DNA of 64,000 bases, taken from contig JAUZOO010000016.1 in NCBI GenBank assembly GCA_030706405.1, positions 1-64,000 of the forward strand. The letters are read 5' to 3'. This document shows, piece after piece, positions 1 through 64,000 of this stretch; position 1 is the first letter of the stretch, and every line of letters begins with the position of its first letter. This DNA is from Bacteroidota bacterium. GTDB lineage: Bacteria > Bacteroidota > Bacteroidia > Bacteroidales > JAAUTT01. The translations under genes were made by a program, and so were the position numbers. The notes beneath the pieces were generated by a model. It did no database searches. It saw only the letters and a list, made by a program, of their open reading frames with translations, and was not told the DNA's origin.

Positions 1-3000
1 AACTCCCCTGCGATTTGTTGTGATTTGCTTTCAGATTGTATCTTTGAAATACTGGCTTACACCCAAAGATCATAACCTTTAAATCCGTCCACAGTTGTGA
101 TTTGCTTTCAGATTGTATCTTTGAAATACTGGCTTACACCATATTTTTCATAGCTGCGGTTGCTTTTGCAGTTGTGATTTGCTTTCAGATTGTATCTTTG
201 AAATACTGGCTTACACCTGTAGTTTTTGAATCGTTCTATCGCCGCCCGTTGTGATTTGCTTTCAGATTGTATCTTTGAAATACTGGCTTACACCACATAT
301 CAGTTATTTAATGACCCGAAGCATGTTGTGATTTGCTTTCAGATTGTATCTTTGAAATACTGGCTTACACCATCAGTAAAATATTCAGTGTATATCAATC
401 CGTTGTGATTTGCTTTCAGATTGTATCTTTGAAATACTGGCTTACACCAAGGACGACCCTAACGAAATGAAGGTTTTCGTTGTGATTTGCTTTCAGATTG
501 TATCTTTGAAATACTGGCTTACACCAATAAATCAAACTACAAGTTATCAATTTAAGTTGTGATTTGCTTTCAGATTGTATCTTTGAAATACTGGCTTACA
601 CCCCATCAACGCATTATTGGGCGTTTACAGAAGTTGTGATTTGCTTTCAGATTGTATCTTTGAAATACTGGCTTACACCCAAATGTTGCGCCAGTTTTAA
701 GGTTTACTGGTTGTGATTTGCTTTCAGATTGTATCTTTGAAATACTGGCTTACACCGCTTGGATTGAAGATTACCGAAGCCTTTATGTTGTGATTTGCTT
801 TCAGATTGTATCTTTGAAATACTGGCTTACACCACGGAGGGTTAAACGGGTTTGATGACCGTAGTTGTGATTTGCTTTCAGATTGTATCTTTGAAATACT
901 GGCTTACACCAGTGCTTTATAATATCCAAAAGAACCAGCCGTTGTGATTTGCTTTCAGATTGTATCTTTGAAATACTGGCTTACACCTAAAGCTCAGACA
1001 GGTATCGACGGTAAACGGTTGTGATTTGCTTTCAGATTGTATCTTTGAAATACTGGCTTACACCTCTTATGATGTTGATGATTTTCTGTATTGTGTTGTG
1101 ATTTGCTTTCAGATTGTATCTTTGAAATACTGGCTTACACCCTAAATGCAAGTAATATATTCACTTTATTAGTTGTGATTTGCTTTCAGATTGTATCTTT
1201 GAAATACTGGCTTACACCAAAACCTCCAGCGAGGAAACGCGGCACGTTGTTGTGATTTGCTTTCAGATTGTATCTTTGAAATACTGGCTTACACCTTCAG
1301 CACCTTTGTTTCCGTCGGTGTTATCGTTGTGATTTGCTTTCAGATTGTATCTTTGAAATACTGGCTTACACCTAAATCTAGATATTTATAGATGTTATTT
1401 TAGTTGTGATTTGCTTTCAGATTGTATCTTTGAAATACTGGCTTACACCATTTTTTTTGTACATTCGTACTTTAAACCAGTTGTGATTTGCTTTCAGATT
1501 GTATCTTTGAAATACTGGCTTACACCAGGTCTCTGATGAGAGGCACGGGCACATTAGTTGTGATTTGCTTTCAGATTGTATCTTTGAAATACTGGCTTAC
1601 ACCCACCTGCGTCAATATACTTGCTTCCGGAGGGTTGTGATTTGCTTTCAGATTGTATCTTTGAAATACTGGCTTACACCCTTTGCGTCCTCGTGTAATT
1701 GGCCATATTCGTTGTGATTTGCTTTCAGATTGTATCTTTGAAATACTGGCTTACACCTAATCCTAAAATTTCAGCATCAGCAAATTTGTTGTGATTTGCT
1801 TTCAGATTGTATCTTTGAAATACTGGCTTACACCTTAGTTGCTGTTTGCCCTTCATGTAAAAGCGTTGTGATTTGCTTTCAGATTGTATCTTTGAAATAC
1901 TGGCTTACACCATTGCTTACAATCACGATTATTTAGGTCTAGTTGTGATTTGCTTTCAGATTGTATCTTTGAAATACTGGCTTACACCTAATGAAACAAA
2001 CGAAGATTGGTTAAATTTGTTGTGATTTGCTTTCAGATTGTATCTTTGAAATACTGGCTTACACCAATCACAAAGTAGTATTGGAGCAGATGCTAGTTGT
2101 GATTTGCTTTCAGATTGTATCTTTGAAATACTGGCTTACACCAATTTATAGTATGATAATGATTTTTGCGTAGTTGTGATTTGCTTTCAGATTGTATCTT
2201 TGAAATACTGGCTTACACCTACCGCTAATAACTATTCGAATATTATCCCGTTGTGATTTGCTTTCAGATTGTATCTTTGAAATACTGGCTTACACCCAAG
2301 AAATAGTACGACAACTGCATTTAAAAGTTGTGATTTGCTTTCAGATTGTATCTTTGAAATACTGGCTTACACCATCCGCCAGATGTTGATTATTATCAAA
2401 CAAGTTGTGATTTGCTTTCAGATTGTATCTTTGAAATACTGGCTTACACCTTGATAAATTTATCATTGCTGTTTGTGATAGTTGTGATTTGCTTTCAGAT
2501 TGTATCTTTGAAATACTGGCTTACACCGCACGGCCGAAAAGGACTGGAAGAGGCTATGTTGTGAGTTGCTTTCAGATTGTATCTTTGAAATACTGGCTTA
2601 CACCATTTAACTTCAGAACAAATATATTCTATTCGTTGTGATTTGCTTTCAGATTGTATCTTTGAAATACTGGCTTACACCAAATGCAAATGTTGGAAGC
2701 AAGCCACCATAGTTGTGATTTGATTTCAGATTGTATCTTTGAAATACTGGCTTACACCGATGTAATCACTCACATTTTCAGGTCGCTCGTTGTGATTTGC
2801 TTTCAGATTGTATCTTTGAAATACTGGCTTACACCTTTGGAATAATAGAAGCACTACGCCTAACAGTTGTGATTTGCTTTCAGATTGTATCTTTGAAATA
2901 CTGGCTTACACCTCGACGCGTGAACGCCAAATACTATTTTCAGTTGTGATTTGCTTTCAGATTGTATCTTTGAAATACTGGCTTACACCCCGTCTTTATT

Positions 3001-3066
3001 TATCAATCCTTTGAAATTAGTTGTGATTTGCTTTCAGATTGTATCTTTGAAATACTGGCTTACACC
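1..3066 (+). CRISPR. Type II-C CRISPR array; 40 repeats of 47 bp (GTTGTGATTTGCTTTCAGATTGTATCTTTGAAATACTGGCTTACACC) with 39 full 30-nt spacers; continues off the left edge (1-16 is a partial spacer)
   Basis: Repeat starts at 17, 94, 171 ... 3020 with constant period 77. crRNA orientation is + because the 5' half of the repeat pairs with the tracr anti-repeat at 10942-10964. Variant repeats at 2558 (GTTGTGAG...) and 2712 (...TTGATTTC...). Confidence 0.98.
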
Positions 3067-3151
3067 ATACCTATGGGTATGTTTTTATAAGTCAAATTTT
3101 TAAGTGTTAAAACAGAATTAAAAAAGGGTAGGTAAAGGGTAAGCCATAGCG

Positions 3152-3187
3152 AAAAGGGCTGGGATTTTATAATCCTAAGCCCTTTTT
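3152..3187. terminator. Rho-independent terminator-like hairpin between array and cas2
   Basis: AAAAGGGCTgGGATtttataATCCtAAGCCCTTTTT: GC stem plus flanking A/T tracts, usable from both sides. Confidence 0.65.
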
Positions 3188-3191
3188 GCTT

Positions 3192-3527
<336 letters not shown>

Positions 3528-4439
3528 CTACATTTCCGGATAAATTACCTTTCGGCTCTCGCCTAAAAAACATTTAGCCAGAGAGGCTGCCGATTGTTGT
3601 ATGGCTAACATTAGCGGACTCGACTGTCCGTTGATCTGAACATCGATAACCGGAATGCTTAGCAATTGAGCTTTCAGTTCGCGGGTAAGTTCGTTTGCCT
3701 GTGGATTTTTGTCAACAATAGCCAAAACCTCTTTATCAACATAAGGACGGTATGGCTCCATAATATCGTCGGCCAGGCAATAGGCATTGTACCTGTTGCG
3801 ATGAAAAATGCCCAATGTAACCAGTAGCCCCGAACCGGCAAGGGCCCGGGCGGTGATTGCCCGTAAAATGGCATATCCGTAGTTGAGCAGGTTGTTTGGA
3901 GAAGGGCCATCGGGGTCGCGCGAAAAAAACATATCTTCAGGAAAAAGATTCTGCCAGTAATATGCTGCCGCCCGGGCTTCGTGATTTGCGGCATCGCCCG
4001 ACTTTACACTCGATGCCCAATGAAGCATATTGTCGTGTTTTATCTTTTTAGACTTAAGTATCGATGCCTGGTTTAATATTTTAGCCGTTATGGTTTGTGC
4101 CCAAAGTTGCTTTTTTAACGGCACACTAGCCTGCAACTGAGCCTCAAAGCGCTCCTGTTGCAAAGTGTTTCCATCGAGGTTCAGCATCATCCCCGTAGGC
4201 ATGTGTTTATCGTCGCTGGTAATGATGGCACAATTATTTTCGAGTAACCGGTGCATCAGGTGATGTGTTATGGTTATTTGCGAATGATCGAGTATTACAA
4301 CCCCAATATCTTCGATAGGGATTGTTGTTGTCCGGTCTTTTTCGGGGAGCATGCCGGCTCCGGGGATTTCAATCTGCAACTGATCGTTGAGACAACGCAG
4401 GTAAGCAGGGTTTCCAAAATAGAGAGTGCGTTTTATCAT
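3528..4439 (-). CDS. cas1: CRISPR-associated endonuclease Cas1 (type II)
   Basis: 303 aa; MIKRTLYFGNPAYLRCLNDQL..., SGDAANHEARAAAYYWQNLF and SPNNLLNYGYAILRA motifs. Confidence 0.96.
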   Translation of the reverse strand: MIKRTLYFGNPAYLRCLNDQLQIEIPGAGMLPEKDRTTTIPIEDIGVVILDHSQITITHHLMHRLLENNCAIITSDDKHMPTGMMLNLDGNTLQQERFEAQLQASVPLKKQLWAQTITAKILNQASILKSKKIKHDNMLHWASSVKSGDAANHEARAAAYYWQNLFPEDMFFSRDPDGPSPNNLLNYGYAILRAITARALAGSGLLVTLGIFHRNRYNAYCLADDIMEPYRPYVDKEVLAIVDKNPQANELTRELKAQLLSIPVIDVQINGQSSPLMLAIQQSAASLAKCFLGESRKVIYPEM

Positions 4440-4674
4440 ACTAAAAAATATGAAGCATAAAAAATAAGTTTATGACATAGATTAAGTTACATAAAACGAA
4501 TTGTTTATGCAATAGCCTAGAGAGAAACGTTTAAGAATTTTTACAGGGAGCAAACAGTTGTTCCCAAGGCAAACGCATTTAGACTTTTTATTTACCACAA
4601 ACGCATTTTTCTTTTCTTGCTTGATCAAGAAAAGAAACAAAAGAACTAACTACGTTGAAAGCACTACGTTCGGT

Positions 4675-4700
4675 CAAAGTGAAAATATATTTTCACTTTG
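4675..4700. repeat. 26-bp perfect palindrome CAAAGTGAAAATATATTTTCACTTTG
   Basis: Sequence equals its own reverse complement; intergenic. Confidence 0.9.
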
Positions 4701-5186
4701 CCTCTCACTTAAACGTGCTTTTCAAGACTTCGGCTGTTTCACTCAAAAAACTACGGATCAAAGGCTGAAATCGCCTAAACTCATGTCCTCGTTCCTCGGC
4801 CACTCAAACAAAGACGATTTTTAACCGCCTTTGTTCCTTGTTTTTTGGCTCACCAGCCAAGGTCGGTCCTACATTTCATCTCGACCGTCTTATAAAATTT
4901 CAAATGCGTTTGCCCTACAGTTGCTCCGTAGTAGGATATGAGTCTGACAAAGGTGTAATTATGGAGGCATCATATTTCTTTTCAGAAATTTGTTTTTTAA
5001 AATTTAATACATATTTTTAACTAATTATAAACCACAAACAACTTAGTTGCAATGCTTTCTATCGGTTTATAAATTACAAACACTAACATCAACGTTAATA
5101 AAATAAACGCATTAACAAGCGGAAGCCGAAAAGCTGATTAGAGTAGGCATGTTACTTTTATTTTCAATTACTTAATTTTTCAATTT

Positions 5187-5915
5187 ATGAGTGTATTACA
5201 CAAAATCAAAGCATGGTTGTACGACAACCCGCTTACCGAAGATCCCAACGACTTTGTAGCCAGGGTTAGTGCCGAACGCAGCCTTTCGGTACGCGAAATT
5301 TGCGAATCGGCTGTTAAACGTGGTGGTGCCGATGTTTCTGCGGCATCAATGGAACATAGCCTCAACCTTTTTCACAAAGAGATGGCTTACCTGCTGTGCG
5401 ACGGTTATTCGGTAAACACCGAGTATTACCAGGCCTCCCCGCTGATTACGGGCGTATTTAACAGTCCCAAAGAAACATTCGACCCGGAGAATCACTCCAT
5501 TTCATTCGCATTTAGACAGGGAGCTTTGTTGCGCAACGAATTATCGTCGGTTTCGGTCGATATTTTGGGCGTTGCCGAAAACGGCTCTTATATTGCCCAG
5601 GTGGTTGATGTAAAAACAGGCTCGGTAAACGATATTATAACCCCTGGCCGAAACCTGAAGGTTAAAGGTTCTAAAATTAAAGTAACTGGTGAGCACGAAG
5701 ATGTTGGTATTTTCTTTATCAACCAATCGAATCTACAATCTACCAAAGTTGACCTCTCCGATATTGTTACCAACAAGCCCTCGGAGCTGATCATTGTAGT
5801 TCCAACCCTAACAGCTGGGTCGTATAAACTACAGGTGGCAACACAGTTTACCAACAGCCTTCTTTTAAAGGAACCCAGGTTTATTACTTCGGATAAAACT
5901 CTAACGGTTTCGTAA
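5187..5915 (+). CDS. HU-like DNA-binding N-terminal domain plus DUF4469-like C-terminal domain protein
   Basis: 242 aa; MSVLHKIKAWLYDNPLTEDPNDFVARVSAERSLSVREICESAVKRGGADVS resembles the HU-like/DUF4469 family widespread in Bacteroidota; lies opposite in strand between cas1 and cas9. Confidence 0.7.
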   Translation: MSVLHKIKAWLYDNPLTEDPNDFVARVSAERSLSVREICESAVKRGGADVSAASMEHSLNLFHKEMAYLLCDGYSVNTEYYQASPLITGVFNSPKETFDPENHSISFAFRQGALLRNELSSVSVDILGVAENGSYIAQVVDVKTGSVNDIITPGRNLKVKGSKIKVTGEHEDVGIFFINQSNLQSTKVDLSDIVTNKPSELIIVVPTLTAGSYKLQVATQFTNSLLLKEPRFITSDKTLTVS

Positions 5916-5943
5916 TTATATTAACGCCTGTTAGCGGGAGGCA

Positions 5944-6017
5944 CTACAACCCGTTAGTGTCACCCACTAACGGGCGTTAGCGTCACCCACTAACGTGTTG
6001 TAGTGGGTGACGCTAAA
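5944..6017. repeat. Compound inverted-repeat element between the passenger gene and cas9 (possible bidirectional terminator)
   Basis: CCCGTTAGTG/CACTAACGGG (5951-5975) and TTAGCGTCACCCACTA/TAGTGGGTGACGCTAA (5978-5993/6002-6017), plus alternative pairing ACTACAACcCGTTAGTG/CACTAACGtGTTGTAGT. Confidence 0.8.
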
Positions 6018-6069
6018 AATTTATTTAAGGCTACTCTTCTTCAAAACCGTAAACTACGAACCATCAATT

Positions 6070-9000
6070 CTAATTTTGGTATCCTTTTACACCAACAATT
6101 TCTCCCAGTCGATTTACTTTCAATTTCCAGCAACAATCTTTTATCATAACACCTTCGATAGATCTCTCCATTTTATTTAATGCTGAAAACTCCACTTTGT
6201 TGACAATTGTATTAGCTATATCATGACGGACAAAGAAACATTGTGAACCAGAGGAGCTAACAGCTTTATATATGTTATTCACTTGTTCTTTTGTTAAATT
6301 TCTAAAATTAACTAAATATGGTTTCTCCAATTCTTCAGGCGTTGGAACATAAACAAGATCATTAGGGGAAAGATAAAATAGCAATTGATATTCTTTTAAA
6401 TTTTTAGGATCGATATAAGTTAGAGCTACCGATGATAAACCTTGTTTTTGGTTTTCAATCACAATATTTAAAGGAATAGTATCACAGATTCGTTTTCCAT
6501 TTTCATCGGCATAGATGGCAAAAAACAAATTAGTTCCTTTAGCAGCTTCTACAAACTTTGATTTTTTGCTGCCTGTAACACCGACATTGAACTTTTTACC
6601 TTTGGGTTCGTAGGTACGCACTTTAGTAATGGGTTGATGAAATTTATTTCCATTAAGTGCTAATATATTTTCATTAAGATCGTCGATGCCATCGGAAGAA
6701 AAGGCCAATGACTCGGAAGGTATTATTTTCCCGCTTTCATCTTTTTGATTTTGGAATTTATCCTGATTGAGGTGCTTTAACAGTATTTTTTGAATGCCGG
6801 TATCGGTAATACTTTCTATCCGTTGTGCATTAAAACTGTCATCAAGGTTCACTCTTGAGGCTACATTATCACTATCGTAATAATAGATTTCAACTTTGGA
6901 CACGTCTTTTTCATTCCATTTATTCTCATGGCCTTTAAAGTATTTTTGAATCTTCTTTTTGTCATCACCATTACTGATAAGCTCTTTAATTTTGGCTCTT
7001 AATGATTTATCGACTATCATATCGACATTATCAATGGCTACAGAAAGCAGTACTACTTTTTTAAACCGCAAAGTAATACTTCCGGAAACGGTATCCTTAT
7101 GCATTGGTTTACGTATTGCCCAACTATCGCCTTTGGTTTGGGTGACCAATATTTTTTTGAGATTACCTTCCTCATCTTTTTGCCACTTCTGATATTTATT
7201 GACGGTTTTATTGATGACCCTCAAATTTTGTTTAAAACTAACGACAGTTGACAATAGCGCCTCGCGACTATCTTGGGTAAAAGTATCCCAAGGTTTTATA
7301 AACTCCTTTGCTACTGAAATGGTTTTACTAATTTGTTTTCCATTTACCGTTCTTACAATTTGTACATTTTCAATGCGCCTCAATTTCTTTCGTAAATCAA
7401 AACGGATTTCTTTTTTATCAGGCCGGGCATATTCGTTATTCAAATAATTAATATGGTTACGTGTGGCGCAGGCTATCACAAGAGCATCCATAGCATGATG
7501 GCGATGGTCAATACGTTTTTTGCTAAAGCCTTTTTGTAACTCCAACGGAATTTCGGTCTGAAACACCTTTTTCCCAGCTTTGTTAGTCCATTGCCCAAAG
7601 TTATTACTATTGGTAAGCGAATTTAATCGTTCAAAACGAGGGGTAATTATTTCGTTCCAAATATCGTTTAATCCCCAATCTTGTTTTAAAATGGTCGTAA
7701 TACTACCATTGCTTGATAATACATTCTTTGAGGTGCTTTCTTGTTCGTCATTCTCGCGTACAATATTTGATAACAATCCTTTTACAACTTTACTAATATA
7801 ACGGCTATCGTTCATTTGACGGGCAATGAATGAATCCGGAATGTCTTCCATCAGAAGCTTTTTCATTTTGCTTCTATTGCCGGCAAAACTCTTTTTCACA
7901 TGTTCTTCGTAAGCATTGAGTGTCAATATGGATACTTCTTTTCCAAAACTTAGCTCAATCTTTTTACCGCTGTTGTTTTTTATGTATTCGTAAGCTGTGC
8001 AATTGTCTTTATCGGCATTTACCTCAGCTTCGCATATAACTTTATTGCTCAGCGAATCGTCAAAATATCGGGATTGGGGAATGATATGTTCTATCTGATA
8101 GGCTGGCGTAAAAAGTTTACTCAGAGGAATCATTTCGCCGGTATAAGGAGAGCAGTACCCTTGGTCCAGCCAAACTTTGTAACGGATTAATTCTGATTTG
8201 GAAGGCTGGGCGCTCTTTTTTATTTTCAAGATTTCGTCAGGGATTTCGTCAATTGAATTTAATACGCCTTCTTCATATATTTTAAGTATTTCCTGTTGGC
8301 TTGGCGAATAAGGACGAACATTTTCAATCGAATCATCATTAAGCATTTCGGACAGCAGGGCTTTGATACGGAGGTTCGTATTTTCATTCTCTGTAACTAT
8401 ATCGGACATTGCCTTGCGCTTATCTGCCGGATTTTTCATTTCGCGCCCCAGTTCAATATGTATTTCGCTAAAGAAATCAGGCTCACTATTGCCGTATTGT
8501 TTCCATATATCGCTTACCACCCGTAACGTTTCGGTGATTACCTGTTCTACAATTGGATTGCGGAGAGAATGTTGTTTGAATTCTTCGCGAAGGTACAGTT
8601 CAATATCTGTTGGAGTCCCCCACTTTTTAATATCTCCGGCTTCAGAATGCCTATCATAAACGATATAACAAGCTAACCAAACAGGGATATTTTGAAAATC
8701 TTCTATCGTATTAAAGTTAATTGCTTTTTCGCGCACTTGGGTTCTTATCTTTTCATCGACTTCTCCATTTAGAATTTTTAAAATTCTTTCTTTCGTATTA
8801 ACATCAATGTTGGCTTCATTCCAATATTTTCCGCGCCGCATCAGCGACAATAACTTTTTAATAGCCTTAGCCGAATAAGAACCGTAATCTTTTTTAAATG
8901 GAGGAAACTTTTTAAAATTATCGACAAAATCGTCGCCCAGATTGTTTTTGTCGGCAAAGGTTTTCAATGCTTTTACAATGTCTACTTTGTCTTCAACCGA

Positions 9001-10677
9001 ATATAAAATATGCCATAATGAGATTGTTTTCTCTTCGGTTAAAAAGCCTTCGGGAACACTGTTCACTTTGGATAAGCGATTTAGAATTTGAGCCCGGGTT
9101 TCATTGCATGGATAAATCTTATCCTCAACATAGTTCCAACGGTACTTTTCGGCATCTTTTTTAAGATTAAAAGCTGGATACTTCAAAAAAGCCTTTTGGT
9201 CAATTTCTTTCCTTTCGTTAAGCCAATCGTATAATATAGTCCAGTCTTCTTCTGTTTTTAAGAAATCTTTAGTAACATTTACATCTGTTTCGACTTTCCC
9301 ATTCACCACTTTTTCTTTGGCATAAATCTTAAGGTTTTGAAGAAACTGCCATAATCTATATTCCTGAAATAATGGATGTGATTTGGCGATACATTTTAGT
9401 GGCTCTTCTTCTAATTTTCCTTCTTTCTTAAACCTGCGAACCTCGTACTGGCAATTGCTGATGAGCGATTTTTTGCTTTTCAGAGGGCGTTGATAAAAAA
9501 TAATATCATTTACAAACAGATGTATAAAATCTTTATTGCCGATACTCGCCCTGTGGCTGTCATTGTATTCATAAAGTTCCTCTAAGCAAGCTTTATATAA
9601 TTGGGGGTCGTTTAGCTCAGGATGAAATTCTTTTTGTTTTTCAAGAATGAGAATTAATTCTTCTTTGTAGAATTTACGTTCAATTGTCCTTACCAGTTTA
9701 CCTTTTATTTTCTGGTGTGGATTTTGAAGCAACGTGTCGTAAATGTAGCAGCCTACTGTTTTATGACTTTGGTCTATATCTGCTTCGGTTTTTTTCTTGA
9801 CTAATGTCCAGTCGTTTTCTTGAGGAGCCCTGAACGAACGTTTTTCTTTTCCTTCTTTATCCGTTTTCACATTTCCGTTTTCATCAATTTCGGTAGTGAC
9901 AATAAAATCTTTGGTCTTGCCCACCCAATCTAATGGAGTTTTGCTGTTACGTCGATAAATCCATCCATTTTCGAGTATAACATTGTACCATATTCCATCT
10001 TTACCCTTTCTATCGCCACTGTCTACAACCTCAATCACTTTTAAAGAGTAAAATTCAACTAGTCTGTTCTTACTCTCATTATCTTCTTCATCTTCTCCCC
10101 GTAATTGATAATAACCTCTTTTCTGATTAAAATTTAATAACAACCACGCGAGTTCTCCTTTTTCGATTTTAGCAGATAACGCCTTTTTGCGTAAGTAATA
10201 GATAGTCCAATCGTAAGGTATCTTTTTATCATTCTCAAAAAGTTGGGGCTGACTTTCTCTGAAATCGTTGACCATTTCCATAAACGATGTAAAAAAAATG
10301 AACTCGCCTTTTTCTGTTTCCGGATTATTTCGATAGGTTAATTTCGGTTCAGAGTCGTCCAAAAACTGTCCCGGATTCTTATCAAAATCAATAGAACTAC
10401 TATAATGAGAAGGAAGAAAGCCCAAAATATTTAAAATCCTGAGTAATCGTTCGCGTCGCAGAAGATTTCGCTCCCGTAGTCGTCGGATTCCTCTAAATCC
10501 AGTTCTTTCTGCTGTCTGTGAAATAGAGTTACCACGGTCAAACTCTCCTAAAATATCCTGAGACATTGGAATAATTCTGCTTCCCAATCCTAGTATTTCT
10601 TTTTTTTCGTCAGTTTCATTTACCAGCGCCCAACCAATTGAGTTAGTTCCTAAATCAAGCCCAAGAGTTATCTTCAT
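6070..10677 (-). CDS. cas9: CRISPR-associated endonuclease Cas9, type II-C, 1535 aa
   Basis: RuvC-I MKITLGLDLGTNSIGWALV; Arg-rich bridge helix RGIRRLRERNLLRRERLLRIL; RuvC-II SEIHIELGREMKNPADKR; HNH YQIEHIIPQSRYFDDSLSNKVICEAEVNADKDN; RuvC-III DHRHHAMDALVIACA. No csn2 or cas4 nearby. Confidence 0.98.
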   Translation of the reverse strand: MKITLGLDLGTNSIGWALVNETDEKKEILGLGSRIIPMSQDILGEFDRGNSISQTAERTGFRGIRRLRERNLLRRERLLRILNILGFLPSHYSSSIDFDKNPGQFLDDSEPKLTYRNNPETEKGEFIFFTSFMEMVNDFRESQPQLFENDKKIPYDWTIYYLRKKALSAKIEKGELAWLLLNFNQKRGYYQLRGEDEEDNESKNRLVEFYSLKVIEVVDSGDRKGKDGIWYNVILENGWIYRRNSKTPLDWVGKTKDFIVTTEIDENGNVKTDKEGKEKRSFRAPQENDWTLVKKKTEADIDQSHKTVGCYIYDTLLQNPHQKIKGKLVRTIERKFYKEELILILEKQKEFHPELNDPQLYKACLEELYEYNDSHRASIGNKDFIHLFVNDIIFYQRPLKSKKSLISNCQYEVRRFKKEGKLEEEPLKCIAKSHPLFQEYRLWQFLQNLKIYAKEKVVNGKVETDVNVTKDFLKTEEDWTILYDWLNERKEIDQKAFLKYPAFNLKKDAEKYRWNYVEDKIYPCNETRAQILNRLSKVNSVPEGFLTEEKTISLWHILYSVEDKVDIVKALKTFADKNNLGDDFVDNFKKFPPFKKDYGSYSAKAIKKLLSLMRRGKYWNEANIDVNTKERILKILNGEVDEKIRTQVREKAINFNTIEDFQNIPVWLACYIVYDRHSEAGDIKKWGTPTDIELYLREEFKQHSLRNPIVEQVITETLRVVSDIWKQYGNSEPDFFSEIHIELGREMKNPADKRKAMSDIVTENENTNLRIKALLSEMLNDDSIENVRPYSPSQQEILKIYEEGVLNSIDEIPDEILKIKKSAQPSKSELIRYKVWLDQGYCSPYTGEMIPLSKLFTPAYQIEHIIPQSRYFDDSLSNKVICEAEVNADKDNCTAYEYIKNNSGKKIELSFGKEVSILTLNAYEEHVKKSFAGNRSKMKKLLMEDIPDSFIARQMNDSRYISKVVKGLLSNIVRENDEQESTSKNVLSSNGSITTILKQDWGLNDIWNEIITPRFERLNSLTNSNNFGQWTNKAGKKVFQTEIPLELQKGFSKKRIDHRHHAMDALVIACATRNHINYLNNEYARPDKKEIRFDLRKKLRRIENVQIVRTVNGKQISKTISVAKEFIKPWDTFTQDSREALLSTVVSFKQNLRVINKTVNKYQKWQKDEEGNLKKILVTQTKGDSWAIRKPMHKDTVSGSITLRFKKVVLLSVAIDNVDMIVDKSLRAKIKELISNGDDKKKIQKYFKGHENKWNEKDVSKVEIYYYDSDNVASRVNLDDSFNAQRIESITDTGIQKILLKHLNQDKFQNQKDESGKIIPSESLAFSSDGIDDLNENILALNGNKFHQPITKVRTYEPKGKKFNVGVTGSKKSKFVEAAKGTNLFFAIYADENGKRICDTIPLNIVIENQKQGLSSVALTYIDPKNLKEYQLLFYLSPNDLVYVPTPEELEKPYLVNFRNLTKEQVNNIYKAVSSSGSQCFFVRHDIANTIVNKVEFSALNKMERSIEGVMIKDCCWKLKVNRLGEIVGVKGYQN

Positions 10678-10690
10678 GATATATTATTTT

Positions 10691-10712
10691 TTTATTTCAT
10701 TATACTGTACAA
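10691..10712 (-). promoter_or_regulatory. Candidate Cas9 self-target: 13-bp protospacer (10700-10712, - strand TTGTACAGTATAA) plus 3' flank TGAAATAAA (10691-10699)
   Basis: Perfect reverse complement of 10862-10874, the 13 nt immediately 5' of the degenerate repeat; overlaps the predicted cas9 -7/TSS region. Confidence 0.75.
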
Positions 10713-10742
10713 TTATAATAAAAATCTATATATTTGTATCAA
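10710..10742 (-). promoter_or_regulatory. Predicted cas9 promoter (TTG-N22-TATAATTG, minus strand)
   Basis: Minus-strand -33-like TTG at 10742-10740 and -7-like TATAATTG at 10717-10710 (7/8 of TAnnTTTG); cas9 ATG at 10677. Confidence 0.5.
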
Positions 10743-10874
10743 TTAAAATATGGAATAAATATATGTTCCAAACAGCCGTATCTGTTAAGAAGAACTCCAA
10801 AAACATATCTGAGAGTTGCACTTTTTTTTAATTAAACACCATGATTATATTGTATCATCTTTTGTACAGTATAA

Positions 10875-10905
10875 GTTGTGATTTGCTTCAAATTGTACTT
10901 CACAC
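10875..10905 (+). repeat. Degenerate, internally shortened CRISPR repeat GTTGTGATTTGCTTCAAATTGTACTTCACAC
   Basis: First 14 nt identical to the array repeat; middle TCTTTGAAATACTGG missing; end CTTCACAC resembles CTTACACC. Confidence 0.88.
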
Positions 10906-10929
10906 ATGGTGTTTTTCTTTTTATTTAAT

Positions 10930-10937
10930 TATATTTG
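10930..10937 (+). promoter_or_regulatory. -7 element of the predicted short-form tracrRNA promoter (TATATTTG)
   Basis: Exact match to TAnnTTTG about 5 nt before the anti-repeat; no clear TTG at -33 spacing. Confidence 0.5.
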
Positions 10938-10941
10938 CTTC

Positions 10942-11018
10942 TACAATTTGAAGCAAATCACAATAAGGATTATTCCGTTGTGAAAACATTTAAGGCGGCG
11001 CAAGTCGCCTTTTCTTTT
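10942..11018 (+). ncRNA. tracrRNA (short form), type II-C
   Basis: Anti-repeat TACAATTTGAAGCAAATCACAAT pairs with the repeat 5' half; AAGGATTATTCCGTTGTGAAAACATT tail; AAGGCGgcgcaagtCGCCTTTT terminator at 10992-11013. Confidence 0.93.
10992..11018 (+). terminator. tracrRNA terminator
   Basis: AAGGCG-GCGCAAGT-CGCCTT followed by TTCTTTT. Confidence 0.85.
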
Positions 11019-11262
11019 ACCCCTCCCCTTTCATTTTTGTTGAAGTCAATTCTTTTCCCCGTTACTTCTAACAATAATTTTAGTCTCATTTCGCGATAAT
11101 AAATTATAACATAAAATTTTTGGCTTATCGGGCATAGCCCAATTTAACGCCATTACAGATAATCGTAAATGTTAGTTAAACAAAGCTCGACTACACTCTA
11201 AAAATAAATATTTTAAGCTCAAGCACATAATTAATGTCGATAATTTTTAAGACAATTTATGA

Positions 11263-11280
11263 ACAGGTTTTAAAACCTGT
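11263..11280. repeat. 18-bp perfect palindrome ACAGGTTTTAAAACCTGT
   Basis: Self-complementary; upstream of the ABC-F gene. Confidence 0.85.
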
Positions 11281-11320
11281 CGGGGCTGAATCCTCCTCCT
11301 CAACAATCCCCTAATTTATT

Positions 11321-11328
11321 TATCTTTG
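11321..11328 (+). promoter_or_regulatory. -7 promoter element TATCTTTG for the ABC-F gene
   Basis: Matches TAnnTTTG; 24 nt before the ATG. Confidence 0.5.
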
Positions 11329-11351
11329 CCCCCTTAATATAGGGTTTAGAA

Positions 11352-13304
11352 ATGATTTCAGTTAATCAGCTTACGGTTCAGTTTGGAGGTGTTGACCTTT
11401 TTAAGGATGTGTCGTTCCTTATCAATCCTAAAGACAGGATTGGTTTGGTAGGAAAAAACGGGGCCGGAAAATCAACCATGTTGAAAATCCTTTGCGGGAT
11501 GCAGCAACCGCAATCGGGCGAGGTAATTATCCCCGACGAGGCCAAAATTGGCTATCTTCCGCAGCAGATGATTCATCAGGACGGGAAAACCGTAATCGAT
11601 GAAGCCCGCACCGCTTTCGACGAGGTTTTAAGTGTAGATAAACGCATCCACGAACTAAACCACGAGCTAAGCCTGCGCGAAGATTATGAAACACAGTCGT
11701 ACCTCGACCTGATCCACGAAATCTCGGAGCTCTCCGACCGTTTCCATATCCTTGGTGGGGCCAGCATTGACGAATCGCTCGAACAGACGCTTCTTGGACT
11801 CGGTTTCTCCATGTCCGATTTTCACCGCCAAACGAAAGAGTTCAGCGGAGGATGGCGCATGCGTATCGAACTTGCCAAAATCCTGCTTCGCCGTCCCAAC
11901 GTTTTATTGCTCGACGAGCCTACCAACCACCTCGACATCGAATCGATCCAATGGCTCGAAAACTATATCAAGGATTTCAGCGGGGCTGCGGTTATCATCT
12001 CGCACGATAAGGCTTTTCTCGACAACCTCACCACCCGCACCATCGAAATTTCGCTCGGAAAAATATACAATTACAAAGCGGCATATTCCGAATATGTTGA
12101 GCTTCGTAAGGAGCGCCGCGAACAACAGATGGCGGCCTACCTCAACCAGAAAAAGATGATTGAGGATACCGAAGATTTTATCGAACGTTTCCGTTACAAG
12201 GCCACTAAAGCCGTTCAGGTGCAGAGCCGCATTAAACAGCTCGACAAGGTGGAACGCCTCGAAGTTGACGAGGAAGACAACTCGGCCATCAACATTAAAT
12301 TTCCACCAGCTCCACGCTCGGGCACCATCGTGGTTGAAGCCAAAGAAGCCAGCAAACGGTATGGCGAAAAACTTATCCTCGACAACATCGACTTTGTAAT
12401 TGAACGGGGCGAAAAAGTAGCGTTTGTGGGTAAAAATGGCGAAGGGAAGTCGACTTTTTCCAAAATGATTATGGAAGAAATCGACTATACCGGTCATTGT
12501 AAAGTTGGGCACAACGTGTCCATCGGCTATTTTGCCCAAAATCAGGACGAGCTCATGGACGAGAACGCCACCGTTTTCGACACCATCGACCGCATTGCTG
12601 TGGGCGATATCCGCACTAAAATCCGCGACCTGCTTGGTGCATTCCTATTCCGGGGCGAGGAAGTAGACAAAAAGGTAAAGGTACTCTCCGGAGGCGAACG
12701 TTCGCGCCTGGCCATGGTTAAGCTATTGCTTCAACCTGTAAACCTGCTTATACTCGATGAGCCCACCAACCACCTGGATATGCGCTCGAAGGATATCCTG
12801 AAACAAGCCCTCCTGAATTTCGACGGTACGCTGATCTTGGTTTCGCACGACCGTGAATTTCTCGACGGACTGGTAGACAAGGTCTATGAATTCCGCGATC
12901 ACAAGATAAAACAACACCTGGGAGGTATTTACGAATTTCTTCAGAAACGCAAACTCGAAAACTTTGCCGAACTAGAACGAAAAACCAAACCTGCAACCGA
13001 ACAGGTAGAGAAAGAGGCTTCGGCTGTAAAGGTCGATTATCTCGAAAAGAAAGAGATGGACAAGGTTATCCGGAGAGTAAACCAACAGGTAGCCGCGGCC
13101 GAAAAGAAAATTGAAGAACTGGAAAAAGAACTCGACGACATTACTCACCTGCTTTCTAATCCCGATAAAATAGAAAAAGGTTCGGAAGAAAAGCTTTACA
13201 TACGCCATGGTGAAGTCGAAAAATTACTCGAACAGGAGATGTCAAACTGGGAACAGCTGAACACCGAACTGGAAGGGTTAAAAGAACAGCGTTTCCAGAA
13301 TTGA
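11352..13304 (+). CDS. ABC-F family ATP-binding cassette protein
   Basis: 650 aa; duplicated Walker A (GKNGAGKST, GKNGEGKST), ABC signatures FSGGWRMR and LSGGERSR, LLLDEPTNHLD. Confidence 0.95.
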   Translation: MISVNQLTVQFGGVDLFKDVSFLINPKDRIGLVGKNGAGKSTMLKILCGMQQPQSGEVIIPDEAKIGYLPQQMIHQDGKTVIDEARTAFDEVLSVDKRIHELNHELSLREDYETQSYLDLIHEISELSDRFHILGGASIDESLEQTLLGLGFSMSDFHRQTKEFSGGWRMRIELAKILLRRPNVLLLDEPTNHLDIESIQWLENYIKDFSGAAVIISHDKAFLDNLTTRTIEISLGKIYNYKAAYSEYVELRKERREQQMAAYLNQKKMIEDTEDFIERFRYKATKAVQVQSRIKQLDKVERLEVDEEDNSAINIKFPPAPRSGTIVVEAKEASKRYGEKLILDNIDFVIERGEKVAFVGKNGEGKSTFSKMIMEEIDYTGHCKVGHNVSIGYFAQNQDELMDENATVFDTIDRIAVGDIRTKIRDLLGAFLFRGEEVDKKVKVLSGGERSRLAMVKLLLQPVNLLILDEPTNHLDMRSKDILKQALLNFDGTLILVSHDREFLDGLVDKVYEFRDHKIKQHLGGIYEFLQKRKLENFAELERKTKPATEQVEKEASAVKVDYLEKKEMDKVIRRVNQQVAAAEKKIEELEKELDDITHLLSNPDKIEKGSEEKLYIRHGEVEKLLEQEMSNWEQLNTELEGLKEQRFQN

Positions 13305-13362
13305 CAGAAACTTCATCAAAAAAACTACCTTTGCAGACAAAAACTTATAAAAATCAAGACCA

Positions 13363-14103
13363 TTGAGCCAGAATAACGATTTCATCTTTGGCATCCGTGC
13401 CATCCTCGAAGCCATCCGATCCGGAAAAGAAATTGACAAAGTATTGGTTCGCAAAGGACTGTCGGGTGAATTATTTCAGGAGTTGCTCACCGAGATGCGC
13501 GAATCAAAAATTCTGTTTCAACAGGTTCCCAACGAAAAGCTTGACCGCGTTACCCGCAAAAATCACCAAGGGGTTATCGCATTTATATCGCCCATCACCT
13601 ATCAAAATATCGAGGAAATTGTTCCTGCATTATACGAAAAGGGGAAAGTTCCGTTTATCCTCGTACTCGACAGCCTTACCGACGTTCGCAACATTGGGGC
13701 TATAGCCCGTACTGCCGAATGTGCAGGAGTTGATGCCATTATTGTTCCCGAAAAAGGATCGGCTCAGATTAACGGCGACGCTATCAAAACTTCGGCCGGA
13801 GCCTTGCATTATATCCCCGTTTGCCGGGTTAAAAGTCTGAATTCGACAGTTCGCTTTTTAAAAGAAAGTGGTATCCGTACCATTGCAGCAACCGAAAAAG
13901 CTTCCGACACCTATTTCAACGTTGACATGAAAGAGCCTCTGGCCCTGATTATGGGCGCCGAGGACACCGGAATAAGCCTCGAATTACTCCGCTCAGCCGA
14001 TCATCTTGTGCGTATCCCCATCTCCGGGCATATCGAATCGCTAAATGTATCAGCCGCCGCCTCGGTATTAATTTACGAAGCTGTAAAACAGCGGTTAGGA
14101 TAA
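13363..14103 (+). CDS. rlmB: 23S rRNA (guanosine-2'-O-)-methyltransferase RlmB-like, TrmH/SpoU family (TTG start)
   Basis: LDSLTDVRNIGAIARTAECAGVDAIIVP, IMGAEDTGISLELL and IPISGHIESLNVSAAASVLIYE motifs. Confidence 0.85.
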   Translation: MSQNNDFIFGIRAILEAIRSGKEIDKVLVRKGLSGELFQELLTEMRESKILFQQVPNEKLDRVTRKNHQGVIAFISPITYQNIEEIVPALYEKGKVPFILVLDSLTDVRNIGAIARTAECAGVDAIIVPEKGSAQINGDAIKTSAGALHYIPVCRVKSLNSTVRFLKESGIRTIAATEKASDTYFNVDMKEPLALIMGAEDTGISLELLRSADHLVRIPISGHIESLNVSAAASVLIYEAVKQRLG

Positions 14104-14141
14104 GGTTTCCTAAATCTTAGTCATCCCATTATAATCTTTTA

Positions 14142-14200
14142 ACAGGATTACAGAATTAACAGGACATACAACATAGATATGTCAAATTCTGTAATCCTGT
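14142..14200. repeat. Inverted repeat ACAGGATTACAGAATT / AATTCTGTAATCCTGT (16-bp arms) between convergent rlmB and murF
   Basis: Arms at 14142-14157 and 14185-14200 are perfect reverse complements. Confidence 0.88.
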
Positions 14201-14207
14201 CTATATA

Positions 14208-15515
14208 TTACAGTTTTCCTAACACTTTTTCCAACTGAATTCCTCGTGAGCCTTTAACCAGCACAAAACTTTGTCCAACAGGATTATCGTCAAGCCATTT
14301 GTTTAATTCATCAACGGTTAAAAAAGCTGTAAAACCATAATTCACCGACAACTCCTGGTACCATTTCCCGACCAATAAAACCTGTATATCAGCATATGTT
14401 GCCAAAATTTTCAGAATATTATCGTGCTCATTACGGGCTTCATCGCCAAGTTCGAGCATATCGCCAAGTATCACAACTTTTTTATCAGCCTTAATACTTG
14501 CAAAATTAAGGATAGCAGCCTCTGTACTCGAAGGATTGGCATTGTAGCAATCGAGCAATAACCGGTTCTTAGCGGTAATAGTAAGCTGCGAACGATTGTT
14601 TGTTGGCGTGTATTCCTCAATAGCTTTAGAAATAAGGCTTTCCGGGACGCCAAAATAAGTACCCACACAAACGGCTGCCAGAATATTCTCAAAATTATAA
14701 CTACCTACAAGTTTCGATTTAAGCTGAATCTTTTTAACACCGGCATCTGATTTAATTTCGGCATCACCTTCCAAAAACGGGTCGGACGAAACAACATGTC
14801 CCCGGCAAAGCTCTCCCGTCATTGCTCCATAGGAAACCTTTTTTACATCCATCTGACCTGCCAACCCTGCCAATAATTCATTATCGGAATTATAAAAAAC
14901 AATACCCTTATTCTCAACAAGGTAATCGTAGAGCTCCTTTTTCGTTTTAATTACTCCCTGAAACCCTCCAAAACCTTCCAGGTGAGCTTTCCCGATATTG
15001 GTAATGAGTCCAAAGTCCGGCTCTGCAATCTTGCATAATTGTTCTATTTCGTAAGGATGATTTGCCCCCATTTCCACAATACCGAACTCTGTATTAGCAT
15101 TCATCGAAAGAAGTGTCAGTGGCACGCCAATATGATTATTCAAATTGCCCTGAGTAGCCCAAAGCTTAAACTTACGTTCGAGTACACAACGGATTAATTC
15201 TTTGGTGGTAGTCTTTCCGTTAGTGCCGGTTATTCCCAAAATTGGAATACCTAACTGTCTACGATGATAATTGGCAAGTTGCTGTAGGGTTTCCAAAGAG
15301 TCTTTAACCAACACAGTACGCTCATCAACATAAAACTCCTCATTGTCAATGATTACGAGAGCTGCCCCATTTTGCAAAGCCTGGGCTGCAAAAGCATTTC
15401 CGTCAAAACGCTCTCCCCGCAGGGCTACATAAATAGTACCCGGCTTAACCTGCCTGGAATCGGTAATTATTGACGGGTACTTTAAAAAATATTGATAAAT
15501 AGTTTCTAATTCCAT
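14208..15515 (-). CDS. murF: UDP-N-acetylmuramoyl-tripeptide--D-alanyl-D-alanine ligase
   Basis: ITGTNGKTTTKELI, GNLNNHIGVPLTLL, EMGANHPYEIEQL and DCYNANPSS motifs. Confidence 0.95.
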   Translation of the reverse strand: MELETIYQYFLKYPSIITDSRQVKPGTIYVALRGERFDGNAFAAQALQNGAALVIIDNEEFYVDERTVLVKDSLETLQQLANYHRRQLGIPILGITGTNGKTTTKELIRCVLERKFKLWATQGNLNNHIGVPLTLLSMNANTEFGIVEMGANHPYEIEQLCKIAEPDFGLITNIGKAHLEGFGGFQGVIKTKKELYDYLVENKGIVFYNSDNELLAGLAGQMDVKKVSYGAMTGELCRGHVVSSDPFLEGDAEIKSDAGVKKIQLKSKLVGSYNFENILAAVCVGTYFGVPESLISKAIEEYTPTNNRSQLTITAKNRLLLDCYNANPSSTEAAILNFASIKADKKVVILGDMLELGDEARNEHDNILKILATYADIQVLLVGKWYQELSVNYGFTAFLTVDELNKWLDDNPVGQSFVLVKGSRGIQLEKVLGKL

Positions 15516-15533
15516 AGTAAATTATATTCCAAT

Positions 15534-15560
15534 AAAAAAGGGGCATTTAGCCCCTTTTTA
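15534..15560 (-). terminator. Hairpin terminator-like AAAAAAGGGGCatttaGCCCCTTTTTA between murF and gldJ
   Basis: GGGGC/GCCCC stem with A/T tracts. Confidence 0.6.
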
Positions 15561-15577
15561 TAATCTTGAGTAATCTT

Positions 15578-17074
15578 TTATTTTTTCTTTGCAGCTTTAG
15601 CATTTAAAAGGGTTGGAGAGCCAACACGAGTCATAGCGCAACGGAAACCTAAGTCATCCTTCGACTGGTCATCCTGAAGGAAACGACGGGTACGCGGATC
15701 TAACCAATAAGCTCTATCCCTCCAAGAACCACCTTTATAAACCCGAACATTATCGTTAATAAGGGTAGTCGACTTGTTATCGTACATTCTTTGAGAAGTT
15801 CCTTCTTTCTTATCGCCATCGGCGTTAGTATATTCAATACTTGAAGCATAATCACCATCCTTATAGTTACGATAATCTGATTTGGTATATCTTCTCCATT
15901 TCTGATTAGCTTCAGCATCGGTTACTGCTCTGTATTTCAAATGACCTAAGCTATCTTTTTGGGCAACGGTTCCATCTTCGTTACGAACAAGAGTCTTAAA
16001 TTCATTACCACGGAAAGGACGGAATTCATCCATTTCTTCGTACGAAAGCGGACGATAAACATCCAACACCCATTCGTTTACGTTACCAGCCATACAATAG
16101 AGGCCATAATCATTAGGCCAATAAGAATTTACGGCTACCGTAATATCACCTTTATCGTTAAGAGCTCCGGCCGATCCCATCATGTCACCACGACCGCGAA
16201 CGTAATTGGCTCGCATTTGGCCCATCTCTTTTTTATTACCATTACGCATATTGTGCCCATTCCAAGGGTAAATTTTACTTTCGTAAAGACGCTCATTGTA
16301 AGCATTTCCAACCAACCCAAGAGCAGCATATTCCCATTCAGCCTCGGTAGGAAGACGATATTTAGGAAGCAGTATACCATCTTCGAGTTTTGCGGTGGGG
16401 GTAGCTTCACCTGATTTAGCACTTTTTTTGCTTTGGTTAACAGCACCAACGTACTGACCAGCAAGATAGGCTTCGGTATTAAAGTTATCTTCAGCTTTTT
16501 GTTCCGGATTTATTTTAAGATATCCTTCTCGAATTAAACGTTGTTCGTTTACCCGGTCGGTACGCCACTGGCAATAATCATTAGCCTGAAGCCAGTTAAC
16601 TCCAACTACAGGATAATCTTTATAGGCAGGGTGGCGTAAATAAGTTTCAACGTAAGGCTCGTTATACGCCAGTTCACTTCTCCATACTAAAGTGTCAGGC
16701 AAAGCCTTCTTATAAACATCCGGATAAGATGCATAAACCCTTGATATCCACCAAAGATATTCCAAATAATCGATATTCTTCACTTCGGTTTCGTCCATGT
16801 AAAATGAGCTGACCGTAACCCTGCGCTGAATATTATTCCAGTCGTGAGTTACATCTTGTTCCTGCCCCCCCATGGAGAATGTTCCACCTTCAATAAAAAC
16901 CAAGCCCGGGCCGGTTTCCTGTTCTACGCCTTCTTTAACCTTAAAATTCCCGTTCTTAGGATCGTTATAGTTCCATCCGGTAGTAGAAGAAATACCATTG
17001 TTTTTTCCACCGCAAGACATTGATAATATTGTCAATACAGCAAGAAAAGAATAAAAACCAACCTTATATTTCAT
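15578..17074 (-). CDS. gldJ: Gliding motility/T9SS lipoprotein GldJ-like (SUMF1/FGE domain)
   Basis: Lipobox LSMSCGG; GGTFSMGG...VTVSSFYMDETEVKNIDYLEYL; RVYKGGSWRDRAYWLDPRTRRFL. Confidence 0.85.
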   Translation of the reverse strand: MKYKVGFYSFLAVLTILSMSCGGKNNGISSTTGWNYNDPKNGNFKVKEGVEQETGPGLVFIEGGTFSMGGQEQDVTHDWNNIQRRVTVSSFYMDETEVKNIDYLEYLWWISRVYASYPDVYKKALPDTLVWRSELAYNEPYVETYLRHPAYKDYPVVGVNWLQANDYCQWRTDRVNEQRLIREGYLKINPEQKAEDNFNTEAYLAGQYVGAVNQSKKSAKSGEATPTAKLEDGILLPKYRLPTEAEWEYAALGLVGNAYNERLYESKIYPWNGHNMRNGNKKEMGQMRANYVRGRGDMMGSAGALNDKGDITVAVNSYWPNDYGLYCMAGNVNEWVLDVYRPLSYEEMDEFRPFRGNEFKTLVRNEDGTVAQKDSLGHLKYRAVTDAEANQKWRRYTKSDYRNYKDGDYASSIEYTNADGDKKEGTSQRMYDNKSTTLINDNVRVYKGGSWRDRAYWLDPRTRRFLQDDQSKDDLGFRCAMTRVGSPTLLNAKAAKKK

Positions 17075-17142
17075 AACAAAAAAAGTTTATTTCAAAGATA
17101 GTTATTTTTGTTCGTCCAGTATAATTGTGTTTGCAATTATCG

Positions 17143-18144
17143 CTAAAATTTCGGACATTTTATAATCCTCAACTTTTTCTTCGGGTCATTATACTGAAAA
17201 AGATAAATAAAAGTTACCTCATGTGCCCCATAATTTCCTACTTGTTGATAAGTTTTAGGCATCCATAAATCATAGCTATAGTTTATCGACAGTCCGGAAT
17301 TTGAATATCCCGCCAATAAAACCACCGTATTGAATTTTAAATCAAGGCTATTTCGTGTCCATACTCCTCCTCTAAAAGAAGAATAAACCACATTTGCCCC
17401 CCAACTTAAAAAATTATACGTTTTTTGAAACTGAGCCATTAATCCGGGCTGAAACAGTATTTTTTCCGATCCATATCTCACTTTTGGGGCTGGGTATTGT
17501 CCAAAAAGCTGAACGGTAAATCGACGTGGCGTTCGATAAATTTCCGAACCAGCGCCTTCATTAGGTTTCGTAATATGATGAACGGCAAGATTGACCTGAT
17601 ATTGTTCTTTAATAAAAAATGATGCGCCCGCCGAGAAATCGGAATAAAGTAACGATTCGGAAGGAATATATTCCTGGGCTCCCACACTCTGGTAAGGATC
17701 CTGATCGGGCAACGACAAGCCGGAAGCATCCAGCTTTTTCTGGACAAGTGAAGCCTGTAATCCCAGGTTTAGGTTTACATCCCTGGTTAGCTCAATTGGA
17801 TAGCTATACATCACATCCACTGTATTTTTTGAGAACGCATTTCCTTGTCCATCCCTCGAAAGGCCAATACCAATCCCTCCGGCCAACGCTTTTACGTACT
17901 GATCGTAGGTCACGTAATAGCTAACATAGGCATTATTAATTCCCGGCCACTGATTACGGTAACCCGAAGTTAATCGCGGATAGGGCGTTATGCCGGCAAA
18001 CGCCGGATTAAAATATAACTGACTGAACATTACCTGCGAAAAGACCATATCCTGTGCTGCCACACTCACCCCTCCTGCCAATTGACTAATGAGCAAGACA
18101 ATACCTACAGCGGCAGCCCGATATCTGAAAAAAACTTTATACAA
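17143..18144 (-). CDS. PorP/SprF family type IX secretion system membrane protein
   Basis: QDMVFSQVMFSQLYFNPAFAGITPYPRLTSGYRNQWPG is the family signature. Confidence 0.92.
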   Translation of the reverse strand: MYKVFFRYRAAAVGIVLLISQLAGGVSVAAQDMVFSQVMFSQLYFNPAFAGITPYPRLTSGYRNQWPGINNAYVSYYVTYDQYVKALAGGIGIGLSRDGQGNAFSKNTVDVMYSYPIELTRDVNLNLGLQASLVQKKLDASGLSLPDQDPYQSVGAQEYIPSESLLYSDFSAGASFFIKEQYQVNLAVHHITKPNEGAGSEIYRTPRRFTVQLFGQYPAPKVRYGSEKILFQPGLMAQFQKTYNFLSWGANVVYSSFRGGVWTRNSLDLKFNTVVLLAGYSNSGLSINYSYDLWMPKTYQQVGNYGAHEVTFIYLFQYNDPKKKLRIIKCPKF

Positions 18145-18316
18145 CCCAGTCTTTGCTTAATTTATGGAGTAAAATTATACCCATTTCTTTAATTCACAAG
18201 TTACAAACCAAACATCGTCGATAATACCAATGTTTTCGACATCTACCCAAAGCTAAAAAACGCGAATATCAATCATATATTATAAAGGACAATATTTTAC
18301 GAAGCTACAATAAGCA

Positions 18317-18324
18317 TATATTTG
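18317..18324 (+). promoter_or_regulatory. -7 promoter element TATATTTG upstream of porU
   Basis: Exact TAnnTTTG match, 43 nt before the ATG. Confidence 0.5.
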
Positions 18325-18366
18325 TTTCCGTTATCAATAACAGGTAAATCTCCGGTTTCTTAAAAC

Positions 18367-21300
18367 ATGAACAAACTTAAAATAACCAAACATTTATTCA
18401 TACTCTCATTCCTGTTTTTAATTTTCGGGTACGTTTCTGGCCAGGAAATATCGTTTTCTTGTGCTATAAAATGGTCAACTCCTTATGAAATGACAGACCC
18501 TTTTTCGGGGAATAACAACTTTTACTTCGCCTTTGAAAATGCCGTATATAACGATCCGACGAGCCGGCTTCCCTTTTATGAAGACAAAATAAAACTTCCA
18601 GACTCTAACCGGAAAAATTTTCAAGTTTCAATCTTACAACCATTTTACGAAGAAGTTCCGGCGTCGGATATTGGGAAAATATCCCCACTTCCGGACATCA
18701 ACGATACCATATTAATAAACACCGCTTTGGTTACAGAACGAAAGGAGCCTTACCTCCGTTACTCTTTTATTCCCTTAAAGAGAAACAAGGTAACCGGAAA
18801 AGTTGAACGTTTAAAATATTTCACTCTTCGAATAACGCTCAATCAGTCTGTGATGCCGACAAAATCGACACAATCCACGTTGCGCTATGCTTCGCAGTCG
18901 GTACTCAACTCCGGAGATTGGTATAAATTTCAGGTTTCTCAAAGCGGGGTTTACCAGATTTCGTATCAAGATCTCAAAAATATTGGCGTTAAAAATCCGG
19001 AAAATGTACGGATTTACGGAAACGGAGGAAAATCGCTTCCCGAGATTTATTCAGGCAATGTACCCGACGACCTCAATGAAATTCCGGTGACAATGTTTAC
19101 CGGACCAGATGGCATTTTTAATGATGGCGACTATATTATCTTCTACGCCGAAGGCCCTGTTACCTGGACCTACAATAAAACCAACGATAAATTCGCCCAC
19201 CACAAAAATTCATTTGTCGACAAGGTTTCTTATTTTATCACCTCTGCCCCGGGAGGAAAACGAATTACTATCGCCGACAGCCCTTCCGGCAATTCAAATA
19301 CAGAAGTAAATTCCTTTGACGGGCTCGATTATCACGAGGTAAATAGTTCAAACCTCATCCAATCGGGACAGGATTGGTATGGAGAAACTTTTGGGTCTCA
19401 ATCTTATTATAATTTTTTATTCAAATTTCCCGGATTAATAAAAACCGAACCTGTAAAGTTTGAATCAAGAATTCTGGGGCGTTCCGACAACTCAACAACA
19501 TTCAGTTTTGCACAGAACGGACAACTTTTCGGTTCTGTAAATATTAATCCTACAATAACCTCAAGCACGGTGGCCGACTACGCCAACATATCAACACTTA
19601 ATCAATCATTTTCAACAAACTCTGAAAATATTACGATACAGGTATCTTACAACCAAAATGGAGACCCGGCAGCTGAAGGATGGCTCGACTACCTGAGGTT
19701 AAGAGTCCGGCAAAACCTCTCGATAAGCGCTACCCAACTTCTTTTCAGGGATACTCGCTCACTAGGACAAGACAATATCGCCACTTTCAAAATTTCCAAT
19801 GCATATTCGAACCTTGTTGTCTGGAATATTTCCGATATCAATAATGTTACGCAAATGAACGGTCAAAACCAGAACAACATCTTTTCGTTTAAAGCTGCCG
19901 CCTCTGATTTGCAGGAATACATCGCCTTTGATCCTAAAAATGGATTGCTTTCCCCTGAATTTACAACAGACAACCAAATGATTGTTAACCAAAACCTGCA
20001 TGGCTTAAAAAATAAAGATCTGATAATTGTAAGTCCTCCTGATTTTCAGGCTCAGGCTCAGGAATTGGCTGATTTACATGCACAAAACGACGGTTTATCC
20101 ACTATTGTAGTGACCCCGTATCAAATTTATAACGAATTTTCTTCGGGAATGCCCGACCCTGCTGCAATTCGAAATTTCATGAAAATGCTTTACGACAGGG
20201 CTGCATCATCCTCGGAAGCTCCCAAATATTTACTGCTGTTTGGCGATGGCTCATACAACAACAAAAACTCCGGAACCACACTCAATCCCCAAAGCCTCAT
20301 CATTACTTACGAAAGCAACAATTCACTATCGCCCTCGGATTCTTACGTTTCCGACGATTATTTTGGATTGCTCGATGATAATGAGGACATCAATTATGGG
20401 CTCCTCGATGTAGGTGTCGGACGGTTGCCTGTCGGAACTGTTGACCAGGCTAAGGACATTGTTGCCAAAATTAAAAAATATACCGCTGCTTCAAGTTTAG
20501 GCGACTGGCGCAACAATATCTGCTTTATTGCCGACGATGAAGACAATAACGTTCACATGCAACAGGCCGATTCCCTGACCAATATGGTAAAACGCGCAGC
20601 TCCGTTTCTTAATATCGAAAAAATTTACATCGATGCTTACCAACAAGTGTCTACTTCGATTGGTCAACGCTACCCGGAAGTCAATACGGCAATTACCAAC
20701 CAGCTCAACCGGGGAACGTTAATCCTGAATTATACAGGACACGGCGGAGTACGAGGATTAGCCCAGGAACAGATTATGCGCCAGAATGAAGACATAAAAA
20801 TGTGGCGAAATTCCAATTATCCTCTTTTCATTACAGCTACCTGCGATTTCAGCAGGTTCGACAATTTCGAGGAAACAACAGCAGGCGAAGACGTATTGCT
20901 CAATGCTAATGGCGGAGGTATAGGGCTTTTAACAACTACCCGGCTGGTTTATTCAGGCCCTAACTTTGTTCTAAATCAACAGTTTTACCGCCATGCTTTT
21001 GTTAAAACCGACGATAATCCCGCCTACCGGCTGGGCGATATTATGCGAAAAACCAAAAACACCTCAGGAGTCAACGTCAACAAACTATGTTTTACACTTT
21101 TGGGCGACCCGGCATTAAGCCTAAATATACCTAAATATAATATTATTACCGACAGCATTAATCACCATCCGGCAGGGCTGGCCGATACTCTAAAAGCATA
21201 TGGAGAAGTCAATATTTACGGGCATATCGTGAATGAAAGCGGAAACCCCGTCAATACTTTTAACGGGATTGTTTATCCGGTAATTTTTGATAAAAACCGC

Positions 21301-22209
21301 AAAATAACCACACTCGCCAACGATGGATTCGACCCGTTTAACTTTTATCTTCAAAATAATGTACTTTACCGAGGACAGGCTTCGGTAAAAAATGGAACGT
21401 TTACGGTACAAACGTATTTGCCCAGAGACATTAATTATAACTTCGGTGCAGGACGCATCAGCTATTATGCTCAAAACAACACAACCGATGCCTCCGGATA
21501 TTTTTCGGAAGTAACCATCGGAGGTATAACCACCAATACCATCTCCGATACCAGCGGACCTCAAATCTCCCTTTACATGAACGATACAACTTTTGTAAAT
21601 GGTGGCATTACCAATTCAAGTCCTACCCTTTTGGCCAAAATATCAGACAACTTCGGAATAAATCCCGGAGGAAATAGTTTAGGGCACGACATTGTGGCAG
21701 TACTTGACAATGACACTAAAAACAGTTACATCTTAAACAGTTATTTACAAACCGAATTAAACAATATCAAAAAAGGTACGGTGCAGTTCAACTTCACGGG
21801 CATTACTCCGGGCGACCATGTAGTATCGTTTAAAGTCTGGGATATTTTTAATAATTCATCGCAGTCCGAATTAAAATTTAAAGTACTCGAGGGCAATAAC
21901 CTACAGATAAGAAATACAGGAAATTACCCTAATCCGTTTACCGATCACACTTATTTCTTCTTCCAGCACAATCAGCCATCCGTTACCTTAGATGTAACGG
22001 TCGAAATCTTCAACCTCGCCGGCAGTAAAATAAAAGTACTGAATACAAGCATTTACCCTCCCGGATACACCTCTGAACCACTATTTTGGAACGGAGCTGA
22101 CAATAATGGAAATAAAATTACGCCCGGCATATACTTATACCGTATCATTTTACGTTCTTTATCCGATACGGCAATAAGTGAAACAAAAAAACTGGTCGTA
22201 ATAAATTGA
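18367..22209 (+). CDS. porU: Type IX secretion system sortase PorU (C25 peptidase-like)
   Basis: 1280 aa; LFGDGSYNNKN, TLILNYTGHGGVRGLAQEQI and PLFITATCDFSRFDN; followed by porV. Confidence 0.93.
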   Translation: MNKLKITKHLFILSFLFLIFGYVSGQEISFSCAIKWSTPYEMTDPFSGNNNFYFAFENAVYNDPTSRLPFYEDKIKLPDSNRKNFQVSILQPFYEEVPASDIGKISPLPDINDTILINTALVTERKEPYLRYSFIPLKRNKVTGKVERLKYFTLRITLNQSVMPTKSTQSTLRYASQSVLNSGDWYKFQVSQSGVYQISYQDLKNIGVKNPENVRIYGNGGKSLPEIYSGNVPDDLNEIPVTMFTGPDGIFNDGDYIIFYAEGPVTWTYNKTNDKFAHHKNSFVDKVSYFITSAPGGKRITIADSPSGNSNTEVNSFDGLDYHEVNSSNLIQSGQDWYGETFGSQSYYNFLFKFPGLIKTEPVKFESRILGRSDNSTTFSFAQNGQLFGSVNINPTITSSTVADYANISTLNQSFSTNSENITIQVSYNQNGDPAAEGWLDYLRLRVRQNLSISATQLLFRDTRSLGQDNIATFKISNAYSNLVVWNISDINNVTQMNGQNQNNIFSFKAAASDLQEYIAFDPKNGLLSPEFTTDNQMIVNQNLHGLKNKDLIIVSPPDFQAQAQELADLHAQNDGLSTIVVTPYQIYNEFSSGMPDPAAIRNFMKMLYDRAASSSEAPKYLLLFGDGSYNNKNSGTTLNPQSLIITYESNNSLSPSDSYVSDDYFGLLDDNEDINYGLLDVGVGRLPVGTVDQAKDIVAKIKKYTAASSLGDWRNNICFIADDEDNNVHMQQADSLTNMVKRAAPFLNIEKIYIDAYQQVSTSIGQRYPEVNTAITNQLNRGTLILNYTGHGGVRGLAQEQIMRQNEDIKMWRNSNYPLFITATCDFSRFDNFEETTAGEDVLLNANGGGIGLLTTTRLVYSGPNFVLNQQFYRHAFVKTDDNPAYRLGDIMRKTKNTSGVNVNKLCFTLLGDPALSLNIPKYNIITDSINHHPAGLADTLKAYGEVNIYGHIVNESGNPVNTFNGIVYPVIFDKNRKITTLANDGFDPFNFYLQNNVLYRGQASVKNGTFTVQTYLPRDINYNFGAGRISYYAQNNTTDASGYFSEVTIGGITTNTISDTSGPQISLYMNDTTFVNGGITNSSPTLLAKISDNFGINPGGNSLGHDIVAVLDNDTKNSYILNSYLQTELNNIKKGTVQFNFTGITPGDHVVSFKVWDIFNNSSQSELKFKVLEGNNLQIRNTGNYPNPFTDHTYFFFQHNQPSVTLDVTVEIFNLAGSKIKVLNTSIYPPGYTSEPLFWNGADNNGNKITPGIYLYRIILRSLSDTAISETKKLVVIN

Positions 22210-22231
22210 TAATTCCCAAAAAGTAAATAAT

Positions 22232-22239
22232 TATATTTG
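22232..22239 (+). promoter_or_regulatory. -7 promoter element TATATTTG upstream of porV
   Basis: Exact TAnnTTTG match. Confidence 0.45.
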
Positions 22240-22258
22240 TCGCACCTTTTAAGAAATC

Positions 22259-23431
22259 ATGATGTCGAAGAAAACAACCATAAGTTCCTTTTTTATAATC
22301 TTTCTATTCGCTGTTAACATAAATGCGCAGACCTCCACCAACGGTCAGACAAACTATGTTGAAAGTGCTGTACCATTCTTAACTATAGCACCCGATTCAA
22401 GAGCAGGAGCAATGGGCGATGCAGGAGTTGCCACCTCTCCCGATATTAATTCGATGCATTGGAATCCAGCTAAATATGCTTTTATTGAGACTTCTTCAGG
22501 AATTTCAGTGTCGTATTCGCCCTGGCTTCGAAATCTTATCGGAGACATCAATCTTGCTTACCTTACCGGATACTACCGATTGAATCAACAGCAGGTAGTT
22601 GCGACAAGTCTTCGTTATTTCTCGCTTGGCGAAATTCCGTTTACTAATTCAAACTCAGAGCTTGAGCGAACAGTTAAACCCAATGAATTAGCCTTTGACG
22701 TAGCCTATTCACGCCTTTTCAGTGAAAAAATAAGTGGAGCTATCGCTTTTCGGTATATCCGTTCCGACCTTTCGCAGGGACAGATAGTACAAAACATTGA
22801 AACCAAAGCTGGGCAGGCTTTTGCTGCCGATTTAGCTGTTTATTATAATACTCCTCTTACCATTTCGGAGAAAAATAGTAAACTCGCATTAGGATTGGAC
22901 ATCTCAAACATTGGAACTAAAATTACCTATACCGACGAAAACCAAAAGGACTTTTTACCCACTAACCTCAGGCTTGGAGGAGCATTAACGGTAGATCTTG
23001 ACCAATATAATACGGTTACATTTACTACGGATTTCAATAAACTTTTAATCCCCACAGGCCGATATTCCATTGATAACAACAATGTTATCACCAGAAACAC
23101 TTCCAATATATCTGTAGTTTCCGGCATATTTCAGTCTTTCTCGGATGCTCCCGGAGGCTTAAAAGAAGAACTTCAGGAAATCACCTACTCTATTGGAGGA
23201 GAGTACTGGTATCGCAAACAGCTGGCTATTCGTGGAGGGTATTTCCATGAAAGCCCTAATAAGGGAAACCGTAAATTTTTCACCATGGGGGTTGGATTAA
23301 AACTCAACGTTATCGGTTTAGATTTTTCTTACCTTGTATCAAATAATAACAACCCGCTTGCCAGAACGCTTCGCTTCTCCATTTCCCTCGATTTCGACGG
23401 ACTTAAGAAAACCAAAAGCATAAAATCATGA
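22259..23431 (+). CDS. porV: Type IX secretion system outer membrane channel protein PorV
   Basis: AVPFLTIAPDSRAGAMGDAGVATSPDINSMHWNPAKYAF signature; adjacent to porU. Confidence 0.94.
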   Translation: MMSKKTTISSFFIIFLFAVNINAQTSTNGQTNYVESAVPFLTIAPDSRAGAMGDAGVATSPDINSMHWNPAKYAFIETSSGISVSYSPWLRNLIGDINLAYLTGYYRLNQQQVVATSLRYFSLGEIPFTNSNSELERTVKPNELAFDVAYSRLFSEKISGAIAFRYIRSDLSQGQIVQNIETKAGQAFAADLAVYYNTPLTISEKNSKLALGLDISNIGTKITYTDENQKDFLPTNLRLGGALTVDLDQYNTVTFTTDFNKLLIPTGRYSIDNNNVITRNTSNISVVSGIFQSFSDAPGGLKEELQEITYSIGGEYWYRKQLAIRGGYFHESPNKGNRKFFTMGVGLKLNVIGLDFSYLVSNNNNPLARTLRFSISLDFDGLKKTKSIKS

Positions 23432-23907
23432 AATTCAGAGTAGGCTTCGGATTTGATGTACATCCTTTAGTTGAAGACCTCCCCTTTACCTTAGGAGGAA
23501 TAAACGTACCACACAGCAAAGGAGCGTTAGGCCATTCGGATGCAGACACTTTAATCCATGCCATTTGCGACGCACTGCTCGGCGCAGCCAACCTCGGCGA
23601 TATTGGACTTCACTTTCCTGACACTTCCGCCGAATTCAAAGGTATAGACAGCAAGATTCTGCTAAAAAAAACGGTACAACTGATTTACGAAAAAGGCTAT
23701 TCGATTTCTAATATAGACACGACTATTTGTCTGCAACGACCTAAAATTAAACCGTTCATTCCGGATATGACAGCCATCTTGGCTAAAACTATGGTAATCC
23801 CGGAAGAAGATATTTCCATTAAAGCCACAACTACAGAAAAGCTCGGATTTGTTGGTCGCGAAGAAGGAATTTCGGCTTATGCTGTAGCCTTAATCACAAA
23901 AGAATAA
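23428..23907 (+). CDS. ispF: 2-C-methyl-D-erythritol 2,4-cyclodiphosphate synthase
   Basis: RVGFGFDVHPL, GALGHSDADTLIHAICDALLGAANLGDIG and ATTTEKLGFVGREEGI; 4-nt overlap with porV. Confidence 0.97.
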   Translation: MKFRVGFGFDVHPLVEDLPFTLGGINVPHSKGALGHSDADTLIHAICDALLGAANLGDIGLHFPDTSAEFKGIDSKILLKKTVQLIYEKGYSISNIDTTICLQRPKIKPFIPDMTAILAKTMVIPEEDISIKATTTEKLGFVGREEGISAYAVALITKE

Positions 23908-23918
23908 GTATCTTGATC

Positions 23919-24359
23919 TTAATATCTCGTATAAACTGCGGTCACATTATCAATCCCCGAGCCATAATTAACCTTATAAGTCCAGTTAATGGTTTTATAA
24001 TTAGCTGAAACCACTCCTGACCCATTAATCACATTACCATCTACGGTTTGAACAGGAATTGTAAAATTTAATCCGCTTATTTTCGCATATATTTTAAACC
24101 CATTCAGGTTATAAAAATTATCCAGCCAAACCTTTGTCGAATCTTTAGAATCTTTAGAAACATCAACCGAATACGTAGTTTGCCCGCCAAAAGCCTGACT
24201 TGTTTCTACACATTTCCATGTGTCCACAATGTTATCCCGAGGGTCGACGGGGTTATCCGATAGCTTTTCGCACGAAATCAAAACTAGGACAAACAAAACC
24301 AAAAACGCTCCGTTTCTGACATAATTTCCTGTTTTTCTTATGGTATGGAGTTTGTACAT
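23919..24359 (-). CDS. Hypothetical lipoprotein
   Basis: Lipobox LVLISCEK; Bacteroidota lipoprotein style. Confidence 0.6.
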   Translation of the reverse strand: MYKLHTIRKTGNYVRNGAFLVLFVLVLISCEKLSDNPVDPRDNIVDTWKCVETSQAFGGQTTYSVDVSKDSKDSTKVWLDNFYNLNGFKIYAKISGLNFTIPVQTVDGNVINGSGVVSANYKTINWTYKVNYGSGIDNVTAVYTRY

Positions 24360-24456
24360 GACAAAACGGTTAAAAATGAATTTGGCGCAAAAATAGTACA
24401 GATTTAGTTTAACCTTCTTTTAAAATTGTAAATTTGAATATTAAACCTTTAAAACA

Positions 24457-25047
24457 ATGAGACAGACAATCATCATTATTGGCGTAATCCTTGTATTAGC
24501 CTTATTAACAGTTGTTCCCATGTACAACTCGTACAACAAAATGGTAGTATATGACGAACAGGTAAAAGCATCCTGGTCGCAGGTTGAAAACGTTTATCAA
24601 CGTCGACTCGATCTGATTCCCAATCTTGTAAACACCGTTAAAGGAGCCGCCAACTTCGAAAAAGAAACCCTTACGCAGGTTATGGAAGCTCGCGCAAAAG
24701 CAACCCAGGTTACCATTGACCCATCTAAAATGACAAAAGAAAACTTTGAGCAATATCAGGAAGCACAAGGCAAAGTAAGTTCGTCGTTATCGCGTCTTTT
24801 AGTGAGCGTTGAAAATTACCCGCAGCTAAGGGCTACCGAATCGTTCAAAGAATTGCAATCGCAGCTCGAAGGTACCGAAAATCGTATTGCTGTTGAACGC
24901 CGTAAATTCAGCGAACTGGTAATGGAGTACAACGCTTATATCCGCAAGTTCCCCAAAAACATTTATGCTTCGTGGTTTAACTTTAAGGAAAAACCATATT
25001 TCACTGCCGAAAAAGAAGCAGCCAAAGCCCCTACCGTGAAATTTTAA
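24457..25047 (+). CDS. LemA family protein
   Basis: YNKMVVYDEQVKASWSQVENVYQRRLDLIPNLVNTVKG. Confidence 0.95.
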   Translation: MRQTIIIIGVILVLALLTVVPMYNSYNKMVVYDEQVKASWSQVENVYQRRLDLIPNLVNTVKGAANFEKETLTQVMEARAKATQVTIDPSKMTKENFEQYQEAQGKVSSSLSRLLVSVENYPQLRATESFKELQSQLEGTENRIAVERRKFSELVMEYNAYIRKFPKNIYASWFNFKEKPYFTAEKEAAKAPTVKF

Positions 25048-25050
25048 GCC

Positions 25051-25488
25051 ATGAACATCAAAAACTTCCTGACCAAAGAACAAGAAGCGGCCATTGTTGC
25101 GGCTATTGTTAAAGCTGAAAAGGCCACGTCAGGCGAAATACGCGTTCATCTCGAAAGTTCCTGCAAAGAAAACGTGCTTGACCGCGCAGCTTATATGTTT
25201 AAAAAACTCGACATGCATAAAACAGCTCTCCGCAATGGGGTGCTGTTTTATCTTGCCGTAAACGACCGCAAATTTGCTATCCTCGGCGATGCTGGCATTA
25301 ACGCCAAAGTTCCGGCCGATTTCTGGGATGCAGTTAAACGCTCCGTATTGCAACATTTTAGCCAACAAGACTTTAGTGGTGGACTTACAGAAGGAATCCT
25401 TATGACCGGCGAAAAGTTAAAAACTTTCTTCCCAATCCAGTCCGACGACACCAATGAATTACCCAACGAAATCTCTTTCGGAGTCTAA
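25051..25488 (+). CDS. TPM domain-containing protein
   Basis: LTKEQEAAIVAAIVKAEKATSGEIRVHLES; follows lemA. Confidence 0.85.
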   Translation: MNIKNFLTKEQEAAIVAAIVKAEKATSGEIRVHLESSCKENVLDRAAYMFKKLDMHKTALRNGVLFYLAVNDRKFAILGDAGINAKVPADFWDAVKRSVLQHFSQQDFSGGLTEGILMTGEKLKTFFPIQSDDTNELPNEISFGV

Positions 25489-26308
25489 CATGAAAAAAAT
25501 TAAACAACACCTCAGGGCTATTATCTCTTTTACTTTCGTTGCCCTTCTTTTCCTGAACCCGTTTCTAGTTAACGGACAGAACGACATCCCTGCCCGTCCG
25601 GAACCGCCCAGGCTAGTTAACGACATGGCAGGACTCCTATCTGCGGAAGAGCAAACCGCTCTCGAACGGAAACTGGTAACCTACTATGATTCTACATCCA
25701 CGCAGATTGCCATCGTTGTCGTAAAATCTCTAAACGGATACGACATAAACGATATGGCGGTTCGTATTGGACAGAAATGGGGTGTTGGTCAAAAAGGAAA
25801 GAACAACGGGATTGTCATCCTGATAAAACCAAAAATCAATAACGAAAATGGTAAAGTCTGTATTGTCAATGGTTACGGAGTAGAAGCGCTGGTTACCGAT
25901 GCGCTCTCAAAACGCATTATCGAAAATGAAATAACCCCAGCCTTCAGAGAAGGACAATATTATCAGGGATTGAACAAGGCTACCAATGTTTTGTTTTCTC
26001 TCCTGAAGGGAGAATTCTCCGCCGACCAGTACATGGCCAAAAATAAAAAGAAAAAAAAAGGCACTTCTCCCCTAATACCCATTATCATCGTAATTATAAT
26101 TATTATAATTGTTTCCAACAGACGGTCTCAAGGGCCACGAAGTTTCTCGCATGGTGGGGCCGATATTCCTTTCTGGATGTTAATGGGTGGAATGATGAAT
26201 TCCGGCCGCTCTGGCAATGATTTTGGCGACTTCAACAGCGGCGGTGGAGATTTCGGAGGTTTTGGCGGAGGCGATTTTGGTGGAGGCGGTGCCAGCGGCG
26301 AATGGTAA
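25454..26308 (+). CDS. TPM domain-containing membrane protein with Gly-rich tail (actual start probably 25490, MKKIKQHL)
   Basis: VNDMAGLLSAEEQTALERKLVTYYDSTSTQIAIVVVKSLNGYDIN; C-terminal GGGDFGGFGGGDFGGGGASGEW. Confidence 0.88.
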   Translation: MNYPTKSLSESNMKKIKQHLRAIISFTFVALLFLNPFLVNGQNDIPARPEPPRLVNDMAGLLSAEEQTALERKLVTYYDSTSTQIAIVVVKSLNGYDINDMAVRIGQKWGVGQKGKNNGIVILIKPKINNENGKVCIVNGYGVEALVTDALSKRIIENEITPAFREGQYYQGLNKATNVLFSLLKGEFSADQYMAKNKKKKKGTSPLIPIIIVIIIIIIVSNRRSQGPRSFSHGGADIPFWMLMGGMMNSGRSGNDFGDFNSGGGDFGGFGGGDFGGGGASGEW

Positions 26309-26386
26309 TACCGTTCTGCCAGCCCCTAAATTCCCATTAAAAAATAGTTTCTGTTAATGCTTTACCTAACCAACTAACCGGTTTTT

Positions 26387-27520
26387 ATGAAACGTTTTCT
26401 GCTTTATTTCTTATTACTCTCGCTATCTGTACAGGCTTGCCATTCTCAGGGAATAACATTAAAAGTAGGAGTTACTCCCGACACAGCCCGTATTCGGATA
26501 GTTTTTGCCGGAGATATGATGGGACACGGGCCGCAAATCACAGCGGCATTCGACGATTCTTCAAAAACCTACAATTATCTTCCGGTTTTCGACTTTATCA
26601 GACAATATATTTCTTCGGCCGACCTTGCTGTTGCCAATTTAGAAGTTACCCTGGCCGGGCCTCCATATTCGGGCTATCCTCAATTCTCCAGTCCTGATGC
26701 TCTGGCCCGCGGTCTTAAAGATGTTGGTTTTGATATGCTGATTACTGCCAACAACCACGCCCTCGACCGCGGCAAACACGGTTTGGAACGAACCAATCGT
26801 ATGCTCGACTCGCTCGGTATTCCTCATACCGGAACCTTCAAAGACCCTGCAGAAAAGAAAAAGCTAAATCCACTGTTCATTGAAAAAAACAAAATCAAAC
26901 TGGCCTTTCTTAATTATACTTATGGAACTAACGGAATTGAAGTACAACGTCCTAATATTGTAAACTATATAGATACCACTGAAATCCGAAAAGATATACA
27001 AACCTGCCGCAATAAACCTGTCGATTTTATCATCGTTACCATCCACTGGGGAATTGAATACGAACGGATTCCGAACCGCGAGCAACTCAGAATGGCAGCA
27101 TTTATCCAAAAATGCGGAGCAAATGCAATCATCGGGTCACACCCTCATGTTGTTCAGACGTATGAACGTCGAATTACCGGCTCCGACAGCATTAATTATT
27201 TCCCTGTAATATATTCGCTTGGCAACTTTGTTTCGAACCAACGCAACCGCTATTGCGACGGAGGCATCATCTTTGAGTTAAACATTGAAAAGGTCCATTC
27301 TACGTACGTAAAATCATGCGCCTACCTGCCGGTATGGGTTTATAAAGGAACTATCAACAAAAAAACTGCATACCGACTTATTGCTCCATACAACTTTGAA
27401 AAGGCGGCCAATGCTTTAAACCTTGATTCCACGGACCGAAGCAAGTGTCTTGAATTCTTTTCTGATACCCGTCAGCATTTGGGAAACCTCCAGGAAGTAA
27501 AAGGAACGCCCAACTTCTAA
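26387..27520 (+). CDS. CapA family protein (poly-gamma-glutamate synthesis-type metallophosphatase)
   Basis: FAGDMMGHGPQ, ANLEVTLAGPP, ITANNHALDRGKHG and IIGSHPHVVQ. Confidence 0.92.
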   Translation: MKRFLLYFLLLSLSVQACHSQGITLKVGVTPDTARIRIVFAGDMMGHGPQITAAFDDSSKTYNYLPVFDFIRQYISSADLAVANLEVTLAGPPYSGYPQFSSPDALARGLKDVGFDMLITANNHALDRGKHGLERTNRMLDSLGIPHTGTFKDPAEKKKLNPLFIEKNKIKLAFLNYTYGTNGIEVQRPNIVNYIDTTEIRKDIQTCRNKPVDFIIVTIHWGIEYERIPNREQLRMAAFIQKCGANAIIGSHPHVVQTYERRITGSDSINYFPVIYSLGNFVSNQRNRYCDGGIIFELNIEKVHSTYVKSCAYLPVWVYKGTINKKTAYRLIAPYNFEKAANALNLDSTDRSKCLEFFSDTRQHLGNLQEVKGTPNF

Positions 27521-27524
27521 AACT

Positions 27525-27553
27525 AAAAAAGCCGGTCCTTATGAACCGGCTTT
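27525..27553. terminator. Bidirectional terminator between convergent capA-like and zinc-ribbon genes
   Basis: AAAAAAGCCGGTcctTATGAACCGGCTTT. Confidence 0.75.
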
Positions 27554-27574
27554 ACAATATCAAGAACTCTGTAA

Positions 27575-28345
27575 TTAGTTTGAAAATTCGCTTTCGGGGT
27601 TATCCACCAAAATACGTCCGCAATATTCACAAACGATAATTTTTTTACGACTCTTAATGTCAAGCTGACGTTGAGGCGGAATTTTATTAAAGCAACCACC
27701 GCAAGCATCGCGCTCTACAGTAACTACAGCTAAGCCATTACGGGCATTGTTACGAATCCGTTTGTACGCATTCAACAAACGATGCTCAATTTTATGCTCA
27801 ATGTCCTCAGCCTGGGCCAATAAGTTTTCTTCTTCTTTTTGGGTATCGGAAACGATATCTTCCAGTTCCTTTTTCTTATTGTTAAGGTCGTGAGTTCTTT
27901 CGTCCAATGACTTTTGGGCGTGTTCAATTGCAGAACGCCGTTCGTTGGCTTGAGCTGTAAATTCGCGGATACGTTTTTCACAAAGCTCGATTTCAAGATT
28001 TTGGAATTCAATTTCTTTCGAAAGCGAATCGTACTCACGGTTATTCCGGACGTTATCTTGTTGTTCAGTGTATTTCTTAATCAATTCGTTAGCCGAAACG
28101 ATTTCGTTCTTCTTATTCTGAACGGAAGTGTCGAGAGTCTTTATCTCGTCTTTATAATTTTGAATGCGGGTTTCCAAGCCTGCTATTTCATCTTCCAAAT
28201 CCTGCACTTCAAGCGGAAGCTCACCACGAAGTATTTTAATTTTATCAATTCCAGAATGTACTTTCTGAAGTTGATACAATGCATTGAGTTTATCTTCAAT
28301 AGAAAATTCAGTGGCGTCAGCTGCTTTGATTTTTTCCGATGTCAT
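27575..28345 (-). CDS. Zinc ribbon domain coiled-coil protein (C4-type)
   Basis: ACGGCFNKIPPQRQLDIKSRKKIIVCEYCGRIL. Confidence 0.9.
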   Translation of the reverse strand: MTSEKIKAADATEFSIEDKLNALYQLQKVHSGIDKIKILRGELPLEVQDLEDEIAGLETRIQNYKDEIKTLDTSVQNKKNEIVSANELIKKYTEQQDNVRNNREYDSLSKEIEFQNLEIELCEKRIREFTAQANERRSAIEHAQKSLDERTHDLNNKKKELEDIVSDTQKEEENLLAQAEDIEHKIEHRLLNAYKRIRNNARNGLAVVTVERDACGGCFNKIPPQRQLDIKSRKKIIVCEYCGRILVDNPESEFSN

Positions 28346-28348
28346 ACT

Positions 28349-29446
28349 TTAGAAATAATTTATTGGATTGGTTTTTACTTTGGTAAAACGAATTGCAAAA
28401 TTAGAGAAATTTTTTATAAGTATCTCATAAAAAATCTCAAGAGTGAACTGTTCACTTTCGAAATGTCCAATATCTGCAATAAGAATTTGATTATCAGTAT
28501 CAAAAAACTGATGATATTTAAAATCGGCAGAGACAAATACATCCGCTCCAGCCCTTCGGGCATCGTTTAACAACGAACTTCCGCTACCTCCACATAAGGC
28601 AACCCTCGAAATTTTACGGTCCAGCAAGCGTGTATGGCGAACTACAGGCATCCGAAAAGCGCTTTTTACCAACCCAAGAAATTCCGTTCCATTCATGGGT
28701 GCACCTAAATTTCCCACAGCCCCAGCTCCCACCGAGGCAAGCTCATTGGCAAGCGGATAAATATCATAAGCCACCTCCTCGTAAGGATGAGCATTTATCA
28801 TAGCCGATATTACAGCACTTTCGAGATATTTTGGAAAAATAGTTTCAATACGAGTTTCAGGTTCGGTATGCAGTACCCCTTTCTCGCCCACAAACGGATT
28901 GGCCTGTTCCGAAGCCCGGAAAGTTCCTTCACCGGAAAGATTGAAACTACAGCTATCATAAAGGCCAATGCTCCCAGCCCCGGCTTCAAATATGGCGGCG
29001 CGTACTTTTTCGGCATGCGAGTGTGGCACAAACGTTACGAGTTTACTTAACACCCCTCCGATAGGCTTGAGCACTTTCACGCCCAAAAGACCAAGTTTCT
29101 CTGCCATTCTGAAACTAACCCCGGCAGAGACGTTATCTATGTTGGTATGACACGCGTAAATAGCAATATCATGTTTAATGGCTTTGGCCACTACCCTTTC
29201 GATATAATTTCCACCGATAATCCGCTTTAACCCTCCAAAAATCAACGGGTGATGCGAAATTACCAAATTTACACCCAAAGTTATCGCTTCGTCGATAACC
29301 TCTTCGGTAATATCAACGGCAAGCAAAACACCCGTAACCTCCCTGAGAGGGTCGCCAATCTGCAAACCGCTGTTATCGTATGATTCCTGATATGATGTTG
29401 GGGCAAATGATTCGAGACAACGAGTTACGTCGTTTACTATCGACAT
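28349..29446 (-). CDS. Nif3-like dinuclear metal center hexameric protein
   Basis: YDNSGLQIGDP, VNLVISHHPLIFGGLKRI and IYACHTNIDNV. Confidence 0.95.
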   Translation of the reverse strand: MSIVNDVTRCLESFAPTSYQESYDNSGLQIGDPLREVTGVLLAVDITEEVIDEAITLGVNLVISHHPLIFGGLKRIIGGNYIERVVAKAIKHDIAIYACHTNIDNVSAGVSFRMAEKLGLLGVKVLKPIGGVLSKLVTFVPHSHAEKVRAAIFEAGAGSIGLYDSCSFNLSGEGTFRASEQANPFVGEKGVLHTEPETRIETIFPKYLESAVISAMINAHPYEEVAYDIYPLANELASVGAGAVGNLGAPMNGTEFLGLVKSAFRMPVVRHTRLLDRKISRVALCGGSGSSLLNDARRAGADVFVSADFKYHQFFDTDNQILIADIGHFESEQFTLEIFYEILIKNFSNFAIRFTKVKTNPINYF

Positions 29447-29476
29447 ATTTTGAAGATTAAGAAATTAAACAACGGC

Positions 29477-29815
29477 TCAGCCTATGTTTTCCTTAAGTTC
29501 AAGAAGCATCTTTCGTACTTCCTGAAGCGATTTTACAATTTCGAAATTATCATGAACGTCTTTTTTATTTTCTTTCAACTTCATCTGGGCACCTTTAAGC
29601 GTCATCCCGCGCTCTTTCACAAGATGAAATATCAGATGAAAATTATCAATATCATCCTTGGTGAAAAAACGATTCCCTTTCTTATTCTTCTTTGGTTTGA
29701 TAATATCAAACTCTTTTTCCCAAAACCGGATAAGCGAAGTTTTAACATTAAACATCGCAGCCACCTCGCCAATGGTGTAATAAAGCTTCTCTACTTTTTT
29801 CTCTTTATAAGGCAT
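29477..29815 (-). CDS. MerR family transcriptional regulator
   Basis: YYTIGEVAAMFNVKTSLIRFWEKEFDIIKP. Confidence 0.92.
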   Translation of the reverse strand: MPYKEKKVEKLYYTIGEVAAMFNVKTSLIRFWEKEFDIIKPKKNKKGNRFFTKDDIDNFHLIFHLVKERGMTLKGAQMKLKENKKDVHDNFEIVKSLQEVRKMLLELKENIG

Positions 29816-29860
29816 ACGGGAATCTCTAAATAAGATTAAACAATATCAGGAAACTATGCA

Positions 29861-30826
29861 TTAATCAAATGTCTGACCCATACTCGACGAAATTTCAAGT
29901 ACCTGATTGAAATCACTCGGAGTTAAATCATTAAAGTAAAAATAAGCCGGATTCTGGGGTTTTCCTCCCTTATGCACCTCGTAATGCAAGTGCGGACCTG
30001 TTGATAGCCCAGTGTTACCGACATACCCAACCAAATCGCCTCGTTTAACTTTTTGTCCTAAACGAACGTTAAACTGCTCAAGGTGGGCATATAAAGTTTC
30101 GTATCCAAAGCCATGGTTTATCAGCAGCTTATTGCCATAACCTGCATCACGGCCTTCTTCGGCAATTGTTCCATCAGCAGTGGCATAAACCGGGGTACCA
30201 ACCGGAGCCGTAAAGTCCATCCCTTCGTGAAACTTCCGAATTTTATAAATCGGGTGAATACGCCATCCGTAACCGGAAGCCGTCTTCTTTAAATCTTTAT
30301 TTGCAACAGGCTGAATATTGGGCGTACACATAAGCATCTGTCCCTTATATTTTGCCTTTGAAATTACCTCGTCAAACGATTTTGACTGAATATACATCCG
30401 TTTGGAAACGATATCGAGTTTTTTAGAAGTCTCTACCACCAACTGATTGTTGGTAGCTTTTTCCAGCTCTTCATACCGGTTTACCCCTCCAAACCCAGCC
30501 TCGCGTACGGAACGCGAAATCGGCTCTGCTTCAAAAACCACTCGATAGAGATTGTCGTCGCGCTGCTGCATATCGTCAAGAACCTTGGACATTTCATCCA
30601 ATCGCTTTGTTGCTAACTCATACTGCAACTTCATTTGATCGTTCACCCGAATCAGCGCTTTTTCTTTGGGAGAGTTAAAGAAATACGAAAAAACGACGTA
30701 GTATATAATCGAAATAACTATACTTGCAGTGAAAAAGGTGAAGAATTTCAAAATCCAAGCTTTAAAACTGGTCTTAACTTTATCATAGCTAAGAGATTCG
30801 GGATTAAAGCGGTATTTTACTTTCAT
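29861..30826 (-). CDS. M23 family metallopeptidase (LytM)
   Basis: HEGMDFTAPVGTPVYATADGTIAEEG...GNTGLSTGPHLHYEV. Confidence 0.95.
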   Translation of the reverse strand: MKVKYRFNPESLSYDKVKTSFKAWILKFFTFFTASIVISIIYYVVFSYFFNSPKEKALIRVNDQMKLQYELATKRLDEMSKVLDDMQQRDDNLYRVVFEAEPISRSVREAGFGGVNRYEELEKATNNQLVVETSKKLDIVSKRMYIQSKSFDEVISKAKYKGQMLMCTPNIQPVANKDLKKTASGYGWRIHPIYKIRKFHEGMDFTAPVGTPVYATADGTIAEEGRDAGYGNKLLINHGFGYETLYAHLEQFNVRLGQKVKRGDLVGYVGNTGLSTGPHLHYEVHKGGKPQNPAYFYFNDLTPSDFNQVLEISSSMGQTFD

Positions 30827-30903
30827 CAGCTGTGGTATTTACAATATAGGTATTTTATTCCAGATTGTGAATTCTCGAATCGAACAAAACTAATTCAAAT
30901 TAT

Positions 30904-30911
30904 TATTTTTG
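30904..30911 (+). promoter_or_regulatory. -7 promoter element TATTTTTG upstream of alaS
   Basis: TAnnTTTG match. Confidence 0.4.
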
Positions 30912-30987
30912 CAAAATTTTTGACAAGATTTATAAAATCGTACACGAATCAATAATAAATAACAACAAAATAAAATCGGAATATAAC

Positions 30988-33609
30988 ATGAATTCCTACG
31001 AAATCAGAAATGCGTTCTTGAAATTTTTTGAAGAAAAAGGACATAAAATCGTACCGTCCGCTCCGTTGGTTGTAAAAAACGACCCTACGCTGATGTTCAC
31101 CAATGCCGGGATGAACCAGTTTAAAGATCTTTTTTTGGGCAACGAGCCTGCCAAATACCTGCGGATTGCCGACAGTCAGAAATGTTTACGCGTTTCGGGA
31201 AAGCATAACGACCTCGAAGAAGTAGGACACGACACGTATCACCACACCATGTTTGAAATGCTCGGAAACTGGTCGTTTGGCGACTATTTCAAGGCTGAAG
31301 CCATTGACTGGGGATGGGAGTTTTTGACCGAAGTTCTAAGAATAGATAAAAGCCGCCTTTATGTCACGGTTTTTGAAGGCAGCAACGAAGATGGTCTTGA
31401 TATGGATACCGAGGCCTATGATCTGTGGCTGAAGCATGTTCCTGCCGACCGCATCATCAAAGGCAACAAAAAGGACAACTTCTGGGAGATGGGCGACCAA
31501 GGACCTTGCGGCCCATGTTCCGAAATCCACATTGACCTTCGTCCGGACGAAGAAATTGCTAAATTACCAGGACATGAACTTGTTAACGAAAGCCACCCAC
31601 AGGTAATCGAAATCTGGAACTTAGTGTTCATGCAGTTCAACCGCAAGGCTTCCGGAGAACTAGAACCATTGCCGGCCCAACACGTTGATACCGGTATGGG
31701 TTTTGAACGCCTTTGTCGTGTTATTCAACACAAAACCTCGAATTACGACATCGACCTATTTCAGGTCATTATCAAAGAGATTGAAATAGCCACAAAATCA
31801 GAATATTACCAAAAGGAAGAAACCGACATCGCTATGCGGGTTATTGCCGACCACCTTCGGGCTATTTCGTTTGCCATTGCCGATGGCCAAATACCCTCCA
31901 ACAACAAGGCTGGTTATGTAATCCGCCGTCTGCTGCGACGTGCCGTTCGCTATGGCTTTACCTTCTTAAATATGCGCGAGCCATTTATCTACTCTTTGGT
32001 TCCAGCCCTCATCCATGCCATGGGCGAGGCTTATCCCGAGCTAAAAGCACAGCAACAGCTCATACAACGTGTTATAAAAGAAGAAGAAGCATCGTTTTTG
32101 CGTACTCTCGAAACTGGTATCCGTCTTATCGAGCAAATTATGCAGAAAACCAAACAGGAAGGAGCTAACGTTGTAAGCGGAAAGGCAGCTTTTGAACTGT
32201 ATGACACTTATGGCTTTCCGCTCGACCTTACCGAACTCATTCTTCGTGAAAACAACCTCAGCCTCAACGAAGAAGAGTTTAAAACAGAAATGGCTGCTCA
32301 AAAAAGCCGTTCGCGAGCTGCCGCAGCTGTTGATACCGAAGACTGGGTTTTCGTTTCCGACAGCGATTCATCTGAATTTGTAGGATACGACTTTACCGAA
32401 AGCGAGACCAATATTACCCGTTACCGCAAGGTTACCAGTAAAGGCAAAGAGTTGTACCATATTGTATTAAACACCACTCCATTTTACGGCGAAAGCGGCG
32501 GACAGATGGGAGATAAAGGCTGGCTCGAATCGGCCAACGAAAAGATCGAAATCCTCGACACCATCAAGGAAAACAACCTTTACATTCATATTTCAGATAA
32601 ATTACCAGAAAATCCTGAAGCTAATTTCGTTGCACGAGTTGATGCAGAACGTCGCCAGCAGATACAGAACAACCATTCGGCCACTCACCTTTTACACAAA
32701 GCTCTCCGCGAAGTTTTAGGAACCCATGTGGAACAAAAAGGATCATTGGTTCATCCCGACTACCTGCGCTTTGACTTCTCGCACTTTCAAAAGATGACTG
32801 CCGAAGAAATTCGCCAGGTAGAACAAAAAGTAAACGCTGCTATCCGTGCCAATTCCGAGTTGGACGAAAAACGCTATTACCCCATTGAAGATGCCAAAAA
32901 ACTTGGCGCTATGATGCTCTTTGGCGAAAAGTACGGAGAAAGCGTTCGCGTTATCCGTTTTGGCGAATCGGTTGAACTTTGTGGAGGAACTCACGTTCAG
33001 GCTACCGGAAATATTGGATCGTTCAAAATCGTATCGGAGGGAGCCATTGCAGCGGGTATTCGTCGTATTGAGGCCATCACAGGTAATAAAGTTGAAGAAT
33101 TCATCAACGACCAACTTTCTATCATCCATAAGGTTAAGGAATTACTCAACAATCCTTCGGATATATTGAAAGGACTTGAGCACAAGCTCAACGAGCACAA
33201 CGCTTTACAAAAATCGTTGGATGCTTTACAAAAAGAACGTAATCAACAAACTGCCAAAGCCTTGACTTCAAAAGTTGAAACTATTGGCGGATTCAATTTT
33301 ATTGCTGAAAAAATTTCGATTGACTCAGCCCAGAGTATTAAAGACTTAGCCTTCCAGATAAAAAATGAAATCAGTAACCTGGTATTAATTCTTGGAGCCG
33401 AAATTGACGGCAAAGCCAACCTTGCCGTAATGCTCTCCGAAAATCTAATTAAGGAAAAAAACCTGAACGCCGGGACTATCATTCGCGAAATTGCCAAAGA
33501 AGTAGAAGGGGGCGGCGGCGGTCAACCTTTCTTTGCCACTGCCGGAGGCAAGAAACCTGAAGGAATTGAAGCTGCGCTGGCTAAAGCAAAGGCTTTCATT
33601 GCAGGATAA
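30988..33609 (+). CDS. alaS: Alanine--tRNA ligase
   Basis: 873 aa; [52 protein letters not shown]. Confidence 0.98.
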
Positions 33610-33624
33610 CCAATAAACTCCTAT

Positions 33625-33672
33625 AAAAGAACAGTCATTTTGGAATCAAATCCGAAATGACTGTTCTTTTTT
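33625..33672 (+). terminator. Strong hairpin terminator after alaS
   Basis: AAAAGAACAGTCATTT...AAATGACTGTTCTTTTTT. Confidence 0.88.
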
Positions 33673-33697
33673 ACGTTCATTCATTTTAAATAAAATC

Positions 33698-34306
33698 ATG
33701 CTCCTTATCCTTATTTCTCCCCCCGAAACTATTTTACAGGAACATCAAATCCTAATTTCACTATTTAACCAAGGACTACAAATCTTTCATCTGCGGAAGC
33801 CTGATTACTCCGAGGCTGAGCTTGAAACGTACATCCTACAAATTCCGGAAGAATTTCACACCCGTATTGTAATCCATTCGCATTATCGGCTTGCATCGAA
33901 ATACAACCTCAAAGGCATCCACCTTACGGAGAAAGTCAAAAATGGCGCATCGCTTAGCTTCATCCTTCAAAATTTGAACAACAAAAGCATTTCAGCATCT
34001 TTTCATGCAGCCGAAGAATTAACCCAAAGCTGCGGTAATTATAATTACATTTTTCTGAGTCCGATATTCGACAGTATTAGCAAATACGGATATAAAAGCC
34101 GGTTTAACCTCAACGAATTAAAACAATTACTGTCCACAATCTACCAACGCCCTCATCCGCCTCAAATAGTAGCATTAGGCGGCATTTCCGAGCAGAACAT
34201 CCATTTAGTTAAAGAGGCTGGATTCAACGGCATTGCCCTGCTTGGAACTATTTGGCAAAGCTCCAATCCATTATCAGCGTTTCAGAAGGTACAAGCTGCT
34301 TTATAA
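33698..34306 (+). CDS. Thiamine phosphate synthase family (ThiE/TenI-like)
   Basis: LFNQGLQIFHLRKPDYSEAELE, GIHLTEK, SPIFDSISKYGY and VALGGISEQN. Confidence 0.8.
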   Translation: MLLILISPPETILQEHQILISLFNQGLQIFHLRKPDYSEAELETYILQIPEEFHTRIVIHSHYRLASKYNLKGIHLTEKVKNGASLSFILQNLNNKSISASFHAAEELTQSCGNYNYIFLSPIFDSISKYGYKSRFNLNELKQLLSTIYQRPHPPQIVALGGISEQNIHLVKEAGFNGIALLGTIWQSSNPLSAFQKVQAAL

Positions 34307-34334
34307 ACGACTTTCGTATTATCTTACAAAATAA

Positions 34335-34379
34335 GATTGGCAGTAACGCCGTCTCTAAGCGACAACATTACTGCCAATC
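34335..34379. terminator. Hairpin between convergent genes
   Basis: GATTGGCAGTAA (34335-34346) / TTACTGCCAATC (34368-34379). Confidence 0.7.
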
Positions 34380-34397
34380 AATTTATTCTAGGCTAAA

Positions 34398-37300
34398 TCA
34401 AATTTTAATACCCATAAACAACACATCATCAATCTGTTCAAGCTCTCCCTTCCACATTTCGAAGTTCGATTTAATGAAGTTATATTGTTCGTCCATCGGT
34501 TTCTGGTAAATGTCATTCAACATGTTGCGCAACCGCACCATCTTAAACTTCTTGCCAAGAGAACCGCCGAACTGATCGGGGTAACCGTCGGAAAACATGT
34601 AAATCTGGTCGCCTTTTGAAAGTTGAAGTTCAACATCATCAAAAATCTTATTGTCCATTACTTGTCCACCAATAGAGCTACGGCTTCCCTTATAGCACAG
34701 CTGTTCACCGTTTTGATAAACAATAAAAGGCCTCATAGCCGAAGCAAACTTCGTTTTATAGGTTTTTAGGTTTATTTCGCAAACAATGATGTCCATCCCA
34801 TCGTTAGGTTTTTCATTATCAGTATTTTGAGTAAGCGTAGCTTTTAGTTCATTATCGAGATGAAAAAGAATATCCGAGGGATTATTTACGCCTGGCCGGG
34901 AATAGATATCCTTAAGCAAGGTTGTTCCAATAATCGACATGAAAGCCCCAGGAACACCGTGTCCGGTTGAATCAGCACATACCACCAAAAGCCTGTCGGT
35001 ATTAGGGATAATCTCAAACCAATAAAAGTCGCCGCTCACAATATCGCGCGGAGCATAATAAACAAAGCTTCCGGTAAAAATATGCTGAAGCTTTCGCATT
35101 GAGGGGAGGATGCTTGCCTGAATGCGTTGGGCATAATTAATAGAATCGGTGATGTCACGGTTTTTCAGTTCAATTTCTTCTTTTTGTGACCTTACCTCAC
35201 GGGTACGCTCTTCAAGAAGCCGTTCGAGATATTCCTGAAAAGCCTTTTGTTTACGTTCCCTAAAACGGATAATAAAGTAAACAAAAGCTACCAGCGCAAC
35301 AATGGCAAAGATTATAAACCACCATGTTTTCCAAAAAGGTTGACGTATTTTTACCTGAATGGTTATCGGTGCGGAGTAAACGCCGTCGCTGTTGCAAGCC
35401 CTTACCATAAAGGTATAATTCCCGTCGCTAAGGCGCGAGTATGGCGCAGTACGACTGGTTGATGGTTCGGACCATTCGGTATCAAAACCTTCCAGTTTAT
35501 ATTGATACGTTACCTGTTCGGGATTACTGTAATTCAACCCGATAAACTCAAATTTAACGCGGTAGTGCGAGTACGGTAAGACTATCTTTTTCGAAATATC
35601 ATAAACCGAATCGTTAATAGTTACCGAAAGAATGTTTGCCAGAGGTAGAACTGTCGCTTTTTTATCTTTAGACGATTCATAAACAATTAACCCATCGGTA
35701 GTTCCGAAGAGTATATTTCCTTCGGCATTTTTCGAAATAGCATTGGGATTTATATCTCCGGAAATTGCCTCGGCTCCAAAAGTCCGTATTTTGCGGGTCT
35801 TGCTATTGATACGGCTCATTCCCAAACGGTGTCCGATCCATATATTCCCAGACATATCGGCAGTTATGGCGTAGCAATAATCTGATTTTAAGCCTTCTCG
35901 CGTTGTAAAATTATAAAAAGTATCTTTCATAAACTTGAAGATACCATTACCGGAGGTACCAGCCCACATATTTCCTTCAGCATCCTGAGCAAGCGAAGTA
36001 AATTCCAAATCGGCCCCACTTTTCAAGGTATAAGGCGGAATACTTGGGTTCAGAGAGAACACGGAACTGCTACGGGTTGCAATCCAAGGAATACCCTTAG
36101 AATCGATGAATATGTGGTTAATATCGTTGTATGGCAACCCTTCGGAAGTTGAAAAATGTTGTTGCTGGCCGGTAACAACGTTAAATTGATATACTCCGTT
36201 TTTGGTTCCCACGTATATGCTATTTCCGTATCCATTGATATGATTCACGGAATTGGCCAGCGAATTTTCGTTACGGAAGAATTTGACCGCCCTTTTGGAG
36301 CCCGTCTTTATTTGATAAACTCCGCTTTTATCGGTACCTATCCATAATGTTCCTTTACTATCAAGATAAAGCGAGGTAATATTATCTGCCGGAATTCCTG
36401 CCGAAGCTCCGAACATTTCCGTCGATTTTTCGAGCCCGGTTTTTATTCTAAGCAACCCGTTTTTACCACCAAGCCAATAGCCGTCTTTATCGTAGCATAC
36501 GGCAAGAACATTATTATCCTTAAACTGATCTTTATAATTATAATAGACAAACGATTCATTCAGAAAATTGGCAATACCATTGCCGTAAGTGGCAACCCAG
36601 ATATTGCCTTCCCGGTCCATAAAAGCATCTTTAATATAATCCTGACCAAGACCGTTCGTGGAGTTAAAGTTGACTAAATCCTTTATGAGTTGCCCCTTCT
36701 TTTGAACAACCTTGAACAATCCCTTTTCTTTGGTCGAAATCCATAGGTTTGATTGTTTATCCTCAAATACCGATTGTACATTTTCCTTTTCGATATGCAG
36801 GGTAGAACCAAAGTTTTCGACTATATATTTTCCCTTACCGGTAGCGGTAACCTTATACAAACCGGCATCTTCGGTTCCAACCCAGAAACTATTGGTTTTA
36901 CCGCGTTTTACAATTTTATTGACTTTGCTCGGCGGAAACCCACTAATATTGGCAATAAATTTTATACCAGACGCATTTGCAGAGTATGAGTAAACTTTAA
37001 GTCCCTCATCGGTTCCCACCAAAAGTTCATTGCCTGAGGTAAGGTTCAGAGCATAGATCATGGCTCCCTGAAAAGGTTTATCCAGCTGTGTCCGTTTAAA
37101 ATCTTTATCGATGATGATGATTCCCGAGCTTTGTGTTGCGGCCAGAATGTTCCGGTTTTCATCGGCAATAATGTCGGTAATGCTATTGTTTTGGTTTTCG
37201 GCAGGCTTTAAAACTTTAAACTTACGTCCATCATAAAAAACAATCGTACCATCATTATGTCCTACCCAAAGATTGTCGTCTTTATCTTTATAACTAATGT

Positions 37301-37559
37301 TGGCAACAGCTTCGGGAAGAGAATCTCTTTTGTTGATGTTATGCGTAAAATTGAACCCGTCAAAACGGCACAACCCGACTCCGGTAGCGGCCCAGATAAA
37401 GCCGTTTTTATCCTGGTTTATCGAATATACAAACGGATGGCAAATCCCCTTATCGAGTCCGAATTTTTGAAATTTAAACACCTGGGCTTTTACTGGGACG
37501 ATCCCGGTTAAAATGCCCATCAAAAGAAAAGCGCCATACAGCGCTCTAAATTTCTTCAT
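34398..37559 (-). CDS. Two-component-regulator-type beta-propeller / Y_Y_Y / SpoIIE (PP2C) phosphatase sensor protein
   Basis: Repeated propeller units (DKNGFIWAATGVGLCRFDG), Y_Y_Y domain, TM helix, SpoIIE motifs (DIVSGDFYWFE, ADSTGHGVPGAFMSIIG). Confidence 0.9.
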   Translation of the reverse strand: MKKFRALYGAFLLMGILTGIVPVKAQVFKFQKFGLDKGICHPFVYSINQDKNGFIWAATGVGLCRFDGFNFTHNINKRDSLPEAVANISYKDKDDNLWVGHNDGTIVFYDGRKFKVLKPAENQNNSITDIIADENRNILAATQSSGIIIIDKDFKRTQLDKPFQGAMIYALNLTSGNELLVGTDEGLKVYSYSANASGIKFIANISGFPPSKVNKIVKRGKTNSFWVGTEDAGLYKVTATGKGKYIVENFGSTLHIEKENVQSVFEDKQSNLWISTKEKGLFKVVQKKGQLIKDLVNFNSTNGLGQDYIKDAFMDREGNIWVATYGNGIANFLNESFVYYNYKDQFKDNNVLAVCYDKDGYWLGGKNGLLRIKTGLEKSTEMFGASAGIPADNITSLYLDSKGTLWIGTDKSGVYQIKTGSKRAVKFFRNENSLANSVNHINGYGNSIYVGTKNGVYQFNVVTGQQQHFSTSEGLPYNDINHIFIDSKGIPWIATRSSSVFSLNPSIPPYTLKSGADLEFTSLAQDAEGNMWAGTSGNGIFKFMKDTFYNFTTREGLKSDYCYAITADMSGNIWIGHRLGMSRINSKTRKIRTFGAEAISGDINPNAISKNAEGNILFGTTDGLIVYESSKDKKATVLPLANILSVTINDSVYDISKKIVLPYSHYRVKFEFIGLNYSNPEQVTYQYKLEGFDTEWSEPSTSRTAPYSRLSDGNYTFMVRACNSDGVYSAPITIQVKIRQPFWKTWWFIIFAIVALVAFVYFIIRFRERKQKAFQEYLERLLEERTREVRSQKEEIELKNRDITDSINYAQRIQASILPSMRKLQHIFTGSFVYYAPRDIVSGDFYWFEIIPNTDRLLVVCADSTGHGVPGAFMSIIGTTLLKDIYSRPGVNNPSDILFHLDNELKATLTQNTDNEKPNDGMDIIVCEINLKTYKTKFASAMRPFIVYQNGEQLCYKGSRSSIGGQVMDNKIFDDVELQLSKGDQIYMFSDGYPDQFGGSLGKKFKMVRLRNMLNDIYQKPMDEQYNFIKSNFEMWKGELEQIDDVLFMGIKI

Positions 37560-37582
37560 TGAAGCCTAGTTTTAAAAGATTA

Positions 37583-38563
37583 TTATTTCTTTCTGACGCC
37601 AATCGAATACTTATACTTTGGCACCCCGCCAATCGGAACCGTATAGAAGCGAAGCAATTTTCCATATTGATTTCGAACGTTTATTACAACATTATTATTA
37701 TGAACTGGCGGATTCTGTTTTTTTATAAACTGAAAATCGAGCGATGCATTTTTTTCCTCGGGTAAAACCATAAATTCGTCCTGTTTCCAATCGCCCTGAT
37801 TAGAAACAGCAAGTTTCTTCTCTTTACGGACTGTGGAAACGACCCTGATCGTACCATCATCATCCCAGTCGTAATTGGCAACTCTGATGGAAACGGTCTT
37901 ATCATCAACAAAAGGATAGATATGTGACACCTGCTTGGGGTTATCCCACATTCTGAAACAATATTCATAGGTAAAGGCGTTAGCACCTTCAATAGGCTTG
38001 TTTTCGGTTGGCGAAGAGCTTAGAAAATAGCGATACATGTTACCATCGTCTCCTTTGAGCCCGTCGCAAATCACTTTAAATATATAACCCGAAAATTCTT
38101 TTACATACTCTCCCTCAGAAGGGTTAAATGGCCCGAAAGTGTACCATTTATTGTCATATTGAGGATTGACTCCAAATTTTTTAGAGGCCATCATATTTCC
38201 GCTTTTATAATTACCCTTGGGTTCAGTCTCCTGTGCATCAGGATTTGTATAAGCTCCTTTTCCTCCAAATACATAATATATTTCCTCGGTATCCCAAGTT
38301 CCATTCATCTCGTCATTCAACCCCCCGGTATCGGGATCAAAAACACGGATATAAATTGGAGTTTTACAATTTTCAGGAATTATAAAGAAAAATGTCTGGG
38401 AAAAATCGTCATCGCCCCAGGTTTTATCAGCCTTAGGCCCAAATGTGACCAAAAAATTAATATTTTCCACTTCTGCAGGTACCGGCTGTGCCTTGGCTAA
38501 GCTACACCCAAGGATAAGCAGCAACAACATCCAAAAACCAAACTTTCTAACCTTTAAATACAT
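37583..38563 (-). CDS. Hypothetical secreted protein
   Basis: 326 aa with signal peptide (MLLLLILGCSLAKAQ); no recognised domain. Confidence 0.7.
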   Translation of the reverse strand: MYLKVRKFGFWMLLLLILGCSLAKAQPVPAEVENINFLVTFGPKADKTWGDDDFSQTFFFIIPENCKTPIYIRVFDPDTGGLNDEMNGTWDTEEIYYVFGGKGAYTNPDAQETEPKGNYKSGNMMASKKFGVNPQYDNKWYTFGPFNPSEGEYVKEFSGYIFKVICDGLKGDDGNMYRYFLSSSPTENKPIEGANAFTYEYCFRMWDNPKQVSHIYPFVDDKTVSIRVANYDWDDDGTIRVVSTVRKEKKLAVSNQGDWKQDEFMVLPEEKNASLDFQFIKKQNPPVHNNNVVINVRNQYGKLLRFYTVPIGGVPKYKYSIGVRKK

Positions 38564-38626
38564 GCCTGTTCTATTTTGTTTGATTATGCGATTTACTAAA
38601 AATTATCAATATACTTTAGTAAAAAA

Positions 38627-40045
38627 TCACTTCAATGGTTTGATAACCCAAATATCCCGGTAACTGGCAACAACCGTCTTCTGCTGAGTAGCATCCTGAC
38701 CTGTTACCCCAAGATAAATACGGTAAAGCCCGGGTTCTGCGAAGCTATGACTAAGACTTTTTCCCTGCCCCAGTTCACCATCACTAAAATCCCAATAATA
38801 TTCCTGGGATTGCACTTCCGGCAAGTATGTCTTCGATGCATCAAAAAGCACTGGTTGCCCCACAATAACGGTATCCCTACAGGTAATGAAGGGTTGTTCC
38901 ACATCCCGAACCGGAAAAAGATTGGCGGCCTGATTTTTATACAACTGGCCGGTCAACGTGTCGATTACATTAAGTTGTACAAGATAATCGCCTGGTTTTG
39001 CAAACGTATGCTCAACCTCAAGCGATTTGCCTCTGATTTTTGTTTTATCGCCAAAGTCCCACTCATAAAGGAACGAGGTGGTGTCGGTATTTATTGTACT
39101 TTGCTCAAAAAACTCATAAGTATACGTATTCTTTTCCTGAAGTTTAGCCTTGTTTACAAATACCGGGAAGTTCATTCTAAATTCAAAAATATCGGAAACC
39201 CTGTTGCGGTTGTTCCGGGTAGAGGAAATATATCCTTGTCGGTCAGTAGTATCTGCCGTATATGCAAAATCATCTTCGGGAGAATTGATGGGAGCCGGAA
39301 GAAGAATCGGCCGGGTCCATTTTCCGTTGACTTCCCGGCTATAATAAATATCCAATCCGCCCATCCCGTTTTTTCGGTTTGAGGCAAAATACAACCGCCC
39401 GTTAGAGCAATAAAAAGGATAAAGTTCATCGACAGCGGAGTTAATCTCAGGACCAAGATTCTTAGGCGTACTCCAACGGTTACGCACCAGATTGCATCCA
39501 TAAATATCAAAGCCTCCAAAACCTCCTTTTCTATTTGAAATAAAGAACAACCTCTTACCATCGGCACTCAAATTAGGATGCCCGGTCATCGCATTAGGAG
39601 TATTATAAATAAACGGAGTTATTTGTCCCCAGCCATTACCGTTGGATACAGCCGTAAATATTCCTTCAAAATCAGGAGTATTCTGTGAAAACATCATAGT
39701 TTTCCCATTATTCCCAAAGGTAGCAGGGCCTTCGTGGTACTGAGTATTTATAACGTTTGAAAAAGATTCGGGAGTTCCCCATTTCTGATTGGCCTTCTTC
39801 CGGACAAAATAGAGATCGAGCAAAGAATGATTAGCCGAATCAACCCTGGAAATAAACAAACTGGGGGCACGGTTAGAGCAAAAAACGACTCCATCGTTAT
39901 AAGGAACCGCTGCAAATTCATCGTATTCGCGCGTATTAAACGGAAGCGGAGAAACGGTATATAGGCTTTGTGCTAATGCCGGGGCAAACACACCGCCAAC
40001 AAAAGCACTTAAAATTAATATCCGCTTAATCCAATTCTTCGTCAT
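38627..40045 (-). CDS. PD40 repeat / PKD domain-containing protein
   Basis: GHPNLSADGKRLFFISNRKGGFGGFDIYGC, FASNRKNGMGGLDIYYS and PKD YEWDFGDKTK. Confidence 0.85.
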   Translation of the reverse strand: MTKNWIKRILILSAFVGGVFAPALAQSLYTVSPLPFNTREYDEFAAVPYNDGVVFCSNRAPSLFISRVDSANHSLLDLYFVRKKANQKWGTPESFSNVINTQYHEGPATFGNNGKTMMFSQNTPDFEGIFTAVSNGNGWGQITPFIYNTPNAMTGHPNLSADGKRLFFISNRKGGFGGFDIYGCNLVRNRWSTPKNLGPEINSAVDELYPFYCSNGRLYFASNRKNGMGGLDIYYSREVNGKWTRPILLPAPINSPEDDFAYTADTTDRQGYISSTRNNRNRVSDIFEFRMNFPVFVNKAKLQEKNTYTYEFFEQSTINTDTTSFLYEWDFGDKTKIRGKSLEVEHTFAKPGDYLVQLNVIDTLTGQLYKNQAANLFPVRDVEQPFITCRDTVIVGQPVLFDASKTYLPEVQSQEYYWDFSDGELGQGKSLSHSFAEPGLYRIYLGVTGQDATQQKTVVASYRDIWVIKPLK

Positions 40046-40047
40046 CC

Positions 40048-40956
40048 TTAAAAATATCGAGGGTTAACAGCATTTATTTTATAGCGAAACTCATAACGAA
40101 GCAATATTTCGTGGGAGCCACTGTTATAATGACTAACGTCGCCCAAAGAATAATCATATGAATAGCCAAAACGTATCTGATTATTTACCTGAAACTCAAC
40201 CAGACCGACAATTGCACCCTGATTCCGGTACGATGCTCCCAGCCAAAGTTTATCATCCTTAAACATAATCAGATTGCAATTCAAATCGTACTGAAACGAA
40301 GAGTTTATCCGATAACGAATTAATGAAGAGGGCTTTACCTTAAAAAAATCGTTAATCCGAAAAAGCACTCCGCCCGAAAATAAAAAATTATAATTATTGA
40401 CATCGTTGTAGGGCTTATATCCGTTATCCTCTTTCTGATAGCTAAGAAACTCAGGCACCGACGCCCCTAGAAACCATGTATTGGTGTTGTAATAAGCCCC
40501 GAAACCGAAATTAGGCAAAAAGCTTCCCGTGTTATTGTTAAATAAATCGTCCGGCTGAGAAGTGGTTATCTTCGAATCCGACTCTTTAAAGAAATTGAAC
40601 CCGGCTTTTAAACCCAAGGCCAACTGCCCTGTTGCCACTTTAAAGCGGTAAGCATAGTTTGAATAAAAGCTAATATTATTTTGAACACCAATTTTTTCGT
40701 TAACAAACAAAACACCAAGTGCCATCGATTTATTGCGAAGCGGCATATGAGCGCTAAGCGTAGACGTTACCGGAGCCCCATCAAAACCAACCCATTGGTT
40801 CCGGTACATCACCGAAGCGCTAAGTACCTCGCGACTTCCGGCATAGGCAGGATTAATAACCAACCCGTTCAGCATATACTGGCTAAAAATAGGAAAGTGC
40901 TGACCATTGGCTACCACCGATATAAAAAGCATTATTATGATAAACGTTCTTTGCAT
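40048..40956 (-). CDS. PorP/SprF family type IX secretion system membrane protein
   Basis: QHFPIFSQYMLNGLVINPAYAGSREVLSASVMYRNQWVG. Confidence 0.95.
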   Translation of the reverse strand: MQRTFIIIMLFISVVANGQHFPIFSQYMLNGLVINPAYAGSREVLSASVMYRNQWVGFDGAPVTSTLSAHMPLRNKSMALGVLFVNEKIGVQNNISFYSNYAYRFKVATGQLALGLKAGFNFFKESDSKITTSQPDDLFNNNTGSFLPNFGFGAYYNTNTWFLGASVPEFLSYQKEDNGYKPYNDVNNYNFLFSGGVLFRINDFFKVKPSSLIRYRINSSFQYDLNCNLIMFKDDKLWLGASYRNQGAIVGLVEFQVNNQIRFGYSYDYSLGDVSHYNSGSHEILLRYEFRYKINAVNPRYF

Positions 40957-40957
40957 A

Positions 40958-43900
40958 TTATCTCCTGATTACCACAAATCCTTTATGAACGTGATTATCT
41001 GCTATTAGCACATAATAATACGTATCGTCCGGGAGTTTTTCACCATGTTTGCCGGTACCGTCCCAATCATTTTGGTAATTGCCCGACGAATAAACTTCGG
41101 TTCCCCAACGGGTGAATACCTTTAATTCTTTGGTTTTGGCATTTTCCAAACCTTCAATCACAAAATAATCATTTTTCCCGTCGTTATTGGGAGTAAAGCC
41201 TGTGTAACGGATTACATCAACCACTTCCACCACCACACTGTCTGTTACACTCGGGCAAACGCCATTAGTTATGGTCCAAAAAAATACATTATTGCCCATA
41301 GAAAGATTCTCGACTACGGACGTTGGACTTGTTGTTTCGCCGACAACCGGCCCTTCCAATTTTGCAGTCCACACACCAGACCCTACCAATGGAACAGGAG
41401 CATTTAAGTGAGTGGAAAATTTATAAACCAGTTTCTGATTTTCGCCAGCATCCGGATCTTTAGGTTGTTGATCTATCGAAATCAGAAAAGGAAGGCTATT
41501 GCTGAGGCAACAATCGTTAAGCCCTGATTTTACAACCCTTCTAAAAAATGTTGGCTGAGTTATAATTCCCGATGAATAATCCTGAACCTGAGCCCCTGAG
41601 ATATTTTGCCAGGTTCCGCCAATAATGCTGTCTTGCCACAAGTAACGATAATCTCCAGCCAACCCTCCGGACATAACCCCTCCGGTAAGTTTCCCGGGAA
41701 TATGCTGTTCGCAAACCTGCGCGCTTCCGGTAACCGTATTATTAACCAACGATGGCAAAACCTTTACTGTAACAATATTGGAATTGTCCGTACAAACCCC
41801 GGAGGTAACAATACAACGAATATACGTAGTATCAGTCAATGCCCCGAGCTGATAATTGGTTTGCAACCCGGTAACATCAATCCATGCAGGAGAGCTGTAA
41901 TAATGCTTCTGCCATAAAAACGTATAGCTAGTGTTATCTCCACCGGTTAGTTGCCCCGAAGTGTGGGTAATGGTAACCGGTTTCTGTCCATAACAGATCG
42001 TCTGATTACTGCCAATAGTATTATTCTTAATTGCCGGTTGGACAGTTACTTTAGCCGCAACACAGGTATCCTTGCAACAATCATTAAGCCCGGAAGCTAC
42101 TATTCTTCTGAAAAATGTAGTCGAAGTTAATATCCCGTTGGTATAATCTTTCTGAATAGCAGGCGACAGCGTTGTCCAACTGGCATTATCGCCGCTGGAC
42201 TGCCACGAATAACGATAGGTTTTATCTCCACCGACCGGAGAGGTTCCTATAAAGGTAGCAGGAGCTGTACCCGAACAAATCGTTTGTCCGGAGATAAGGT
42301 TATTGCCAATTTTAGGAAGGGTAGTTATTTTTAGCGCTTTACTGGTATCTATGCAGGTTTCGTTGAGGCCGGAATAAACCATCCGTCTATAATAAATAGT
42401 ATCGGTCAATGCGCCGGGCGAAAACGCTGCTGAAGTTCCGATATTAACCCAATGCAGGGAATCATCCGTACTTTGTTGCCATTTGTAATGATAAGCACCA
42501 TCTCCTCCTGAAAGCGCCCCACTCTGAAGGCTGGTTGGGGTTGTTCCCGAGCAAATAATCTGAACCGGATTAAGAATATTTCCGGAAATACGGTTTAAAA
42601 TCGTAATTTTTACGGTATCACTAATAACGGTACAAATATTATTAAGAACCTTTCGCCGGTAATAACGAGTTTCCTGATTAGAAGGAGTCGGGTATTCCTG
42701 AGACGTTTTATACAAACTGGAAACTGCATTCCAACTAGTTTTATCCGAACTTTCCTCCCATAAATAACCAATAGGACTTTTCGTATCGCCCCCGTAGGCA
42801 GCTGTACCTCTTATCTTTATTGGGGTTAATCCTTTACATACAATTGTATCAGGAGCTATAAGATTCGATTTTATTTCCGGAACAACATTAATAACAATCG
42901 ACTTACTGGTATCTGTTGTAAAGCTCAATGGATCGTTAATCTTCGGAGATTTTACAATTCTGCGAAAATAAGTAGTATCGGTTAATGCCGGAGGAGCGTA
43001 CGTTGTGTCAGTTGCCCCGATAATATTAGTCCACGCCTGATTTGGTTTGTTACGACTCTGCCATTGAAATGTGTAGGAACCGCCGCCGCCACGCGGCTTG
43101 GTAGCTTTAATCTTTGTTGGAGTATCCCTAAAACAAATAGTATCAGAATGATTTATAATCATATTGAAAAGAAACCCATTAAAAATAGGGTCAAGCTCCC
43201 CCAATACCCATCCTTCATTTCCGTTTGATTGTCCGGCAACACAATTTACAGGTATAGTCTGACCAGATTCTCCGGCAGCAAGATTCACATGTATAGCAGG
43301 AAGTTTTTGCCCTGAAACCCACAGAAAACCGCCGCCACCGCCGCCACCCTGACCTGAACAATGATTAGTATTTCCTCCGTTTCCTCCGCTTATACTAATA
43401 ACGGTATCTCCCGTAACCTTTTCAAATGCTAGCATAACCGAACCACCGCCACCACCAGCCCCGGCCCCTGCATTATTTACTGCAGTACCTGGAACATTAG
43501 CACCATTGGCCGAAATAGAATAGCCATTTGTTTTCAGATGATAGGTTACCAAAAATATAATTCCGCCGCCATTTCCACCGCTTGTCCCGTCGTTAACCTG
43601 AAGTCCACGGCCTGCGCCGCCACCACCGCCCAAAAAAATACGGTCGCGGTAGGGTTCAATGGTTTTTCTTCCAAAATAATCAATTGTAAAATTCCCTCCG
43701 AGCCCGCCTAAGTTAGTATCGGTATTGGTCCATGTAGTACAACTTGAGGTACCTCCATAACCGCCTTGCCCAAATCCACCGCCGCCGCCGCCGCCGGAAC
43801 CAATTCCATTTCCACCGCCGCCGCCGTTGCCCAAGTCTCCACGTCCACGGGTATATGGAAACGACGATGCAGCAAGGCTCTCGCCCTTTAATCCGGCACT

Positions 43901-44539
43901 ATCTGAAGCTACATTAGTATAATTGCGCTGGTCGGGATAATTATAACAAGTACCGACACCTACAGTAGGCTCAGCTCCCCGAAAACCTTTACCGGAAACA
44001 TCAATATTGCCATTTAACAACAGGGTGTCGTTAACGATCATAGCTAACACCCCCCCTTTGTTCCCATCCCAGGAAAGACAAGTCAGCCCCGCACTGGTTA
44101 CTTTGGCATAATTGTATGACGGAACCCGCACAATTTGTACTGATTGTGAGGCATCATAAATATTTAACAAATTGGACCGAAATTTTATCTGATTACCTGT
44201 AACCGACTGTATCGCAACAAACTCATATCGCCCGGTATTGGCTATATTTTGTAATGCATTGACAATTTTCCCTTTGCTATTTAGAACCGGCAAAAATTCC
44301 GCCCCTTTCATTTGAATGACCAGAACAGTATCGCCCTCTCCAAAACCCGAAGCATTATCTACCGTTATTCCGTCTGTTCCCTGGAGACTTACCACCTTTG
44401 CATAACGGTTTATGACAACGGAAACAGGGGTTTGCGAAATCGCCGGAAAAAAACCGCTCACAATTAAAATAAATACTGTAATAAATCGATAAAACATACT
44501 CAAATTGGGCAATCTATAAGGTAAAGCTAAGGTGAACAA
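40958..44539 (-). CDS. Large secreted T9SS type-B (CHU_C) sorting-domain protein with Gly-rich N-terminal region and repeated Ig/SprB-like modules
   Basis: 1193 aa; GGGGGGGFGQGGYGG; repeated TICSGTxPxxxxGxxxxGGDxxYxYxWQxSxD units; C-terminal YTGFTPNNDGKNDYFVIEGLENAKTKELKVFTRWGTEVYSSGNYQNDWDG. Confidence 0.92.
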   Translation of the reverse strand: MFTLALPYRLPNLSMFYRFITVFILIVSGFFPAISQTPVSVVINRYAKVVSLQGTDGITVDNASGFGEGDTVLVIQMKGAEFLPVLNSKGKIVNALQNIANTGRYEFVAIQSVTGNQIKFRSNLLNIYDASQSVQIVRVPSYNYAKVTSAGLTCLSWDGNKGGVLAMIVNDTLLLNGNIDVSGKGFRGAEPTVGVGTCYNYPDQRNYTNVASDSAGLKGESLAASSFPYTRGRGDLGNGGGGGNGIGSGGGGGGGFGQGGYGGTSSCTTWTNTDTNLGGLGGNFTIDYFGRKTIEPYRDRIFLGGGGGAGRGLQVNDGTSGGNGGGIIFLVTYHLKTNGYSISANGANVPGTAVNNAGAGAGGGGGSVMLAFEKVTGDTVISISGGNGGNTNHCSGQGGGGGGGFLWVSGQKLPAIHVNLAAGESGQTIPVNCVAGQSNGNEGWVLGELDPIFNGFLFNMIINHSDTICFRDTPTKIKATKPRGGGGSYTFQWQSRNKPNQAWTNIIGATDTTYAPPALTDTTYFRRIVKSPKINDPLSFTTDTSKSIVINVVPEIKSNLIAPDTIVCKGLTPIKIRGTAAYGGDTKSPIGYLWEESSDKTSWNAVSSLYKTSQEYPTPSNQETRYYRRKVLNNICTVISDTVKITILNRISGNILNPVQIICSGTTPTSLQSGALSGGDGAYHYKWQQSTDDSLHWVNIGTSAAFSPGALTDTIYYRRMVYSGLNETCIDTSKALKITTLPKIGNNLISGQTICSGTAPATFIGTSPVGGDKTYRYSWQSSGDNASWTTLSPAIQKDYTNGILTSTTFFRRIVASGLNDCCKDTCVAAKVTVQPAIKNNTIGSNQTICYGQKPVTITHTSGQLTGGDNTSYTFLWQKHYYSSPAWIDVTGLQTNYQLGALTDTTYIRCIVTSGVCTDNSNIVTVKVLPSLVNNTVTGSAQVCEQHIPGKLTGGVMSGGLAGDYRYLWQDSIIGGTWQNISGAQVQDYSSGIITQPTFFRRVVKSGLNDCCLSNSLPFLISIDQQPKDPDAGENQKLVYKFSTHLNAPVPLVGSGVWTAKLEGPVVGETTSPTSVVENLSMGNNVFFWTITNGVCPSVTDSVVVEVVDVIRYTGFTPNNDGKNDYFVIEGLENAKTKELKVFTRWGTEVYSSGNYQNDWDGTGKHGEKLPDDTYYYVLIADNHVHKGFVVIRR

Positions 44540-44604
44540 ATATATAAATTATTAGTGAATTGATCTGTCTGGCTTATAAGTTTATGTAATTAAACACAAC
44601 TCGT

Positions 44605-47600
44605 TTATTTATCATAAACCGGTAATCTGATAATAAAAGATGTCCCCTTATTTTCTTCCGTTTCATACGTAATCGTTCCGCCAGCACTGGTTACAATGCT
44701 TTTTACAATGGCAAGTCCCAAACCCATACCACTGGTTTTCGTTGTAAAATTTGGACTGAATATTTTTTTCCTCATTTCTTTGGGAATCCCTTTTCCATTG
44801 TCTTTTACATGCACTTCTACCATCTGATTACTAACGGTTACCGAGACTATTATAACAGGTCTTACATCTTTATCAACCGATTGAACAGCATTTTTAAACA
44901 GATTAATGAATACCCTGGAAATCTGCTCTTTATCCGCATAAACAAAAACCTCATAATCTGGGGAATGAATAACGAACTCAGCCTCATCGCTATCAAAAAG
45001 GGTTACAATATTGTTAATTTTTGCAACAAGATCGAGCTTATCACTAATGGCATTGGGCATCTTGGCAAAATTTGAAAACTCTGAAGCGATGGCCGAAAGT
45101 GTATCAATTTCGTCGATCAGCGTACGAGAAATACGGTTCAGATATTCTTCAAATCGCTCATTTTTATCCGACCATGCCCGTTGAAGATGCTGTACACTAA
45201 GCTTCATCGGTGTTAGCGGATTGTTAATTTCATGGGCTATCTGTTTGGCCATTTCGCGCCAGGCCGATTCCCTTTCCGACTTGGCTAACATCTCTATGCT
45301 TTTTTCGAGTTCGCTAACCATACGATTGTATTCGTTTACCAGTCCTCCGATTTCGTCGTTACTGTTGTATTCTATTTTTTCGTATTGCTGACCAAGCTTT
45401 ATCTCGCTAAATTTCTTCTGAATAACCTGCAACGGCATGGTTATTTTGCGCGAAATAAAAACTGCAATTAAAATAGTGATTAACAAAAGTATAACATACA
45501 CATTGACCGCAGCCACTACCATGGTAGATACTTCGCGGGCAAGTTCTTCCTGACGGGTAAAATATGGAAGGTTTAAATAAGCCAACAGCTTATTGTCCTT
45601 ATTGTTAAACGGAGCATAAGCCGATATATATTTAAGGTTCCCTATCCGCTCATTATGAACTACCTCTGCCTTGGTTTCACTGGCCAATCGAGAAAACACT
45701 ATCGGGTTTATTTTCGTTCCGACAAGCCCCTTATTAAAGATCTCGGGACGCGAAGTCGCGATCAGGTTACCATTAGGATCGTAAAGATTTATATCACTAT
45801 AAAATACATTTGACAGGTTGATTAACAACTCATTAAGATATATACTCGGACCTATCTTCTGTTCCTGTACCAACCGATGTGTTAGCTCGATATAAACCGA
45901 CTGTAATTTTTCGCTGAGCTGCTGGTGATTGGCGCGTTTATATTGCCTTACATTGAAATATATAGTTCCCCCTCCAATCAGCATCAACGATAGAAACAGC
46001 ACGGCCATCATGGAATACTGAATCTTATTTTTGAAGTTAGGGATAAAACTGTTTCTTATCATCGAAAGATTATTCAACAGAATAATCAACGTAAGTACCA
46101 TAAAATAAAGCACAAACGTATATGAGAAAGATACCGTTAAATCCAGAAAACTCACTAATGGGAGGCTGAGTACCATCAACGATTCACGGTTTACCCGATA
46201 AACCAGGTGGTCGTATCCGCCCATTCGTAGCTGAAAATATTCTCTTTTGCATTTCTCGAATAGGCTGGATGATAAATTGTACGAGAATGAGCCTGATTGC
46301 GAAATAAGCTTGCCTTTGTAATATTTGGCATATGAAAAATCTTTAGCCTTAGCAAAAGACGAAAACCGGTTATCGAGCAAGAGCTCCGGATAACCCAATT
46401 TTTCGCTTGCCAACTTGGATGCAATCTCTATAAAAATGGATATTGGATGAGCCCAACCCGGCGCATTAAATTCGAACCAACCCATATAACTGATCCGCCC
46501 GTTGGCATTATCAATGTAATAAAAATTAGTTTCAGGTATTTTTGTTCCCTTTTCTTTAATAATACCTCGGAAGAATTTGTAACAATCGGCATAGGTATTA
46601 TCTGGTGGTTCGAGATAAATGCTGTCGCTTGGCGAACATATCGGAAATTGTTCCAGGTTATAACGTTCCAGGTAACTGCCAAAATAGTTTCGTTTAAGGT
46701 GTTCGTAAATCTTATTATTGTCCGGCACCTTTTTTCTGATCAACCCTATCAGGGTAGTATCCATGCCAATAGTCCCGTTAACCTCCCGAAGAATATATTC
46801 CGCAACCGGGTCGTGCTCATTCGACAGATTCGTCACCAAAACCTTCTTTTGATTCAGGTTGCGCACTGACGAAAATTTAGTCACCACAAAAACCGTGTAT
46901 AACGCAAAAATTGCGGTTAGCAGAATAAGTACCGAGTAATTATATCCAGCGGTCAACTTAAGCCGCACATAAGACATTATCAAACAAACAATTACTACAA
47001 ATAGAACACTTTCCGCATAGACTGTATTGCCTGTAACAACTAATGTTATTATCCACACAATGCTTACAGAGAGGATTATGTAGCTAAACTCGTTAAACGA
47101 CATCCTATTGACAAACAACGAAATTATCCGGTCGAGAATAAAGGCAAGCGAAACCAGTAACAGCATAATAACCACGTACCCTATAAAACTGTAGATATCA
47201 AACAATAACAGTTTGTTAATCTCAAACGAAATAGTCGAATTCAGAATTATGTTCTGTATAAGGTAAATAATCCCCGAAAACATTACCCAAACAACAAGGA
47301 TCAAACCAGCGGCCAGAGACAACAAATGCCAATTTTTTCGAGGAATTTCTGCTTTAATCTTAAAACATCTATAAAATAACAGAATAATAAAAAAGATACA
47401 AACTGCCCACAGCAACAAATCGCCCAGTGAAGGAACCAGCCACGAGGATGCAAACAATTGAGGTTTAAACAAATCCAACTCGCTAAACGTACGCGGGAGC
47501 TGCCATTTTAGGGCAACGAACCGAATCCCAATCAGCAGCAAAGAAACCAACGCAATGGTCGTGTTTCTTTTTCGCTCCGGCGAAACATCCCGAACCAATT

Positions 47601-48285
47601 TATAAACGAAGAATAGCGCTAATACCAACGCTAAAAAATACAGTAATGAAGGTATATAATACAATAAAAGAGCCGATTGCGGCGACGACGAAAAAATAAG
47701 CGAAAATAAATAGTGATTTTTAGAATCGAGAATTGGGGCACTTCCTTTAACCGGATGTTCCGAAAGTCTTACAGAAAACGGTAGTTTAAAGTCCTGCTGA
47801 AACTCGCCTGTTAAATATTTATTTTCATATTGGTACGATTTTTTAATCTGTACCAGCCCCACGACCACAAATCCCGGCACCTTTGATATAATAGGCATAT
47901 ACCGTCCGTTGGGCAAAAATAAAATAGCCTTACCAATTCCGCTTTTAGAGAATATATTACCAACAGGAGCCTCATTGTCGGACCAGAACCGCAACGTATC
48001 ATTTTCGTAGATAAAAAGCGCCAAGCCGCGATGATCGAGCAAATCAATATATTTCGAAAACCGGGTATCGTAAGCGTTTATACCTTTAGCCCCGCGTCGT
48101 AATGCAAAGGAAACGTCCGATACTATGCTGGTTAACTCCCTTTCCTTATCCAGATATACCTTCTGGCAACGGCTGGCATACTGTTTGTTATCCTTATGAA
48201 ACAGAACGTTATCCTGAATCAGTTTTCCGACCAGAACAACACCAAGAATAACAATGACATATTTCAGATAAATCCTATGCGACAT
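44605..48285 (-). CDS. Sensor histidine kinase with long polytopic N-terminus, HAMP and HATPase
   Basis: 1226 aa; many hydrophobic segments; HAMP after ISRKITMPLQVIQKKF; MAKQIAHEINNPLTPMKLSVQHLQRAW; VKDNGKGIPKEMRKKIFSPNFTTKTSGMGLGLAI. Confidence 0.93.
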   Translation of the reverse strand: MSHRIYLKYVIVILGVVLVGKLIQDNVLFHKDNKQYASRCQKVYLDKERELTSIVSDVSFALRRGAKGINAYDTRFSKYIDLLDHRGLALFIYENDTLRFWSDNEAPVGNIFSKSGIGKAILFLPNGRYMPIISKVPGFVVVGLVQIKKSYQYENKYLTGEFQQDFKLPFSVRLSEHPVKGSAPILDSKNHYLFSLIFSSSPQSALLLYYIPSLLYFLALVLALFFVYKLVRDVSPERKRNTTIALVSLLLIGIRFVALKWQLPRTFSELDLFKPQLFASSWLVPSLGDLLLWAVCIFFIILLFYRCFKIKAEIPRKNWHLLSLAAGLILVVWVMFSGIIYLIQNIILNSTISFEINKLLLFDIYSFIGYVVIMLLLVSLAFILDRIISLFVNRMSFNEFSYIILSVSIVWIITLVVTGNTVYAESVLFVVIVCLIMSYVRLKLTAGYNYSVLILLTAIFALYTVFVVTKFSSVRNLNQKKVLVTNLSNEHDPVAEYILREVNGTIGMDTTLIGLIRKKVPDNNKIYEHLKRNYFGSYLERYNLEQFPICSPSDSIYLEPPDNTYADCYKFFRGIIKEKGTKIPETNFYYIDNANGRISYMGWFEFNAPGWAHPISIFIEIASKLASEKLGYPELLLDNRFSSFAKAKDFSYAKYYKGKLISQSGSFSYNLSSSLFEKCKREYFQLRMGGYDHLVYRVNRESLMVLSLPLVSFLDLTVSFSYTFVLYFMVLTLIILLNNLSMIRNSFIPNFKNKIQYSMMAVLFLSLMLIGGGTIYFNVRQYKRANHQQLSEKLQSVYIELTHRLVQEQKIGPSIYLNELLINLSNVFYSDINLYDPNGNLIATSRPEIFNKGLVGTKINPIVFSRLASETKAEVVHNERIGNLKYISAYAPFNNKDNKLLAYLNLPYFTRQEELAREVSTMVVAAVNVYVILLLITILIAVFISRKITMPLQVIQKKFSEIKLGQQYEKIEYNSNDEIGGLVNEYNRMVSELEKSIEMLAKSERESAWREMAKQIAHEINNPLTPMKLSVQHLQRAWSDKNERFEEYLNRISRTLIDEIDTLSAIASEFSNFAKMPNAISDKLDLVAKINNIVTLFDSDEAEFVIHSPDYEVFVYADKEQISRVFINLFKNAVQSVDKDVRPVIIVSVTVSNQMVEVHVKDNGKGIPKEMRKKIFSPNFTTKTSGMGLGLAIVKSIVTSAGGTITYETEENKGTSFIIRLPVYDK

Positions 48286-48300
48286 CAGAATATCAATAAG

Positions 48301-48771
48301 TTAATGATGGTATGGTTCATTTTTTAAGATGGTCATAGCCCGGTAAAGCTGTTCCAAAAATATAAGCCTAACCATCTGATGCGAGAAAGTCATCCGCGAA
48401 AGCGAAATTTTATCGTTAGCGCGGGCGTACATTTCCTTCGAAAAACCATACGGGCCACCTATAACAAAAACCATGCTTTTTGTACTTTGAAGCATATGTT
48501 TTTGTAAAAATTGTGCAAACTCAGTCGACGAAAAGTTCTTACCGTTCTCGTCGAGCAAAACTATGGTATCGGCAGGCGACAAGGCATTCAGCAACAATTT
48601 GCCTTCCATATTCTTTTGTTGGTCGAAACTCAGGTTGGCAGTATTTTTTATTTCAGGAATCAGACGGCTTTCGAACGAAATATAATTCTTAAGCCGTTTT
48701 TCGTAAATAGACATTCCTTCCTTCAAATAATCTTCGGTCGTTTTTCCAATCACTAAAAAACTTGTCTTCAC
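48301..48771 (-). CDS. rlmH: 23S rRNA (pseudouridine1915-N3)-methyltransferase RlmH
   Basis: VFVIGGPYGFSKEMYARANDKISLSRMTFSHQMVRLIFLEQLYRAMTILKNEPYHH. Confidence 0.97.
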   Translation of the reverse strand: MKTSFLVIGKTTEDYLKEGMSIYEKRLKNYISFESRLIPEIKNTANLSFDQQKNMEGKLLLNALSPADTIVLLDENGKNFSSTEFAQFLQKHMLQSTKSMVFVIGGPYGFSKEMYARANDKISLSRMTFSHQMVRLIFLEQLYRAMTILKNEPYHH

Positions 48772-49017
48772 CCGTGTGTATATTAATGATGTGCTAAAAT
48801 TACTAAGCTATTCGGGATTTTTAGCAAAGGTTGGGATTTTTGATTTATTTTGTGGTTTGGTTTTTGTAGGTAGTACTAACAATACGACGTTTCTTCGGGG
48901 CTGACCAAAATGCATAAAAATCAACGGCTTAAAGAAACGCTATACCAACCGGCGGATGGATTGCCTTTTCAATTACAATCTCCATGAAACCAATACAATA
49001 ACTAAATTATTACAACC

Positions 49018-49425
49018 ATGAGACCAATCAGATATACATTGCTGATACTGTTTTCGGTAAGCGTTTTCCTGCTGTCGTTCGAGATGGATCGTACGCCTTC
49101 GGTGCCCGACGAAATCTATTCCGCGCTGAGATCTGGAAATGCCCGGGATTTGGCTCAATATTTCAACGCGAATATCGAGCTGGCCATTCTTGATAAAGAA
49201 GAAGTGTACAGTAAAACGCAAGCCGAACAAATTTTAAAGGACTTCTTCTATAAACACTCTCCAACTGGCTTTACCAAACTTCACGAAGGCGGAAAAGACG
49301 CCTCGCGATATGTAATCGGAAAATTATCAACAACCAAGGGACAATACCGGATCTATTTTCTGATGAAAACCATTAACGGACAATTTGCTATACATCAATT
49401 CAGAATTGAAAATGACAATAATTGA
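49018..49425 (+). CDS. DUF4783-like protein
   Basis: 135 aa secreted; VPDEIYSALRSGNARDLAQYFNANIELAILDKEEVYSKTQAEQILKDFFYKHSP. Confidence 0.75.
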   Translation: MRPIRYTLLILFSVSVFLLSFEMDRTPSVPDEIYSALRSGNARDLAQYFNANIELAILDKEEVYSKTQAEQILKDFFYKHSPTGFTKLHEGGKDASRYVIGKLSTTKGQYRIYFLMKTINGQFAIHQFRIENDNN

Positions 49426-50266
49426 TTCACCTATCATCGATCAGTTTATCGAAAACGCCATCCTTGAGGATGTGGGCGACGGTGACCATACATCTTTGGC
49501 CACCATCCCCGAAACTGCTCAGGGACGCGCACAACTCATTGTAAAAGATAATGGAATCTTGGCCGGCGTTGACATTGCCTGCCGTATCTTCCAAAAATTC
49601 GACCCAACGGTTAAAATAGACATTTGGATTCCCGATGGCACTCGCGTACGATTTGGCGATATTGCGTTTATGGTTGAAGGCAAAGTGCTTACCATTCTGC
49701 AATGCGAACGACTGGTCCTCAATATCATGCAACGCATGAGCGGCGTAGCTACACAAACCCGCCGATACGTAGACTGTCTTAACGGATTAAAAACAAAAGT
49801 TCTTGACACCCGCAAAACCACTCCTGGCATGCGTTTGCTCGATAAATATGCGGTAAAACTTGGCGGCGGAGAAAACCACCGTATCGGGCTTTACGACATG
49901 ATTCTTATTAAAGATAACCATATCGACTTTGCCGGAAGCATCGAAAACGCCGTTAACGAAGCTAAAGATTACCTTAAACGTCATAACAAGGATTTAAAGA
50001 TTGAAGTTGAAGCCCGCAGCCTCGACGATGTCAAAAGGATCATGGCTCTTGGCGGTATTCAGCGCATCATGCTTGATAATTTTGATTTAGAAACAACCCA
50101 CAAAGCCGTGCGGATGATTAATCACCAGTATGAAACAGAATCGTCGGGAGGTATTACCATCGACACTATGCGCGACTATGCCAAATGCGGCGTCGATTAC
50201 ATTTCGGTAGGCGCCCTCACCCACCAAATCCGCAGCCTTGACATGAGCCTGAAAGCAGTAAAATAA
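49412..50266 (+). CDS. nadC: Nicotinate-nucleotide diphosphorylase (carboxylating); probable start at ATG 49412 (MTIIDSP)
   Basis: EDVGDGDHTSLATIP, LNIMQRMSGVATQTRRYVD, DTRKTTPGMRLLDKYAVKLGGGENHRIGLYDMILIKDNH. Confidence 0.96.
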   Translation: MTIIDSPIIDQFIENAILEDVGDGDHTSLATIPETAQGRAQLIVKDNGILAGVDIACRIFQKFDPTVKIDIWIPDGTRVRFGDIAFMVEGKVLTILQCERLVLNIMQRMSGVATQTRRYVDCLNGLKTKVLDTRKTTPGMRLLDKYAVKLGGGENHRIGLYDMILIKDNHIDFAGSIENAVNEAKDYLKRHNKDLKIEVEARSLDDVKRIMALGGIQRIMLDNFDLETTHKAVRMINHQYETESSGGITIDTMRDYAKCGVDYISVGALTHQIRSLDMSLKAVK

Positions 50267-50283
50267 TTCATGCACAATATTTG

Positions 50284-50320
50284 AAAAGTGGCACTAATCC
50301 TGAATTAGATGCCACTTTTT
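50284..50320 (+). terminator. Hairpin terminator after nadC
   Basis: AAAAGTGGCA...TGCCACTTTTT. Confidence 0.8.
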
Positions 50321-50366
50321 GTTTTAAACCCTTTCCGTTCATGTTTGTTTTAAAAACAAAAAAGCC

Positions 50367-51005
50367 ATGCACGACCTGCGTCACATCCGAAGAGAATACC
50401 AATTAAAGGAACTATCGAAAGCCAGTGTTAACGCTGACCCGTTTTTACAATTCTCCGAATGGCTGAAGGAAGCCATCGACGCCAAAGTTCAGGACCCTAC
50501 GGCAATGGTACTTTCCACAGTTTCGAATGAAGGTCGGCCGTCGTCGAGGGTGGTACTTTTAAAACAGGTTACCGACAACGGATTCGATTTTTTCACCAAC
50601 TACCTCAGCAAAAAAGGTCAACAATTAAAAAATAAACCTTTTGCTTCGTTGCTTTTCTTCTGGAACGAACTGGAACGACAGGTACGGATTGAAGGCAAGA
50701 TAACCCCCCTACCTACGAAAGAATCGGATGGATATTTTTTGAGCCGACCTTTGCAAAGCCAGATTGGGGCTTGGGCTTCGCCTCAAAGCTCTATTATTGA
50801 AGGTCGAAATGCTCTGGAAAACCGGGTAAAAGAGTTTGACAAAAAATTTAAAGTTGAAGCAATTTCCCGTCCTCCACATTGGGGAGGCTACCGACTGGAA
50901 CCGGACTTATTCGAATTTTGGCAGGGCCGCGAAAGCCGCCTTCACGATCGTATCGAATACCTTAAATCGTCAGGAGGCTGGGAACATCACCGATTGGCTC
51001 CGTAA
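50367..51005 (+). CDS. pdxH: Pyridoxamine 5'-phosphate oxidase
   Basis: DLRHIRREYQLKELSKASVNADPFLQFSEWL; RPPHWGGYRLEPDLFEFWQGRESRLHDRIEY. Confidence 0.97.
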   Translation: MHDLRHIRREYQLKELSKASVNADPFLQFSEWLKEAIDAKVQDPTAMVLSTVSNEGRPSSRVVLLKQVTDNGFDFFTNYLSKKGQQLKNKPFASLLFFWNELERQVRIEGKITPLPTKESDGYFLSRPLQSQIGAWASPQSSIIEGRNALENRVKEFDKKFKVEAISRPPHWGGYRLEPDLFEFWQGRESRLHDRIEYLKSSGGWEHHRLAP

Positions 51006-51041
51006 TTGGCAACCATCAAATCTGTTCGAAAAAACATTCCA

Positions 51042-52178
51042 TCAATAAAGATTCAACAACATCTCCGATTTCCGCTCTGCAAATTCAACTATCAGCATGT
51101 CCGGCTTTTCGCTATCGATAATCTGGAAGTAAACTTTCTCACTCCAAACAAAAGCGCTATGCGAAAAATCCTCGGCCAAAAAATTCCGCAACAACAGCGT
51201 AAACGAATCATGGAACATGAGCAGGCGCGGTTTAGATTTATCCATATTCCCATAAATAACAGTATGCTGATTATAGCTTCCGTTAACATAAAAATGCATG
51301 GGAATACGTTTAGGCTTTAACTTTATATCCTGGTCGGAAAGCTGACCGTTCATAAATATCAGGTCGGCCAAATCGCCGGTCCCCCTATTGGGCTGCATCG
51401 ACAGGGTAAAATCATTAATCGTATAATACTGCTTCAACGGAATGCTTGAGCGCACGTTCCGAATAATATACTGATACCCTACAAAAGCACCCAACTCGTT
51501 CCAATGGCTGTCGGTCTTGGAATAAAGGTCGCAAGGGAAATGTTTCCGGGCATTGCGCATTACCGGACGTAAATCGATAAACGGTATCCCCGAAACGGCA
51601 AAAAGGCTGTCCACCTGGTCGGCGCGGGTAACCGGAGCCGCAGTATGCCTCATGTTATCAGGCAAAAATTCAGGATAAATAGTATGCTTGTTTGCGGCAA
51701 GTACGAACAACACCGGGATACCGCGCTTAGCCATCATTTCTTTAAAACCTTCGAGATTCTTCGATATTTTATTGAGTTCATCCTTCGTAAAATTAACGTA
51801 TCCCCAATAGTCGTTAAGATTTTTCCCGTCCTTGTAATTATTGTAATAAAGCCAACCGTTTTTACCGACCACCACCATCGCTTTAGGCGAAGTATGAAAA
51901 ACCCGGTAATCGATGATTGAGTTAATCCGAATAAACAACTTCCGAAGGCCAAAATGATCGTTAAACCACAGTTCAAAATGACGGATAAATAAATGAACAT
52001 CGTCAATGCTCCGGCTCTTCAAAACAGGAGGAGGAACAGGTTTCCGTTTTTCGAGGTTTTCGGGTTCGTGTACAACGGACGTAATTTTCTGAAATGTCGG
52101 GAAGAACAGTAGCAACACAAAAACGACCGCCACCGTACGGTTGTACCATTTGCTTGTATGTTTTATTCTGCGTATCAT
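51042..52178 (-). CDS. AlgJ/AlgX-like SGNH acyltransferase-associated protein
   Basis: WFNDHFGLRKLFIRINSIIDYRVF, FIDLRP...DLYSKTDSHWNELGAFVGYQ and LLMFHDSFTLLLRNFLAEDFSH. Confidence 0.85.
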   Translation of the reverse strand: MIRRIKHTSKWYNRTVAVVFVLLLFFPTFQKITSVVHEPENLEKRKPVPPPVLKSRSIDDVHLFIRHFELWFNDHFGLRKLFIRINSIIDYRVFHTSPKAMVVVGKNGWLYYNNYKDGKNLNDYWGYVNFTKDELNKISKNLEGFKEMMAKRGIPVLFVLAANKHTIYPEFLPDNMRHTAAPVTRADQVDSLFAVSGIPFIDLRPVMRNARKHFPCDLYSKTDSHWNELGAFVGYQYIIRNVRSSIPLKQYYTINDFTLSMQPNRGTGDLADLIFMNGQLSDQDIKLKPKRIPMHFYVNGSYNQHTVIYGNMDKSKPRLLMFHDSFTLLLRNFLAEDFSHSAFVWSEKVYFQIIDSEKPDMLIVEFAERKSEMLLNLY

Positions 52179-52181
52179 GGC

Positions 52182-53630
52182 TTAAAAACGGAAATAGATG
52201 AACGGGTTGTACGTATTGGTGGATAGTATCACGGTACAAAGAATAAACAGGACAAATAAAAAGGTTGTGAAACCTGCCCGGTACAACGAAGTTACTGTAA
52301 GTTTTCCCTTTGTAGAGGCAAACGAAAGATTATCGCAGGCATTACGCAGACGCGTATAAACCGGCGTCGAAAATACAAAACCAAGTAACAACGCTAAACC
52401 TAATTTAAGGTTAAGCAGGGGAAGCAACTGTTCGGTACCTGTTCCGCTGGCACCGGCCATGGCTTTAAGGAACGCGATAGCTGCCGTGAGGTTGTCGGCA
52501 CGGAAAAACACCCACCCGATAAGCACAATGATGAGCGTATAGCCATGTCTTAACACACGGGGCAACGCATCAACCAGCCTACCGAAACGCATACGCTCGA
52601 ATACCAAAAAAAGCCCGTGCCACGCGCCCCAGATTACAAACGTCCAACTGGCGCCGTGCCATAATCCGCACAGAAAAAAGACGGCGAAAAGGTTGATATA
52701 AGTATGCCATTTGCCCTTGCGGTTTCCGCCCAGCGAGATGTACAGGTAATCCCTGAACCACGACGAGAGCGAGATGTGCCACCGCCGCCAAAATTCCTTG
52801 ATAGATTTCGAAATATACGGGTAATTAAAGTTTTCGAGGAAGTCGAAGCCGAGCATCTTGCCCAAACCAATGGCCATATCGGAATATCCCGAAAAATCGA
52901 AATAAATCTGCAATGCATAACAGACAACGCCCAGCCAGGCCGAAGGTGCCGTTAACACTTGTCCGTTCATCTGAAAAACCTGGTCGGCAAGTAAAGCGAC
53001 GTTATTAGCGATGAGTACTTTCTTGGCCAAACCAACAATAAACCGTTCGATACCTTCGGCAAAATGGCGGAAAGTAACTTGCCGGCTGTCGATCTGGTAA
53101 GCAACATCGCGGTAACGGACAATAGGGCCTGCAATAAGCTGCGGGAACAGGGCTTTGTACATCGAAAATCCGATGATGCTTTTCTGCGCCTTCACATCGC
53201 CACGGTAAACGTCGATGACATATGACAAGGCTTGAAACGTGAAGAACGAAATCCCGATGGGAAGATGGATGTTGGGAACCAAAAACTGTTTTCCGCTAAA
53301 TACGATAAGATGGTTAAGATTATCGACCAGAAAACTGAAATATTTAAAGAACACGAGAAACCCCAGGTTGAAAACCAACGACAGGATAAACACGAACTTG
53401 GCCCATCCCACGGCTTCCTGCTTCTTGTATTTCTCAATTATCAACCCGAAAAACCAATTGAAAACCATGTACAGAATCATCACTATCACGTAACGACCTT
53501 CGCCCCAAAAGTAAAAAACCAAACTGGCAACCAGCAAGGTGAGGTTTCGCAGTTCCTTACGGATAGAAAAATACACCATCAGGAACAGCGGCAAAAAGAA
53601 AAACAGGAATATTACCGAACTGAAAACCAT
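52182..53630 (-). CDS. MBOAT family O-acyltransferase (AlgI-like)
   Basis: PIGISFFTFQALSYVIDVYRG, QLIAGPIVRYRD, FLENFNYPYISKSIKEFWRRWHISLSSWFRDYLYISLGGNRKG and GLWHGASWTFVIWG. Confidence 0.96.
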   Translation of the reverse strand: MVFSSVIFLFFFLPLFLMVYFSIRKELRNLTLLVASLVFYFWGEGRYVIVMILYMVFNWFFGLIIEKYKKQEAVGWAKFVFILSLVFNLGFLVFFKYFSFLVDNLNHLIVFSGKQFLVPNIHLPIGISFFTFQALSYVIDVYRGDVKAQKSIIGFSMYKALFPQLIAGPIVRYRDVAYQIDSRQVTFRHFAEGIERFIVGLAKKVLIANNVALLADQVFQMNGQVLTAPSAWLGVVCYALQIYFDFSGYSDMAIGLGKMLGFDFLENFNYPYISKSIKEFWRRWHISLSSWFRDYLYISLGGNRKGKWHTYINLFAVFFLCGLWHGASWTFVIWGAWHGLFLVFERMRFGRLVDALPRVLRHGYTLIIVLIGWVFFRADNLTAAIAFLKAMAGASGTGTEQLLPLLNLKLGLALLLGFVFSTPVYTRLRNACDNLSFASTKGKLTVTSLYRAGFTTFLFVLFILCTVILSTNTYNPFIYFRF

Positions 53631-53945
53631 GCGCGGATATTATAAATATTAACAGCCCCCTAATCCCCCAAAGGGGACTAGGATAAGCGCTCAGCTAATT
53701 AAATTAATTGACCCAAACCTACGGCATTTTTTGAAAAGAGCCAAAAAAGAAAAATTAAGATAACGGAATCCTGCATGGCAAATGCGCCCCGTTACACGAA
53801 GTTCTGACTATGTCTGACTATCGTTGGACCATCTGCCTCCATCGCATTTGGCAAAACATAAATGCCAAACGCTATCCAAGATAGACCGCCGTAGCAAATA
53901 TGTTCCAACAAAGCTAAAAGCCCCGACATTACTCGCCCTTGCAAA

Positions 53946-54155
53946 GTTTTAGCTCTCCTGCAAAAATTTTAGGCGTCCTGCAGGTTTTTTACCCGTCTGT
54001 ATCCGTTTTTATGCCTCTGTAACGAAGTTTTACCATTCCTGCGGGTTATTTTGGCGTCCTGCGGGAAATTCGAGGCTTCCTGCAAGATTTTGAGGCTTCC
54101 TGCGGGATTTTTTACCCGTCCTTTTAAAGTTTTAGCCGTCCTGGCAGCAAGGACG
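53946..54155. repeat. About ten degenerate 20-21 bp tandem units (TTTTaggcgTCCTGCgggaa-like)
   Basis: TCCTGC/TCTGT anchors at 53956, 53976, 53996, 54016, 54037, 54057, 54078, 54098, 54119, 54139; spacings 20,20,20,21,20,21,20,21,20. Confidence 0.8.
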
Positions 54156-54286
54156 GCCGTAATTCAAACTGCCCCTTTTTATTTTCTCCTTCAATTATTT
54201 CAACCATGTTTATTCCGCGAAGAAACCTAATCTATACCTCGATTTACATTCATTTTAGCTATTTTTAGCCTGCTAAAAACGAAACA

Positions 54287-56761
54287 ATGTCAATCGTTCA
54301 TAACCCGCAATTACAGTTAGCCCACGATTTTATAGAATATACCGGTCGCAATGTTTTCCTTACCGGGAAAGCAGGAACGGGCAAAACAACTTTCCTGCAC
54401 AACCTTAAAATGCATTCGCCTAAACGGATGATTGTGGTTGCACCTACGGGTGTAGCGGCTATCAATGCCGGGGGCGTTACCATTCATTCGTTTTTTCAAT
54501 TGTCGTTTGGGCCGCAAATACCTAACTCCAATTCGGGCGAAAACGGGCAGAACGCCGCTACGGCCAAGCGTTTCAGCCGCGAGAAGATAAACATCATCCG
54601 CAGCCTCGACCTTCTGGTGATCGACGAAATCAGTATGGTGCGTGCCGATCTTCTCGACGGTATCGACGAAGTATTACGGCGCTTTCGCAACCGCGACAAA
54701 CCTTTTGGGGGCGTTCAACTGCTTATGATTGGCGACTTACAACAGCTCTCACCAGTGGTTAAGGACGACGAATGGGAACTCCTCAAACCGTATTACGAAA
54801 CCATCTACTTTTTCAGCAGTCGCGCCCTGCGCCAAACACAGTTTGTAAGCATCGAGCTTAAACATATCTATCGCCAGAGCGACCATGTCTTTATCGATAT
54901 GCTCAATAAAATCCGCGAAAACCGTATCGATGAAGAAACACTTCGCGAACTCAACAAACGTCATATTCCTAATTTTACATATAACGACGAGGACGGGTAT
55001 ATCACGCTCACTACCCATAATTCGCAAGCGCAAAACCTCAACGAGTTAAAGCTTGAAAAGTTAAAAACCAAGCCTCATACGTTTACGGCCAGCGTTCAGG
55101 GCGATTTCCCCGAATACTCCTACCCTACCGATCTGGAATTGACGTTAAAAGAAGGAGCTCAGGTTATGTTTGTAAAAAACGACTCGGCTTATCCCCGGCA
55201 ATATTTTAATGGAAAAATCGGAAGGGTTGTCCGTATCGACGAAGATACGATCCGGGTACAATGCCCGGACGATAGTTTCGAGATTGCGGCCCAGCGCGTG
55301 CAATGGGAGAATGTTAAATATAGCATCGACGAAGAAACCAAAGAGATTAAAGAATCGATAGCCGGGACTTTCGAACAATTTCCGCTGAAACTGGCTTGGG
55401 CTATTACCATCCATAAAAGTCAGGGACTCACTTTTGAGCGTGCCATTATCGATGCCAAAGCGGCTTTTGCTCATGGACAGGTATATGTGGCCCTTAGTCG
55501 TTGCAAAACCATCGAAGGACTGGTACTGAGTTCGCCCGTGCTTCACCGGAGTATCATTAGCGACGCTACGGTACTCGGTTTTACTCAAAATGTAGAGCTT
55601 AACCCGCCTACGCACGATCAATTAATCGATAATCAGCATAAATATCAACGCGAACTACTTTTCGATGTGTTCGATTTCGGCACGATACGTCGCCGGCTGG
55701 GATATTGCATAAAACTGATGAACGAACACGCCACGAGTATCCACCTCAGCCTGCGCGATATTTTTAACAGGCTCAACGTTTCGGCAAAAGCTGATCTCAG
55801 CGATGTAGCCGCCAAATTCCAAAACCAGATTGTCCAGCTCACACAGGAAGATCCCGATGTAGAAGAAAACGCCACATTACAGGACCGCATTACTAAAGCG
55901 GCCGCGTATTTTTATGAAAAAACAGAAACCGGCCTGGTGTTCGAACTCAACCGTCTTTCCATCGACATCGACAACAAAGCCATCCGCAAATCGGTTTCCG
56001 AAGCCGTTGAACGGCTCTCCAACGAATCAACACAGAAGCTGGAAGCCTTTAAAGCCTGCCTTAACGGTTTTGTGGTGAAGGATTTTCTCAATGCCCGGGC
56101 AAAAGCGGCTATCGAAACGCCTGCGGCCAAAACTTCAGCAAAGACTACCGAACCGCGGGTTCCGTCCAACGTTACTCATCCTAAATTGTACATGGCCATC
56201 CGTAACTGGCGCAACAACAAAGCCGACGAGCTCAACGTTGAAACATACATGATACTTCCGACAAAATCGCTTATGGAACTTGTATCCAACCTTCCATCGT
56301 CGGCAGCTGAACTTAAAAAGATTAAGGGCTTTGGCGTTAAAAAAGTACAACAGTTTGGCGCCGAAATACTGGAAATCATCAACGATTATCTTATCGATAA
56401 CAACATGGCATTTTCGATTGCGCAAGAACAGGAAGAGTCCGAAGAAACTACAAAGCCTCCAAAACCGGACACTAAGCTTCTCAGCTTCGAGCTGTTTAAC
56501 GCCGGAAAAACTACGGAGGAGATTGCCCGCGAACGGGGACTTTCCATCATCACTATTGATGCACACCTGGGACATTACGTGGCATTAGGTCAAATCGACA
56601 TACATCGGTTGGTGGCACCTGAAAAAGTAAAACGTATCACCAGCTATTTTCTCGAAAACCCGGGAGCAAAACTCACTCCAGCCAGGGATGCTCTCGGTGA
56701 AGATATATCGTATTCGGAACTAAAGTTTGTACAAAAATACATGAGCATCGAAAATCCATAA
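54287..56761 (+). CDS. PIF1/RecD-like AAA helicase with UvrD_C_2-like motif, HRDC and C-terminal helix-turn-helix
   Basis: VFLTGKAGTGKTTFLHNL, VIDEISMVRADLLDGID, AWAITIHKSQGLTFERAIIDAKAAFAHGQVYVALSRCKTIEGL, LKKIKGFGVKKVQQFG. Confidence 0.92.
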   Translation: MSIVHNPQLQLAHDFIEYTGRNVFLTGKAGTGKTTFLHNLKMHSPKRMIVVAPTGVAAINAGGVTIHSFFQLSFGPQIPNSNSGENGQNAATAKRFSREKINIIRSLDLLVIDEISMVRADLLDGIDEVLRRFRNRDKPFGGVQLLMIGDLQQLSPVVKDDEWELLKPYYETIYFFSSRALRQTQFVSIELKHIYRQSDHVFIDMLNKIRENRIDEETLRELNKRHIPNFTYNDEDGYITLTTHNSQAQNLNELKLEKLKTKPHTFTASVQGDFPEYSYPTDLELTLKEGAQVMFVKNDSAYPRQYFNGKIGRVVRIDEDTIRVQCPDDSFEIAAQRVQWENVKYSIDEETKEIKESIAGTFEQFPLKLAWAITIHKSQGLTFERAIIDAKAAFAHGQVYVALSRCKTIEGLVLSSPVLHRSIISDATVLGFTQNVELNPPTHDQLIDNQHKYQRELLFDVFDFGTIRRRLGYCIKLMNEHATSIHLSLRDIFNRLNVSAKADLSDVAAKFQNQIVQLTQEDPDVEENATLQDRITKAAAYFYEKTETGLVFELNRLSIDIDNKAIRKSVSEAVERLSNESTQKLEAFKACLNGFVVKDFLNARAKAAIETPAAKTSAKTTEPRVPSNVTHPKLYMAIRNWRNNKADELNVETYMILPTKSLMELVSNLPSSAAELKKIKGFGVKKVQQFGAEILEIINDYLIDNNMAFSIAQEQEESEETTKPPKPDTKLLSFELFNAGKTTEEIARERGLSIITIDAHLGHYVALGQIDIHRLVAPEKVKRITSYFLENPGAKLTPARDALGEDISYSELKFVQKYMSIENP

Positions 56762-56774
56762 CAACTCATTTGTA

Positions 56775-57815
56775 ATGAAAAACCTTCTATCACTATTAAC
56801 AATTATTCTTTGGGTGATATCTGCACAGGCACAGCCCAGGATGAATTTTGAAGTCGGACAAATAACGCCAACCCGCGAAACATCGGTACACGACCCGGTA
56901 ATGATTAAGCAAGACAGCGTCTATTACCTCTTCTGCACAGGATGGGGCATCAGCATGTGGTCGTCTAAAGATTTTAAGAACTGGAAACGCGAGAAACCTA
57001 TATTCGACAAGGCTCCTCAATGGGCCACGGAGGCTATTTCCGAATTCAAAGGCCACATCTGGGCTCCGGACATCAGCTATTTTAAGGGCCAATACTATTT
57101 GTATTACTCTGTTTCGGCTTTTGGAAAGAATACATCGTGCATCGGGCTGGCTACCAACAAAACCTTGCATACCAACAGTCCCGACTACCAATGGATTGAC
57201 CATGGTAAAATAATCCAGTCGATACCCGGCATTACCAATTGGAACGCTATTGACCCTAATCTCATAACCGACAAGAAAGGAACACCATACCTGGTTTTCG
57301 GTTCGTTTTGGGACGGCATTAAACTTGCCCGGTTAAACCCCGATGCCATGAGCCTGGCGGATAGCATCAGCCTTCTACCCACCATTGCTACGCGTAAGAA
57401 AGACCCTGCAATTAAAGACAACCTCCCGGCCGTAGAGGGAAACCCTGTAGATGCCGGAGGAAATGCCATCGAAGCTCCTTTTATCTTCAAGAAAAACGGA
57501 TTTTATTACCTTTTTGCCTCAATCGACTATTGTTGCAAAGGCGTTAACAGTACTTATAAAATGATTGTGGGACGCGCCAAAAGTTTAACCGGCCCTTATG
57601 TTGACAAAGAAGGCATCCCGCTAGCCAAGGGAGGCGGCTCCATTGTCCTGGCCGGAGATAAAGATTGGTATGGTGTGGGGCATAACGCCGTGGTCTCCTT
57701 CGACGGTATCGATTATCTCATTTTTCACGGTTACGATGCCAAAGATAATGGTCGTTCCAAACTTCGTATTGAGAAACTCTCTTGGCCTAAGGGTTGGCCC
57801 TTGGTTACAAAGTAA
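56775..57815 (+). CDS. Glycoside hydrolase family 43, arabinan endo-1,5-alpha-L-arabinosidase-like
   Basis: VHDPVMIKQDSVYYLFCTGWGISMWSSKDFKNW, WAPDISYFKGQYYLYYSVSAFGKNTSCIGLAT, NAIDPNLI, EAPFIFKKNGFYYLF. Confidence 0.92.
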   Translation: MKNLLSLLTIILWVISAQAQPRMNFEVGQITPTRETSVHDPVMIKQDSVYYLFCTGWGISMWSSKDFKNWKREKPIFDKAPQWATEAISEFKGHIWAPDISYFKGQYYLYYSVSAFGKNTSCIGLATNKTLHTNSPDYQWIDHGKIIQSIPGITNWNAIDPNLITDKKGTPYLVFGSFWDGIKLARLNPDAMSLADSISLLPTIATRKKDPAIKDNLPAVEGNPVDAGGNAIEAPFIFKKNGFYYLFASIDYCCKGVNSTYKMIVGRAKSLTGPYVDKEGIPLAKGGGSIVLAGDKDWYGVGHNAVVSFDGIDYLIFHGYDAKDNGRSKLRIEKLSWPKGWPLVTK

Positions 57816-57845
57816 TCTTTAATTCAATCGAATGTTACTAAACAA

Positions 57846-57899
57846 AATCAAAGCAGGCTACGAAGTATATATTTCGCAGCCCGCTTTGATTAATTTTTT
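57846..57899. terminator. Bidirectional terminator hairpin between GH43 and response regulator
   Basis: AATCAAAGCaGGCTaCGAAgTATATaTTTCGcAGCCcGCTTTGATTAATTTTTTC. Confidence 0.8.
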
Positions 57900-57908
57900 C
57901 AACCTTTT

Positions 57909-58283
57909 TTATTTACCTCCCAGCCTTTCAATAATTGCACCGTCTATCTCCTTCATATCAAAAGGCTTTTGAAAGTATCTACTGATTAATCCGCTATTCA
58001 AATATTTTCGAATTTCAGGGGTAATTTCGTAACCGGTTAATATGTAAAAATAAATATGGGGATATAATTCTTTGGCCTTTAAAATAAATTCGAGGCCCGA
58101 CATCTTCGGCATCCGCATATCGCTTATCACCACATCGACATCAGGCGTTTCCTGCAAAACAGATAACCCCGCCATTCCGGATTCGGCAGTAAACACAAAA
58201 TATTTTTTCGCAAATATGCTTTTAAACAACATCAGGTTTAAAGGCTCATCGTCAACATAAAGAATTTTTATATTTCTCTCCAT
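57909..58283 (-). CDS. Single-domain response regulator
   Basis: KILYVDDEPLNLMLFKSIF, DVVISDMRMPKMSGLEF and FQKPFD. Confidence 0.95.
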   Translation of the reverse strand: MERNIKILYVDDEPLNLMLFKSIFAKKYFVFTAESGMAGLSVLQETPDVDVVISDMRMPKMSGLEFILKAKELYPHIYFYILTGYEITPEIRKYLNSGLISRYFQKPFDMKEIDGAIIERLGGK

Positions 58284-58293
58284 ATTTCAACTT

Positions 58294-60555
58294 TTAAAAG
58301 CATGGCAAAGTAATAATAAATCGGGTTCCTTCATTTACTTTAGAGAAACATTGAATCGTCCCGCTGTGCTCGCAAATAATCCGCAGAGCAATGGAAAGTC
58401 CCAGACCAGTTCCCTTACCAGGTTCCTTGGTAGTAAAAAAGGGATCGAAAATATATTTAAGGTCGTCTTCTTTTATGCCTGGGCCGGTATCTGATATCGC
58501 AATTGATACGCTTTTGTTCTCGAGAGAAGTCTGTATCTTAATTATACCTTCCTCCGGTATTGCCTGAATTGCGTTTACCAAAATATTCAGCAAAGCCTGA
58601 TGAATCTTTCCTTCATTTATTAAAACTTTCGGAATCCCGGCTTCATAATCTTTCTGTACCTCTATGCGGTTTTTATATTGATTATAAAGAATGGTAAGGC
58701 AATCTTCAATTACCTCATGGATATTACATTCTACAAACGGCAAATCATCGGACCGGCTATACCGGCTTAAACTTTTAACAATGCCGGTAGTACGACTTAT
58801 CCCGGTGTTTATAGCGTCAAAATAAGGCACCAGTTCGTTGTAATCGTCAGCATATTTCTCCTTGATAAAGTTGTCGATTATGGCAGCTCCATTATAAATG
58901 TAGTTTATCGGATTGTTAATCTCATGAGCAACTCCGGCTATAAGAATACCCAACGACGCCATCTTTTCGGTCTGAACCAACTGCTCCTGAGCCTCTTTAA
59001 GTTTTTTAAGAGTCTGTTCCAGATTTTCACGCTCTTTGTTTAATTCGTCGTTGCTTGCCTGAAGTTTTTTTATAACCGACGCCAGTTCTTCGGTTCGTTC
59101 CCGTACCAACAACTCCAAGTGATTGCGATAATTTTGCAGCTCGTGTTCCGTTTTTTTCTTTTCGGTAACATCAATATTCGTTCGAAGTACAACCTTTTGC
59201 CCGTTAAGCTCAACAATATTAGCTGATACATATAAATTTACATCTTCGCCATTTCTGTCAGCGTAAGTTATTTCAATGTTATCGACATGGCCGCTGGAAA
59301 TGAGTAGATCTTTAATAATTTCTTCGCCGGCTTCTTTAACACGGAGGCCGAGTTCACTCGGCTTTTTACCAATAATCAGTTCGGACGGCATTCCCAAGGC
59401 CTTATTAAAAGCCTTGTTAGTCATTATAAAACGCCCTTCCAGGCTGGAAAGCGTAATCGGGATAGGCGCCCGTTCCACCAGGGTCCTGAACAATTCGCGG
59501 CTTTGCCTTAAATCTTCCTCAGCCTTTACGCGATCGGTAACATCAACAATTATACCCCTTAAGCCCACAGGGACTTCATTTTCAGTTATCACACTGGTAT
59601 AGATTTCTACCTGAATAACACTTCCATCTTTTTTCCGTGCAGAATAATGATTACGCTGTGAGGTCTCGCCCTTAAGCAGTTTTTGAATAATTTCCTGCAC
59701 ACGTAAATGATCTTCTGTGTCAATTACACTCCAAATAGACAATCCCATAACAACATCTTCTTCAGTATATCCAAAATGCTGGTAGCCTGACCGATTTACA
59801 TACGACAGCCTCCCGTTTAAATCCGACTCATATACGGTTTGAGGCAAAAACTCGGTCATTTCGCGAAACTTACGTTCACTTTCAATTAACGCTTTTTCTA
59901 TTTCTTTACGTCTTTCAATATCTTTTTGAACCCTGTCCTGCGCATTTTTGTTGATGGAATAAATATTATACCCCACTATGCCCATAAAAGCAAAAGAAAC
60001 AGATACATCAATCAGATAATCCCAAAATTCTTTATTACTTAATCCCAAATCCGTCCTAAATGCTACTATGAATAGTAATAGGATTCCAATGTTAACTGCC
60101 GAATAAAGTAATATGGAATATTTTCGTTTCCCAACAAGCAGGGGAACCATTGCCATGGCTGCAAAAACATACACCACCGTATCAAGCCGGATTAAAAGCG
60201 TATCCTGTTCGAATATTACAATCAACCAGGTTACCATCATAACCAATACAGGAATGAGGTGGGCTGACAGGTTATAATGCCCCTTTATCAGCAACCGGAA
60301 ACAGGAAAACACCGCGGCCCAACCAATGGTTAAGGGAAGTAATACCGTGATGTGCGATTTATCAGTGATATTGCTTAACGGATGGGTGATAAGCCGGAAC
60401 AGGATAAGCAATGGAATGATGCATAATAGCAGGACACATAGATAAAATACAAATTTTGCCCGCTGTTGCGAAACAAAGTCAGAATCTTCATAAAACTTTA
60501 ATAATCGGGGCAGTTTAATTTTATCCACGCTGTTGTATCTTTTACTATTACACAC
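58294..60555 (-). CDS. PAS domain sensor histidine kinase
   Basis: TM region; two PAS domains; GVAHEINNPINYIYNGAAII; DTGPGIKEDDLKYIFDPFFTTKEPGKGTGLGLSI. Confidence 0.95.
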   Translation of the reverse strand: MCNSKRYNSVDKIKLPRLLKFYEDSDFVSQQRAKFVFYLCVLLLCIIPLLILFRLITHPLSNITDKSHITVLLPLTIGWAAVFSCFRLLIKGHYNLSAHLIPVLVMMVTWLIVIFEQDTLLIRLDTVVYVFAAMAMVPLLVGKRKYSILLYSAVNIGILLLFIVAFRTDLGLSNKEFWDYLIDVSVSFAFMGIVGYNIYSINKNAQDRVQKDIERRKEIEKALIESERKFREMTEFLPQTVYESDLNGRLSYVNRSGYQHFGYTEEDVVMGLSIWSVIDTEDHLRVQEIIQKLLKGETSQRNHYSARKKDGSVIQVEIYTSVITENEVPVGLRGIIVDVTDRVKAEEDLRQSRELFRTLVERAPIPITLSSLEGRFIMTNKAFNKALGMPSELIIGKKPSELGLRVKEAGEEIIKDLLISSGHVDNIEITYADRNGEDVNLYVSANIVELNGQKVVLRTNIDVTEKKKTEHELQNYRNHLELLVRERTEELASVIKKLQASNDELNKERENLEQTLKKLKEAQEQLVQTEKMASLGILIAGVAHEINNPINYIYNGAAIIDNFIKEKYADDYNELVPYFDAINTGISRTTGIVKSLSRYSRSDDLPFVECNIHEVIEDCLTILYNQYKNRIEVQKDYEAGIPKVLINEGKIHQALLNILVNAIQAIPEEGIIKIQTSLENKSVSIAISDTGPGIKEDDLKYIFDPFFTTKEPGKGTGLGLSIALRIICEHSGTIQCFSKVNEGTRFIITLPCF

Positions 60556-60744
60556 ACATCTATTTGCTCATATTCAAACAAATATAAAAAACAGTTTATT
60601 CTGATAAACAATGGCAATTTATTAAAGTTTTTGGCAGAAGGGCTCTCTGCAAGGATAGTTTTACCTGCATTTTCAGGTAAAAAATACACGAAATTTGAGA
60701 TTATTTTAAGAGCTAAAAAGCTACAATTAGCAACTATTTGTAAG

Positions 60745-62040
60745 TTACTTAGAAGAAGTTTTGATATAATAATCGAAAATATTTTCCAGTATTACGGCAA
60801 CTGCCCCCATGATGCCCACACGCTGCCCCATTTCGGAAATAACCACAGATGATGGCTCCTTAAGCTGACGCATGCAATATGTATTTAGCGACTGCTGAAT
60901 TGGCATAGTTATATACTCTCCGGCCTGGGCCATTCTTCCCCCAATAATAATTAGCTCAGGATTAAACAATTGAATCAAAATCGAAAGACCTTTACCCAAA
61001 TTAAACCCAACTTCGCCAAGAATATTTATGGCGTACTGATCACCTTTGTTTGCAGCCTCCAGCACAAGCCTTGTTTCAACTTTATCATTATCTTCATCCG
61101 GAAGATTATGGGCTATTGAGGTTTTCCCGGCTTTTATACCTTCAAGAGCCAAACGCGAAAGCGCAATTGCTGAGGCAATAGTTTCGAGACAGCCTTGTTT
61201 GCCGCACTGGCACAAAATACCATTCTCTACCATTGGAATATGGCTTAACTCTCCGGCAAAACCAAGAGTGCCGCGGTAAAGCTTTCCATCTAGGATTAAT
61301 CCCAAACCGATACCCCAGTCCCAGAAAACACTAAGCACGTCCTTCTTCCCTTTTGCCAGACCAAAGCGATATTCGGCCAAAGCCACAGCCTTCGCATCGT
61401 TCTCAATAAATACGGGGCGTTTAAACTTTTCCTGTAAAATTTTCCGAACAGGTTTCTCCTTAAAATTGAAATATGTATAATTGGCACCTTTGCGGGAATC
61501 GACTAAACCCGGCATACTAACCCCTACAGCAATAACCTTTAAGGGGTCGATGCCCGAAGCCGCGATCAGTTCCGTGGCATAATTATACAGTTTATCAATG
61601 GTATCCATACTGTTATCAAGAAGAAACGAATATGAACAAACCTCGGTAACATTAGCATTTTCCCCGTTAAATATGGCCATTTGGGTCTTATATTTCCCCA
61701 TTTCGATAGCCAGCACATAAAAGGTATCATTCTTAACTCCATACAAATCAGGTTTTCTCCCGCCAATGGACTCTCCACGCCCCTGCTTTTCAATTAAACC
61801 AATGGTTGTCAATTCATTTAATATAGAAAATGAGCTCGGGGCACTTATCTTCAAATGACGGCAGATCTCCGAATTCGATTTTGGTCCACTGGAATACAAG
61901 TATTTAATAATCTTAAGTTCTTGTACAAACTTCTTTCTTTCGACCCCCGAAAGGTCCTCGGCATACTTGTTGTACCATTGTAAAAATTCCATAACTTTAT
62001 AACCTAATGTGCGATTTTTATTCTTCCGTAAAACTAACAA
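60745..62040 (-). CDS. ROK family transcriptional regulator/sugar kinase-like (start may be MEFLQWYN at about 61992)
   Basis: HTH (SNSEICRHLKISAPSSFSILNELTTIGLIE), GVSMPGLVDS, CQCGKQGCLETIAS. Confidence 0.92.
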   Translation of the reverse strand: MLVLRKNKNRTLGYKVMEFLQWYNKYAEDLSGVERKKFVQELKIIKYLYSSGPKSNSEICRHLKISAPSSFSILNELTTIGLIEKQGRGESIGGRKPDLYGVKNDTFYVLAIEMGKYKTQMAIFNGENANVTEVCSYSFLLDNSMDTIDKLYNYATELIAASGIDPLKVIAVGVSMPGLVDSRKGANYTYFNFKEKPVRKILQEKFKRPVFIENDAKAVALAEYRFGLAKGKKDVLSVFWDWGIGLGLILDGKLYRGTLGFAGELSHIPMVENGILCQCGKQGCLETIASAIALSRLALEGIKAGKTSIAHNLPDEDNDKVETRLVLEAANKGDQYAINILGEVGFNLGKGLSILIQLFNPELIIIGGRMAQAGEYITMPIQQSLNTYCMRQLKEPSSVVISEMGQRVGIMGAVAVILENIFDYYIKTSSK

Positions 62041-62369
62041 AAAACCAATTAATCAACCACCCAACCAATGCTTTAATAAAATTTTAAAAAAAGAATCAGA
62101 CTATTAATAAACTAATCTCCAAACAATGGTTCTATTCTAAAATTTTATCAAATAAGTTACCCACATGTTCCTCCAGCCCCGCCCTCTTTATGTGAGCTTT
62201 TGCCATGTTATCTAAAATTTGAAGCATTATCATTTGTTGTGAAAAATGCTGTTTCTGTACCATTAATCTCGCAGATTATCGATTTTATTTCCAAAAAACT
62301 TTTGATCGAGGTAATTTTATGACGTTTTAAATTAGGAAGGCCGCACACTCTGGTAAAATTTATTAGCAC

Positions 62370-63167
62370 ATGAAAACTATTCAATATTTCGCACATAAGT
62401 TTAAGCCCATCTCTCTGAAAGAGATAGATGGCGTAAAACTAATGGACCGGATTGACACCAAATTTATGTGTTCATCAAGCCTTATTCCTTCATTGCTCGA
62501 AATAGCTTGCGAATTTTACAGGATACTGGATATCGACGGGCTTCGGATAATGAACTACCAGACAAATTATTACGACACTGACAAATTTTCGATGTACCTC
62601 GACCATCAAAACGGAAAACTAAACCGCTTTAAAATCAGAGAACGGGAATATGTCGATTCTGAAATATCGTTTCTGGAAGTGAAATTTAAAAACAATAAAA
62701 ACCGCACTATAAAATCGCGTATAAAACGCGATGTTCCGGGAACATCCATTACCATGCAGGAAAAATCATTTCTTGCCGAAAATTCACCCTATCCATCAAG
62801 CAGCCTCTCGTTTAAACTTAGCAATAGCTTTAAACGTATCACCTTAGCTAACCGGGACGAGCGAATAACCATTGATTTCGATATTAGTTTTTCAAACATT
62901 TGTGGCGATTACCTAACCATGCCTTCGGTTGCCATTATTGAAGTCAAACAAAAAGCCTACTCTCCCAATACACCAATTGGCCAAATCTTAAAATGGTTTA
63001 AGATTCCGCTTTCCGGAGGTAGTAAATATTGCATCGGGGTTGCCTCGCTTTATCCGGAGGTAAAATCCAACCGCATGAAGCCAATTTTCAAAACATTACA
63101 TTCATTAAGCATGCAATCCTCTCCCGTTGAGTCCAAACTACCCGATTTAAAACTCGTAATGTCATAA
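62370..63167 (+). CDS. VTC domain polyphosphate polymerase-like protein
   Basis: LMDRIDTKFMCSSSLIPSLLEIA, NYQTNYYDTDKFSMYLDHQNGKLNRFKIREREYVDS, FLEVKFKNNKNRTIKSRI. Confidence 0.9.
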   Translation: MKTIQYFAHKFKPISLKEIDGVKLMDRIDTKFMCSSSLIPSLLEIACEFYRILDIDGLRIMNYQTNYYDTDKFSMYLDHQNGKLNRFKIREREYVDSEISFLEVKFKNNKNRTIKSRIKRDVPGTSITMQEKSFLAENSPYPSSSLSFKLSNSFKRITLANRDERITIDFDISFSNICGDYLTMPSVAIIEVKQKAYSPNTPIGQILKWFKIPLSGGSKYCIGVASLYPEVKSNRMKPIFKTLHSLSMQSSPVESKLPDLKLVMS

Positions 63168-63195
63168 TAACCAAAACTAACAACCAATATTTATA

Positions 63196-63909
63196 ATGAA
63201 AGGAATAAACGTCGCACAATTATCAGCACCCTCGCCCGATACCGACTTATCAAACGTAGGCCTTTTAGGTTCAGAAATAGTAAACGTCACCAACCTCACT
63301 GACCTTGTTTTACGTTTCGCCCTTAACTTTCTGGTCATCCTGATTATCGTCAGGGTATTATACTATCAATCAACACGTCGCAAGGATTACCTTTTCACAT
63401 ATATCCTTATAAGCAGTACCATTTTTCTGCTCTGCTTCATGCTGGCTAGTGTAAAGATGGGCATTGGCTTTGCCCTTGGACTTTTTGCCATATTCGGCAT
63501 CATCCGGTACCGTACCATGTCGGTACCCATTCGCGAAATGACCTACCTGTTTGTTGTTATCGGGATAACCGTAATTAATGCCCTGTCCAACAATAAAGTA
63601 AGTCTGACCGAACTATTATTTTGCAACGGGCTCATCATTGGCATTATCTGGGCACTCGAAAGGGCTTGGTTCCTGAAACACGAATCGAGCAAGCTGATTA
63701 TTTACGAGAAAATTGAACTCATTAAAAAAGAAAATTACGAACTACTTCTAGCCGATTTAAAAGAACGTACCGGACTGGAAATACACCGGGCAGAAGTGGG
63801 CAAAATTAATTTTCTGCGCGATACTGCCGAGGTCATCATCTATTATTACAACGGAATGACCAATGTTTTGCCGGAAGACAACTACAACGAAGTTCCGGAT
63901 AACGACTGA
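63196..63909 (+). CDS. DUF4956 domain membrane protein
   Basis: LGLFAIFGIIRYRTMSVPIREMTYLFVVIGITVINAL; follows VTC gene. Confidence 0.9.
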   Translation: MKGINVAQLSAPSPDTDLSNVGLLGSEIVNVTNLTDLVLRFALNFLVILIIVRVLYYQSTRRKDYLFTYILISSTIFLLCFMLASVKMGIGFALGLFAIFGIIRYRTMSVPIREMTYLFVVIGITVINALSNNKVSLTELLFCNGLIIGIIWALERAWFLKHESSKLIIYEKIELIKKENYELLLADLKERTGLEIHRAEVGKINFLRDTAEVIIYYYNGMTNVLPEDNYNEVPDND

Positions 63910-63932
63910 TAATTAACTTATTTCCAAAGCGA

Positions 63933-64000
63933 ATGAAACAATTCTACCCACCATACAAAATCTTGTTTTTCATCTTATTGATTGTAGCTCCATTTAACGG
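63933..64000 (+). CDS. Truncated CDS start (signal peptide MKQFYPPYKILFFILLIVAPFN)
   Basis: ATG 24 nt after the DUF4956 stop; runs off the window. Confidence 0.6.
   Translation, partial: MKQFYPPYKILFFILLIVAPFN

What the first reader, a model, noticed from the sequence alone, without database searches (positions are those of the whole stretch)
17..3066. Every CRISPR repeat carries a Bacteroidota promoter (TTG-N18-TATCTTTG)
SEEN: repeat positions 2-4 are TTG and 23-30 are TATCTTTG, separated by 18 nt, in crRNA direction, repeated 40 times. TATCTTTG also sits 24 nt upstream of the ABC-F gene start (11321-11328). KNOWN: Bacteroidota primary-sigma promoters follow TTG-N17-23-TAnnTTTG; Neisseria and Campylobacter II-C repeats contain embedded promoters that transcribe each crRNA individually. 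INFERENCE: convergent repeat-embedded promoters exist in this 47-bp repeat, with starts near the repeat 3' end, which may explain why the repeat is long.
Basis: partly seen in the sequence, partly recalled or inferred. Interest (0 to 1): 0.72.

Follow-up and report, generated by a model that had tools for sequence, protein, structure and literature searches.

The report
CRISPR repeats that carry promoters
Each repeat of this bacterial CRISPR array contains a well-conserved copy of the Bacteroidota promoter box, so each guide RNA is probably transcribed from its own start; next to cas9, a lone worn-down repeat looks like a guide that lets Cas9 shut off its own gene.

Summary
All 40 repeats at 17-3066 contain TTG-N18-TATCTTTG; nothing else in the window matches. 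The locus is type II-C (cas9-cas1-cas2, array after cas2) and crRNAs read toward cas2. The interpretation survives its own refutation test. Across 61 distinct II-C repeats from Bacteroidota relatives, TAnnTTTG is the commonest gapped word in the repeat 3' half (37/61; about 1 by shuffling; 0/61 on the opposite strand). On a Cas9 tree the six fixed bases changed 0-7 times, the two n positions 10 each, flanking bases 12-28, although the box shifted position at least 23 times. The tracrRNA genes of the same loci carry the same box at a fixed distance, and it decays the same way. I judge repeat-embedded promoters likely (0.78); no RNA data were available. The idea was already proposed for Flavobacterium II-C arrays from the TTG alone; the conserved -7 box is the addition. 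The claim that it explains the 47-nt length fails: 36-37-nt repeats keep the box.

Second result: a solitary degenerate repeat beside tracrRNA lacks the box, and its 13-nt 5' flank matches the cas9 promoter. Eight further loci share the design: a likely Cas9 self-repression guide, not previously described for II-C in papers read here.

The parts
17..3066 (+). CRISPR array, 40 repeats of 47 nt and 39 spacers of 30 nt, each repeat with TTG (2-4) and TATCTTTG (23-30)
39..46 (+). first of 40 copies of the -7 box TATCTTTG (period 77)
   Evidence: conservation
3067..3191 (.). AT-rich stretch between the last repeat and cas2; candidate leader, at the crRNA-downstream end
   Evidence: leader position by analogy with F. 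columnare II-C (PMC8092290)
3192..3527 (-). cas2
   Evidence: TIGR01573
3528..4439 (-). cas1, type II
   Evidence: TIGR03639 cas1_NMENI
6070..10677 (-). cas9, 1535 aa
   Evidence: TIGR01865
10710..10717 (-). candidate -7 element of the cas9 promoter (TATAATTG, one mismatch)
10700..10712 (-). 13-nt target of the solitary guide in the cas9 promoter (TTGTACAGTATAA); PAM side TGAAATAA (10692-10699)
10862..10874 (+). guide part of the solitary degenerate-repeat RNA, identical to the cas9 promoter target
10875..10897 (+). solitary degenerate repeat (5' half only, no TAnnTTTG), complementary to the anti-repeat over 23 bp
10930..10937 (+). TATATTTG, candidate -7 box of the short tracrRNA
10942..11019 (+). 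tracrRNA: anti-repeat, nexus and terminator
11321..11328 (+). TATCTTTG before the ABC-F gene (11352-13304)

Best explanation
The 47-nt repeat is a composite element. Nucleotides 1 to about 24 pair with the tracrRNA; nucleotides 23-30 (TATCTTTG) are the -7 box of a Bacteroidota primary-sigma promoter, possibly with TTG 2-4 as -33; the last nucleotides mirror the first. Each repeat fires transcription into its downstream spacer, starting a few nt after TTTG (around repeat positions 34-36, inferred), so each primary transcript carries about 12 nt of repeat, the spacer and the next repeat. New spacers are probably added at the cas2-proximal end, which is downstream of transcription, so a single upstream promoter would leave the newest spacers farthest away; here the upstream end is a truncated repeat overlapping the stop codon of an acyl-CoA-ligase-like gene, with no leader. 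Shown: presence, strand, conservation pattern and resemblance to the tracrRNA promoter boxes. Inferred: initiation, start position, acquisition polarity.
For: TAnnTTTG is the commonest of all XXnnXXXX words in the 3' half of 61 distinct relatives' repeats: 37, the next 25 and overlapping it; 0 on the opposite strand. Shuffled 3' halves give 1.04 on average, maximum 6 in 2000. Anchored without favouring any of the 8 positions, parsimony steps on the Cas9 tree are T5 A5 n10 n10 T2 T0 T7 G6, against 12-20 just upstream and 15-28 just downstream, with at least 23 shifts of the start position. Exact boxes with a TTG-to-box gap of 17-24 nt: 36 of 61, all at 18-22. In 115 distinct tracr regions the same box sits at -33..-25 from the anti-repeat core in 72, and in 0 of the equally wide window 42 nt upstream; one-mismatch variants fall mostly on the last two positions, as in the repeats. 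Solitary degenerate repeats that keep the tracr-pairing half lack the box, 0 of 9, so tracr pairing does not require it. In the window TAnnTTTG is about six times denser upstream of genes than inside them. Published RNA-seq in F. columnare shows within-array reads toward the leader (8 reads; PMC8092290), and the F. psychrophilum array is transcribed (PMC10309648).
Against: No transcript data for this locus. Shared descent contributes: the n positions are TC in 28 of 38 exact repeats against 8 of 56 phased tracr boxes, so something beyond sigma preference holds the TC. In Chryseobacterium and relatives most repeats read TATCTTCG or TATCTTAG. A few repeats (L148, L154) have no recognisable box. 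The TTG cannot be tested apart from the tracr-pairing sequence. The upstream excess is weak on strand (11 sense, 8 antisense).
Confidence: 0.78

Rival explanations
1. TATCTTTG is conserved because the Cas1-Cas2 integrase or a helper protein reads a mid-repeat motif during spacer integration; any promoter activity is incidental.
For: The box is in every array repeat, is absent from solitary degenerate repeats that need no integration, and its n positions are more TC-biased than in tracr promoters.
Against: The box start shifts at least 23 times on the tree and lies 13-26 nt from the repeat 3' end, awkward for an integrase ruler; it shares form and tolerated variants with the phased tracr promoter boxes.
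Confidence: 0.15
2. The array is transcribed as one long pre-crRNA by read-through from the upstream acyl-CoA-ligase-like gene or a distant promoter, and processed by RNase III with tracrRNA.
For: That gene (L105 6108-8024) reads in the crRNA direction and its stop codon lies inside the truncated first repeat, so read-through is possible.
Against: It does not account for strand-specific conservation of a sigma box in the repeat. Both modes could coexist.
Confidence: 0.15
3. The motif is an accident of an AT-rich repeat family with common ancestry.
For: Repeats are AT-rich and related.
Against: Neighbouring bases of the same repeats changed several-fold more often on the same tree; the opposite strand has none.
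Confidence: 0.04

Closest known systems
Repeat-embedded promoters of Neisseria and Campylobacter type II-C arrays
   Same: II-C; a promoter in every repeat; crRNAs started individually and toward the leader (reviewed in PMC8616872; PMC8092290).
   Different: Bacteroidota sigma box in mid-repeat instead of a sigma-70 -10 at the repeat end (the latter from my own knowledge); predicted start inside the repeat, leaving a 5' repeat tail; 46-47-nt repeats.
Proposed repeat-encoded promoter of Flavobacterium columnare and F. psychrophilum II-C arrays
   Same: Same phylum and subtype, same direction; TTG in the repeat taken as -33 (PMC8092290, PMC10309648).
   Different: Those papers name only the TTG in the repeat; the TAnnTTTG box in the repeats and its phylum-wide conservation are added here. 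The Riemerella study found no potential promoters in its repeats (PMC5006608).
tracr-L natural single-guide RNA (type II-A) and CreR/scaRNA-type self-regulation
   Same: Repeat-like sequence beside tracrRNA; 11-13-nt match to the cas promoter next to a PAM-like sequence; in the window it folds as one RNA with tracrRNA.
   Different: Type II-C in Bacteroidota. PMC8616872 describes tracr-L as not found outside II-A; PMC13131331 lists CreRs in I-B, I-E and V-A. In Chryseobacterium-like loci the element ends in its own terminator-like hairpin, so it would act in trans like a short crRNA.

Membership tests
CRISPR-Cas type II-C | cas9, cas1 and cas2 only, no csn2 or cas4, tracrRNA present | tested here: met
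   TIGR01865, TIGR03639, TIGR01573; the only other long ORF between cas9 and the array has no NCBIfam match; tracrRNA by anti-repeat and fold
Rfam CRISPR-DR49 repeat | reaches the family gathering score | tested here: not met
   full-length matches at 32.6 bits against gathering 41; resembles, not filed as a member
Bacteroidota primary-sigma promoter | -7 box TAnnTTTG | tested here: met
Bacteroidota primary-sigma promoter | -33 TTG 17-23 nt upstream | tested here: inconclusive
   present at N18, but the same bases belong to the tracr-pairing sequence; [quoted passage not shown] johnsoniae RNA-seq
Repeat-embedded promoter array | a transcription start at every repeat | not testable with these tools
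   no RNA data held
Natural Cas9 self-targeting guide (tracr-L-like) | repeat-like sequence able to pair with the anti-repeat of tracrRNA | tested here: met
   23-bp helix in one fold, z = -7.2
Natural Cas9 self-targeting guide (tracr-L-like) | short guide matching the cas promoter | tested here: met
   13 nt in the window, 11-12 nt in seven other loci, one further locus with one mismatch in 11 nt
Natural Cas9 self-targeting guide (tracr-L-like) | a functional PAM beside the target and repression without cleavage | not testable with these tools
   sites share NNAAAT in 10 of 11; PAM not determined, no credible protospacers found in phages

The most novel reading that the evidence does not exclude
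Type II-C systems of Bacteroidota have, in several lineages, turned a solitary degenerate repeat between cas9 and tracrRNA into a guide with an 11-13-nt spacer that directs Cas9 to its own promoter at or just after the -7 element, repressing cas9 without cutting; in the window it forms a single guide with tracrRNA, in Chryseobacterium-like loci a separately terminated short crRNA. It is the promoter-less counterpart of the promoter-bearing array repeat.
Probability: 0.8. Interest if true: 0.68.

Novelty: new variant of a known kind. Interest (0 to 1): 0.6.

Why it matters
If true, many Bacteroidota II-C arrays, including those of gut Bacteroides, make each crRNA from its own promoter, so new spacers are expressed at once although they enter at the transcription-downstream end; this predicts crRNA 5' ends and tells how to build arrays for these hosts. 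The solitary guide would extend Cas9 self-repression to II-C, with guide and promoter changing together, and gives a simple genetic test.

Tried and rejected
Repeat length explained by the promoter: rejected, 36-37-nt repeats keep the box. A global MAFFT alignment of the repeats blurs the box because it moves while repeat length stays fixed; replaced by anchoring on all 8 positions alike. An early column table restricted to repeats with at most one mismatch is biased toward the motif and is not used for the rates. PAM from protospacers: the window array against phages gave no credible protospacer; the tracr region against plasmids hit only the tracr core. Two repeat-like elements in L129 beyond tracrRNA gave no convincing promoter match. 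A general scan with weak repeat-like sites returns some chance guide matches: 7 expected among 604 sites at 9 nt or more, so only strong repeat-like sites between cas9 and tracrRNA were kept. No II-C repeats from other phyla were available as an outside control. Literature searches cover the open-access library only; the original Neisseria II-C, tracr-L and CreR papers were seen only through reviews.

Full report
WHAT IS THERE. Positions 17-3066 hold 40 repeats of 47 nt at a 77-nt period, 38 identical and two with a single substitution. TTG-N18-TATCTTTG occurs exactly 40 times, once per repeat, and nowhere else in the window. The window is contig C8 from its first base, so the array is cut at the left; contig C3 ends in 25 full repeats and one truncated repeat of the same sequence and orientation. 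That these are one array is inferred. On C3 the first repeat has lost its first seven nt and overlaps the stop codon of a 638-aa acyl-CoA-ligase-like ORF (named by eye, not by a family search), so there is no leader at the crRNA-upstream end. On the other side come an AT-rich stretch, cas2, cas1, a 242-aa ORF on the opposite strand, cas9 and, divergent from cas9, the tracrRNA. This is a II-C locus. In F. columnare II-C, spacers enter at the end toward which the array is transcribed (PMC8092290); the truncated repeat at the far end fits that here.

IS THE BOX CONSERVED? Cas9 relatives were collected from the phylum, the order and one family and from GTDB contigs (loci fetched). Arrays were found by script, giving 61 distinct repeats. 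TAnnTTTG is exact in 37, one mismatch in 22; shuffling the repeat 3' half gives 1.04 on average and at most 6 in 2000. Among all words of the form XXnnXXXX it is the most frequent; on the opposite strand it is absent. To avoid favouring the fixed positions, each repeat was anchored at its best match to the full TATCTTTG and changes counted by parsimony on a Cas9 tree: T5 A5 n10 n10 T2 T0 T7 G6; the four bases before 15, 12, 20, 19; the six after 22, 28, 22, 15, 22, 25. The start of the box moved at least 23 times. The box is thus kept while it slides, its free positions change about twice as often as its fixed ones, and its neighbours more often still. A caveat: anchoring by best match lowers apparent change inside the window for all eight positions alike, so the contrast between n and fixed positions is the cleaner evidence.

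AN INTERNAL YARDSTICK. The tracrRNAs of these loci need promoters too. In 115 distinct regions TAnnTTTG is exact in 72 within a nine-position window before the anti-repeat core, against 0 in an equal window 42 nt further upstream; one-mismatch variants fall mainly on the last T and G. The repeats vary at the same two positions (T>C, T>A, G>A). One difference remains unexplained: the n positions in repeats are mostly TC, in tracr boxes most often TA.

WHAT IS NOT SUPPORTED. Repeats of 36-37 nt carry the box too: L112 TATCTTAG, L038 TATCTTTG, L039 TTCTTTTG. The extra nucleotides of long repeats lie after it, so the promoter does not explain the length. TTG at 2-4 is inside the near-invariant GTTGTG and cannot be judged separately.

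PRIOR WORK. Embedded promoters in Flavobacterium II-C arrays were proposed from the TTG alone, with sparse RNA-seq toward the leader (PMC8092290, PMC10309648). The Riemerella study reported no potential promoters in the repeats (PMC5006608). A search for TAnnTTTG with CRISPR and crRNA found only the F. psychrophilum paper, which applies it to cas9.

A SECOND ELEMENT. Between cas9 and tracrRNA lies a solitary degenerate repeat (10875-10897) that pairs with the anti-repeat over 23 bp; with tracrRNA it folds as one RNA, -48.6 kcal/mol, z = -7.2. The 13 nt before it equal the cas9 promoter at 10700-10712 on the cas9 strand, overlapping its candidate -7 element. Most relatives lack such an element, but eight others have it (L035, L049, L070, L071, L075, L193, L197, L219). 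Their guides match their own cas9 promoter over 11-12 nt (L071 over 11 with one mismatch), with random-guide frequencies of 33 in 20000 or less for the exact cases. Guides of unrelated loci do not match each other's promoters beyond 8 nt; L197 carries GTGCAG in both guide and target where its relatives carry GTACAG in both. L070, L075 and L219 share a guide and are not independent. Ten of eleven target sites are followed by NNAAAT. None of the nine elements contains TAnnTTTG; six of nine have a strong hairpin followed by T-rich sequence after the repeat part. This is the anatomy of tracr-L or CreR-type self-repression, described for II-A and for I-B, I-E and V-A in papers read here (PMC8616872, PMC13131331). 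Transcription and repression are not shown.

VERDICT. A real, widely conserved promoter-like box in the repeat, most likely used; a new variant of the II-C embedded-promoter theme rather than a new kind. The solitary guide is the more novel part of the locus.

Noticed in passing
window 10862-10897 and 10700-10712: Solitary degenerate repeat beside tracrRNA whose 13-nt 5' flank matches the cas9 promoter; eight further loci with the same design.
   Followed up: yes
L075 and L219, upstream of cas9: The cas9 promoter region seems duplicated, each copy with its own -7-like box and an 11-12-nt guide target.
   Followed up: partly
L129, 316 and 426 nt upstream of cas9: Two repeat-like elements on the far side of tracrRNA without a clear cas9 promoter match; perhaps an array remnant.
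   Followed up: partly
window 5116-5149 (+): Rfam DUF805b RNA above its gathering score, just before the 242-aa ORF at 5187-5915.
   Followed up: no
window 5187-5915 (+): ORF between cas1 and cas9 on the opposite strand, no NCBIfam match.
   Followed up: partly
window 5916-6010: Intergenic run of inverted and repeated CGTTAGTGGGTGAC-like segments.
   Followed up: no
L105 8018-8064: Terminal repeat truncated at its 5' end and overlapping the stop codon of an acyl-CoA-ligase-like ORF.
   Followed up: yes
L051, L023, L070 repeats: Several repeats have a small palindrome around the box (GTATC-TTTGA-GATAC).
   Followed up: no

What the first reader, a model, noticed from the sequence alone, without database searches (positions are those of the whole stretch)
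10691..11018. Natural single-guide RNA in a type II-C locus, predicted to make Cas9 repress its own promoter
SEEN: (1) A degenerate CRISPR repeat (10875-10905) lies on the + strand upstream of the tracr anti-repeat, in crRNA orientation. (2) 10876-10897 TTGTGATTTGCTTCAAATTGTA is a perfect 22-bp complement of the anti-repeat 10942-10963, plus a G.U pair at 10875/10964. The array repeats pair with this anti-repeat less well (bulge and wobble). (3) The 13 nt directly 5' of the repeat, where a crRNA spacer would be (10862-10874 TTGTACAGTATAA), are the exact reverse complement of 10700-10712, 23-35 bp upstream of the cas9 ATG. (4) That target overlaps the predicted cas9 -7 element/TSS. (5) The transcript ends in the normal tracrRNA tail and terminator. 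By rough arithmetic at about 70% AT, a 13-nt match at this spot within the ~200-bp intergenic region on either strand has a chance expectation of order 1e-4 or below. KNOWN: in Streptococcus pyogenes (II-A) a long tracrRNA isoform, tracr-L, folds into a natural sgRNA with an ~11-nt guide that represses Pcas without cleavage. INFERENCE: the same logic operates here in Bacteroidota II-C. The short (~13-nt) match would allow binding but is probably too short for cleavage. I cannot say whether a II-C example has been published.
Basis: partly seen in the sequence, partly recalled or inferred. Interest (0 to 1): 0.93.

Follow-up and report, generated by a model that had tools for sequence, protein, structure and literature searches.

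The report
Cas9 self-repressing mini guide RNA
Next to its cas9 gene this bacterium encodes a tiny CRISPR-type guide RNA whose 13-letter guide matches the start of the cas9 gene itself, so Cas9 very probably uses it to turn down its own production; this kind of self-control is known for other CRISPR types, and I found no earlier report of it in type II-C.

Summary
A lone CRISPR-type repeat between cas9 and the tracrRNA is preceded by 13 nt that match the cas9 promoter. The match ends flush at the repeat, and the cas9 copy carries an NNRAA PAM, the PAM listed for CbCas9, the closest solved Cas9. I found 15 such loci among 271 Bacteroidota tracrRNA loci, carrying 13 different guides. In 13 of 15, 10-13 nt of guide match the locus's own cas9 promoter exactly and flush, always in cas9 sense. 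Guide-promoter swaps between loci average 4 nt. Ten of 15 have NNRAA (1.5 expected). So guide and target co-vary, and RNA-guided Cas9 autorepression in type II-C is strongly supported by sequence; no expression data exist.

The 'single-guide' part is not the general rule. In 11 of 15 loci (a twelfth is weak) the unit ends in its own terminator right after 16-25 nt of repeat: a stand-alone mini-crRNA that would pair with a separately transcribed tracrRNA. Here no simple terminator follows, so a fused form stays possible. The cassette also carries a new structured RNA element, found in Chryseobacterium only at these loci. Function resembles II-A tracr-L; architecture resembles the CreR RNAs of types I and V-A.

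The parts
6070..10677 (-). cas9 (1535 aa, type II-C, catalytic residues intact)
   Evidence: TIGR01865 E 5e-119, HNH_4 and RuvC_III; LGLDLGTNSIGW, IEHIIPQS at 862 and HHAMD intact; closest solved relative CbCas9 8iyq, 1649 bits
10695..10699 (-). PAM 5'-TGAAA-3' (NNRAA) next to the target, read on the minus strand
   Evidence: NNRAA is the listed CbCas9 PAM (PMC12302564); 10 of 15 loci have it, 1.5 expected
10700..10712 (-). target (protospacer) TTGTACAGTATAA in the cas9 promoter, 22 nt from the ATG
   Evidence: exact match to the guide
10729..10736 (+). TATATTTG, predicted -7 box of a + strand promoter divergent from cas9, 16 nt from the target
   Evidence: 6/6 TAnnTTTG; a 6/6 box at a similar place in most of the 15 loci
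10737..10829 (+). region equivalent to structured element X (three hairpins; U8 at the end)
   Evidence: fold; position equivalent to the X model region; window match to the model itself weak
10834..10914 (+). predicted outer stem AAACACCAUG/CAUGGUGUUU enclosing the guide hairpin and repeat, followed by a U-run; possible structured terminator
   Evidence: RNA fold -27.1 kcal/mol, z -5.1
10862..10874 (+). guide (13 nt)
   Evidence: flush 5' of the repeat; covaries with the promoter target across loci
10875..10905 (+). degenerate crRNA repeat of the mini-crRNA
   Evidence: only off-array copy in the genome; 10876-10897 perfect complement of the anti-repeat
10930..10937 (+). TATATTTG, predicted -7 box of the ordinary tracrRNA promoter
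   Evidence: 6/6 TAnnTTTG
10942..10964 (+). tracrRNA anti-repeat
   Evidence: conserved core next to it in 271 loci
10958..11018 (+). tracrRNA body and terminator (terminator stem 10992-11011)
   Evidence: conserved core; terminator-like site
3528..4439 (-). cas1 (type II)
   Evidence: TIGR03639
3192..3527 (-). cas2
   Evidence: TIGR01573
1..3066 (+). CRISPR array (47-nt repeats with an internal TATCTTTG promoter; continues on another contig)

Best explanation
The locus encodes a short crRNA-like RNA (mini-crRNA) between cas9 and tracrRNA: about 11-13 nt of guide followed directly by the tracr-pairing part of a repeat. Loaded into Cas9 with tracrRNA (shared in trans, or fused if transcription reads through), it directs the catalytically intact Cas9 to an NNRAA-flanked site over the cas9 promoter and start-site region. 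The R-loop is too short for cleavage, so Cas9 only blocks the promoter: negative feedback on cas9. The site also lies where the upstream part of the divergent + strand promoter should be, so the guide's own transcript may be under the same control. Shown by sequence: guide-target identity, flushness with the repeat, PAM, covariation in relatives, terminators in most relatives, intact catalytic residues. Inferred: transcription, loading, repression, absence of cleavage.
For: Flush guide match of 10-13 nt to the locus's own cas9 promoter in 13 of 15 loci with 13 different guide sequences in all; guide-versus-other-promoter mean 4.2 nt, and between-locus matches of 8 nt or more are confined to similar guides (the L043/L049/L240/L281 family, L235 with L007); shuffles reach the observed length 0 times in 5000 in 12 loci and 10 times in L193. 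The two exceptions are near-matches: L044 has 11-12 nt with one G/A difference (a G-T wobble), L162 17+ nt with the same difference at the last position. NNRAA PAM in 10 of 15 loci, 1.5 expected, P 1.5e-7 treating loci as independent; CbCas9 is listed with NNRAA. Guides always have the sense of cas9 mRNA; antisense matches are 3-5 nt, so only the DNA template strand can be paired. Own genome: a single guide+PAM site. Terminators straight after the repeat in 11 of 15 loci plus one weak. In Chryseobacterium, 9 loci with the cassette have 350-568 bp cas9-tracr spacing, 77 without have 18-125 bp.
Against: No transcript, binding or repression data. PAM is off-consensus in 5 of 15 loci (L021, L162, L180, L193, L235). 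No 6/6 promoter box directly before the guide in any locus; only 5/6 boxes in 11 of 15. The feature is rare and scattered over the Cas9 tree (14 changes, shuffled mean 14.7), so the ancestry of the cassette is unclear. Single degenerate repeats without a confirmed target exist on short or cas9-less contigs (L163, L165/L169).
Confidence: 0.87

Rival explanations
1. Natural single-guide RNA in the strict sense: one long tracrRNA isoform from guide through repeat, anti-repeat and tracr tail, folding in cis, as in II-A tracr-L.
For: In the window the repeat is perfectly complementary to the anti-repeat over 22 bp, 10875-11018 folds like an sgRNA (-46.3 kcal/mol, z -7.9), and no simple terminator follows the repeat. 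L021 and L044 also lack one.
Against: 11 of 15 relatives have a strong terminator (-9 to -18 kcal/mol) between repeat and anti-repeat and one more a weak one. A separate TAnnTTTG box precedes the anti-repeat here and in most loci. Guide-to-tracr distance varies from 83 to 574 nt. In the window a 10-bp outer stem plus U-run could terminate a stand-alone RNA.
Confidence: 0.35
2. The shared 13-mer is a binding site of a transcription factor or a shared promoter element of two divergent promoters, not a guide.
For: Both copies lie near promoter regions; many guides start near a TAnnTTTG-like box; L162 shows a long match that could be a promoter duplication.
Against: 13 different sequences in 15 loci; the match stops exactly at the repeat boundary; PAM at the cas9 copy only; repeat complementary to the anti-repeat at the other copy; little similarity between most loci.
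Confidence: 0.06
3. Antisense RNA control of cas9 mRNA by the guide-bearing RNA.
For: The RNA is transcribed divergently next to cas9.
Against: The guide has the same sense as the cas9 mRNA in every locus; antisense complementarity is 3-5 nt.
Confidence: 0.01
4. Decayed array remnant: a relic repeat plus a chance or self-derived spacer without present function.
For: Rare and patchy; the repeat is truncated and degenerate relative to the array repeat.
Against: Covariation, PAM and terminators maintained across distant loci; two target copies kept identical to one guide in L049 and L240; a conserved companion element only at these loci in Chryseobacterium.
Confidence: 0.05

Closest known systems
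tracr-L natural single-guide RNA of type II-A (Streptococcus pyogenes; Workman et al. 2021, as described in PMC8616872 and PMC12216829)
   Same: Encoded beside tracrRNA; about 11-nt guide next to a PAM at the cas promoter; nuclease-competent Cas9 expected to bind without cutting; negative feedback on cas9.
   Different: Type II-C in Bacteroidota; in most loci a stand-alone mini-crRNA with its own terminator instead of a fused long tracrRNA; NNRAA PAM; target in cas9 sense over the start site; accompanied by element X. A review states that tracr-L is not found in other subtypes (PMC8616872).
CreR, cas-regulating RNAs from mini-CRISPRs of types I-B, I-E and V-A (PMC13131331, PMC12737573, PMC12948488)
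   Same: Stand-alone crRNA-like RNA with limited complementarity to the cas promoter that makes the effector repress its own genes.
   Different: Here the effector is Cas9 with a separate tracrRNA; no type II CreR is mentioned in the papers read; the unit is half a repeat plus terminator rather than a mini-CRISPR.
scaRNA of Francisella novicida II-B (own knowledge; scaRNAs are named in PMC13187072)
   Same: Small RNA near the cas9 locus that redirects Cas9 to short-complementarity regulation.
   Different: scaRNA acts on other genes; here the target is the cas9 promoter itself.
Extraneous crRNA safeguards of II-C arrays (Feussner et al. 2025, PMC12080349)
   Same: II-C, first-repeat RNAs, hairpins trapping the guide and terminators.
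   Different: Those features suppress unwanted crRNAs at the array; this unit lies at the cas9 promoter and its guide is kept matched to a target. A term search of that paper found no mention of a cas9 promoter or autoregulation.

Membership tests
Type II-C CRISPR-Cas | cas9-cas1-cas2 without csn2 or cas4, tracrRNA, repeat-internal promoters | tested here: met
   Only cas9, cas1, cas2 plus one HU-like gene recognised at the locus; array repeats contain TATCTTTG
II-A tracr-L natural sgRNA | short guide matching the cas promoter, flush with a repeat-like segment | tested here: met
II-A tracr-L natural sgRNA | PAM next to the target | tested here: met
   window TGAAA; 10 of 15 loci NNRAA
II-A tracr-L natural sgRNA | single transcript fused to the tracrRNA tail | tested here: inconclusive
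   Terminator in between in 11 of 15 relatives plus one weak; none simple in the window
II-A tracr-L natural sgRNA | type II-A host system | tested here: not met
   No csn2 recognised; Cas9 nearest to CbCas9 of II-C
CreR | stand-alone crRNA-like RNA near cas, partial complementarity to the cas promoter | tested here: inconclusive
   Sequence form present in most relatives; in the window the stand-alone form is not proven, and the RNA itself has not been seen
CreR | Cas-dependent repression, relieved by competing crRNAs or anti-CRISPRs | not testable with these tools
   needs experiments
RNA-guided Cas autorepression in general | repression without cleavage of the host promoter | not testable with these tools
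   Cas9 catalytic residues intact; short guide predicted to prevent cutting

The most novel reading that the evidence does not exclude
A transferable regulatory cassette of Bacteroidota II-C systems: one divergent transcript carries a new structured RNA (X), a guide held in a hairpin, half a repeat and a terminator. Cas9 programmed by it represses both cas9 and the cassette's own promoter at a single operator, and X makes the switch conditional (for example by controlling release or processing of the guide).
Probability: 0.35. Interest if true: 0.88.

Novelty: new variant of a known kind. Interest (0 to 1): 0.8.

Why it matters
It would extend RNA-guided autorepression of Cas effectors to type II-C, suggesting that different CRISPR types reached the same negative feedback with different RNA layouts. 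It gives a ready experimental system: natural guide-target pairs of 10-13 nt with a known PAM class, including two-target loci, for measuring binding without cutting by II-C Cas9. The companion structured RNA is unexplained; no Rfam family matched it. If the feedback holds, II-C immunity in these bacteria should rise when it is removed, as reported for II-A.

Tried and rejected
Transcription-factor operator and antisense models: rejected on covariation, flushness, PAM and sense orientation. Phage protospacers of the window's array to derive the PAM: no useful hit in 50,697 phage records. The F. columnare PAM NNNNNTAAA (PMC8092290) also fits the window site (TGAAATAAA), but NNRAA of the closer CbCas9 fits more loci. 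Rfam: no real match in the window region (the tracrRNA model far below its cut-off) and none for the L049 region. Element X as a tRNA because of its GUCCAAA loop: ARAGORN finds none. Guide hairpin upstream of the guide: folding energy significant in 8 of 15 loci, not in the window (P 0.08), so left as an observation. Clustering of the cassette on the Cas9 tree: none found. The Workman 2024 paper is not held and the Workman 2021 paper did not come up in the searches, so whether they mention II-C could not be checked directly.

Full report
WHAT IS THERE. The window holds a type II-C locus: array (1-3066, continuing on another contig), cas2, cas1, an HU-like gene, cas9 (10677 to 6070, minus strand), and a tracrRNA on the plus strand. 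A lone repeat-like segment (10875-10905) lies between cas9 and tracrRNA, the only such copy outside the array in the 4.93-Mb genome. The 13 nt before it match the cas9 promoter exactly, on the cas9-sense strand, 22 nt from the ATG. Next to that copy the minus strand reads TGAAATAAAA; the other copy is followed by the repeat (GTTGTG), which is not a PAM, as in a CRISPR array.

IS IT MORE THAN CHANCE. Markov shuffles of the intergenic region never gave a flush match of 13 nt (longest 10 in 5000). The guide's last 12 nt plus NNAAA occur once in the genome, at this site. The strongest test is comparative. I collected Bacteroidota loci by Cas9 homology, by the conserved tracrRNA core in the window's order (395 genomes), in the genus Chryseobacterium (176 genomes), in the families of L007 and L021, and by a gapped DNA pattern in metagenomes. 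Of 271 distinct tracrRNA cores (222 with cas9 nearby), 15 have a lone repeat with cas9: window, L007, L021 (Niastella), L043, L044, L049, L162, L167, L177, L180, L193, L203, L235, L240, L281. Thirteen show an exact match of 10-13 nt, flush with the repeat, on the cas9-sense strand between cas9 and the repeat. Examples: ATGTAGAGTAG (L007), ATGAGGGGTTG (L021), TGTACAGAGTTA (L043), ATCAGGTATCT (L177), AGTTGATAACT (L180), TGTTCAATGAGT (L203), ATATTTGTAGAGT (L235). Against other loci's promoters the mean is 4.2 nt; between-locus matches of 8 nt or more are confined to similar guides. The two remaining loci are near-matches: L044 has one G/A difference in 11-12 nt, and L162 has 17 nt or more with the same kind of difference at the last position (G-T wobble with the template strand). 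L049 and L240, which are close relatives, carry a tandem duplication of the promoter, and both copies match the one guide. The 15 loci were picked by the lone repeat, not by the match, except that eight metagenome hits (of which two are used) came from a repeat-plus-tracr pattern.

PAM. Positions 3-6 downstream of 16 target copies are A, A, A, T in 15, 15, 12 and 12 cases. The closest solved Cas9 is CbCas9 of Chryseobacterium (8iyq, 1649 bits), whose PAM is listed as NNRAA (PMC12302564). Ten of 15 loci have NNRAA beside the match against 1.5 expected (P 1.5e-7 if loci are independent). Five are off (L021, L162, L180, L193, L235). F. psychrophilum Fp2Cas9 has NNAAAG (PMC10309648) and F. columnare NNNNNTAAA (PMC8092290); the window site also fits the latter.

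HOW IT MOST LIKELY WORKS. The guide has the sense of cas9 mRNA in every locus, so it cannot pair with the mRNA; it can pair only with the DNA template strand, as a Cas9 guide would. In several relatives the target starts directly at a TAnnTTTG box of the cas9 promoter. Cas9 is catalytically intact, and 10-13 nt matches are expected to allow binding but not cleavage, as described for II-A (PMC8616872). A divergent 6/6 TAnnTTTG box lies 10-20 nt from the target in most loci, so bound Cas9 should also cover the upstream part of that promoter; this is inference.

SINGLE GUIDE OR MINI-CRRNA. In 11 of 15 loci a strong hairpin plus T-run (-9 to -18 kcal/mol) begins 16-25 nt into the repeat, before the tracrRNA, and in a twelfth (L162) a weak one. 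There the RNA is promoter, guide, half repeat, terminator: a stand-alone mini-crRNA. The ordinary tracrRNA has its own TAnnTTTG box in most loci. In the window no simple terminator follows; the repeat pairs perfectly with the anti-repeat over 22 bp (sgRNA-like fold, -46.3 kcal/mol), but 10834-10918 also folds strongly (z -5.1) into an outer 10-bp stem followed by a U-run, enclosing guide hairpin and repeat. I leave fused versus stand-alone open for the window and favour stand-alone for the family.

ELEMENT X. Between the divergent box and the guide lies a structured element: three hairpins (loops GACG, GUCCAAA, CCCAAG), in several loci closed by an outer stem; 14 of 18 pairs show two-sided changes in a 10-row alignment. 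A model finds it in 9 of 176 Chryseobacterium genomes, all at the mini-crRNA loci and nowhere else. It scores weakly in the window and in the non-Chryseobacterium loci, where shape and position are similar but homology is not proven. Rfam gave no match for the L049 copy. Its role is unknown; part of the same transcript, or a control element of it, are the obvious options.

DISTRIBUTION. On a tree of 211 Cas9 N-termini the cassette is scattered (14 changes, shuffled mean 14.7). In Chryseobacterium, 9 loci with the cassette have cas9-tracr spacings of 350-568 bp and 77 without have 18-125 bp. This fits repeated loss or transfer of a cassette, with guide and target travelling together; independent origins are not excluded.

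COMPARISON WITH THE KNOWN. It works like II-A tracr-L and like CreR (I-B, I-E, V-A). In the papers held, a review says tracr-L is not found in other subtypes (PMC8616872), CreR is listed only for types I and V-A (PMC13131331, PMC12737573), a term search of a II-C study of unwanted crRNAs found no mention (PMC12080349), nor did one of the 2025 classification paper (PMC12669027). The original tracr-L paper could not be read. I therefore rate it a new variant of a known kind.

Noticed in passing
window 10729-10829; L049 6669-6929, L043 6825-6930, L180 1211-1313, L235 2029-2131: Conserved three-hairpin RNA element between the cas9 promoter and the mini-crRNA, with covarying stems and constant loops; in 176 Chryseobacterium genomes it occurs only at the nine mini-crRNA loci; no Rfam match for the L049 copy.
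   Followed up: partly
L049 and L240, cas9-tracr intergenic region: Tandem duplication of cas9 promoter target plus element X; both target copies match the single guide and have NNRAA PAMs.
   Followed up: partly
L241 1250-1450: A mini-crRNA-like unit (GATTAAATCG|GTTGTGACTTGC) pointing towards cas9, with a flush 10-nt match (PAM TAAAC) upstream of a second tracrRNA tail that lacks a proper anti-repeat.
   Followed up: partly
L169 (minus strand core at 5278) and L165: A repeat plus tracrRNA unit (sgRNA-like) with no cas9 found on the 14.5-kb locus, next to genes resembling a phage-tail-like particle (tail-sheath-like and AAA ATPase proteins, judged by eye); target unknown.
   Followed up: no
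window 10834-10914 and the 60 nt before the repeat in other loci: The guide lies in the 3' arm of a predicted hairpin in many loci (energy significant in 8 of 15), reminiscent of guide-trapping hairpins reported for unwanted II-C crRNAs.
   Followed up: partly
window 5187-5915: HU-like DNA-binding protein with a DUF4469 domain encoded between cas1 and cas9 on the opposite strand; relation to the CRISPR locus unknown.
   Followed up: no
window 5930-6016: Nested inverted repeats just after the cas9 stop codon (CACCCACTAACG units).
   Followed up: no
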